Positions 1 through 40,115 of a DNA stretch of 40,115 bases are shown in pieces; position 1 is the first letter of the stretch, and the number at the start of each line of letters is the position of its first letter. Source of the stretch: Terriglobia bacterium (GTDB taxonomy: Bacteria; Acidobacteriota; Terriglobia; JAIQFV01). The stretch lies in the NCBI GenBank assembly GCA_020073085.1, contig JAIQFV010000032.1, positions 1-40,115 of the forward strand, in the 5' to 3' direction. Both the position numbers and the translations under genes were made by a program. The notes beneath the pieces are model-generated. The model saw nothing but the letters and a program-made list of their open reading frames with translations, ran no database searches and was not told the origin of the DNA.

Positions 1-287
1 ATCACCCGTCCCGCTTTGTTATAATCCGTCATGGCCAATCTCCTCTCTCTGGGCTTTTAAGCCCGGGTTGATTTTTTTCCTTGGAGACCATTGTACCGGT
101 ACTCCGCGGAGATTGGCCTTCTCATCCTATCTACACTCTCTTGGCCCTCCGGGCCTCCTAATAATGAATTTGCTTGCCCTTGCCCGCACAGATTCTGTTG
201 ATTATCGTCCAATTTCACGAGTGCATTGGAGCGCAATTCACCCCGAATAAACGAGCCTCGTGGCTAGCCAGAATAGAATTCAACCCT
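1..287. other. left-edge intergenic region with inverted repeat
   Basis: No convincing gene is visible here. A TATAAT hexamer lies at 20-25. An 11-bp perfect inverted repeat (GGCCAATCTCC at 33-43, its complement at 108-118) encloses a short GGGCT/AGCCC stem at 51-64, which is followed a few bases later by a run of seven T at 72-78. This could be a terminator or leader structure for something reading rightward, but no rightward gene follows until 14.4 kb, so its role is unclear. Confidence 0.3.
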
Positions 288-2045
288 TCAAAGGGCGTGT
301 GGACCCGCTCCTAAAAACTGAACGGGAGGAATTTCCTTATTGGGAACCAGAATACGGGTGGCGAGCCGGACCAGCGTCATCAGCTTCTCCTGTTCATCCG
401 CGATCCGCTTGGCGCGCTCGATGGCATCATCGAAATCCACATTGGCATACCCGGCCACGGCCCTGGAATAACGTCGTGAAAGTTGCTGGGTCTTGTTCTG
501 GTTGGCGGTTCGTTCCTCTTCCGTGCTCACCGCTGCTTTGAGTTCCTGGAACGCCTGGTCATAACTCTCGAATGAAGTGCTGTAATAGCGCTGGGAGAGT
601 CCCCGATCCAAACGGGCGGCGCTCTCGGCGAGCATCGTAAACAGAACGGCACGATCCTCTGACGCCTTTATTCTTTCTGCCAGCGTGGCGGCCTCGGAGA
701 GCACGCTACGTGCTTTTTCCTTGTCGCCGGCTGCATAACCGCCGGCAATCGCGGCCAAGACCATTGCTTTTTGCTTCTCGTCGGCGATGTATTTCACGGC
801 ATCCTGCGCCTTGGCCGGGTTCGACTGCGCCAGGTTCAGGGCTGCGACACTGGCCATTCCACCACGACGTGCTTCCGGGACTTTTTCCAAGTCGAGGTTT
901 TCCCACATTCTTTTCTCCAGCATCTCCGGGCGATTAGTCAGGTCAAAGTCCGGATTCATGAGCGTGGTGGCGCTGAACATGCCGCCTGAATCCTTGTCTA
1001 TCTTTTCGACGAACGGCAGAACCTCCCCATCAAGCGCCGCGGCGTGCTGCGGGTCCAGTTTGCGAAGGAGGGGCAGGAGGATGGCTTTGACCAGCGTCCC
1101 GAAAGAAAAGTCCGTCGGGGCTCGCACTCCTCCCCTTCCTTCCGACGCTTTCTTGAGATTCTCTTCCATCTGGGGAATCTTTTGCAGCGTGATATCGATG
1201 GCCTGTAAAGTGAGGCTTCGATTCAAATCGGCAAGGACTCGAATCACCATGGGAAACATAATCATCTGTCCCACAGTAGGCGATGAGACGGAGAACTGCT
1301 GCAGGAGTTCATTGAACAGGACTTCAGCCTTGTCGGGTGATTCCTTTTTCAGCTTGCCAGCCAGAGGAAGAATGGCCTCATAGGGAAAGTCACGATCCCT
1401 GAGCGTTGGGAGGACAAGGATCATGGCCTGGGAAAGATCTTTCTCCGCCAGTTTCATCGCCACTTGCTGGATGGCTCGCGCGCGGAAGTTCCGGGAGCCC
1501 CGTTCGAAGATCGACATCATGTTTGATTCTTCGCTCTCGGGAAGCGAATCGACCCTGGCCGCCAAATCCATGGCCGCCTGCACATCGATGTCCGCCAGTT
1601 CCACTGCCAGCCGGCTCTGCAGAGAGGCCCGGGTCAGTCCTTCTTCAGTGATGGGCATCTCTTGAGTCGCTTCAAACGCGGTCCGGTAAATCGCTGCAGC
1701 TCTCTGCTTGTCCACCTGTGCCATTGTGCTTGCAATCTGAGCCATTGCTTCTACTTTCACGTCCGGCTTCGCACTTAGTGCCAACTGGTAGGCTTGATCG
1801 AGAATGAGCCTCGCTTTTTCATTGCTGGTCTTTTCCCGGGGGCTTTTCTTCTCCGTCAAGGAGGCCTCACCCTGCTTGGATTGAACAGACTTGGAAGGGG
1901 TACTCGATTTTTGAACCGCAGGGGGATTCTGGCCGGTCGATGATTTTTCAGGGCGCCGCGACTCCTGTGCCAGGGTCGCGCTGAAGAGGCCGCCCATCAA
2001 TGCGGGCAAAGCAAGTATTTGAACCAGAGATTTTCGGGAATTCAT
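288..2045 (-). CDS. secreted helical-repeat protein, function unknown
   Basis: This encodes 585 residues. I chose the ATG at 2045 rather than an in-frame start 24 bp upstream, because GGAGG lies just before it and the protein then opens with a normal signal peptide (MNSRKSLVQ, a hydrophobic stretch, cleavage near LAQES). A Ser/Pro/Lys-rich linker follows (about residues 28-70). The rest is Ala/Leu/Glu-rich and helical, with repeated units of about 35-40 residues in which Ala, Arg and Ala recur (for example AAIYRTAFEATQ, AMDLAARVDSL, LSQAMILVLPTL), suggesting a TPR- or HEAT-like solenoid in the periplasm. I recognise no catalytic motif. It is the last gene of the minus-strand block, 117 bp after rlpA, and could be co-transcribed with it. 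Secretion is fairly sure; the function is not known. Confidence 0.75.
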   Translation of the reverse strand: MNSRKSLVQILALPALMGGLFSATLAQESRRPEKSSTGQNPPAVQKSSTPSKSVQSKQGEASLTEKKSPREKTSNEKARLILDQAYQLALSAKPDVKVEAMAQIASTMAQVDKQRAAAIYRTAFEATQEMPITEEGLTRASLQSRLAVELADIDVQAAMDLAARVDSLPESEESNMMSIFERGSRNFRARAIQQVAMKLAEKDLSQAMILVLPTLRDRDFPYEAILPLAGKLKKESPDKAEVLFNELLQQFSVSSPTVGQMIMFPMVIRVLADLNRSLTLQAIDITLQKIPQMEENLKKASEGRGGVRAPTDFSFGTLVKAILLPLLRKLDPQHAAALDGEVLPFVEKIDKDSGGMFSATTLMNPDFDLTNRPEMLEKRMWENLDLEKVPEARRGGMASVAALNLAQSNPAKAQDAVKYIADEKQKAMVLAAIAGGYAAGDKEKARSVLSEAATLAERIKASEDRAVLFTMLAESAARLDRGLSQRYYSTSFESYDQAFQELKAAVSTEEERTANQNKTQQLSRRYSRAVAGYANVDFDDAIERAKRIADEQEKLMTLVRLATRILVPNKEIPPVQFLGAGPHAL

Positions 2046-2162
2046 GTCAACGCCTCCGGATTCCTGCAATGAGTCAATTCATCGTTTCGAACTGAAGGGG
2101 TTCGCCGACGGGGGGCAATTCATTCTACGCAGGGCGGCCCGGGATGGTTTCAAATCCCCTTG

Positions 2163-2864
2163 TCAGTTCTTTGCATCAAGAAGAACAATCATGCCCTGTA
2201 CATCTTCACCCTGGAGCTTGCGTGCGAGCTGATTGATTTTTGCCAGTGAGGGCTCGGCGCCCACGCGGACGCGATATAGGGTGCCGCTTCCCGAATCGTA
2301 TGGAGTTACGGTCACGTGCCCATACCGCTTTTCAAGACGGCGCCGCAGATCGTCCGCATTTTTCCTGATCGAAAAGGCTCCCACCTGGACCGCATACACT
2401 CCCGCCTCGTTCTCCGGTATCGTCAGAATTTCCAGGCGGACCCGCGCGACTCCTGGCCCAACCAAACCCAGCCGTTTCCCCGCCTCCTCAGAAAGATCGA
2501 TGATTCGGCCTGCCACGAAGGGTCCGCGATCATTGATGCGGACATCCACGGACTTGTCGTTCTCCAGGTTGTGGACCCGAACCCGCGTTTGGAAGGGCAA
2601 GGTGCGGTGGGCCGCCGTCATGGCATGCTTGTCAAAAATCTCGCCGCTGGCTGTCGGCCGACCGTGGTGAGGGTCGCCATAATACGAGGCCAGCCCCTCC
2701 AGTTCGCCCGGCGACACCTCTCCGCCCGAAGGTGGGGTCGGCGGGACCGGAGGGGCCACGGGCTTTCGTTTCTTCCCGCAGCCGCCAGTCAGGGCGAGCG
2801 TGAGAAGGAGACCCCAACACATGACGATTCTTAATGGAGTGGCGGGGCGGTTGGAGACTTGCAT
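2163..2864 (-). CDS. rlpA: RlpA-family septal ring lipoprotein (DPBB + SPOR)
   Basis: This encodes 233 residues. The N-terminus is a lipoprotein signal: a hydrophobic stretch and lipobox LTGGC with lipidated Cys29. A Pro-rich linker leads to a double-psi beta-barrel domain (about residues 54-135) with the family landmarks ASYYG, GRPTASGE, MTAAHRTLPF and INDRGPF. The C-terminus (about 155-228) is a SPOR domain starting at VYAVQVGAFS. SPOR domains bind peptidoglycan stripped of stem peptides at the division site, and some RlpA proteins cleave such glycan strands as lytic transglycosylases. The Asp in INDRGPF is retained, so activity is possible but not shown. The Shine-Dalgarno is weak (AAGAGAAAG some distance upstream), so the start is less certain than the identity. 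Confidence 0.9.
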   Translation of the reverse strand: MQVSNRPATPLRIVMCWGLLLTLALTGGCGKKRKPVAPPVPPTPPSGGEVSPGELEGLASYYGDPHHGRPTASGEIFDKHAMTAAHRTLPFQTRVRVHNLENDKSVDVRINDRGPFVAGRIIDLSEEAGKRLGLVGPGVARVRLEILTIPENEAGVYAVQVGAFSIRKNADDLRRRLEKRYGHVTVTPYDSGSGTLYRVRVGAEPSLAKINQLARKLQGEDVQGMIVLLDAKN

Positions 2865-2928
2865 AACACATCTTTCTCTTGAAGGCGCTCCGCGAGGACA
2901 AAAGCGCCCTGCAGTCGGAAGGAACCCG

Positions 2929-3105
2929 TTACTTCTTCCCCTGCTCGCGGTCCATATTCTCAGCCAGTTTTTCCAACTGTTTTGAGGCGTACCTTAGAAA
3001 CTTGCTGGTGTCTTTACGGGCGGAAGGAATCGCCTTGGTTTCCAGATATTCGACGATCTTCCGAACTTCCTCATCCAGCTTTTTCCCCGCCTGCTCGAAA
3101 TCCAT
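2929..3105 (-). CDS. small charged helical protein (58 aa)
   Basis: A 58-residue ORF runs from ATG at 3105 to TAA at 2929. The product starts MDFEQAGKKLDEE and ends MDREQGKK. It is highly charged, with hydrophobic residues spaced as in amphipathic helices (VRKIVEYLE, FLRYASKQLEKLAENM). It has no Cys, membrane segment or signal peptide. It fills the gap between the ABC ATPase gene and rlpA on the same strand. The composition is protein-like and low in rare residues, which supports real coding, but I do not recognise the family. A GGGGG run sits about 6 bases before the ATG as a possible ribosome site. Confidence 0.55.
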   Translation of the reverse strand: MDFEQAGKKLDEEVRKIVEYLETKAIPSARKDTSKFLRYASKQLEKLAENMDREQGKK

Positions 3106-3238
3106 AATCGCCCCCGTTTGAGAATGACCTTTCCTGTGAATCCGGAATCCCGAAGATAGACAGATTATATAGAGTGGAGCGGGGCAATACCAGCGGTGTC
3201 GATGTAGAATGTCGAGAGGGCGTGGGGTGGAATGAAAA

Positions 3239-3991
3239 TCAATCGGGGAGGACGGGGAGACGTTTTAATTCTTCTTCGGCGGAGGTGCGTTCCTCCAACT
3301 CCACATCCTGTCGGATGCGGCCGTCTTTAAAGATGACGTTGCGCTTGGTGTATCGTGCGATGTCGTGCTCGTGGGTGACCAGGACGATCGTGATGTTGTA
3401 ACGGTCGTTCAACTTCTGAAAGATATCCATGACCTCGACCGAGGTGCGGCTGTCGAGGTTGCCGGTAGGCTCGTCGGCAAGAATAATAGACGGTGTATTG
3501 ACCAGGGCCCGGGCGATGGCGACGCGCTGCTGCTGTCCACCGGAGAGCTGGTTGGGCAAGTGATATTCCCGGCCTTCCAGTCCCACGTCGCGCAGAGCCT
3601 GCAAGGAACGCTCCCGGCGTTCCTTCCCGTCGAGACCGGCGTAAAGCAGGGGCAATTCCACGTTATCGAGCGCCGTGGTGCGCGAGAGCAGGTTGAACCC
3701 CTGGAAGACGAACCCGATCTTCTTGTTGCGAATGTCAGCCAACTCATCCTTGGTGAGGGTGGAGGCATCCACCGTTTCAAGATAATACTTTCCCTCGGAG
3801 GGGCGATCCAGGCATCCCACAATGTTCATGAAGGTGGATTTGCCTGAGCCGGAGGCTCCCATCACGGCCACAAATTCTCCTCGATGCACTTCGATGGACA
3901 CTCCCCGGAGGGCATGGACCTTGACTTCCCCGAGGTCGTACACCTTATGCAGGTTCTCAATCTTGATGATGGTATTATTTTCGCCTGTCAC
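3239..3991 (-). CDS. ABC transporter ATP-binding protein, MacB/LolD type
   Basis: This encodes 250 residues from a GTG at 3991, chosen because AGGAAG lies just upstream and the usual family N-terminus ([18 protein letters not shown]) follows at once; longer in-frame starts would run into the upstream adaptor gene. Walker A is GASGSGKST (45-53), followed by a Q-loop (VFQGFNLL), the signature [15 protein letters not shown], Walker B IILADEP with TGNLDS, and the switch His in VTHEHD. This is the subfamily that powers MacB efflux or LolCDE lipoprotein export, and the MacA-like adaptor immediately upstream favours the MacB/efflux reading. A MacB-type permease would be expected next, but downstream there are only a 58-residue ORF and rlpA, so the membrane subunit must be elsewhere or lost. 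Confidence 0.9.
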
Positions 3992-4085
3992 TCTGTCTTC
4001 CTGCCATGAATTTGCATTTCGCGGAAGGGGCGGCACGATCAGGAAAGCTCCGCCGGTGCCGCACGCCCGTTCTGCCGAAAGAATC

Positions 4086-5561
4086 TTATCTAAACCCGCC
4101 CGGACGCGGGTTCGAACCCGGAGCTCCCGGCGGTCGCTGTTGACCGGCGCGGGCCGTACCTGAAACCTGCTGGGCCACCACCACACGGTCACCTTCCTGG
4201 AGCGGTCCTTCAACCAGTTCCGTGAAAATGCCGTCGGTGATCCCCAGCTTGACCGTCACGGGACGCAGCTTCTTTGTCTTTGAGTCAATCATCCAAACCT
4301 TTTGCTCCGCCGACATCCGTCCGCCACCGAACCGGCCCATTCCACCACCACCACCAGCACCCTGGCCCTGGCCACGGCTGCGTTGCGATGCACCCTGCTG
4401 CTGTCCTCCGCCTTGTTGCCCCCCACCCTGCTGGCCTCCAGCCTGTTGTCCCCCACCCTGGGTGGGCCGAACCGTTCCTGCTGCGGCCTTCTTTTCTTCT
4501 TCCGTCTGAGGAGGAATGAATCGGACTGCGGCGTTGGGGACCTTCAAAACGTTTTCTCGTGAAGCCACTTGGATGGTCACATTGGCCGTCATACCCGGTT
4601 TCAATTTCATCTCCGGGTTCTCCACCAGGATCACCGCCGTATAGGTAACCACATTCGAAATCGTGGTCGGATTCAAACGGATCTGGGCGATGCGCCCGCG
4701 GAAGATTTCACCCGGATAGGCGTCCACCGTGAAGATTGAACTGCTGCTTTCATGGATGCGGCCCACGTCGGCTTCATCGATGTTTGCAAACACCTGCATT
4801 TTGGTGAGATCGTTGGCAATGGTGAAGAGGGTCGGCGTCTGGAAGCTCGCGGCCACGGTCTGTCCCACATCGATGGCCCGGTTCACCACGATGCCGTCAA
4901 TCGGAGCGTAGATCTTGGTGTGATCAAGATTCACCTTGGCTGTGGAGAGATTCGCGTTTGCCTGTGCCACTCTGGCTTGAGAGGAAACCAGTTGGGCCCT
5001 TGCGGACTCGAGCTGTGCTTCGGCAGCCCGTTGTGACGCGACGGCAGACTCGTAATTGATCTTGGCGACGTCCAGGTCGCTTTGGGGAATCAGCCCGTTG
5101 TCAGACATTCCCTGGGCGCGGTCGAGCTTGATCTTCGCATCGCGCACGCCGATCTTTGCCTTTTCCAGGCCTGCCTGAAGAGTCCCGATGTTGGCTCTCT
5201 GGTTGACGACGTCGGCCTCTGAGGTTTTGACATTTGCGTTGGCCTGCTCGTAAGCCGCCTGGAAGAGGGAGGGCTCAATATCCGCCAGCAGCTGACCGTT
5301 CTTGACATGGTCGTTGAAGTCGGCGTACCACTTCGAGATGGTCCCTGAAACCTGCGTTCCGACCTGGGTCGTTGTAATGGCCGTCAACGTCCCGGTCGCG
5401 CCCACCACGGAGCGGATGTTGCCGCGCTCCACAGCTTGATCCACATACTTCGGCGCATCTTCCCTGGAATAGACGATATATCCCGCCGCCGCCACAAGCA
5501 CAACCACGAGGACGAGGACGGATATGATTCGATGTTTCTTATAAAAACCGAAGATTGCCAT
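4086..5561 (-). CDS. HlyD/MacA-family periplasmic adaptor subunit
   Basis: This encodes 491 residues, with GGAGGGG six bases before the ATG. One N-terminal membrane anchor (about residues 10-29) is followed by the first half of a lipoyl-like domain ([17 protein letters not shown]). A long Ala/Gln-rich coiled-coil hairpin comes next (about 105-215; [30 protein letters not shown]), then the second lipoyl half ([18 protein letters not shown]) and beta-barrel and membrane-proximal domains. These proteins bridge an inner-membrane transporter to an outer-membrane channel. The MacB/LolD-type ATPase starts 94 bp downstream. An odd point is a Gly/Gln-rich insertion (about 375-425, repeats of GGQQ) between the barrel and the C-terminal domain, and a Pro/Gly-rich tail. 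No TolC-like gene is in the window. Confidence 0.92.
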
Positions 5562-5819
5562 TCAAACCCCTCCATTGCTCACTGGATCTTTTTAAATTGG
5601 CCCCGGGGATAACATTGATGAAGAACAGAAGGCAGTAATCAACTCTCCGGGTTGAAGGAAGCCTCCGAGGCCCTTAACCAAATTCGCACATTTCTAAGAC
5701 GCAAAGTTTCATTCCACCGTTACACTGCTCCATTATATCCAAGACCTTAGGCCGTATCGACCGCAAAGAACATCGGGTCCCCCCGAATCCCTCCAGTGAC
5801 TCCCCTGCCTTGTTGGGGG

Positions 5820-6677
5820 CTACGTTCTCCTGGCTGCAACGACACGAGGGATCGACTGCAAATCGTCCACAAACTGAAGATCCTGCCATTGTTGCGGATC
5901 AAAGAGTCCTTGGATGGCCTTCTGCTGTCCGGCCCCGATTTCAGCGACCAGATAACCTCCTGCCCGAAGTCGCGGCAACGAATGCCGGATCAATTTCCGA
6001 TAAATCTCCATCGGATCGTCGCCTTCCGCATGCAAGGCCGACGCGGGTTCGAATTGCTTCACCTCCACCTGAAGGCTTTCGCGGTCCCGAGAGGGGACAT
6101 AAGGCGGATTGGAAACGACGAAATCCAACACCCCTCCATATTTCTCAATTTCCAATGGGTCGAGCAGGTCACCCCGCTTGAATTCAATCCGCGAACTGAC
6201 GCCATGGTTCTCGGCGTTACGCGCGGCGACTTGGAGCACCTCTTCCGACTGGTCGATCGCGACGATTCGGGACTGCGGAATCTCTTTGGCTAACGCGACC
6301 GCAATGCAACCCGAGCCGGTCCCGACATCGGCGATGACCGGCCGCGACGCCCGATTTAATTTCAAAACCGTTTCCACCAGGTGCTCCGTCTCGGGACGCG
6401 GGATCAGGACTTTTGGCGTAACCACAAAGTCAAGTCCCCAAAACTCCTGCCAGCCCGTGATGTACTGGGCCGGCTCACCTCGCGCGCGCCGTTCCACCCA
6501 TTCGAGATATTTCTGCTCCACGCCCGCCGCTAGCTCTTTTTCAGGATGGGACATAAGAAAAACTTTATTGACCCCAAGCAGCCGCTGCATTAACACTTCC
6601 GCGTTCAAATAAGGGCTGGGGACAGAATTGAGAACCAGTTTCTCTTTGGCTGCTTTTAAAGCTTCGCCGAGAGTCAT
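5820..6677 (-). CDS. prmC: release factor glutamine methyltransferase PrmC
   Basis: This encodes 285 residues, with AGGAG four bases before the ATG. An N-terminal helical domain (about 1-90; MTLGEALKAAKEKLV, PYLNAEVLMQRLL) precedes a Rossmann methyltransferase domain with the SAM-binding motif DVGTGSGCIAVALA and the catalytic NPPYVP motif that holds the target glutamine. PrmC methylates the GGQ glutamine of release factors. Its main substrate, prfA, lies directly upstream on the same strand, a common bacterial arrangement. The 161-bp gap between them is filled by a foldback of heptad repeats rather than being short or overlapping. Length and motifs are normal. Confidence 0.96.
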   Translation of the reverse strand: MTLGEALKAAKEKLVLNSVPSPYLNAEVLMQRLLGVNKVFLMSHPEKELAAGVEQKYLEWVERRARGEPAQYITGWQEFWGLDFVVTPKVLIPRPETEHLVETVLKLNRASRPVIADVGTGSGCIAVALAKEIPQSRIVAIDQSEEVLQVAARNAENHGVSSRIEFKRGDLLDPLEIEKYGGVLDFVVSNPPYVPSRDRESLQVEVKQFEPASALHAEGDDPMEIYRKLIRHSLPRLRAGGYLVAEIGAGQQKAIQGLFDPQQWQDLQFVDDLQSIPRVVAARRT

Positions 6678-6695
6678 CGAACTCCTGCGGAGTTA

Positions 6696-6833
6696 AATTC
6701 CAAAGTCCAAATTCCAAATAAAACCCAAAGACCAAATTCCAAACAAAGCCCGACGAGGAAGTGTCTTGAGACATGAAGTTTGATCATTGGGTTTTGGAAT
6801 CTATTTGGATTTTGGACTTTGGCATTTGGAATT
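6696..6833. repeat. foldback of heptad repeats between prfA and prmC
   Basis: The left arm (about 6696-6750) consists of units such as AATTCCA, AAGTCCA and AATTCCA, mostly every seven bases. The right arm (about 6789-6833) is its rough inverse complement (TTTGGAT, TTTGGAC, TTTGGCA, TTTGGAA). The transcript of prfA-prmC could fold it into a long imperfect hairpin. It occupies nearly the whole gap between the two genes. Confidence 0.75.
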
Positions 6834-6838
6834 TGCTC

Positions 6839-7918
6839 CTACGCTCCATCCATATTTTCTTTCAACTTCTCCGCCTGAAAGTGGGAAACCAGGGCGTCGA
6901 CCACGGGCTCCAGCCGGCCATCCATGATGTTGTCCAACTGATGCAGGCTGAGTCCGATGCGATGGTCGGTCAGCCGATTCTGCGGGAAATTGTACGTCCG
7001 GATTTTTTCGCTTCGATCGCCCGTCCCCACCTGTGAGCGCCGGGCCTGGGCCATCTCCTGGCGTTGCTTCTCCTGCTCCATCTCATAGAGCCGCGAGCGG
7101 AGGACCCGCAGGCCTTTGGCGCGGTTCTTAATTTGCGACTTCTCGTCCTGACAGGAGACCACCAGGCCGGTGGGCAGGTGAGTAATGCGCACGGCGGAAT
7201 AGGTCGTATTCACAGACTGGCCGCCTGGCCCCGAGGAACAGAAGGTATCGATGCGCAGGTCCTTGGGATCGATCTGGACCTCCACTTCGTCGGCCTCCGG
7301 AAGGACGGCCACGGTGATTGCAGAGGTGTGGATACGCCCGCTGGCCTCAGTCTTGGGGACGCGCTGGACGCGGTGGACGCCGCTCTCGTATTTCAACTTG
7401 CTGTACACCTTCGCTCCTTCGATCACCGCAATGATTTCTTTATATCCCCCGATGCCGGAGGCCGAGGAGGACATGATATCCACACGCCAGCCTTGAGACT
7501 CCGCGTAACGCGAATACATCCGGAATATTTCAGCTGCAAAAAGCGTGGCTTCGTCCCCGCCCGTGCCGGCGCGAATTTCCAGCAATACGTTCTTTTCGTC
7601 GTTGGGATCCTTCGGCAGCAACAGTCGTTTTAATTCCTCCGAGCACAGGGCTTCCTGGCGTTCGAGCGATTGCAACTCCTCCTGGGCCATCGCCTTCATT
7701 TCCGGATCGCCCGTCGAATCGACAAGGAGTTGCTTTGTTTCCCGCAGTCGCTTCTGGGTCTCTTTGTACTCGCGGTATTTCTCGACGATCGCGGCAAGCT
7801 CGGCATGCGCCCGGGCGGTCTTCTGGTATTTCGCGGTATCACTGAGGACTTCGGGCTGGGCCAGGGTCGCGGTCAGCTCTTCATACTTATGTTCGATCGC
7901 TTCAAGTTTTGAAAACAT
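6839..7918 (-). CDS. prfA: peptide chain release factor 1
   Basis: This encodes 359 residues. I took the ATG at 7918 ([15 protein letters not shown]), which gives the usual RF1 length; an in-frame start 87 bp upstream would add an unrelated tail. AAGGAA lies upstream. RF1 recognises UAA and UAG stop codons and triggers peptide release. The stop-codon recognition tripeptide is PKT (188-190, in the RF1 PxT position). The catalytic GGQ is at 232-234 within [12 protein letters not shown]. The C-terminal TDHRIGLS stretch is present. prmC, which modifies the GGQ glutamine, follows, and a DUF1385 gene precedes. Nothing abnormal is seen in the protein. Confidence 0.97.
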
Positions 7919-8031
7919 GGAATTGAATTCCTTGGTAGTAATCAGAAAAGGCGGAAGATTTAGAAAAGGTTCGGTTGAGCCGCCCGGATCGGAACGGCGG
8001 GTCAACCTCGACCGGGGCCGAAGGAGGAACG

Positions 8032-9006
8032 CTAGCCTTTAGGGGAGGAATAGGCGTGTTCGAGGGACAAGGCCTCTTCCAGGGCTCGAATGCCGATGGA
8101 GAGTTGTGCATCACTCGGAGGACGGGTGGTGATCTTCTGGAGCCACAACCCCGGGGCCGTCATCATTGCGAACAGGGAGCCGGGCTTCTTGGCGGAAAAC
8201 TTGATCACTTCATAGCTCAATCCCATGATGACCGGCAACAAGAGGATTCGGAACAATAATTTGAGGCCAAAGGAATGAAACGGGATAAAGGTGTAAACCA
8301 CGATGGAGACCAGCATGACCGTCAGAAGAAAGCTGGTGCCACAGCGTGGATGGAGCGTGGAATATTGCCGCGCGTTCTCGACGGTGAGGGGCTTTCCGTT
8401 TTCAAAATTGTAGACCACCTTGTGCTCGGCGCCATGATATTCATAAAGCCGCCGAAATTCCTTCCACAGACCGATGCCCCCAATGTACCCCACAAAGAGA
8501 ACAAGCCGGACAAGACCGTCCATCAGATTGAAAAGGATCCGGTTTTCACCCCAATGAGAATGGTCCTGGAAGTAGGTAGCCGCGGTCAGCGGCAGGAATT
8601 TGAACAGAAAGATGAAAAACGCCGTCGCCAGAATCGCGTTCACCGCGATGAACCACTTCCCGATCTCCCCACTCTTTTTCTGTTCGCCTGCCGGTGGTGT
8701 GGAAGAGATTTTCTTGGGCTCTGCCTTTTGAGCCTCCGCGGTGGCGATACTGTCGAGCACCTGGTCGGCCGAGAATTTGATGGCCTTCATGCCCAGGACG
8801 AAAGCCTGCCCCAGGATGCCTACGCCCCGAAAGACCGGCAGCTTGAAAACAGGGTATTTCTCTGACACCCGTGGAACCGGCTCCTTGCGGACCGCCACAT
8901 CCCCTGCCTCCCTGTGGACGGCAATGGCGAACGAATGGGGCGATCGCATCATCACCCCTTCAATGACCGCCTGACCGCCGACCAGGAGATCCTCACCCGG
9001 TTGCAT
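8032..9006 (-). CDS. DUF1385 (YqhQ-like) integral membrane protein
   Basis: About 324 residues. The family signature [14 protein letters not shown] lies at the very N-terminus when the ATG at 9006 is used; an in-frame start at 9075 would add 23 residues, and neither has a strong ribosome site. Further family motifs are [22 protein letters not shown] and HPRCGTSF. Four hydrophobic segments are visible (around [46 protein letters not shown] and [18 protein letters not shown]). The family's biochemical role is not established. It sits between rpmE and prfA, an order that recurs in several bacterial lineages, so it is probably in the same transcript. Confidence 0.88.
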
Positions 9007-9127
9007 GACCGACTCATTGAGCAGGTTCGTGCTCGCCACCAGGCCCTGCAACCAGACTCTTGTGTGTGGGTTCATTAGAATTCCAGGTTCTCTGGCCAGT
9101 CCAGGTTATTCCGATGCTCGAAGGCGC

Positions 9128-9364
9128 TCACGCGTTGGTTACCGTCTTTCCAGCCTTTGGTTTTCCTTCGTATTTTTTCTTAAAGCGCTCGATGCGGCCG
9201 GCCGTGTCCACCAACCTTTGCTTTCCGGTAAAGAACGGATGGCAGCCCGAGCAGATCTCGAGACGAATCATGTCCGCCTTGTAGGTGGACTTCGTCTTGA
9301 ACGCGTTCCCGCACGCGCAAACCACTTGAACCTCATGATACTTCGGATGAATTCCTTCTTTCAT
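9128..9364 (-). CDS. rpmE: 50S ribosomal protein L31, zinc-binding type
   Basis: This encodes 78 residues starting [12 protein letters not shown], with AGGAG six bases before the ATG. All four zinc-ligand cysteines are present (C16, C18, C38, C41), and the invariant HPFFTGKQR and RIERFKKKY segments follow. It is therefore the C+ zinc-containing L31, not the zinc-free paralogue made under zinc starvation. It is slightly longer than the E. coli protein because of a Lys-rich tail. It heads the rpmE-DUF1385-prfA-prmC run, and a sigma-70-like promoter is visible just upstream. Confidence 0.97.
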
Positions 9365-9669
9365 TTCAGCTCCTCTGTGCCTTCTCCAGCCAGGCCCCGA
9401 AACGACGTAATATACTACAAATCACTGCGTTCAGCAACCGGGACAGAGGAATGGCGCTGAACCCATCAGACAAAAGACTCTCCTCTTTGACAGTTGTGTC
9501 ATGGCAACAGCGAGTGACTTTGCCGGGCGCGATGAACCCAATCGGCGGGTGGGAGGCGCTGCTCTCCCGAATGTTGCCAATGAACTCATTTCCGAAGTGC
9601 GCCCGGCTTGTAACACCGAACAGTCGAACCCTGAATCATCACGCGCGGGGAAGGCAAGCACAGTCCTTG
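9365..9669. other. intergenic region between apt and rpmE
   Basis: This 305-bp gap holds the rpmE promoter at its left end. The rest has only weak, overlapping ORFs on both strands without ribosome sites or recognisable products. I see no hairpin-plus-T-run terminator for apt. Confidence 0.5.
9409..9437 (-). promoter_or_regulatory. sigma-70-like promoter for rpmE
   Basis: On the minus strand, a -35 box TTGCTG (9432-9437) is separated by exactly 17 bp from a -10 box TATATT (9409-9414, five of six consensus bases). Transcription would start near 9402, giving a leader of roughly 40 bases containing the rpmE ribosome site. The -35 is only a partial match. Confidence 0.5.
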
Positions 9670-10185
9670 CTAATAGTGAACGAGGGAAGTGACTTCGATG
9701 CCTTCCAGTTTCTTTCGCCCACCGAGGAAATCGAGTTCAATGACAAAAGCGGCGCCAACCAGTTCCCCTTTGAGTTGCCGGATGAGGCGGGCGACTGCGG
9801 CGGCTGTTCCTCCGGTGGCCAGTACATCATCCAGCAGCAGGACGCGTTGTCCCGGGGTAATGGCATCCTTGTGAATTTCCAAAGAATCGGTGCCGTATTC
9901 CAGGTTGTAGGTGATGCTTTCGGTTTCGGCTGGGAGTTTGTGAGGTTTTCTCACCGGCACAAACCCGGCTCCCAGGGCAAAGGCCACGGTCGGGGCAAAA
10001 ATGAATCCGCGCGCCTCAATTCCACACACGAGATCGATCTTCTGCTCCCGAAAAATTTCCGTCAGGCCGTCAATCACCCGTCGAAAACCCCGGGCGTCCT
10101 TCAGCAGGGTTGTAATATCGTAGAAAAGGATCCCCTTCTTGGGAAAATCGGGGACCTCGCGAATCAGTTTCTTCACTGTCTCCAT
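9670..10185 (-). CDS. apt: adenine phosphoribosyltransferase
   Basis: This encodes 171 residues and starts at the ATG at 10185 ([15 protein letters not shown]), which is preceded by GGGAGGG at good spacing; an in-frame ATG 21 bp earlier has no ribosome site. The enzyme salvages adenine with PRPP to AMP in the cytoplasm. The family N-terminus [18 protein letters not shown], the GIEARGFIF loop and the PRPP-binding motif [13 protein letters not shown] (115-127) are all present, and the length is typical. Its ribosome site lies within the last codons of acyP, seven bases upstream, so the two are likely translationally linked. Confidence 0.96.
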
Positions 10186-10192
10186 GACCGGG

Positions 10193-10486
10193 CTACCCTC
10201 CCTCAATATGAAATAACGTGTAATCCGGGTCCACAGGGGCGGTACTGTCGTCCACGTGGGTGACCCGGGCCATGCGGGGGCCTTCGAGAAGCTTCTCCTT
10301 CAGCTGCTCGAGTTGTGCGATGTTTCCAATGGCGTAGACTTCCACGTCGCCATCGGGGAGATTCCTCACATAGCCTTTCAGCTGAAGTTGGCCGGCGGAG
10401 TGGTAAACAAAATAGCGGTATCCAACGCCCTGGACACGACCCGAGATTCGAAAGCGCCGGGCTATGGGTTTGGACGGGACGCTCAT
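10193..10486 (-). CDS. acyP: acylphosphatase
   Basis: This encodes 97 residues from the ATG at 10486; a TTG five codons upstream (10501) is an alternative start. The catalytic Arg sits in the signature GRVQGVGYR (R24) and the catalytic Asn in [12 protein letters not shown] (N42), with a standard ferredoxin-like fold length. The enzyme hydrolyses carboxyl-phosphate bonds such as acetyl-phosphate or 1,3-bisphosphoglycerate. It lies between surE and apt on the same strand, seven bases ahead of apt. The TTG alternative would overlap the stop of a small upstream ORF as TTGA. Confidence 0.95.
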
Positions 10487-10497
10487 GCGAAACGCTT

Positions 10498-10665
10498 TCA
10501 AGAGGGGAACCGGGTGGAACGGGACGACGCCTCCATGGTCATCAAAAGATCTTCCTGCCGGGTGCGCACAGAGTGAGCCTCACCGTGTGCCAGTCCAAGT
10601 CGGGCAATCTCAGCGAGTAAGGAGTGAATGGCTAAAACTTCAGGGACGAGAGGCGCTTCAACCAC
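10498..10665 (-). CDS. possible 55-residue ORF between surE and acyP
   Basis: A GTG-initiated ORF overlaps the end of surE by 34 bp and ends in TGA at 10498. The product begins VVEAPLVPEVLAIHSLLAEI and is Leu/Ala/Glu/Arg-rich and helical, with no internal stop across the whole surE-acyP gap. An AGAGAAG stretch lies just before the GTG. Its stop would overlap the alternative TTG start of acyP by four bases, a geometry typical of coupled genes. I do not recognise the product, and it may be a chance ORF. Confidence 0.3.
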   Translation of the reverse strand: MVEAPLVPEVLAIHSLLAEIARLGLAHGEAHSVRTRQEDLLMTMEASSRSTRFPS

Positions 10666-11432
10666 CCGCGCTTCTCTGACTTGATCTCTTCCGTGAGTTC
10701 CTGCTGCCAGGAGGACAGGGACTTCAACGCCGGAAAGTCCGTCCGATCCAGGTGCAAGGGAGTAATCGATATCGATCCGGCCTCGATGGCGGCAAAGTCA
10801 GATCCCGAGTCTCCGTGATTGGGAGCGGGCGGCTCCTGCAACCAGAAATACTTCCGACCGCGAGGATCCTTGCTCTCGAGCAGGACATTCTTGTTGCGTT
10901 TCTTGCCCTGCCGCGTGAATTCGACCGCACCGGTCCAATTCCGCGGGACATTCACATTGAGAAGGACGTCTTCGGGAAGTCCCTTTTCCAGAATCTTCTC
11001 CGCAAGCTTCGCGGCAAATTCGGCGCCGGGTTTGAAATTCAGATCGCTTCGTGCCGCCAGCGAAACGGCAATCGATGGAATCCCGTTGAAGGTCCCTTCC
11101 AGGGCCCCGGCGACCGTGCCGGAATAAGAGATATCATCACCCAGATTGGGTCCCTTGTTGATCCCGGAAATAATGAGATGGGGAGGGGTCTCGAGGATGG
11201 TCCGCAGGGCCAGAATGATGCAGTCAGCCGGGGTTCCCTCCACGGTGTATTCATTGTTGCAGAGGGAGGTATAGCGCAAAGGGGAAAGCAAGCTAATAGA
11301 CTGAGAGACAGCGCTCATTTCGCGGTCAGGGGCGACCACGATAACATCACCGATCGATGCCACCGCATCCCGCAGGGCCCGCAATCCCTCAGAATGAAAG
11401 CCATCATCATTGGTGAGCAGAATTCTTGCCAA
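10632..11432 (-). CDS. surE: 5'/3'-nucleotidase SurE
   Basis: This encodes 266 residues with a TTG start (MARILLTNDDG), since no ATG is available and the upstream frame offers no better start. SurE is a metal-dependent phosphatase acting on nucleoside monophosphates. The metal ligands N8, D9 and D10 in TNDDG are present, as are the APDREMSAVSQSIS loop and the SGINKGPNLGDDISYSGTV block. The C-terminal extension (KRGWLKRLSSLKF) is basic. The tRNA-Pro pair lies upstream, and acyP and apt lie downstream on the same strand. Confidence 0.95.
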   Translation of the reverse strand: MARILLTNDDGFHSEGLRALRDAVASIGDVIVVAPDREMSAVSQSISLLSPLRYTSLCNNEYTVEGTPADCIILALRTILETPPHLIISGINKGPNLGDDISYSGTVAGALEGTFNGIPSIAVSLAARSDLNFKPGAEFAAKLAEKILEKGLPEDVLLNVNVPRNWTGAVEFTRQGKKRNKNVLLESKDPRGRKYFWLQEPPAPNHGDSGSDFAAIEAGSISITPLHLDRTDFPALKSLSSWQQELTEEIKSEKRGWLKRLSSLKF

Positions 11433-11617
11433 CTTATTTATTGATCCTCAGGCTTGAAAATCGATCCGCGCCGAATGAGGAGGGGAAAATCCTCTCCCCG
11501 CTTCATTCGACGGGAAAGGCGGCGCGGGGCTGACGTTTGATCGTCAGCCCCCCTGAATTTTTAATCGAGCTCGATGGAAACAAGGTGTCGGGTGGGGGGC
11601 AATCCTTAGAAATGAAA

Positions 11618-11694
11618 TGGTCGGGGCGATCCGATTTGAACGGACGACCACTCGCACCCCAAGCGAGTGCGCTACCAGGCTGCGCCACGCCCCG
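11618..11694 (-). tRNA. tRNA-Pro (anticodon GGG)
   Basis: This 77-nt tRNA has a seven-base acceptor stem CGGGGCG/CGCCCCG, an encoded CCA end, D-arm bases GCGCAGCCTGGTAGCGC, anticodon stem CTCGC/GCGAG with loop TTGGGGT (anticodon GGG), and a T-loop TTCAAAT. It reads proline CCC and CCU codons. A second tRNA-Pro lies 48 bp upstream on the same strand, so both probably come from one precursor. Confidence 0.96.
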
Positions 11695-11742
11695 ACATGT
11701 CCACTTTACTCCAATTCTTCTTCCACCCCTTTACACAAAACA

Positions 11743-11819
<77 letters not shown>

Positions 11820-11894
11820 GATTCCACGACATCCCAATGCGGGTCAAGGGTCGCACAGAGAAACGCTTGACCCTGGGTGCGACCCGCGAATCTA

Positions 11895-12293
11895 TCACCT
11901 TTTATTTAACAATGTCAAGATTGACTCCAGCTCGGTCCTCACCCGCTGCAACATCTGTTCCCCTTCGTTGGATCGAAACAGGGGCAGCGTCTTTCCGTGG
12001 CTGCGCGAGCCGGGATCGTCCCCCGGGTCCTTGCTCCCGTTATGCCGCGCCATTCGCTTCCGGGCGCCCTCGATCGTGAATCCATCCTCGTACAAAAGGC
12101 GTTTTATTTCCAAGACCTTTTCCACGTCCTTCTTCCGGTAGACGCGCCATCCGCCGCGGTTCTTTTCCGGGGCAAGCGTCTTGAACTCCGATTCCCAGAA
12201 TCGAAGGACATAAGGTTCCACCCCCACCAGCTTGGCCACTTCGCTGATCCGGAAGAACAGTTTTTCGGGAATTCCTCTTGAAAGTTTCTTCAT
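11895..12293 (-). CDS. MerR-family HTH transcriptional regulator
   Basis: This encodes 132 residues. An N-terminal winged-helix domain (about 12-82) carries FFRISEVAKLVGVEPYVLRFW, the wing RGGWRVYRKKDVE and IKRLLYEDGFTIEGARKRM. This is the form of MerR regulator with no obvious effector domain. The last 25 residues form a short Leu-rich helix suited to dimerisation, and there are no metal-binding cysteines. The ligand and targets cannot be read from sequence. It is monocistronic between the tRNA pair and the REP-like array, and its ribosome site is weak. Confidence 0.9.
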   Translation of the reverse strand: MKKLSRGIPEKLFFRISEVAKLVGVEPYVLRFWESEFKTLAPEKNRGGWRVYRKKDVEKVLEIKRLLYEDGFTIEGARKRMARHNGSKDPGDDPGSRSHGKTLPLFRSNEGEQMLQRVRTELESILTLLNKR

Positions 12294-12429
12294 AACCCAA
12301 GCGAAGTGAAGGTAAGCTGCGACCAGAATCCGCGCCCGTCTTTGAGTTCCCTGCTCGTTGGAAGCAGAACCCCTCCAATCTAAAATTTTACCACCCTGAC
12401 AGCGCTTTCAAAAGGTGAAAAAAGAACCC

Positions 12430-12614
12430 GTAGTAACGACTTCAGTCGTTCCGTGAGTCAGTAGTAACGACTTCAGTCGTTCCGTGAATCATGTAGTAAC
12501 GACTTCAGTCGTTCCGTGAATCATGTAGTAACGACTTCAGTCGTTCCGTGAATCATGTAGTAACGACTGAAGCCGCTCTTTCATTCGGGGGGTAACGACT
12601 GAAGTCGTTACTAC
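12430..12614. repeat. REP-like palindromic tandem array
   Basis: The near-palindrome AACGACTTCAGTCGTT occurs four times in direct tandem, in units of 31-32 bp starting at 12430, 12461, 12493 and 12525, separated by CCGTGARTCAT-type spacer. A degenerate copy begins at 12557 and an inverted copy ends the array at 12594-12614, overlapping the der stop codon. The whole array can fold into a series of hairpins in the der transcript. Confidence 0.9.
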
Positions 12615-13990
12615 TTCTTCATCCGCTGCTTGATGCGGATCGGCGTTCCGAGAAAGCCAAAATGTTCGCGGAACCGGTTGATGAGAAATCGTTCGAACCC
12701 AAAGTGGAATTTGCTCGGCCGGTTCGTGAACAGCACAAAGGTCGGAGGTGCGACACTGGTTTGAGTGGCGTAAAGGATCTTCGACCGGGAGGAGACCGGA
12801 ACGGTCGCCCGGCTGAAGTCGATGGAATTCACAAAGCGGTTCAACTCTGCCGTCGGAATCCGTCGCTCGCGTTCTCCGGCCATACCTTTCACGCAGTTCA
12901 GAAGGTTCGTGACGCGCTGTCCGGTGAGTGCGGAGATAAAAAGGATGGGCGCATAGTCCAGGTACTTCGCCCTCTGTCGCACCTTTTCCTCGAACTGCTG
13001 GGTCGAATCGGCAGTCTTCTTGACCAGGTCCCATTTGTTCACCGCCAGGATGACGGATTTTCCGGCCTCGTGAGCGTAGCCCGCGATGGTGGCGTCGAGT
13101 GCCGTGACGCCTTCCACTGCGTCAATGAGTAAGACCGCGACGTCGGCCTGTTCCAAATGCTTGCGTGCCAGCACGACGCTCAGTCTCTCCGCGAGGAGTT
13201 TGGTCTTCCCTTTCCGCCGAATACCGGCCGTGTCGATGATTCGAAAGCGGGTGCCCTCACGTTCGATGACCGCATCGACGCTGTCCCGGGTCGTGCCGGC
13301 AATCGGCGTCACAATGGATCGCTCCTTGCCACAGAGCGTGTTCAATAGGGTGGACTTGCCCACATTGGGACGCCCGATGATGGCGACCCGAATTTCGCCG
13401 GGACGCCGTCGAAGAAGCCTTCCTTCATTGATCCCTTCCTCCTCTTCTCCGGAAGATCCATCCTGAACAGGTCGAATACTTGATTTTCCAAACTCGGCGC
13501 GCGCAAAGATGACATCGAGCATCTCCGCAATATTCAGGTTGTGCTCCGCGGAAACAAAGAAGACGGGCTCAACCCCCAACCGGTGGAATTCGCCCGATTC
13601 CCCCACCTGTCGAGGCGAATCGACCTTGTTAACGACGAGCGCCAGCGGTCTTCCAGTGCGGCGCAGAAGGCGGGCGAGTTCCTCGTCGAGCGGGACCAGA
13701 CCATCGCGAGAATTGACTACCAGCAGGATCTGCGTGGCATCTCGGATGGCGATTTGAGCCTGCTTCAGGATGCTCTGGGCGATGAGATCTTCATCACGCG
13801 GGATGATTCCCCCGGTATCCACCACTTCGGCACGGATGCCCAGCCACTCGCACTCCCCATAGATTCGATCGCGCGTGATCCCCGGTTCGTCAGTGACGAT
13901 GGAACGCCGCTGGCCGACCAGACGGTTGAACAGCGTGGATTTCCCGACATTCGGCCGACCGACAATCACGATGAGTGGGAGTTTGGGCAT
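12611..13990 (-). CDS. der: ribosome-assembly GTPase Der (EngA)
   Basis: This encodes 459 residues from the ATG at 13990 (MPKLPLIVIV). Two tandem GTPase domains are seen: the first P-loop GRPNVGKST at 11-19 with DTGG and NKVD (121-124), and the second P-loop GRPNVGKST at 206-214 with DTAG and NKWD. An acidic linker (about 178-190) joins them, and a C-terminal KH-like domain ends in a basic tail. Der is essential for 50S subunit maturation. Two oddities flank it. Directly upstream of the ATG is a heptad-repeat tract with no Shine-Dalgarno, and the stop codon lies inside an inverted REP-like copy. The protein itself looks intact. Confidence 0.96.
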   Translation of the reverse strand: MPKLPLIVIVGRPNVGKSTLFNRLVGQRRSIVTDEPGITRDRIYGECEWLGIRAEVVDTGGIIPRDEDLIAQSILKQAQIAIRDATQILLVVNSRDGLVPLDEELARLLRRTGRPLALVVNKVDSPRQVGESGEFHRLGVEPVFFVSAEHNLNIAEMLDVIFARAEFGKSSIRPVQDGSSGEEEEGINEGRLLRRRPGEIRVAIIGRPNVGKSTLLNTLCGKERSIVTPIAGTTRDSVDAVIEREGTRFRIIDTAGIRRKGKTKLLAERLSVVLARKHLEQADVAVLLIDAVEGVTALDATIAGYAHEAGKSVILAVNKWDLVKKTADSTQQFEEKVRQRAKYLDYAPILFISALTGQRVTNLLNCVKGMAGERERRIPTAELNRFVNSIDFSRATVPVSSRSKILYATQTSVAPPTFVLFTNRPSKFHFGFERFLINRFREHFGFLGTPIRIKQRMKK

Positions 13991-13996
13991 ATGAAT

Positions 13997-14311
13997 CAAG
14001 TCCAAAGTTCAAAGTCCAAAGTTCAAAGTTCAAAGTTCAAAGTCCAAGGTCCAAGGTCCAAGGTTCAAAGTCCAAAGTCCAAAGTCCAAAGTTCAAAGTC
14101 CAAAGTCCAAAGTTCCAAGGTCCAAGTCCTGCACAGCCCATATTTCAGAATCTTTGCTTAAACTCTCTGGTTTGCCACTTCTGACTTCCGACTTCTGACT
14201 TCTGACTTCCGACCTCTGGTCTCCGGCCTGGCTTCCGGCTTCTGACTTCTGCTTCCTCCCACTGGCAACTGGGAACTGGCAACTGAGAACTGACAACTGA
14301 GAACTGACAAC
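13997..14311. repeat. composite heptad-repeat element, copy A
   Basis: Three modules of 7-bp periodic sequence are seen: AAAGTCC/AAAGTTC units (13997-14130), a 43-bp non-repetitive core (14133-14175), TTCTGAC/TTCCGAC units (about 14178-14255), and AACTGAC/AACTGAG units (about 14262-14311). The same modular order and the identical core recur in inverse orientation near 19.5-19.8 kb. The element fills most of the divergent der/dinG intergenic region, and I see no gene in it. Confidence 0.9.
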
Positions 14312-14391
14312 TTCTTTTCCCTAACAGCTTTGAACTTATTCGCCGCCGCCGGATCTGTCAAGGTGAGCTTTTGTGCCTGAAGGAGGACCGA

Positions 14392-14419
14392 TTGACTTGC
14401 TCCCAGAGTTCGCTATAGT
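14392..14419 (+). promoter_or_regulatory. sigma-70-like promoter for the DinG-family gene
   Basis: A -35 box TTGACT (14392-14397) is separated by 16 bp from a -10 box TATAGT (14414-14419); each matches consensus at five of six positions. Transcription would begin about 25 bp before the helicase ATG, giving a short leader. It lies just outside the repeat element. Confidence 0.55.
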
Positions 14420-14449
14420 CTGGTCTGTTCCTTTTGCCGATGGAAGGCG

Positions 14450-16474
14450 ATGATCGATCAACTCTCCCACTTTGGACCTCGCGGAAAGATCTCCACGCTC
14501 CATCCCCAATTTGAGTTCCGCCCCGGACAGCTTCAGATGGCAGAGGCCGTTTCGAGCGCGATGGCGCACCAACGCCATCTGATCGTCGAAGCCGGAACGG
14601 GAACGGGAAAGACCCTGGCGTATCTCGTTCCCGCGTTTCAAAGTGGGAAACGGGTGGTCGTTTCCACCGCCACCAAGAACCTCCAGGAACAGCTCTTCTT
14701 CAAGGATATTCCCTTTGTGGAGAAACTCTTTCCGGGGAAGTTCAAGGCCTGTCTCGTCAAAGGGCGGTCGAACTACCTTTGCCTCAAGAAATTCACCGAG
14801 GCACAATCCCTGCCCGTATTCGAGTCCATGGAAGAAGTGAAGGCCTTCCACGGCCTGGAGACGTGGGCGAAGATCACTGAGACGGGAGACCGCGCGGAAC
14901 TCGAGGATCTCCCGGAGGATTCCCCGTTGTGGCCCCGCCTGGATGCCCGTGCCGAGGATTGTCTCGGGCAAAAATGCTCCGATTACGAGCGGTGTTTCGT
15001 CGTGCGCATGCGGGAGCGGGCACGGGAGTCGGATCTCATCATTGCCAATCACCACCTCGTCTTCGCGGACCTGGCGGTCCGGGAGAGTGACTTTGGCGCG
15101 GTCCTCCCGGAGTATGAGGTCCTCGTCCTGGATGAAGCGCACGCCGTCGAAAACATCGCCACCCAGTACTTCGGAATCCAGATTTCCAACTACCGTCTCG
15201 ATGAACTGATCCGCGACGCGAGGGCCGCCTTGAAGAAACATGAGATTCGGAGCGAGGAAATCAACGAGGCCCTCAACCAGTTGGCGGTTCGGGGCACGGG
15301 GTTTTTTGGAGTGTTGGCACGGCCTGAAGGTCGCTACGAATTGCTATCGATACTTCCGCGACTTGAACAATGGGAAGAGAGTTTCCAGTCGTTGTCATCT
15401 TCTCTGCGGGGCCTTGAGACCCGTCTGGAAAAACTCCCCGAAAAACCGGAGGTCTTCTTCGGGCTGGTCCGCCGTTGCCGGATGATATCGGCCGACCTGG
15501 AGTTCCTGGTCCAGCACGATTCCCGCGACTATGTATACTGGCTGGAGTGCCGCGGGAGCGGCCGCCGTCGGCCGCATCCCGGCCAGGACCGCCCGGCCCG
15601 TTTCGGCATCTTTCTTCAAGCGTCCCCGATTCACGTCGCCGGCCTGCTAAAGGAGAAATTGTTCGACCGCGTCGACACTGCCATTTTGACTTCGGCGACG
15701 CTCTCGGTGGATGGGCGATTCGATTTTATTCGATCCCGTCTGGGACTGGATGAGAGCGGGGATGCGGCTCGAATCCGGGAGGTGATGTGCGCGTCCCATT
15801 TTGATCACGAGCAACAGGCCATTCTCTTTGTTCCCACCGACCTGCCGGAGGCCGGATCCGTTCACTATACCTCGCGCTCCGTCGAATTGATCGCCCACCT
15901 TCTCGAACTGACTCAGGGTCACGCCTTCATCCTGTTTACCTCCCTCCGTCAAATGGAGAAGTCCTTCCGCGAGTTGAAGAAACAGGTGGATTATCCTGTG
16001 TTTCTCCAGGGAGAGGCTGGCAGGACGGCTTTGCTGAACAAGTTCCGAAGGACAAAGCATGCCGTCCTTTGTGCCACGGCAAGCTTTTGGCACGGCGTGG
16101 ACGTGGTAGGAGAGCAATTAAGCTGTGTTATAATAGACAAGCTTCCGTTCGCCGTGCCGGACGATCCCATCGTCAAGGCCCGAACTGAAGCCTTGGAAGC
16201 TGCAGGGCACAGTGGTTTTCTGGAGTACCAGGTTCCCGAAGCCATCATCCAGCTCAAGCAGGGCTTGGGACGGCTCATCCGTTCGACTCGTGATTATGGA
16301 CTCCTGGCCGTGCTGGATGACCGTGTCATCCGCAAGAACTATGGCCGTTTGTTCCTTTCCAGTCTGCCGAACTACCATGTGACACGCGACCTTGGGGAAG
16401 TCCGCCAGTTCCTGGAGAGGCATCGCAGTGCCCGCCGCGGAACCCGTCCACCGGACGGGCCCGGATCGGTTTGA
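14450..16474 (+). CDS. dinG: DinG/XPD-like Fe-S ATP-dependent DNA helicase
   Basis: This encodes 674 residues. Walker A is EAGTGTGKT (47-55) and the DEAH box is at 228-231. Between them are four cysteines (C111, C171, C176, C182) spaced as in the iron-sulfur domain of XPD/DinG helicases, which move 5' to 3' and resolve R-loops, D-loops or G-quadruplexes. Helicase domain 2 shows TSATLSVDG, FTSLRQMEKSF, ATASFWHGVD and QGLGRLIRSTRDYG (motif VI). There is no N-terminal exonuclease domain, so it resembles E. coli DinG/YoaA rather than the exonuclease-fused type. The insert near residues 365-385 is Arg-rich. The start is supported by the nearby promoter, although GGAAGG lies unusually close to the ATG. 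Confidence 0.93.
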   Translation: MIDQLSHFGPRGKISTLHPQFEFRPGQLQMAEAVSSAMAHQRHLIVEAGTGTGKTLAYLVPAFQSGKRVVVSTATKNLQEQLFFKDIPFVEKLFPGKFKACLVKGRSNYLCLKKFTEAQSLPVFESMEEVKAFHGLETWAKITETGDRAELEDLPEDSPLWPRLDARAEDCLGQKCSDYERCFVVRMRERARESDLIIANHHLVFADLAVRESDFGAVLPEYEVLVLDEAHAVENIATQYFGIQISNYRLDELIRDARAALKKHEIRSEEINEALNQLAVRGTGFFGVLARPEGRYELLSILPRLEQWEESFQSLSSSLRGLETRLEKLPEKPEVFFGLVRRCRMISADLEFLVQHDSRDYVYWLECRGSGRRRPHPGQDRPARFGIFLQASPIHVAGLLKEKLFDRVDTAILTSATLSVDGRFDFIRSRLGLDESGDAARIREVMCASHFDHEQQAILFVPTDLPEAGSVHYTSRSVELIAHLLELTQGHAFILFTSLRQMEKSFRELKKQVDYPVFLQGEAGRTALLNKFRRTKHAVLCATASFWHGVDVVGEQLSCVIIDKLPFAVPDDPIVKARTEALEAAGHSGFLEYQVPEAIIQLKQGLGRLIRSTRDYGLLAVLDDRVIRKNYGRLFLSSLPNYHVTRDLGEVRQFLERHRSARRGTRPPDGPGSV

Positions 16475-16486
16475 GAAAAGAGGCGG

Positions 16487-16900
16487 GTGAGGCCGTGGAG
16501 TGCGGCTCAAGAGGTGGTAGACCCGGACGCAACGTTGAGTCCGAATGAATCTATGGGTAATTCGCAAAAGAGTCTGGCGGTCGCTGAAGATAGCTCGGGC
16601 TATCCTGATTGTCGACGGGAGTTCTACGACGCCTTCGAGCGGGTCATGGAACTGGGGACGAGGCCCGAGACCCATATCCGTATCGTCACCCCGGTGATTG
16701 GCTTGAGGAAATGGGAGATTGTGCGACGGGGCATCGAGTTGGAAGCCCCATTGCATCTGACATGGTCATGTTACAAGAACAGCGTGGAGGCGTGCGGGGA
16801 GTGCGACAGTTGCGCCTTGCGGCTGCGGGGATTTCAGCAGGCGGGGGTGGAGGATCCCATCCCCTACATACGGAGGCCAGCCTTCGCCGCGCGAGCCTGA
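16487..16900 (+). pseudogene. queC: 5'-truncated queC (7-cyano-7-deazaguanine synthase) remnant
   Basis: From residue 37 ([15 protein letters not shown]) the ORF matches the C-terminal half of QueC, including [21 protein letters not shown] and the zinc site [19 protein letters not shown] (C95, C103, C106, C109), ending with the family terminus VEDPIPY. The N-terminal half, with the PP-loop SGGxDS that binds ATP, is absent, and the 36 residues before the match look unrelated. Only 12 bp separate the ORF from the helicase stop, so the missing part cannot lie just upstream. Without the PP-loop it cannot catalyse the ATP-dependent nitrile formation of queuosine synthesis. It is most likely a pseudogene, unless the 5' half is encoded elsewhere. 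No other queuosine gene is in the window. Confidence 0.8.
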
Positions 16901-17100
16901 TCCCGCTTCACCGCATGACCCGACGCTTGGTGTGGCGTAAGAGGATCCTGGATCAATCGGTTTTGATGATAGGGGGTTTCATTTTAATTCTTTTGAAATA
17001 GAACAAAACGCTGCAACGTTGTACGATTTTATAAAATTTTGCGTCAGGTCGATGATGATTCAGCTCCCAGTGGAGAATGCATCGGCCCGTGGAGGAATTC

Positions 17101-18204
17101 ATGTTGAGAAGAATATTTTTAGGGTTCATGTTTATTGCCATCATGGCTGTTTTATTGTCCGGCCCTTCCCGAGTGGCCTGGGCGCAAACGGGGGGAATTG
17201 AAGGGGACATCAAGGGGGCCGACGGTCAGCCGCTCACGGCCGCCGAAGTTCGGATTGATCGCATCGATATCAAACAGCATTTTCAAACCAAGACCGACAA
17301 AAAAGGCCACTACTTCCATGCCGGATTGCCCAGCGGCACGTACAACATCTCGGTTTGGCAGGCCGACAAGCAAGTCTGGCTCGATCAAAATGTCCGGATC
17401 GGGGTGGGCGATCCCACTCGACACGATGTGGATATCAAGGCCGCCCAGGAAGCCGCGGTCAAGGCCATGCCTAAAGAGGAAAAGGAGCGCCTCGAGAAAG
17501 TAGAAAAAGAGAAGAAAAAGATCGGGGACATGAAGAAGCATTACGATGACGGCAACACGCTCTATGCCAGTAAGCAATTCGAGCAGGCCCTGTCCGAATT
17601 CAAAACCGCTTCGGAAATGGATCCATCCCAATATGTCATTTTCGCCCGGATCGCTGAAACGGAAGAACAACTCAAGCAATACGACGAGGCGATTGCGAGT
17701 TACCAGAAGGCCATCACGACCCTCGAACCCCAGGCCGAGCAGAAGGCAGACCTGAAGCAGGTCCTGGCCGACTATTACAACAACTTCGGCGGCATGCTGG
17801 CCAAAGGGGGGAAGCCCAAGGATGCCATGGAGTCCTACAAGAAGGCAGTGGACCTGTTTCCGGCTAAAGCGGGAATGTATTACTACAATCTGGGAGTGGT
17901 CTTGACGAACTCGCGCGCGCCATTGGAGGACCGGCTGGTGGCCTTTAAGAAAGCGATCGAGGCGGACCCCAACAATGCCAACGCCTACTTCCTTTATGGC
18001 CAGACACTATCAGAGAAGATGACTTTCACCGCGGATGGAAAGATCACCGCCCCTCCTGAGATGTTCCAGGCGTTGAACAAATACCTTGAACTGGACCCTC
18101 AAGGAAAGTATGCGCAGGGGGCCAAGGACTTGATCGCGGCGGCAGGGCAGACCGTGCAGACTTCGTATGGAACCAGGAAGGAACCGAAAAAACCAAAGAA
18201 ATAG
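17101..18204 (+). CDS. periplasmic TPR protein with carboxypeptidase-regulatory domain
   Basis: This encodes 367 residues from the ATG at 17101, preceded by GGAGGAATTC; the protein opens with a signal peptide cleaved near AWAQ. Residues about 30-105 form a carboxypeptidase-regulatory-like Ig fold (GGIEGDIKGADGQPL, KGHYFHAGLPSGTYNISVW). A Lys/Glu-rich helix (KEEKERLEKVEKEKKK) leads to at least three TPR units (YASKQFEQALSEFKTASEMD, QYDEAIASYQKAI, KPKDAMESYKKAVDLFP). The same domain pair occurs in the gene at 31.7 kb. It is probably an interaction scaffold in the envelope; the partner is unknown. It lies in tandem with another TPR gene. Confidence 0.85.
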   Translation: MLRRIFLGFMFIAIMAVLLSGPSRVAWAQTGGIEGDIKGADGQPLTAAEVRIDRIDIKQHFQTKTDKKGHYFHAGLPSGTYNISVWQADKQVWLDQNVRIGVGDPTRHDVDIKAAQEAAVKAMPKEEKERLEKVEKEKKKIGDMKKHYDDGNTLYASKQFEQALSEFKTASEMDPSQYVIFARIAETEEQLKQYDEAIASYQKAITTLEPQAEQKADLKQVLADYYNNFGGMLAKGGKPKDAMESYKKAVDLFPAKAGMYYYNLGVVLTNSRAPLEDRLVAFKKAIEADPNNANAYFLYGQTLSEKMTFTADGKITAPPEMFQALNKYLELDPQGKYAQGAKDLIAAAGQTVQTSYGTRKEPKKPKK

Positions 18205-18440
18205 TCCCCTTTTCGGGCGGGACCACGATGTCGAGGATTTACCAATCGCGCAGTCGCGGCGGCAGAAGGCCGGCTCTTTCGCGTACACCACAAGGTCGAA
18301 CGGGACCGCGTGTTCAGGTTGAAATGAGAATTCAATTCAAAGGATGGATCTTGAACTGAACTTGTTTGGTTTGAGATCCATTCTCCTTCTCTGGGGTGTA
18401 TCCCCCGCGAGCCCCGGGAAATTCAAGTTTGGGTGACCCT

Positions 18441-19124
18441 ATGCAGCCTCCCTTGCAGATTCGCATGCCATTTTTCATCTTGACGATTGCCATGGCGGTG
18501 GTGATCGGCTTCCTCGCCGGCTACATCTATACCAACCAGGTAAACTGGAACAACCAGCGAACTCCAGGGGGCCCCCCAAACCAAGGACCTCCGGCGACTG
18601 GCGCGATGCCAGCTCCATCACCTGACGCTGCCTCGGGCCAATTGCCCGAGGGACATCCCCCCATCAATCCCGATCCCACCATTGCCGCGATGAAGGCAGA
18701 CGCCGAAAAGAATCCGACGAGCCTCGAAAAGACTGCTCAGTTGGCCAACTTCCTTTACGACAACAAGCGCTTTAAGGACGCCATCGAATGGTATGAGAAG
18801 GCGCTGAAACTTGACCCGAAGAATCCGGACGTTGAGACCGATCTGGGCACGGCCTACTATTACGTCGGTGATTTCAACTCCGCTTTGAGCCACTTCGACA
18901 GCTCTTTGCGCATCGATCCACGCCATATTCAAACAATCCACAATAAGTTCATCGTCCTCCTGGATGGCAAGAAGGACATCGCCGGAGCCCGCGCTACGCT
19001 GAAACAACTGGAAAGCATCGACCCGCAGAATCCCGCGCTGGCAAGTCTTCGCAGTATGCTTCAGGCCGCGGAGTCGGGCGGCGCACCAACCCGGCCCGGC
19101 GGCCGGATGGGCACCGTCCCCTGA
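18441..19124 (+). CDS. membrane-anchored TPR protein
   Basis: This encodes 227 residues from the ATG at 18441 (MQPPLQIRMPFFILT); an in-frame GTG 45 bp earlier lacks a ribosome site. One N-terminal membrane helix (about 9-28) is followed by a Pro/Gly-rich linker and three TPR units (KNPTSLEKTAQLANFLYDNK, FKDAIEWYEKALKLDPKNP, DFNSALSHFDSSLRIDP), ending in a Gly/Pro-rich tail. It resembles the anchored TPR proteins found beside cytochrome-maturation or secretion systems, but no such genes are adjacent. It lies 236 bp after the first TPR gene. Confidence 0.82.
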   Translation: MQPPLQIRMPFFILTIAMAVVIGFLAGYIYTNQVNWNNQRTPGGPPNQGPPATGAMPAPSPDAASGQLPEGHPPINPDPTIAAMKADAEKNPTSLEKTAQLANFLYDNKRFKDAIEWYEKALKLDPKNPDVETDLGTAYYYVGDFNSALSHFDSSLRIDPRHIQTIHNKFIVLLDGKKDIAGARATLKQLESIDPQNPALASLRSMLQAAESGGAPTRPGGRMGTVP

Positions 19125-19196
19125 GCAACCGGCCCCCTGCCTCCATGGCAGTGAAACGCCCCAATCGTCCGAACAGAAATTTTCTGATTTGCTCAT

Positions 19197-19487
19197 ATGA
19201 TCATTCGACTCCTGCTCCGGTTTCTCTATTTTCTATTTCTGATCTTTATCATTCGCGCATTTATTCGCTACCTCTTCCCAGGCTCTCCGAAGGGAAAGAC
19301 GCCGAATCCGCCGTCACCTCCCTCTCCCGGCTCCTCGTCCAAGGTCATCTCCGGACACATGGAGAAAGACCCCATCTGCGGCATGTACATCGACACACAG
19401 ACGGCGCTTCACACGGATCGGGGGGGAAAGTCGTTTTACTTTTGCTCGGAAGGGTGTCAGAAGAAATTCATCGCCTCGACCCCTTGA
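19197..19487 (+). CDS. membrane-anchored YHS-domain protein
   Basis: This encodes 96 residues. A strongly hydrophobic N-terminal helix (about 1-27) and a Pro/Ser-rich linker lead to a YHS domain (about 56-92) with cysteines C61 in DPICGMYI, C83 in FYFCSEG and C87 in GCQKKF. YHS domains bind metals and occur in copper- and heavy-metal-handling proteins, among others. The spacing from the preceding TPR gene is 72 bp, so they may share a transcript. No ribosome site is obvious. Confidence 0.82.
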   Translation: MIIRLLLRFLYFLFLIFIIRAFIRYLFPGSPKGKTPNPPSPPSPGSSSKVISGHMEKDPICGMYIDTQTALHTDRGGKSFYFCSEGCQKKFIASTP

Positions 19488-19522
19488 CCGGTGCCACCCG
19501 CAATAATTTCACGGCGGTGACG

Positions 19523-19779
19523 GCAGTTGCCAGTTCTCAGTTCTCAGCTGCCAGTTCCCGGTTGTCAGTTGTCAGTTCTCAGAGGAACGAACCGGAAGCC
19601 AGAGGCAGGAGATCCGAAGGCGGAGGTCGGAAGTTAGAAGTCGGAAGTCAGAAGTAGCAAACCAGAGAGTTTAAGCAAAGATTCTGAAATATGGGCTGTC
19701 TTGAACTTTGGACTTTGAACCTTGGACCTTGGACCTTGGACTTTGGACTTTGGACTTTGAACTTTGGACTTTGGACTCT
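19523..19779. repeat. composite heptad-repeat element, copy B (inverted)
   Basis: Reading the minus strand, the order is AAAGTCC/AAAGTTC heptads (19700-19779), the 43-bp core (19657-19699), TTCTGAC/TTCCGAC heptads (about 19600-19656) and AACTGAC/AACTGAG heptads (19523-19585). This is the same order as copy A at 14.0-14.3 kb. The cores are identical at all 43 positions; the flanking heptads differ in number and order. The rest of the 19488-19910 gap contains no gene I can see. Confidence 0.9.
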
Positions 19780-19910
19780 TGATTCCGACCAAGTCATTTA
19801 CTTCTGCCACGTAGTCTTCTAAAATCATCTCAAGAACGCACCAAGGCACCTGTCGAGACGAGAGGAGTCGACCCACGCGCCCTTTCTTTGCCCCGACTAG
19901 TGAGGTGGCT

Positions 19911-21341
19911 ATGCGAAACACCCATCGCTTGCGACAGTCTTCAATCCTGTTCCTGACTGCATGGTTTTGCCTGAGTACGGCCCTGTCCGAAGCGCGGACT
20001 AAGGTCAAACCCGGGTTCAACTTTTTCACGTCTCAGCAGGACATTGAACTGGGGCGTGAAGCCTCGCAGCAGGCCGAAAAACAGCTGGTTTTGTTAAACG
20101 ATCCCACTGCGGTCAATTACGTGACTCAGCTGGGAAAGAAACTGGCTGCCAAATCGTTGAACCCGAATTACCCGTGGACTTTCAAAGTGGTCAACGACAG
20201 CGCCATTAATGCCTTCGCGCTTCCGGGAGGGTTTATTTATGTGAACCGCGGCGCCCTGGAGGCTGCCGACAATGAAGCGCAAATCTCGGGAGTGATTGCA
20301 CACGAAATTGGACACGTGGTCGCTCGTCACGGAACGAACCAGATGTCGAAAGCCCTCTTGCCGCAACTGGGGTTGGCCGCGTTGGGTGGGCTCACTTCGG
20401 GAAAGGGGGGGTGGGCCGCCACGCTCGCCCAGTACGGCGTCCCGCTCGGGTTGAATCTTTACTTCCTGAAGAACTCCCGCGCCGCGGAAGCGCAGGCCGA
20501 TCTTCTGGGCACCCAGGAGATGACCGATGCGGGATACGATCCTCATCAATTGGCCCACTTCTTCGAGAAATTAGAGCAGGGAGGTGGCAGTGGAAAGGTC
20601 TCCGGCGCCGCGGCCTGGTTCAGTGATCATCCCTCTCCCGAGAATCGCGTCCAGAACATCGACCGGGAAATCGGAACGCTCTCGCTGGCCGGTCAACCGG
20701 TGGTGGATACGCCCGATTTTGATCATCTGAAGGCTCATCTGAAGCGTCTACCACCCGCGCCCAAGCCGAAACCCAGTCCGGCGGCGGGCTCAAAGGAAGC
20801 GGCCACCGATACAGCAGAAGGGCCCCCGGCAGTGGCTGTCCCCTCCGGAAAATTTGCGTCCTATTCCCCGCATGAGAACATGTATGTCGTCGAGTATCCC
20901 GCCGAATGGAAGGTCACTTCAGCCGATGGGTCGGGTGCCACATTTGCGCCGGAAGGCGGCATTCAGCAGACCGATCAGCAAAGTGACATCGTTTACGGGA
21001 TCCAGGTCTCCCTCTATCAGCCTGAGGGACAGACCGGCCAGGACGACTCACTCGAGGCCTTGACGAGCCAGTTCATCGCTTCAGTCGTGCAGGGAAATTC
21101 CTATCTCCAGGAAAACCGCGCCGCCCAGCAACAGAGTAAAGTGGATGGGCGGCCCATGCTGCTCTCGCGACTGGAGGGCAAACCCCCTACCCGGAACGAG
21201 ATCGAGGTGGTCTGGGCGGCCACCCAACTCTACGGGGAGCGCCAATTGTTTGTCATCCTCTGCATCGCTCCTCAAACGCGCTTCAAAGATTTTGAGGCCG
21301 CTTTCAAACACACGATCGAGAGCGCGCGATTTCAGCAGTAG
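19911..21341 (+). CDS. M48-family metalloprotease (BepA/LoiP-like)
   Basis: This encodes 476 residues from the ATG at 19911, with GAGGTGG upstream, and has an N-terminal signal peptide (cleavage near SEART). The peptidase M48 domain shows the zinc motif HEIGH (131-135) in VIAHEIGHVVARHG and the third ligand Glu193 in RAAEAQADLLG. INAFALPGGFIYVNRG is the conserved substrate-strand region, and WFSDHPSPENRV is also typical. After a Pro/Lys linker (about 275-310), residues 315-476 form a second domain (YVVEYPAEWKV) like PsbP or DUF1795 modules. M48 proteases of this layout degrade misassembled outer-membrane proteins. Location is the periplasm. Confidence 0.92.
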   Translation: MRNTHRLRQSSILFLTAWFCLSTALSEARTKVKPGFNFFTSQQDIELGREASQQAEKQLVLLNDPTAVNYVTQLGKKLAAKSLNPNYPWTFKVVNDSAINAFALPGGFIYVNRGALEAADNEAQISGVIAHEIGHVVARHGTNQMSKALLPQLGLAALGGLTSGKGGWAATLAQYGVPLGLNLYFLKNSRAAEAQADLLGTQEMTDAGYDPHQLAHFFEKLEQGGGSGKVSGAAAWFSDHPSPENRVQNIDREIGTLSLAGQPVVDTPDFDHLKAHLKRLPPAPKPKPSPAAGSKEAATDTAEGPPAVAVPSGKFASYSPHENMYVVEYPAEWKVTSADGSGATFAPEGGIQQTDQQSDIVYGIQVSLYQPEGQTGQDDSLEALTSQFIASVVQGNSYLQENRAAQQQSKVDGRPMLLSRLEGKPPTRNEIEVVWAATQLYGERQLFVILCIAPQTRFKDFEAAFKHTIESARFQQ

Positions 21342-21390
21342 AGACGTCCCGCCGGGGCGCCTCTGTGAATCACGCCTTGAACTGACTTCG

Positions 21391-22965
21391 ATGGAGCCAA
21401 CCTCCCCCGGAACCGCCTCCAGCCGTCGAGCCATCAATCCCTGGCTGCCCGCGCTTGCAGTCACTCCGGCAACCTTGATGGAAGTCCTCGACTCGACGGT
21501 TGTGAACGTCTCGGTACCGCACATCGCCGGCTCTCTCGGCGTGACCGTTGAAGAAGCGACCTGGACAATTACCACGTATCTGGTGGCCAACGCCATCGTG
21601 CTGCCCATGACAGGATGGCTGGCGAATCATTTCGGCCGGCGCCGATTGTTTCTGACCTGCCTGGTCACTTTTACCTTCGCCTCGGTCCTGTGTGGCGCGG
21701 CCCCGAGCCTGACCACCATTCTCATGTTTCGTGTTCTGCAGGGGATGAGCGGCGGAATCCTGGTTCCCATCTCCCAGGCGATCATGCTGGAAAGCTTCCC
21801 GCCGGAAAAGCGCGGCCGGGCCATGGCGGCCTTCGGAATCGTTGTTATCTTCGCGCCGATTGTAGGACCCATCCTGGGAGGCTTCCTGACTGACAATTAC
21901 TCCTGGCGCTGGGTGTTCTATATCAATATCCCCGTCGGGGCGCTCGCGTTTGTGCTGGCCAGCGTCTTTGTTTTCGACCCTCCCTATATCCGCCGCATTG
22001 CCGGCGCTGCCATCGATTACGTGGGTCTCGGTCTTCTCGCGATCGGGTTGGGCTGCCTTGAAATCGTCCTGGATAACGGTGAGTTGAAGGACTGGTTCGG
22101 TTCTCCCTTCATCAGAAATTTCAGCCTCGTGGCAGGCGCGGCATTGGTTATTCTTGTGTTTTGGGAGCTTTCCGTCAAACACCCCATTGTGAATTTGCGC
22201 CTGCTCAAAGACAGGAATTTCAGCGCCGGCCTTTTGCTGATGACGGCGCTGGGGATGGTGCTGTATGGATCCATCATCCTGCAGCCCATTTATCTGCAAA
22301 CGCTGATGGGTTACACGGCCTTGCTGAGCGGGCTGACGTTGGCCCCCCGCGGGCTGACGAGCTTGCTGTTCGCCCCGCTGGCCGGATGGCTCACCGAGAA
22401 GCGGGACGCACGCTACCTCGTGGCCTATGGAATCATTATGACGTCCATCCCACTCTTCATGATGACGCACTGGAATCTGCAAACCGACTTTCGCTCGCTG
22501 ACCCTGCCTAATCTGCTCCAGGGTTGCGGCATTGTCTTCCTGTTTGTGCCCCTGACCACGGCCACGATGGCCTACATCTCGAACGAGAATATGGGAATGG
22601 CCTCGGGGTTGTTTAATCTCGTGCGGAACATGGGCGGCAGCGCCGGGATTGCCTTTGTGAATACGATGCTTTCGCGACGCATGCAATTTCATCACGAGCG
22701 GCTCTCCGAACATATCACCGCTTACGGCATCGCTTCGCAACAGGCCCTGGAAGTGTTCCCCCGAATGCTCTTCCGGCAAGGGGTGCCTGCGGGCAGTGCT
22801 GTGAATGCAACGTACGGCCTGATCCATGGAGAGCTCATGCGACAGTCTGCCATGATGGCCTTCATTGATAATTTCTATCTCCTGGCAATTATCTTCTTAA
22901 TGATGCTGCCTTTGCTTTTGCTCATGCGCAAACCGCGCCGGGTAAAAGGGGCCCGGCCCGAATAG
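21391..22965 (+). CDS. DHA2-family (EmrB/QacA) MFS drug efflux transporter
   Basis: This encodes 524 residues from the ATG at 21391; the open frame extends upstream, but this start gives the normal DHA2 N-terminus just before the first membrane helix. About 14 hydrophobic segments are seen. Motif D1 is in LMEVLDSTVVNVSVPHIAG, motif A is GWLANHFGRRRLFL, and motif C is GPILGGFLTDNYSWRWVFY. Such proteins export drugs or other small molecules using the proton gradient. EmrB-type proteins need an EmrA adaptor, but none is adjacent; the MacA-like adaptor at 4-5.6 kb is far away. It lies 50 bp after the M48 gene and may be co-transcribed with it. Confidence 0.94.
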   Translation: MEPTSPGTASSRRAINPWLPALAVTPATLMEVLDSTVVNVSVPHIAGSLGVTVEEATWTITTYLVANAIVLPMTGWLANHFGRRRLFLTCLVTFTFASVLCGAAPSLTTILMFRVLQGMSGGILVPISQAIMLESFPPEKRGRAMAAFGIVVIFAPIVGPILGGFLTDNYSWRWVFYINIPVGALAFVLASVFVFDPPYIRRIAGAAIDYVGLGLLAIGLGCLEIVLDNGELKDWFGSPFIRNFSLVAGAALVILVFWELSVKHPIVNLRLLKDRNFSAGLLLMTALGMVLYGSIILQPIYLQTLMGYTALLSGLTLAPRGLTSLLFAPLAGWLTEKRDARYLVAYGIIMTSIPLFMMTHWNLQTDFRSLTLPNLLQGCGIVFLFVPLTTATMAYISNENMGMASGLFNLVRNMGGSAGIAFVNTMLSRRMQFHHERLSEHITAYGIASQQALEVFPRMLFRQGVPAGSAVNATYGLIHGELMRQSAMMAFIDNFYLLAIIFLMMLPLLLLMRKPRRVKGARPE

Positions 22966-23667
22966 AAGTCCGACAGAATCCAGTGGGGAGTGGATAGACC
23001 TCTCCACACTTATTCTTCCCACGCGTCAGATGAAAGCGGCGATTCATCATCTACATCGTCTTTGATTCCGTGTACGCCCGGTTTATGATCTTTCCCCGGG
23101 TGACGGCTCCCAACTTCATCGTATATCGATACGAACTCCTTGCTAGCTTCAAGACGAATCTTCCAAAAACGGAAATTCATCTCCAGATTTCCGAATCGAA
23201 AATTCGTCCAAACGACCATTGTTTCGATGCCCCCGTATCAGCCACCCCTCCCTCGATCGATGTACAAAAAATTACATCCGGATCGAATCTTGCATAATGC
23301 ATTGAAGAGTCAAGAAATTATGCAGCCGTTAAATCCACCCGCTTGAACTCAGAGAATCATGCATCAACTCTAAGGCAATTTGGTTACATAATTGCAATTC
23401 ACATTGGCCTAAGCGAAATGTGTCCGCAATTTTCCCAAGGGGATTGCGGTTCAATTTTCTGGATCAGGTTGAGCGGCACATTCTCAAAAACGGGTGTGCA
23501 GCTTTGAGGTGTAAGTGTGTCTTCTGGAAAGGCACTTCCCGGAACCGTTTTGGAGAGGAGAAAATCTCCAGCCCTCAGTAAATCTCTCAGCTGAATTGAA
23601 GCTTTGACTTCGAATGTTATTCCACAACCAAGAACCGATGAATCCAAATGACAGGGAGGATAGCCGT
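22966..23667. other. intergenic region upstream of first Oar-like gene
   Basis: This 702-bp stretch is more AT-rich than the flanking genes. One 69-codon minus-strand ORF (23010-23219) is possible but has no ribosome site or recognisable product. No terminator, tRNA or repeat like those upstream of the other two receptors is evident. Confidence 0.4.
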
Positions 23668-26600
23668 ATGAAAGAAGTGCATCGGCGGAATCTGTTTTAC
23701 TTGACGTGTGCGATGGTGATGATCGCTGTTGTGTTCAGTTCATCGCCGACACTCATGAAGGCTCAAGCCACGGTGTCGACAGGCAGCATCCAGGGAACCG
23801 TGACCGACCCGACGGGCGCTGTGGTTCCGAGTGCCACGATTACCATAACCAACAGTGCTTCAGGTCAAACTCTGAATTTGACCTCCACTTCGACCGGCAC
23901 GTACAACTCCGGGCCGTTGTCCCCGGGCGTCTATGTCGTTCGAGTGGGATCAAAAGGATTTAAGACGACGGAGATGCCCGTCACGGTGCAGGTCGGCGTC
24001 ATCTCCCAAGGCAGCGTGAAACTCGCCATCGGCTCGGAAAGCACCATCGTCTCGGTGGAAGAGTCGGCTGTTACTGTAAACACGGAGCAGGCCACCGTAC
24101 AAGGCGTGATGACCGCTCAACAGATTGAGAATTTGCCGATTGGCGGGCGAAACTTTCTTGATCTGGCTCAATTGCAACCCGGCGTGCAAATCCAGGACGG
24201 CGGGAACTTCGATCCGACCAAGAACGGGTTTTCGTCCATTTCCTTTGGCGGGCGTTTTGGCCGCACCGCTCGCATCGAAGTCGATGGGGTGGACATCAGC
24301 GACGAAACGGTAGGAACCACGACTCAGAATATTCCAGCCAGCGCCATCCAGGAATTCCAAATCAGCCAGTCGACGTTGGATCTTTCGACCGAGCTCACTT
24401 CGTCCGGCGCCGTGAATGTGGCGACCCGCTCCGGCAGCAATGCCTTCCACGGGGAATCTTTCGTTCTCTGGCGGAGCAACAAGACTTCCGCGCGGCTGGG
24501 CGACACAGAGTTTCCTTTCGACCGGCAGCAGTATGGGGCCCGCTTCGGAGGCCCGTTGATCAAGGACAAGCTCTTTTTCTTCGCCGACTGGGAGCGGACG
24601 GTGCAGGATCTTTTCGCGGCAGTGCAGCTGCCGTCTCCGTTCAACACCTTCAACGGAGGTTTTAATTCTCCCTTCCATGAGACCCAATTGCTGGGTCGAC
24701 TGGACTGGCAGATCAAGCCCAGTGTCCGGGCCTTCTACCGCTGGACTTACAACCAGAATAACAACACCTCTGCCTTCATCCCGAACACCTTCGAGCCGTT
24801 TGCCAATCGCGACAACACACCCGTGCAAGCGGCGGGATTGGATTTCAACACGGGCTCCTTCACACATAGCGTCCGCTTTGGTTACACCCGCTTCAACAAT
24901 GCCATCGCCGATGCCACCGCAGGGACAGGCATTACCGATCCCTTTCCGGGAGTCAATATTCACATTGGACCGCTGACCAATTGCACCACACCCGGAGATG
25001 TCTTTTGTTCGGGCGTAAACATCCTGGCGCCGCAGGCGACGGTTCAACACAATACCCAGTTCAAATATGACGGGAGCAAGATTTACAAGTCCCACATCAT
25101 CCGGTATGGCGTGGGCCTCAACCGGATTCTGGGCGGAGGTTTCGCTAAATTCTTTTCGAGCCAGCCGATCATCCGTGCAAGCTTCACTGCCGATGATAGG
25201 CTTTTTGCTGACTCCGGGCCGTTCCCTGGAGGCGAGGCCAATCCGTTGAATTATGCCGTGGGTCGCGTGCGATTGGGAAACGGCCAGGGGTTCTTTACGG
25301 AGATCCCCCAGCTTGGTTTCCCAGCAGGGGGTCAGTTTGACACGCGCTTTGCCTGGTACATTGGAGATACCTGGAAGGCCAAACCCAACCTGACTATTTC
25401 TTATGGGCTCCGATACGTCCGCGACACGGGACGCAGTGACAGCGATCTGGGCCCGATCCCTGTCCTCGATCAGTTCGGAGCCGGATTGGGCGCGCAAGTC
25501 CATCAGCCCAATCACAACTTTGCCCCGCAACTGTCCATCGCATGGGATCCGACGAAAAACGGCAAAACAGTGATTCGTGCGGGGGCGGGCCTGTTTTACG
25601 AGAACGCGGTCTTCAACAACATCCTGTTCGACCGCCCCGGACGATTGCAGCAAGGGTTGTTTTTCGGAATTCAGGATATCTGCCCCAGCGGGTCACTGGT
25701 CCTGCCCAACGGCTCGATCATTGACACCTCGGCGATCTGCAGTGGCCGCATCGGTGACGTGGCCAGCCAATTGCCCGCTCTCGCAGCCACCTATCAAGCT
25801 GCGATTAAGGCGGCCGGGGCCTCGGCGAATCCCAACTTCGTCGGGACAACTCTGTCGAACGGGGTCGACTCGACGGGCAACAATTTCATCAGCCCGGACT
25901 ACCGCACACCGTATTCGTTGCAATTCAATCTGGGGATTCAACGCGAGATACGCCCGGGAACAGTGCTTACAGTCGACTATCTCCGGAACATCGGTTTGCA
26001 CTACCTGCTCTACTTCGACACAAACCACGTCGGAGATGCACGCTTCCTGAACAAGAATGCGGCGCTGAATGCCATTAACGCCACCAACGCGTCCTTCGGT
26101 TGCCCCGCGGGGGTTGCCGGCATCAACTGCGCCATCGGGGCGGGAGCAACGATGGTTGATTATGCTGGAAACGGTTTGGATTCCGGCGTCAGCTTCCTGG
26201 CGGGCACCCCTGCGTCCATCAACGGGCTGACCCCCGACACGGGAGCCGCATTTCCGGGAATCAACCCCAATCTGGGTGAAAACCAGATGCTCTTCCCGAT
26301 CGGTCGATCAGTGTATAACGCCTTGCAGGTCTCCCTGCACTCGAACGTGAAGCATCCTTTCAGCGGTCTGAAGAACCTTGACCTGCAGATTTCCTATTCG
26401 TTGTCCCGGTTCAATAGCATGGCAACGGATCAGGACTTCATCAACCCTGCGTTCGATTTCGCTAATACCAACAGCAACTTTGGGCCGAACGGACTGGACC
26501 GCACGCATCAGCTCTCGTTTGGGGGCTTGATGGAGTTCCCCGGCGGCTTCCGAACTAGCTTCATCTCGCACATCTATACAGCGCTTCCGCTGACGCTGAC

Positions 26601-27195
26601 ATTGCCCGCCACGGGAGACCCCGGTGAAATTTTCCGCACCGACGTCACGGGGGACGGCACCGGCGCTGGAGGTACGGCGGGAGATATCGTTCCGGGGACC
26701 AACATCGGGTCGTTTGGACGGGATGTCAAGGTAGGCGATCTCAACAACGTAATTTCGAATTACAACAACAACCTAGCCGGGCATCTCACCCCGGCGGGAC
26801 AGGCGCTGGTGAGTGCGGGTCTCTTTACGCAAGCCCAGCTCGTCGCCTTGGGCGCAGTGTTACCCACGCTGCAGGCGGCCCCAGCCGGCCAAGTGGGCTT
26901 GAGTCCACTGCTGACCTTCGACCTGCGCATGGGGTGGGCTCTGAAGCCCGGCAAAAAATGGGCGCGCTTCGGCGAGAGCTTTACGATCGAGCCCACTGTG
27001 TCCATTTTCAACCTTTTCAACTTCGCCAACTTCGACAGTCCGAACAACCTTTCCAGCGGCGAATTGAATGGCGGTGCCGGTTCTCCTAATGGAACCACAG
27101 CCGGCTTGCGTACCAACAAAATCGGCTTGGGAACCGGCGTGTTCGGCTTGGGTGCTCCCCGCCAGTTTGAGTTTGGTGTGAAGGTGACATTCTAG
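23668..27195 (+). CDS. Oar-like TonB-dependent outer-membrane protein 1
   Basis: This encodes 1175 residues from the ATG at 23668, chosen over two upstream in-frame ATGs because GGGAGGAT precedes it and a signal peptide then starts cleanly (cleavage near MKAQA). Residues about 37-120 form a carboxypeptidase-regulatory Ig fold (GSIQGTVTDPTGAVVPSATI). A plug domain follows (about 125-240; IENLPIGGRNFLDLAQLQPG, RIEVDGVDISDE, SGAVNVATRSGSNAFHG). The remainder is a long beta-barrel ending in VKVTF, with the C-terminal Phe expected of proteins inserted by the BAM complex. I see no TonB box I can name. These proteins are large outer-membrane transporters of unknown substrate and are abundant in acidobacteria. 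A perfect terminator follows. Confidence 0.92.
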   Translation: MKEVHRRNLFYLTCAMVMIAVVFSSSPTLMKAQATVSTGSIQGTVTDPTGAVVPSATITITNSASGQTLNLTSTSTGTYNSGPLSPGVYVVRVGSKGFKTTEMPVTVQVGVISQGSVKLAIGSESTIVSVEESAVTVNTEQATVQGVMTAQQIENLPIGGRNFLDLAQLQPGVQIQDGGNFDPTKNGFSSISFGGRFGRTARIEVDGVDISDETVGTTTQNIPASAIQEFQISQSTLDLSTELTSSGAVNVATRSGSNAFHGESFVLWRSNKTSARLGDTEFPFDRQQYGARFGGPLIKDKLFFFADWERTVQDLFAAVQLPSPFNTFNGGFNSPFHETQLLGRLDWQIKPSVRAFYRWTYNQNNNTSAFIPNTFEPFANRDNTPVQAAGLDFNTGSFTHSVRFGYTRFNNAIADATAGTGITDPFPGVNIHIGPLTNCTTPGDVFCSGVNILAPQATVQHNTQFKYDGSKIYKSHIIRYGVGLNRILGGGFAKFFSSQPIIRASFTADDRLFADSGPFPGGEANPLNYAVGRVRLGNGQGFFTEIPQLGFPAGGQFDTRFAWYIGDTWKAKPNLTISYGLRYVRDTGRSDSDLGPIPVLDQFGAGLGAQVHQPNHNFAPQLSIAWDPTKNGKTVIRAGAGLFYENAVFNNILFDRPGRLQQGLFFGIQDICPSGSLVLPNGSIIDTSAICSGRIGDVASQLPALAATYQAAIKAAGASANPNFVGTTLSNGVDSTGNNFISPDYRTPYSLQFNLGIQREIRPGTVLTVDYLRNIGLHYLLYFDTNHVGDARFLNKNAALNAINATNASFGCPAGVAGINCAIGAGATMVDYAGNGLDSGVSFLAGTPASINGLTPDTGAAFPGINPNLGENQMLFPIGRSVYNALQVSLHSNVKHPFSGLKNLDLQISYSLSRFNSMATDQDFINPAFDFANTNSNFGPNGLDRTHQLSFGGLMEFPGGFRTSFISHIYTALPLTLTLPATGDPGEIFRTDVTGDGTGAGGTAGDIVPGTNIGSFGRDVKVGDLNNVISNYNNNLAGHLTPAGQALVSAGLFTQAQLVALGAVLPTLQAAPAGQVGLSPLLTFDLRMGWALKPGKKWARFGESFTIEPTVSIFNLFNFANFDSPNNLSSGELNGGAGSPNGTTAGLRTNKIGLGTGVFGLGAPRQFEFGVKVTF

Positions 27196-27240
27196 CGAGA
27201 GCTTACCCTGAAATAAAAAGTGTCCTTGCACGAAAACCTC

Positions 27241-27271
27241 GGTGGGGTGATTAATCACCCCACCTTTTTTT
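27241..27271 (+). terminator. rho-independent terminator of receptor 1
   Basis: A perfect 24-bp palindrome (arms GGTGGGGTGATT and complement, 27241-27264) is followed directly by seven T. It lies 45 bp after the stop of the first Oar-like gene. Confidence 0.93.
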
Positions 27272-27858
27272 GTCTGAAATCAAGAAAACATCCGGCCATA
27301 ATCCTGGAAGAGATATTCCAATCAAATGGTACGAGGCCGGGAAGATTGGAATAGTGCATCGCCGGTCTTCCACCTCCATATCTTGATCTTGCCTCCTGAT
27401 TTGGCAGAGTTTTCAGTCAGACGAATGAGGCAAGCCTCCCCTGTTTTAGATTCAGGACATCCTCGCGCCAAATTACCTAATCTTCGACTCCCATGATGGA
27501 AGGACGGGTCTGACTCTCCAAAAAACCGTATTCTGAATACTGAATAAGGAATTATGTCACTGGCAAGTAGTAGACTCAGGGAACCCGTGTTTTCAGTGAT
27601 TCCATAATAAACATAATATTTTCAGCATCATACGAACCACCTTGCGAAACGAAATTATCCCTTCTAATTTGGCTCGATAGTTGCAACCTACCCTTTCGTC
27701 CCGCTGAGGTCAGTGGGCTCAAAAGTCAAGGTCTCCAGTTTAATCACTGCCACCTTTAGGTTTCCTTTCCCTGTTGCGAATCAGCTCTTGATGGGTTGCA
27801 AGACGTCTGATTTTGCCCTCCAAATGAAGTCATTTTTGGAGGACTAGAGGCTAAATCG
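27272..27858. other. intergenic region between receptors 1 and 2, left part
   Basis: No gene is seen. Near 27795-27820 a stretch beginning TGGGTTGC and continuing AAGACGTCTGATTTTGCC resembles part of the tandem repeat that follows at 27859-28088 and may be a decayed third copy. Confidence 0.4.
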
Positions 27859-28088
27859 GAGTTCCAAAGAGTAGTTCCTTCTTTCGTGGGTTGCGAAACG
27901 ACTGAACTGCACATACAGATTGAATGGCTTTCCCGGGTTGGAGGCAGTCTAACCGTTCCACAGGATCAATTGCCTCTGAGTTCCTAAAGAGTAGTTTCCT
28001 ATCTCGTGAGTCGCAAAACGACTGATCTGCACAGACAGATAGAATGGCTTTATCGGGTCGGAGGCGGTCTCACCGTTCCACAGAATCA
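27859..28088 (+). repeat. tandem ~110-bp leader repeat upstream of receptor 2
   Basis: Two direct copies (27859-27968 and 27978-28088, 120 bp apart) lie 170 bp upstream of the second Oar-like gene. Over the last 68 bases 59 match. The first 42-43 bases are also alike but with more changes (GAGTTCC, AAAGAGTAGTT). The differences are scattered substitutions plus a one-base indel, with no reading frame preserved, so the repeat is not coding. Conserved blocks are AAACGACTGA, GAATGGCTTT, GGGT and ACCGTTCCACAG. Each copy can pair TCGT with ACGA around a ten-base loop. It could be a duplicated binding region or a leader RNA. Confidence 0.8.
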
Positions 28089-28257
28089 TTTTGTATTGTA
28101 AGGGTTGCAACAAGTTTTAGAATTCTCGCCAAGCAGAGTAGTAGTTGGAGTCTACACATCTGTTTTTGCCTCACTAAGCTGTTTATTTTCAAAAACGTAT
28201 GAAAACACCCAAGCAGCCCAGATTGGCTCGGGCTGTTTGATAGACAGGAGAGCATAT

Positions 28258-31200
28258 ATGAGAAAAGGGTCGCAACATGGAGGATTCACTAAGTTTTTAG
28301 TGGGTGCGATTCTCTTATTCCTTTGTTGTCTTGGTTTAACCTTTGGTCAGGATTTGACTAAGGGGTCCATTAGCGGAATGGTCGTGGATAGCAGTGGTGC
28401 GGTCATTCCGAAGGCACAGGTCACACTTGCAGGGGAGATCGAGAAGAGAAGCGCAACTACAAACGATGAGGGACGATTTGAATTCCCGAACTTGATCCCG
28501 GGCCTGTATACCGTCAAGGCCGAGATGGCGGGATTCAAAACGATCACCGTCAGCAACGTGACCGTGTACGTTGGAAAAACCTCGGGTTTGAAGTTAACCT
28601 TGGAAGTTGGGAATGTTTCTCAGGTGGTTGAAGTGCAGGCAGGAGCGGATACGGTGGATCTTTCAAGCAGCGCCGTCTCTTCCAACCTGAACGTTCAACT
28701 CTATGAGAACCTGCCCCTCCAACGTGGAGTGACCAGTTTGTTTTATCTGGCGCCTGGCGCGACGCAGGGGGTGGTCGATCCCGTTCGAGGTGGATCGGGT
28801 GCCGCCAACCCGTCGGTTTCAGGCGGTTCGGCATTGGATAATATGTACATTGCGGACGGGGTCAACATCACCGACTCCGCATTTGGTGGATTTGGTGTCT
28901 TTTCACGCTCATACGGATCGCTCGGGGTAGGCATCACCACTTCCTATGTGCAGGAAGTCCAGGTGAAGACCGGCGGTTTTGAACCTCAGTATGGTCAGTC
29001 CGAAGGCGGCATTGTCAATATCATCACCAAATCCGGGACCGACCAGTATCATGGTGATGCTTGGGGGTTCTTCCAACCACAAGCATTCGAGGCCAACCGT
29101 TTTCAACGCGATGATTTTGCCGTGAACAAGGTGGGGAAAGTCCTGCATCCGGAAGGTTATGATTACGGGGTGGATCTGGGAGGACCGATCCCTGCAACCA
29201 ACAAGAAGATGTTCTTCTTTGGATCGTTCAACCCCTCGATTCAACGCAGTATTGTGCAGGGGGCTGAGGGGTCCGGGATCTTGAAGCTGCTGGGGACGAC
29301 GTCAACAAGTGCCTTCTCCAAGAATTATGCCCTCAAAATCGATGCCAACATTCACACGGGACATCAGGTTAACTTTTCTATTTTTGGAGATCCCACGACC
29401 ACCAACAATGGGCCCTGGGCCACATTGAACATCGACAATTTGACTGCCAACAGCAAACTGGATTATGGCACGCGAAGCATGGCGTGGCGTTATTCCGGAA
29501 CCCTCTCTCCCACCTGGACCGTGAACAGCTCGTTCAGTTGGGGTCACAATCATTTCGATGAGACCGGTTTTGCCAACATCAACCAGCTCGTCGACCGAAC
29601 CCAGACTGATCGTGGAAACTTTACGGCAGTGGGCCGGGGATTTATTGAGCCGACCCAGAATGACACGTACCGCTACTCAGTCGATACCCAGAAGATCGTT
29701 AAAGCCCTGGGCAGCCACACCCTCGCCTTGGGGTATAACTATCAGCGCGCTTTCTACTCGGGAAATCGTGACCGTAGCGGCCCGACTTTCTTGATCCCCA
29801 CAACAAACGCTGATGGGACCTACAAAGTACCTTCGATTGCAGCCGGACAGACCACAAACGCCACGTGGTCGCTCAGGATTGACGACGCCTGCACCTTGTG
29901 TCCCATATTGAATATTCCCGGTACCGGCGCCACCTCAGGCCCGCAACACGTCTATCTCAAGCAGGACCGCGGCGAGTTCGGTGTTCCTAAATTTGACACG
30001 CGTTCGAACTACCACTCGGCTTACCTGCAGGATACTTGGCGGTTAAACAGCCATGTGACGGTCCTGGCCGGATATCGTTGGGAGCAGGAGCAGATGATTG
30101 GCTCCCCGGGACCTTCGGGCAAACGCAACCACTACACTTTTACCGACAATTGGTCCCCCCGATTCGGGGTGACAATCGATCCTCTGGGTCATGGAAAAAC
30201 GAAGATATTTTACAACTTTGGCCGATTTTCGGAGTACTTCCCCCTAGATGCCGGCGAACGATCACTCTCGTCCGAGCTCGATTTTATAAATGCCCGGATC
30301 GCACCCGCTTTTACCGTCGTGAATGGGCAGCGGGTTGCTACTCTCAACCAGTTTGGGACAGTAACTCCTATCCTGGACGCGGCACACTTACTCACCGGGG
30401 CTGTGGGGGGCACCGGGAGCTCGGTCTCAGTTTCGGCACAGGATGCCACAAATCCAATCCTTCCTGGAACCAAATTGGGATTTGCACAAGAACATATGAT
30501 TGGATTTGAGCAACAGTTGCCCCACGGCCTTGTGCTTTCGGCACGATACATCGACCGACGACTGAAACGAATCATCGAAGACGCAGCCGTTGATCCCCCT
30601 GAAGATAGTGCATTCCTGGGTGCATTTGGTCAAACCTACTTTATCGGGAACATAAACTCCAGGACGGATGCCGCAGTAAACCCGATTGAGTTTGTTTTCC
30701 CTGTCGGGGCCCCGGTCCCGGCCAAGTGTGATCCCAACCTGGTCTCCACTGCGTTTGACCGAAATAATAATGCCCTGGGTCAATTTTGCTTTGCCACACT
30801 GGGCGTCAACGGTCAACCCGCGGGCAACTCGGGGGCGGACGGTGTTCCGGATGGATTCGTTGATCCGGTTCACATTTACCGGGCCGTCGAAATTGAGGTC
30901 AACAAGCGGTTCTCGAACAACTGGCAGTTGCTCGCCAACTGGAGAATTGCCTCCCTGCGTGGCAACTATGAAGGACATTTCCGCAATGACAATGGCCAGA
31001 CCGATCCGGGTATCAGCTCTCTGTTTGATTTCACGGCAGGCTCGTTCGGTTTGTTGGGCGATCAGTTCTCCATCGGACCGCTCAACTCCGATCGTCGCCA
31101 CGTCGTGAACATCTACTCCAATTATGGGCTGACCTCGAGCGTGTTGGGGGACCGTTGGAAGTTCTTCAACGGCCTGAATCTGGGCGTGGGTTTCCACATC

Positions 31201-31524
31201 GAATCCGGTCTGCCGATGAGCAACCTGGCAGCACATCCCGTTTATTTGAATTCGGGTGAAGTGCCGCTGGGTGGCCGTGGTATACTCGGACGGACCCCGG
31301 CCGATTTTCGCCTCGATCTGCATGCCGATTATCCGTTCAAGATCACCGAACGAGTGAAGTTCACAGTCGTTGGTGACATCTTCAACATCACGAACACGCA
31401 GACGCTGCGATCAATCAATCAGCTCAGCGAGAGCACCTTCCAGCAACCTAATCCGGATTTCAAGCAACCCATCTCCTGGTACAATCCGGTTAGTTTCCGG
31501 CTGGGTTTGAAACTGAGCTTCTGA
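28258..31524 (+). CDS. Oar-like TonB-dependent outer-membrane protein 2
   Basis: This encodes 1088 residues from the ATG at 28258, preceded by CAGGAGAG; in-frame sequence upstream belongs to the leader. A signal peptide (cleavage near TFGQD) precedes a carboxypeptidase-regulatory domain (about 33-115; GSISGMVVDSSGAVIPKAQV, FEFPNLIPGLYTV). The plug domain shows YENLPLQRGVTSLFYLAPGA, MYIADGVNITD and EGGIVNIITKSGTDQYHGD. The barrel ends in LKLSF, with the C-terminal Phe. Substrate is unknown. A hairpin terminator follows, and a gene with the same N-terminal domain plus TPRs lies downstream. This receptor differs from receptor 1 along its whole length, so the two are not recent duplicates. Confidence 0.92.
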   Translation: MRKGSQHGGFTKFLVGAILLFLCCLGLTFGQDLTKGSISGMVVDSSGAVIPKAQVTLAGEIEKRSATTNDEGRFEFPNLIPGLYTVKAEMAGFKTITVSNVTVYVGKTSGLKLTLEVGNVSQVVEVQAGADTVDLSSSAVSSNLNVQLYENLPLQRGVTSLFYLAPGATQGVVDPVRGGSGAANPSVSGGSALDNMYIADGVNITDSAFGGFGVFSRSYGSLGVGITTSYVQEVQVKTGGFEPQYGQSEGGIVNIITKSGTDQYHGDAWGFFQPQAFEANRFQRDDFAVNKVGKVLHPEGYDYGVDLGGPIPATNKKMFFFGSFNPSIQRSIVQGAEGSGILKLLGTTSTSAFSKNYALKIDANIHTGHQVNFSIFGDPTTTNNGPWATLNIDNLTANSKLDYGTRSMAWRYSGTLSPTWTVNSSFSWGHNHFDETGFANINQLVDRTQTDRGNFTAVGRGFIEPTQNDTYRYSVDTQKIVKALGSHTLALGYNYQRAFYSGNRDRSGPTFLIPTTNADGTYKVPSIAAGQTTNATWSLRIDDACTLCPILNIPGTGATSGPQHVYLKQDRGEFGVPKFDTRSNYHSAYLQDTWRLNSHVTVLAGYRWEQEQMIGSPGPSGKRNHYTFTDNWSPRFGVTIDPLGHGKTKIFYNFGRFSEYFPLDAGERSLSSELDFINARIAPAFTVVNGQRVATLNQFGTVTPILDAAHLLTGAVGGTGSSVSVSAQDATNPILPGTKLGFAQEHMIGFEQQLPHGLVLSARYIDRRLKRIIEDAAVDPPEDSAFLGAFGQTYFIGNINSRTDAAVNPIEFVFPVGAPVPAKCDPNLVSTAFDRNNNALGQFCFATLGVNGQPAGNSGADGVPDGFVDPVHIYRAVEIEVNKRFSNNWQLLANWRIASLRGNYEGHFRNDNGQTDPGISSLFDFTAGSFGLLGDQFSIGPLNSDRRHVVNIYSNYGLTSSVLGDRWKFFNGLNLGVGFHIESGLPMSNLAAHPVYLNSGEVPLGGRGILGRTPADFRLDLHADYPFKITERVKFTVVGDIFNITNTQTLRSINQLSESTFQQPNPDFKQPISWYNPVSFRLGLKLSF

Positions 31525-31550
31525 TTTAACGCTTCTGCGATTCAATTGAC

Positions 31551-31586
31551 GAGGGAGGGGAGTGATCCCCTCCCTCTAGTTTTTTA
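31551..31586 (+). terminator. rho-independent terminator of receptor 2
   Basis: An 11-bp perfect stem (GAGGGAGGGGA at 31551-31561, its complement at 31566-31576) with a four-base loop is followed by TAG and a run of six T. It lies 26 bp after the receptor stop. Confidence 0.92.
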
Positions 31587-31603
31587 TGTTATCCTGAATG
31601 TGT

Positions 31604-31664
31604 GGGGACAGACACCTGCCTTCTCGGAAAATTGAACATTGTTTGAGAGTAGGTGTCTGTCCCC
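31604..31664. repeat. inverted repeat GGGGACAGACACCT
   Basis: A perfect 14-bp inverted repeat (31604-31617 and 31651-31664) has a 33-base spacer. It sits between the terminator of receptor 2 and the start of the TPR gene, and resembles the REP-type palindromes scattered in many bacterial genomes. Confidence 0.8.
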
Positions 31665-31696
31665 TTTGGTTGGAAAATGAAGGGAGAGTTAAGGAC

Positions 31697-32692
31697 GTGA
31701 TACACCGCTATCGATGGTGGATCTCATTATTGCTATCGTTCGTTTTCTGCTCACCCGTCTTTGCCCAGCAACCGCAACGCATGACGAATTCGATCCATGG
31801 ACAGCTTCGCTTCGCTGAGGGCGGCCTAAAAGCAGAAAATGTCCTCGTACGTTTGGAGACTCAAGAGGGCGGAGTGGTGGCGGAAGTGCGCACGGACCGC
31901 AATGGAAAATTTGATTTTTCCAACATTTCCCAGGCGATGTACAAAGTGACCGCCACAATGGAGGGCTATCTTCCGGCTTACCAGGAAGTCAACTTGATGA
32001 CTACTTACACAGAATATGTCATCCTGACCTTGATCCCCGACAAGAATAAGATGACTCGGACCAAAGCGGATAACGCAGGGATCCTGCTGGACTCCAAGGC
32101 GCCGAAAGAAGCCCAGGACGAGTACGAAAAAGGTCGCGCGGAGCTGTTGAATGCATCAGATCCCGCCAAAGGAATCCCTCATCTTGAAAAGGCTGTAAAA
32201 ATCTATCCCGATTTTGTGGAGGCACAGCTCTTATTGGGAACCGCTTACCTGGACTCTCATCAACTGGATAAAGCCGAGCCGGCGTTGCTCCACGTCCTCA
32301 AAATCGCTCCCAAAACGGCGCAGGCGAATTTTGCCCTGGGTGAGGTTTACCGGGAAAAGAAGGATTTTCCAGCGGCCGAGAAAACACTGCTTGAAGGCTT
32401 GAAATTGGATGACAAATCCTGGCAGGGGCATCTGACCCTGGGACGTGTCTATTGGGAGATCGGAGATGTTCCCAGGTCGGGAGTCGAGGTCGGAAAGACT
32501 CTCCAGTTGAAGCCCGATTGCACCGACGGGTTGCTCCTCGCTGGAAATCTTCTCTTGCGGGCCCGCAAACCGGTCGAAGCCCTCGGGATGTTCCAGGAAT
32601 ATCTTCGCCTGGATCCGAAGGGTCCATACGCGGACCAGACAAAGAAATCGGTGGAGAAGATAAAGTTGGCCCTTGCGGAAGAAAAGAAGTAG
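31697..32692 (+). CDS. periplasmic carboxypeptidase-regulatory/TPR protein
   Basis: This encodes 331 residues from a GTG at 31697, the first start after the palindrome that gives a complete signal peptide (basic HRYRWW, hydrophobic stretch, cleavage near VFAQQ); AAGGA precedes it. Residues about 25-100 form a carboxypeptidase-regulatory fold (NSIHGQLRFAEGGLKAENVL, KFDFSNISQAMYKVTATMEG). Five or so TPR units follow (DPAKGIPHLEKAVKIYPDF, QLDKAEPALLHVLKIAP, DFPAAEKTLLEGLKLD, VEALGMFQEYLRLDPKG), ending in a Lys-rich helix. It has the same layout as the protein at 17.1-18.2 kb. Position after an Oar-like gene suggests a receptor-associated envelope role, which is inference only. Confidence 0.86.
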   Translation: MIHRYRWWISLLLSFVFCSPVFAQQPQRMTNSIHGQLRFAEGGLKAENVLVRLETQEGGVVAEVRTDRNGKFDFSNISQAMYKVTATMEGYLPAYQEVNLMTTYTEYVILTLIPDKNKMTRTKADNAGILLDSKAPKEAQDEYEKGRAELLNASDPAKGIPHLEKAVKIYPDFVEAQLLLGTAYLDSHQLDKAEPALLHVLKIAPKTAQANFALGEVYREKKDFPAAEKTLLEGLKLDDKSWQGHLTLGRVYWEIGDVPRSGVEVGKTLQLKPDCTDGLLLAGNLLLRARKPVEALGMFQEYLRLDPKGPYADQTKKSVEKIKLALAEEKK

Positions 32693-32819
32693 TTCGGCTC
32701 CGCCATTCCCGGGGTCCGGCCTCTTCGGCCGACAGGAAGCTTTCTGTTCCCGCCTGAAGAGCTGGCCCCCGGATGACGACTGGCCGGGCTGTGAATCCCG
32801 CCTCCTTCAACCCTCTATT

Positions 32820-33779
32820 TCAAAAAAGCACCGGTCCCGTCGTAACATTCTTAATCCGCTCATGAGGACGCGTCGAGCTGACTGCTTCCTGTCGTCCCTT
32901 GCCTGCACTCTTTGCGACCAGAATGATGTCAGAGTTGGGTGGGGCACCCCCAAATTGATTTGCCTGCTGAAGCAGCGCGGTCGCCGCAGCCCCGTCACCG
33001 GTGCTGGTGTTTCCAAAGACAACCAGGTTTCCGACAAAATTATTGGCCGAGCCAAGTGTGCCCGGAAATACCTGGCTCAGGAAAAGGGCAACATGGCTGA
33101 ATTGGTCCATGGTGAACACATGCTGGTCAATCATAGTGCCGGAGGAATTGAACAATTGGGCCGTCATGACAATGGGACCGAATGTGTTGTCAAATGGATT
33201 TGCCATGGCAAACCCGATGTCCTGGTTGGTGGCCGCATCTCGAACCACCGGCAGAGAGAACTGACTGAAGATCGGGGTGGGTGGGACGCCCACCGTGAAG
33301 ATCGGAAATCCCGTGAATTGATTTCCTTGATAGAAGGTAAAGGTCAGGTACCCTCCGATCACGTCAGCTCCTAAGTTACCTGAGGCGTCGGTCTCGAAGA
33401 TCCGCAGCCAACCTGTTTTCAACTGACCTGTTCCCGCGCTCAGCAAACGGCAGGCAGAGAAAGGGGAAATCGCAAAAACTGTCTGAAGACCAGTGGCCGA
33501 ATCGGTGCTCAGAGGACAGTCTGTCTGGAATCCAATATTGAGGCTGTTGGCCGGGTTGGCATCATCAAAGGAATCGACCACCGCATGCACCAGAAAATTA
33601 TTGGGATTTGAGACCAAAAGGGTCGCCACGTAGGTCCCGGAACCGGACTGGCCGTTGGCAATGTGGGCGTAACGGAGGATGCTGTTCAGATTGGTTTGCC
33701 CAGGAATCGGGACGGATAAGAACAACATGAGGAACATTGCTGTCAATAAACTGATGAATATCGGCTTTCTTGTTTTCAT
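32820..33779 (-). CDS. secreted beta-rich protein of unknown function
   Basis: This encodes 319 residues from the ATG at 33779, with GAGAGGAG eight bases upstream. A signal peptide (cleavage near IPGQT) is followed by a Ser/Thr/Gly/Phe-rich body with alternating hydrophobic residues typical of beta strands (YVATLLVSNPNNFLVHAVVD, TGWLRIFETDASG, GGYLTFTFYQGNQFTGFP, DIGFAMANPFDNTFGPIVM). It has only two cysteines, in TDCPLS and FSACRL, which could form a disulfide, and a basic C-terminal tail. I do not recognise the family. It is convergent with the TPR gene and stands alone. Confidence 0.72.
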   Translation of the reverse strand: MKTRKPIFISLLTAMFLMLFLSVPIPGQTNLNSILRYAHIANGQSGSGTYVATLLVSNPNNFLVHAVVDSFDDANPANSLNIGFQTDCPLSTDSATGLQTVFAISPFSACRLLSAGTGQLKTGWLRIFETDASGNLGADVIGGYLTFTFYQGNQFTGFPIFTVGVPPTPIFSQFSLPVVRDAATNQDIGFAMANPFDNTFGPIVMTAQLFNSSGTMIDQHVFTMDQFSHVALFLSQVFPGTLGSANNFVGNLVVFGNTSTGDGAAATALLQQANQFGGAPPNSDIILVAKSAGKGRQEAVSSTRPHERIKNVTTGPVLF

Positions 33780-34004
33780 GGGCGTTCTCCTCTCAGATGA
33801 CAGGGCAGTGAGGATTCCCTGCCTCCCCTCGCTGGCCGTCGAAACAACATGACCCTTCAATGCCTTGGAATCGCCCGGGGACCTCTAGAACTAAATTTCA
33901 ACCCCGCCCGGTATTGCTACTTACACCTGTTGGAGGATAAAGTTTAAGGAAAAGTTGCTTTGCCGGGCTGACTCTTGTCATTTCCACCGCAATGGGAGCC
34001 CGAA

Positions 34005-34264
34005 AATTCCAAAATCCAAATTCCAAAATCCAAACAAAACTCAAATTCCAATTGATCAAACAGAGGCAGTTGTCAGTTCTCAGTTGTCAGTGAACAGCCA
34101 TCAGCTATCAACGCGAGGAGTGAGGAGTATAGAGCCCTTGAGCCGCTCTTCACTGATGACTGAGAACTGACAACTAATTCCGACAATTGCTCTTGCATTG
34201 GTTTGCTGACGGCTGATAGCTGATGGCTCCTTACTGAGAACCGAGAACTGACAACTGAGAACTT
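34005..34264. repeat. heptad-repeat element with long inverted arms
   Basis: The element opens with AATTCCA/AATCCAA units, then GTTGTCAGTTCTCAGTTGTC heptads. It contains a perfect 14-bp inverted repeat (GCCATCAGCTATCA at 34097-34110, complement at 34214-34227), nested within outer heptad arms (about 34069-34091 and 34229-34264). It lacks the 43-bp core of the other two composite elements. It lies in the 33780-34339 gap before the deformylase gene; the remainder of that gap contains no gene. Confidence 0.82.
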
Positions 34265-34339
34265 CTCGATAAACAAGGGCAAGTGACATCCCGCTCAAAA
34301 TACTGGTACAATCCATCCTCAGGAAGCAGCAAATCTATC

Positions 34340-35059
34340 ATGCCAGAACGCAAGATACTACAGCTGGGAGTACCGTTGTTATGGGAGCGATCCCGGAGTG
34401 TGGCCGATATGAAGGACGCCGGCGTGCGCACGGTCATCCAGGACCTCGATGACACCCTGGCCTGGTTTCGGGCCACGACCGGATGGGGCCGTGGTATTTC
34501 CGCCCCACAGATCGGTGAGTTGACGCGCATCAGCTTCATTCACGTGGACGACGTCCTGTCGGGTGAAAGCCGGCTCATGAGCGAATCCGATACACAGCTT
34601 CAGTCGCACGAGCGCCTGGTCCTCATCAATCCCGAGATCGCGTGGCGCTCCAAGGAAACCTTCGCGCTCTGGGACGACTGCTTCAGCTTTCCGAACCTGC
34701 TGGTGAAGGTGTCCCGTCACGAGGCGATTGAGGTCACTTACGCCAACCCACGGGGAAAACCGCAGCGGCTGCGCGCAGAGAGAGGTCTGTCGGAACTCTT
34801 GCAGCACGAAATCGACCACCTCGACGGTATTCTCGCGCTGGATCGTCGCCTCGACGATCACTCGGTTGCCACTCGTGAAGCCTTCGCGCAGATGGAAATG
34901 ACTCCCCAGCGCCTTGGGGCGACTCAGGTCTGGAAGCCCCAGCCGGAGAGTTCCACTCCCCAGGCCTCTCTTCGCAACCCGAAACCCGCGACGCGGGCAC
35001 GCCTCCTGATCCCACAGAACCTGCGAAACCTGTGGACCAAGTATGTCTCGAAGCGTTGA
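34340..35059 (+). CDS. peptide deformylase family protein, divergent
   Basis: This encodes 239 residues from the ATG at 34340. Motif 1 is GRGISAPQIG (50-59). Motif 2 is WDDCFSFP, where the family norm is EGCLS; the metal-ligand Cys114 is kept. Motif 3 is QHEIDHLDG with HEIDH at 156-160. The enzyme removes the N-formyl group of nascent proteins. Motif 2 changes and a 60-residue basic/Pro-rich C-terminal extension make it a divergent member, possibly with altered substrate. No fmt gene is adjacent, whereas housekeeping def often pairs with it. Metal ligands are complete, so activity is likely. Confidence 0.85.
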   Translation: MPERKILQLGVPLLWERSRSVADMKDAGVRTVIQDLDDTLAWFRATTGWGRGISAPQIGELTRISFIHVDDVLSGESRLMSESDTQLQSHERLVLINPEIAWRSKETFALWDDCFSFPNLLVKVSRHEAIEVTYANPRGKPQRLRAERGLSELLQHEIDHLDGILALDRRLDDHSVATREAFAQMEMTPQRLGATQVWKPQPESSTPQASLRNPKPATRARLLIPQNLRNLWTKYVSKR

Positions 35060-35172
35060 ACTCGGGGTGCTCACGGTCTCTGCATTCGAGGCACTTTGAG
35101 ACCATGCGTCTTCTGTGTGGTTCGGCGGAGAGAGGCGGAGGGAGATAGAGAGCCGGAGATTTCGACCGATCT

Positions 35173-35214
35173 GAATTCCGCAATCCGCAATCCGAACTCC
35201 CCAATCCGCAATTG
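35173..35214. repeat. short CCGCAAT heptad tract
   Basis: Successive seven-base units (CCGCAAT, CCGCAAT, CCGAACT, CCCCAAT, CCGCAAT) lie between the deformylase gene and tRNA-Glu. This is the same period as the other repeat loci, with a different unit. Confidence 0.75.
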
Positions 35215-35255
35215 CATTTTCCACGCTCATCCTCTACACTACCTCGCGCAACGAT

Positions 35256-35333
35256 GGCGCTATCGTCTAGCCTGGCCTAGGACGCCGCCCTCTCAAGGCG
35301 AAAACACGGGTTCAAATCCCGTTAGCGCTACCA
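35256..35333 (+). tRNA. tRNA-Glu (anticodon CTC)
   Basis: This 78-nt tRNA has acceptor stem GGCGCTA/TAGCGCT with a G-U first pair, the GTCTAG D-arm typical of tRNA-Glu, anticodon stem CCGCC/GGCGA with loop CTCTCAA (anticodon CTC), T-loop TTCAAAT and an encoded CCA. The outer anticodon-stem pair (C-A) is mismatched. It reads GAG codons. Confidence 0.93.
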
Positions 35334-35575
35334 CACCTATCACCAGCCCCCGAAGACTCTTCCTTCCGCGTCCCTGTGGTGTTTTAATTGTTGTATGCAT
35401 ATTCAAGAAAGCCCCAAAATCCTCGAGCCAAGATCTGAACTCGAATGATAGCCAGTCATCAGTTCCATTTACAGGCGTCGGAAGTTCTATTGGACACGGA
35501 ATGACGCGGAGGGGCGCGGATTGAGGAGCACTGTAATACTTGGTCATTTGTTGATTTCCCCTGAAAGGAGAAACA

Positions 35576-35971
35576 ATGTTCAAAAAGCTGCCTTCCCTTA
35601 TTCTGGTCATCCTGCTCATCAGCGTCTCAGGAGGTCGGCTCGCTTATGGCAACCAAAATCAGGAGAAGGCGCAGGCCTCGGATCAAAGAGTACGAGATAA
35701 CGTGAAACGGATTGGAACGGGGGAAAAAGCACACATTGAAGTCACGCTGAAGGATAAAACCATCCTCCGGGGCTATGTCAGAGAGGCCAGCGAGAGCAGC
35801 TTCGTGGTCGTTGATTCCAAGACAGGGGCCGACTCTGCGGTGCAATATCAGGACGTGAAGAAGATCAAGGGAAAGGGGCTTTCGACGGGGACCAAGGTCG
35901 TCCTCGGATTCGGAATCGCAGTGGGTGCCTTGGCGATCCTCGTTCTGATCGGACTGAACCAAGCCGACTGA
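35576..35971 (+). CDS. small envelope protein with C-terminal membrane helix
   Basis: This encodes 131 residues from the ATG at 35576, with AAGGAGA upstream. There is a signal peptide (cleavage near AYGNQ) and a charged helix (about 35-48). A short beta-rich module (about 52-98; IEVTLKDKTILRGYVREA, SFVVVDSKTGADSAVQY, DVKKIKGKG) resembles Sm-like or PRC-type small barrels. One C-terminal transmembrane helix follows (about 106-125; VVLGFGIAVGALAILVLIGL). No named function; similar small proteins are commonly left as hypothetical. It follows tRNA-Glu and converges on the third receptor. Confidence 0.75.
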   Translation: MFKKLPSLILVILLISVSGGRLAYGNQNQEKAQASDQRVRDNVKRIGTGEKAHIEVTLKDKTILRGYVREASESSFVVVDSKTGADSAVQYQDVKKIKGKGLSTGTKVVLGFGIAVGALAILVLIGLNQAD

Positions 35972-36051
35972 AGCGTGCGGGCTCGCTCCTGCTGGCGGAA
36001 CGATTTGAGCGCCCACCCATTGTCCCCCGCTCCTGCCCACTGCCAAAACAA

Positions 36052-36086
36052 AGCGCCCCGATCCGCCGTGGGCGAATCGGGGCGCT
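36052..36086 (-). terminator. rho-independent terminator of receptor 3
   Basis: An 11-bp stem (AGCGCCCCGAT/ATCGGGGCGCT) extends through CGCC/GGCG to a short loop. On the minus strand it is followed by TTGTTTT. It lies 28 bp past the stop of the minus-strand Oar-like gene. Confidence 0.88.
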
Positions 36087-36113
36087 GAATGGAACAAGAC
36101 AACGGCGAGGCGG

Positions 36114-39100
36114 TTAGAAGTACACCTTCGCCGCCAGTTGAACGAAGCGCGGATCTCGTGCTGTCGTGACACGTCCAAAATTAGTGGAGTTAATGTTCGC
36201 CGTGGGCGTGTTGAACTGCGTGTGGTTGAAGAAATTGAAGAATTCGAAACGCAGTTCGATCCGGGTGGACTCGGTCAACTTGGTGTCTTTGAACAAGGCG
36301 AAATCAAAGTTGTTAAGCCCCGGTCCGTGGAAGTTGTTGCGGCCCTGGTTTCCATAGGTTCCGAAGGCCTCCCGCGCAAAGGTGTTCGGGTTGAAGAAAT
36401 AATGGTCGCGGGAAGTGGTTCCCCCCGCTACCCCATTCACAAAAGTGCTGGTCCGTGGGTCAGCGAACTGCGCAGATCCGAGGCTGTTCGGGCGATCCGG
36501 ACAAGCATAATAGTTCCAGTTGGTGCAGATCAAACCTCGCAGGCCGCCATCATACACGTTGATAGGAAAGCCCGACTGAAAGGCAGTAATACCGGTGATC
36601 TTCCAACCTTCGGTCAACCGACTCGGCAGCTTGGAAAAGCCCGCCATATGTCGGAAGGGCAGTTCATAAGTGTAACTGAAAACGAACCGGTGTCGCGCAT
36701 CGAAAGCCGAGTCACCGCGCAGCGCCGCCTGGTTGTATACGTTGAAGCCCTGAGCGGTTCCAAATCCGGTGTTTTCGAAAGAAGAGCCATTGTCAATGGC
36801 GTGAGCCCACGTGTAGGCAGCGAGGAACTGCAGACCCTTCGAGAAGTGCTTTTCCACCCGCAATTGCAGGGCATTATAGTTGGAATTGCCAATGCTCGAG
36901 ATCATGCCGATCCCACCGAAAATATCGCCGGGATAACGGAAGTTATTCGGGAAGAAGAGATTCTGGTTCCCGCGATTGGTGACACAAGTAGGATTGGCGG
37001 CACAGCCGGTCGGGTTGGTCCCCAGGTTGAGTTCGTACGAGGCCACCAACCGGTGAGCGCTTGCCCCCACGTACGCCACCGAGAGAATCGTGTCCCCTCT
37101 CAGTTGCCGCTCCAAGGTCAGGTTCCAGTTTTGCGCATAGGGACTTTTGAAGGTTGGATCCAGGACGCTGATCCCCAGCGGTTCGTATTGAGTGAAGTCG
37201 ACGCTGCTGCCAAACGGCGGTGAAGTGGAAGCTGGAAACTTGTTGCCAATGCACTTCCCGGTCTTGATGTCGCACCAAGGGTTGGCAAACTGTGGGTTCC
37301 CAGCGGCATCGCCGATTCCTCCCGAGCCGAAACCAAACGGCGGGGATTGCAGGAATTGCAGGGTCATTTCTTCTTCGGAGCGGTTAAAGTAGATTCCATA
37401 TCCGGCCCGGATGCTCATTTTTCCAGACCCGCCGGACAACCAACCCCAGTCCGGGCTCCAGGCGAATCCAAATCGTGGGCCGAACTGTTTCCAAGCGGTC
37501 GATCCGGCGGCGTCGTTGATATCACCTTGGAAGACATACCCGAGCGGGGCCGTGGGAAAGAGTCTTGACTGCAGGCCAGGTCGGAACGCCACCGTGGCGT
37601 GATTCTCATGGTAAATGTCACTGAGCGCCGTATCGATCTGCCAACCGACTCCAAAGGTCAAGGTCAAGTTCGGACGGATGCGGAATTGATCCTGAGCATA
37701 GGAATAGTATTGTTGGGCACGGGCGTCAATAACGTCACCAGTGCCTTGCAAATAGCTGTCCGGGATCCCCAGGAGGAAATCAACTCCCGCCAGCCCAGTC
37801 GTGTACGGCCCGGTTGCCGCAAAAGTGAAGTTGCCATTGTTGTTGGCGGAGAACGGGTTGTAAACCTGGAACCGTCGCATGTCGAAGCCGAACTTCAAAG
37901 CATGCCGTCCCACGGTCCAGGAGATGTTATCAGTCACCTGATAGGTCTGGTCAATTCGCGGTTGCGGACCATTGTTTGAAAAACCCAAGGTAAACAAGCC
38001 GCTGACGGTGACCAGAGGAAGACCGGCCCCGCCTGGATTTTGTGGCGTGATCCCCGAGAAACCCGCGGAAGAGGGGAGAGTCGGAGTTTGAGGAAAAACA
38101 GCCCCGAAATTCAAGCGGGTGTACCCAAAGCGCGCTTCATTGAGCATCCGGTCACTCAGGATGTGAGTCCAGGACGCGGTCCACTGGTGTTGATGACTTG
38201 TGCTGACCTGGTCGAACCCGGGCAGATTCGCCCCAGTGAATGGAAGTTGGGCACTTGCCGGAGCGGTTTGCCAGAACCAGTTCACAAAGATATTGTCTTT
38301 GGCTGCTCGGGCCAGATCCACACGCCCCATCAACTGGTGCGCTTTAGTGCCATTCACCGCGTTAAAGAGAAAAGAGTTCACACCCTGATTGGGCAGCGGC
38401 ACAAACTTGTTCATCAGCCCAGAGGCTACAGAATTGAAATTTGAGGTTGGGATGTGTCCGTTGGGAAAAAGTGTGGCGCAGTCCGAGGGCTTTCCGGTCT
38501 GCGGGTCTTTTGGGCAGCCGGGCGGGGCGTAAGGAGTGCCCGCAGGATAAGTTTTTCCATCCTCTCCCACCATCGGGAAAGGAGAAGTCCCCGTCGATGT
38601 GGCGAGGGCTGGAAAGATACCCCCCCGCTCCGCGGTGCTGAATACGGTGACGCTCCCTCCGCCACCTGGATTGCGGTTCCGGGTGCCCTGGTACGAGAAG
38701 AAGAAGAACGCCTTGTCCTTTTTGATCGGTCCGCCCACGGTTCCCCCGAACTGGTTCTGGTGGAAAATGACCGCCTGTCCTGGGGCACCGAAGAAGTTGC
38801 GTGCATTCAGACTGGTGTCCCGGAAAAATTCGAAGGCACTCCCGTGGAACGCGTTGGTGCCACCCCGGGTCACCGCGTTCAAGATGGCGCCGGAGTTGCG
38901 GCCGAACTCCGGATTGAGCGTGTTAGTCACCAGGCGGAATTCGGCAATGGCATCGGGACTGACGATGATTAAAGGAGTGTTGAGTGGTAGGTCGTTCGCA
39001 TCCGTCCCGTTAACCATGTAGCTGTTCTGCTGTGATTGGCTTCCATTGGTGGCATAGTTGGTTCCAAATCGATCCGAGGCACCCACCACGCCCGGCTGTA

Positions 39101-39587
39101 ATTGTTGCAATTGCACCCAATTTCGGCCATTGAGAGGAAGATCCCGGATGGCATCTCCAGTCACAACGCCACCAAGCTGCATGTTGGTGGTTTCCACCTG
39201 GGCGGCGTTGGCCTGAACCGCAACCTCCGTGGTCACCTGCCCGACTTCCATCGTGATGTTAACCACGAAAACCTGGTTCACCATCAGCTTAATCCCTGTT
39301 GTCACAAAGGTCTTGAATCCAGCCTTTTCTGCGGTCACTTTGTAATTTCCAATCTGCAATTGGAGAAAATCAAAAGATCCGTCTGTCCCCGATGCCATCT
39401 CCCTCGAAATATTCTTATCTACATTAGTGGCGATGATTTTGACATCGGGAACTACAGCGCCAGAAGGATCCGTAATAGTGCCCCGGATCCTGGCATTCAG
39501 TTGCTGAGCCATGACCAGACTGCACGTGCAAAGGCTCAGGAGAACGCCAAGAATGAGGCACGTATATATCTTTCTTCTTGTCATCAT
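36114..39587 (-). CDS. Oar-like TonB-dependent outer-membrane protein 3
   Basis: This encodes 1157 residues from the first of two consecutive ATGs (39587), with GGAGGA seven bases upstream. A signal peptide (cleavage near VMAQQ) precedes a carboxypeptidase-regulatory domain (about 32-115; ARIRGTITDPSGAVVPDVKI, FLQLQIGNYKVTAEKAGF). The plug shows IRDLPLNGRNWVQLQQLQPG, MVNGTDANDLPLN and SGAILNAVTRGGTNAFHGSA. The barrel ends in AAKVYF, again with the C-terminal Phe. The substrate is unknown. It is on the opposite strand from the other two and is preceded by a duplicated structured leader; a terminator follows. It is closer in plug motifs to receptor 1 than to receptor 2. Confidence 0.92.
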   Translation of the reverse strand: MMTRRKIYTCLILGVLLSLCTCSLVMAQQLNARIRGTITDPSGAVVPDVKIIATNVDKNISREMASGTDGSFDFLQLQIGNYKVTAEKAGFKTFVTTGIKLMVNQVFVVNITMEVGQVTTEVAVQANAAQVETTNMQLGGVVTGDAIRDLPLNGRNWVQLQQLQPGVVGASDRFGTNYATNGSQSQQNSYMVNGTDANDLPLNTPLIIVSPDAIAEFRLVTNTLNPEFGRNSGAILNAVTRGGTNAFHGSAFEFFRDTSLNARNFFGAPGQAVIFHQNQFGGTVGGPIKKDKAFFFFSYQGTRNRNPGGGGSVTVFSTAERGGIFPALATSTGTSPFPMVGEDGKTYPAGTPYAPPGCPKDPQTGKPSDCATLFPNGHIPTSNFNSVASGLMNKFVPLPNQGVNSFLFNAVNGTKAHQLMGRVDLARAAKDNIFVNWFWQTAPASAQLPFTGANLPGFDQVSTSHQHQWTASWTHILSDRMLNEARFGYTRLNFGAVFPQTPTLPSSAGFSGITPQNPGGAGLPLVTVSGLFTLGFSNNGPQPRIDQTYQVTDNISWTVGRHALKFGFDMRRFQVYNPFSANNNGNFTFAATGPYTTGLAGVDFLLGIPDSYLQGTGDVIDARAQQYYSYAQDQFRIRPNLTLTFGVGWQIDTALSDIYHENHATVAFRPGLQSRLFPTAPLGYVFQGDINDAAGSTAWKQFGPRFGFAWSPDWGWLSGGSGKMSIRAGYGIYFNRSEEEMTLQFLQSPPFGFGSGGIGDAAGNPQFANPWCDIKTGKCIGNKFPASTSPPFGSSVDFTQYEPLGISVLDPTFKSPYAQNWNLTLERQLRGDTILSVAYVGASAHRLVASYELNLGTNPTGCAANPTCVTNRGNQNLFFPNNFRYPGDIFGGIGMISSIGNSNYNALQLRVEKHFSKGLQFLAAYTWAHAIDNGSSFENTGFGTAQGFNVYNQAALRGDSAFDARHRFVFSYTYELPFRHMAGFSKLPSRLTEGWKITGITAFQSGFPINVYDGGLRGLICTNWNYYACPDRPNSLGSAQFADPRTSTFVNGVAGGTTSRDHYFFNPNTFAREAFGTYGNQGRNNFHGPGLNNFDFALFKDTKLTESTRIELRFEFFNFFNHTQFNTPTANINSTNFGRVTTARDPRFVQLAAKVYF

Positions 39588-39617
39588 AATGTTGTCCTCC
39601 GTCTTTAATCGTTTGTT

Positions 39618-39978
39618 GTTACTCCCCCATCAGTGCCGTCTCAGGCGCGCGAGGACATGGGGAGGCACGAAGGCAACTGCAACGTTCGAGTTGCCTAAGT
39701 TGAAGGTCTGCTTACGGGCGTTAAAAGCGACCCGAATAGGTTTTCCTAAAGGATGGAAAAAGGAGAGAAAAGACGCCGACCGTTTAATCCGCCAATTTTG
39801 GGCGCTCCAACACGGCGTCCTAGAGCCTTCTAACTTATGTTATGACTCCCCCGTCAGTGCTGCCCGAGGCGCACGAGGACATGGGGAGACGCCAAGGCAG
39901 CTGCAGCGTTCGCGTTGCTTAAGTTGAAGGGTTGCTAACGGGCGTTAAATACGACCCGAAAAGGTTTTCCTAAAGGAT
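39618..39978 (-). repeat. duplicated structured leader upstream of receptor 3
   Basis: Two direct copies of about 135 bp (39618-39754 and 39845-39978, 224 bp apart) lie upstream of the receptor. On the minus strand both conserve ATCCTTTAGGAAAACCT, a hairpin CGGGTCG-N7-CGCCCG, CTTCAACTTA, and a terminal helix pairing CTCCCC with GGGGGAG around CATGTCCTCG. Changes concentrate in loops and linkers (for example the N7 loop is TATTTAA or CTTTTAA). No frame is kept, so it is non-coding. It may be a duplicated cis-regulatory RNA; I do not match it to a known riboswitch class. Confidence 0.72.
39772..39819 (-). terminator. terminator-like nested hairpin between the two leader copies
   Basis: On the minus strand, GACGCCG (39813-39819) pairs with CGGCGTC (39772-39778), enclosing an inner CGCC/GGCG stem. 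TTTTCTCTCCTTTTT follows directly. A transcript that passes leader copy 2 would meet this before copy 1 and the receptor gene. It could terminate or pause transcription; the outer loop is large, so this is tentative. Confidence 0.45.
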
Positions 39979-40013
39979 CACTCTTGTCCAAATTAGCTTT
40001 TTAAAATGAAAGG

Positions 40014-40081
40014 GGTTGAGCCATCACGTATGATGGATTCGCAGTCCGGAAGATTGCAAATTCACATTCGGAGGCTCAACC
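40014..40081 (+). promoter_or_regulatory. RBS-sequestering hairpin ahead of transposase
   Basis: A 9-bp perfect inverted repeat (GGTTGAGCC at 40014-40022, complement at 40073-40081) ends immediately before the transposase GTG; its right arm overlaps the ribosome site GGAGG (40070-40074). Next to its left arm is a second stem CCATCA/TGATGG (40021-40036) which shares two bases with it. Hairpins that hide the transposase start when transcription enters from outside are known for several insertion sequences. Confidence 0.5.
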
Positions 40082-40115
40082 GTGAACACATTTTGCAGCA
40101 TTTTCAGTCAACTTC
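40082..40115 (+). mobile_element. 5' end of IS4-type transposase gene (cut by window edge)
   Basis: Only the first eleven codons are present, from GTG at 40082: MNTFCSIFSQL, preceded by GGAGG. The FSQL motif at this position is typical of the N-terminal DUF4372 domain of IS4-family DDE transposases. Too little is visible to name the element or to place its terminal inverted repeat; its left end probably lies between about 39980 and 40012. Confidence 0.55.

Follow-up and report, generated by a model that had tools for sequence, protein, structure and literature searches.

In the window, by which we mean the whole stretch of 40,115 nucleotides analysed here, two composite arrays of 7-bp repeats are found in mirror-image orientation, separated by 5.5 kb. 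Copy 1 adjoins the gene of the GTPase EngA/Der and copy 2 a gene coding for an M48 peptidase. The tandem arms were detected with TRF; the parts and the neighbouring genes are as follows:

6695-6835: further heptad-armed element with an A-type left arm, an interior of about 90 bp and an A-type right arm (AAATTCC variant)
12611-14005, reverse strand: EngA/Der GTPase gene, adjoining copy 1
13998-14129, forward strand: left arm A of copy 1, (CCAAAGT)n, about 19 degenerate heptads
14133-14175, forward strand: core of copy 1, 43 bp
14177-14249, forward strand: right arm B of copy 1, (ACTTCTG)n
14261-14312, forward strand: outer right arm C of copy 1, (ACTGACA)n
14450-19490, forward strand: segment between the copies with a DinG-type helicase, a QueC fragment, two TPR proteins and a small ORF (19145-19657)
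19524-19582, reverse strand: outer right arm C of copy 2
19603-19655, reverse strand: right arm B of copy 2
19657-19699, reverse strand: core of copy 2, 43 bp, identical to the core of copy 1
19701-19777, reverse strand: left arm A of copy 2, 11 heptads
19905-21341, forward strand: M48 peptidase gene, adjoining copy 2
34067-34263: further heptad-armed element with outward C arms, about 150 bp inside and nested inner arms of the GCTGATA type

Both composites have the layout [CCAAAGT]n - core - [ACTTCTG]n - [ACTGACA]n. The two cores are alike at 43 of 43 bases on opposite strands, confirming the exact match that had been reported in a sequence-only reading of the window; for a 20-bp piece of the core, 0.01 occurrences are expected in shuffled windows with up to three mismatches allowed. 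The A arm comprises about 19 units in copy 1 and 11 in copy 2, the B arm (TTCTGAC units) 6 and about 4, and the C arm (AACTGAC units) about 7 in each copy. The same reading had described three heptad families placed in the same order around both cores with differing copy numbers, and this description is correct. The near-identical block, however, exceeds the core: it extends over 61 bp at 98% identity and takes in the start of the B arm, so that the core is not sharply bounded on its right side. Moreover, the A arms and the B/C arms of the two copies can be aligned with each other. Consequently, the correspondence is one of whole composites and not of the core only.

Several further features were noted in the window. 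The A array of copy 1 begins some 10 bp ahead of the start codon of der (13991-14010), and its heptads may overlap the der ribosome-binding region. Just downstream of der (12430-12609) a 32-bp tandem array is situated, consisting of 4.4 copies of GTAGTAACGACTTCAGTCGTTCCGTGAATCAT, a unit which holds the internal palindrome AACGACTTCAGTCGTT. At 27859-28088 a 120-bp unit is directly repeated in 1.9 copies that are 84% alike, and an additional A array (34004-34034) is found just left of the C-armed element. No mobility gene or recombinase was detected among the genes with Pfam hits between copies 1 and 2.

The A, B, and C heptads were painted on about 60 array regions of the genome, the regions being taken from pattern searches. 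Among the arrays listed, an A+ array is followed by an adjacent B+ array in at least 25 cases and the reverse order does not occur; likewise, C- is followed by C+, i.e. in outward orientation, in at least 24 cases with a spacing of 95-195 bp, and C+ is never followed by C-. The pairs A+ then A- (at least three) and B- then B+ (at least two) were also observed. The pattern is NNNNAGT for left arms and ACTNNNN for right arms. No right arm has a left arm as its next neighbour among the listed A/B/C arrays, and the composite arrays thus obey an AGT-left/ACT-right polarity. The defined middle with expandable heptad arms, as had been proposed from the two copies in the window, is therefore real; the layout recurs about 25 times and its order is fixed.

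The length of the spacer between A and B peaks at 38-50 bp. The spacers belong to several sequence types, the commonest of which resembles TTTAAAGCCTACAATTCCCCTTTTTTCAGGTCTGAC, and the 43-bp core is an unusual type. Composites that have a spacer type in common tend to form inverted pairs 2.7-10 kb apart. Sets of partners with the same spacer are found on contig 6 (three copies), on contigs 13, 15, and 24, and on contig 32, to which the window belongs; a composite pair on contig 7 has unlike spacers. Some cores are also common to unlinked composites (C4 and C13; C24 and C5). In the intervals scanned, the Pfam-matched genes between partner composites are all ordinary and include no mobility gene. 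A composite-transposon-like segment bounded by the paired composites was ruled out on these grounds.

One of the C-/C+ elements (L102/L126) encodes a four-helix-bundle protein of the family PF05635/TIGR02436, the 23S-rRNA intervening-sequence protein (IVP). A relative of this protein has been solved (PDB 2GSC; XCC0516 of Xanthomonas campestris). Thirteen PF05635 matches were found in the genome. Nine of the best ten of these thirteen genes are situated between inverted tandem arms, whose period is 7 in eight cases and 9 in the remaining one. The arms are of the A type at L125 and L132, of the B type at L129 and of the C type at L126, and consist of other heptads at the remaining genes. Since the A, B, and C types all occur around PF05635 genes, all three composite heptads also serve as arms of IVP elements in this genome, and the left/right polarity around the PF05635 genes is that of the composites. 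The related armed elements L123-L132 carry an S23/IVP ORF, whereas the composites do not, and no intermediate between a composite and an IVP element was found. By arms, polarity and layout only, the composites would be gene-less relatives of the IVP elements.

The association was also assessed in other bacteria. Reference genomes were scanned in a protein-only search with a narrow three-protein alignment, giving a sample biased to one IVP subgroup. The scan returned 80 PF05635 loci, 78 of which had enough flanking sequence; according to their titles, the records belong to Chloroflexi, Planctomycetes, Acidobacteria, Verrucomicrobia, Beta- and Deltaproteobacteria, Bacteroidetes, Spirochaetes, Fibrobacter, Synergistetes, Firmicutes, and other groups. 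Both flanks bear lag-7 arrays at 61 of the 78 loci, compared with 1 of 50 control ORFs (other ORFs of the same loci). An inverted left/right alignment score of at least 20 was reached by 57 of 78 loci, by 2 of 50 controls, and by 14 of 390 pairs mixed between loci. At 56 of 68 loci the left and right consensus heptads are inverted at 6-7 of 7 positions. The heptads are locus-specific, with 49 distinct heptads among the 68 loci, and at 59 of these 68 the left arm contains AGT, AGG, or GGT. In a second sample, taken from the phylum of the window's own genome, 17 of 24 loci have heptad arms, and L300, which stems from another family, has A-type AAAGTTC arms.

IVP genes are also borne by plasmids. 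Ten such genes were examined, nine of them cyanobacterial (Nostoc, Calothrix, Anabaena, Trichormus, Stanieria). An inverted pair of period-7 arms flanks the gene at seven of the ten loci, and two others show a weaker or one-sided array. Two of the seven pairs use the B heptad of the window (AGTCAGA / ACTTCTG), namely L310 on plasmid C of Trichormus variabilis ATCC 29413, where the four-helix-bundle gene occupies about 60378-60743, and L312 on a plasmid of Nostoc sp. C052. On a plasmid of Anabaena sp. 90 (L309) the IVP gene with its long heptad arms is found between cas6 and cas4. At L128, L284, L287, L290, and L313 the flanks are strongly tandem-repetitive with a period different from 7 (9 bp at L128) and show inverted complementarity. 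Heptad arms around IVP genes are thus usual and not universal. IVP loci with inverted, locus-specific heptad arms (L123-L132, L160-L239, L275-L303, and L304-L313) form a broader set than the composite pair. In a literature search made mostly outside subscription papers and preprints we found no earlier general report of the heptads or of a link between them and IVP.

The RNA of an IVP element and that of a C-/C+ element are predicted to fold much more stably than shuffled sequences (z -7.4 and -7.5, respectively). In the fold of the window composite, arm A is zipped to arm B, 5 of 7 bases being paired in each heptad, and the core forms the tip; the z value of this fold is only -1.5, and a random left/right arm pair from different loci reaches at least 5 of 7 in about a quarter of the draws.

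Intervening sequences (IVSs) of 23S rRNA carrying an S23/IVP ORF are known in Coxiella burnetii and Leptospira. In the Coxiella IVS, two to three GACAGAT heptads precede the S23p ORF, their number varying by strain; the termini of this IVS form a 28-bp stem, and RNase III excises it in vitro (PMC4990558). Like these IVSs, the gene-bearing elements described here consist of a PF05635 four-helix-bundle ORF between inverted termini. Unlike them, they are situated between protein genes and have long heptad arms of many sequences; the composites, in addition, have no S23/IVP ORF and do not reside in the 23S rRNA gene. The heptad-armed class as a whole would function in the manner of the 23S rRNA IVS elements, and its gene-bearing members are related to them through their protein. 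Avd of diversity-generating retroelements is, with weak NCBIfam matches, a distant homologue of IVP proteins (PMC10053308); the likeness is limited to the resemblance of one protein.

Repeats of the STRR type are heptanucleotide repeats of cyanobacteria. The composites, being degenerate 7-bp tandem repeats between genes, are of this type. GGGAATC repeats have been described in Xanthomonas and Nostoc, with about 186 unexplained arrays in Xanthomonas campestris (PMC4692102), and TAACTGA repeats in Beggiatoaceae (PMC4679880). All of these are, like the arrays studied here, degenerate dispersed intergenic 7-bp arrays whose heptads differ by lineage. They were described as single arrays, however, whereas the arrays of this genome are paired, inverted and of fixed polarity around a middle or an IVP gene. 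The Xanthomonas/Nostoc and Beggiatoaceae arrays may have the same origin as the arms described here. Xanthomonas campestris, the source species of 2GSC, is itself one of the bearers of GGGAATC arrays, which we note as a lead to a possible link. As short gene-less intergenic units with inverted arms in tens of copies, the composites also resemble MITEs and REPINs, but their arms are tandem heptads of differing sequence and fixed terminal repeats are absent. No transposase or RAYT linked to the composites was found among the Pfam-matched genes of the scanned intervals. As the ends of the composites are repetitive, they offer no fixed ends for scoring a target-site duplication.

The history of the composites was addressed by comparison with a sister species (G001), which has about 85% DNA identity (DinG 89% identical). 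Between 9.6 and 28 kb of the window the two genomes are collinear, with no inversion. Both orthologous intergenic sites of G001 hold a composite in the same orientation as here; the occupation of both sites predates the split of the two species. Orthologous G001 sites also hold the remaining eleven composites that were tested (13 of 13 in all), and the eight IVP sites compared are occupied in both species, so that no empty site was encountered among the 13 composite and 8 IVP sites. Sites and orientation of the composites are conserved between the two genomes of the genus. The interiors of some IVP elements are strongly diverged or swapped within conserved flanks (L126/L245 and L127/L247). Turnover of the IVP elements thus takes place within occupied sites, and no movement to new sites was observed. 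One IVP element (L130/L252) is nearly identical between the sister species with flanks of about 89% identity, which suggests a recent exchange.

We considered whether the composites could be host-functional intergenic repeats, for instance sites of a nucleoid, regulatory, or RNA-binding protein, that are unrelated to IVP and whose heptads are an independently reached, slippage-prone form. The conservation of sites and orientation across the genus and the position of copy 1, which abuts the der start codon, would fit such a role, and Beggiatoaceae heptad arrays before start codons have been proposed as regulator sites (PMC4679880). On the other hand, PF05635 genes of this genome are bordered by these very three heptads, in matching polarity. 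The replacement of entire cores and third arms would be odd for a binding site, and the genes flanking the composites share no evident function. We regard a host function as unlikely, though worth serious consideration.

The content of the sites differs between the species. In this genome both copies read A-core43-B with AACTGAC as third arm, whereas both G001 copies read A-coreX-B with a core of the common spacer type and a third arm of the CACCTGAT type. With cores delimited by hand, the identities between partner cores in this genome are 100, 98, 98, 100, 100, 80, and 62%; five of the seven partner comparisons thus give 98-100%. By the same hand delimitation, orthologous cores are 38-84% and unrelated cores 49-71% identical, and the flanking DNA of the two species is about 80-88% identical. 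The partners on contig 7 (C7) share nothing, and those on contig 15 (C15) share no more than orthologues do. The comparison comprises two genomes in draft assembly. As partner cores are more alike than orthologous cores, the sites being old and their content young and common to partners, the data point to concerted evolution. Gene conversion between the inverted partners is most likely the way by which the core came to be shared, judging from this two-genome comparison.

Alternatively, both cores could have been replaced from a third donor composite or from incoming DNA (transformation). Replacement of this kind would account for the cores common to the unlinked composites C4/C13 and C24/C5 and for the IVP element L130/L252, which is more conserved between the species than its flanks. 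However, no donor of the 43-bp core is present in the 98.7%-complete assembly, and sharing between partners is mostly local. Replacement from such a source appears unlikely.

In the sequence-only reading the 43-bp core itself had been taken for the defined part of a mobile or recombining unit. An element of this kind would have inserted separately at both sites and brought or attracted the heptads, and an identical, non-repetitive core flanked by arms of variable copy number is what one might expect from it. Yet in the whole genome holding the window (5.79 Mb in 68 contigs, a draft assembly) the core occurs only twice, both times in the window, and not in the many copies expected of a mobile element. 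One genome from the same genus and one from the same family lack it, as do 395 further genomes of the phylum included in the search, where four weak partial matches (E>0.005) look like chance; an exact search of viral contigs gave no match. The core is therefore not itself a dispersed mobile element. Furthermore, both orthologous sites of the sister species hold composites with a different core, the comparison which might have revealed empty sites found all 13 tested sites occupied, and neither the interval between the copies nor the other scanned intervals contain a recombinase or transposase among their Pfam-matched genes. Of the earlier proposal, recombination acting on the layout stands and the core as the mobile part does not; separate insertion of a core-bearing element is improbable.

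By the same reading, a core restricted to these two places, together with one recent local inversion or duplication as the explanation of the two loci, would speak against the mobile unit; the restriction is borne out, but such an event, although recombination commonly yields local inverted repeats like these copies 5.5 kb apart, is very improbable, as both sites are already occupied, with the same composite orientation, in the collinear sister species. Inversion of the segment between the copies is ruled out by this collinearity, and a local inverted duplication of the core is possible solely as conversion between the copies.

On balance, we consider it somewhat more likely than not that the two composites represent partners within the PF05635 (IVS-like) class of heptad-armed elements, that both are gene-less and that they share their core by gene conversion. 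In such an element a short middle would separate a left arm (NNNNAGT)n from right arms (ACTNNNN)n, and the right arms could pair with the left one across it. Conversion between the inverted copies would have placed the 43-bp core at both sites, with the arms supplying the homology. The composites would then be non-autonomous or decayed members of the class, whose mobility is putative. By analogy with the 23S IVSs, insertion would perhaps be tolerated as transcripts of the inverted arms fold and could be cut by RNase III, and IVP may bind the arms of its own element.

To our knowledge, the heptanucleotide arrays of cyanobacteria, Xanthomonas, and Beggiatoaceae have been reported for decades with no cause given, and we know of no function of the IVP/S23 four-helix-bundle family, present in very many genomes, outside 23S rRNA. 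A wider reading, which we put forward tentatively and at somewhat less than even confidence, is that PF05635 proteins are the partners of very widespread small selfish IVS-like elements with inverted, element-specific heptad arms, that gene-less derivatives, the present composites among them, account for many unexplained heptanucleotide repeats, and that the middles are swapped or homogenised by arm-mediated recombination. The paired composites would represent a natural case of concerted evolution of inverted repeats in a bacterial chromosome in which the intervening segment is not inverted. Heptad arms framing IVP genes could explain the source of many orphan 7-base repeats. The link between heptads and IVP (61/78 versus 1/50), which extends to plasmids of strains that can be grown in culture, Trichormus variabilis ATCC 29413 among them, makes both the origin of the heptad arrays and the function of IVP testable.
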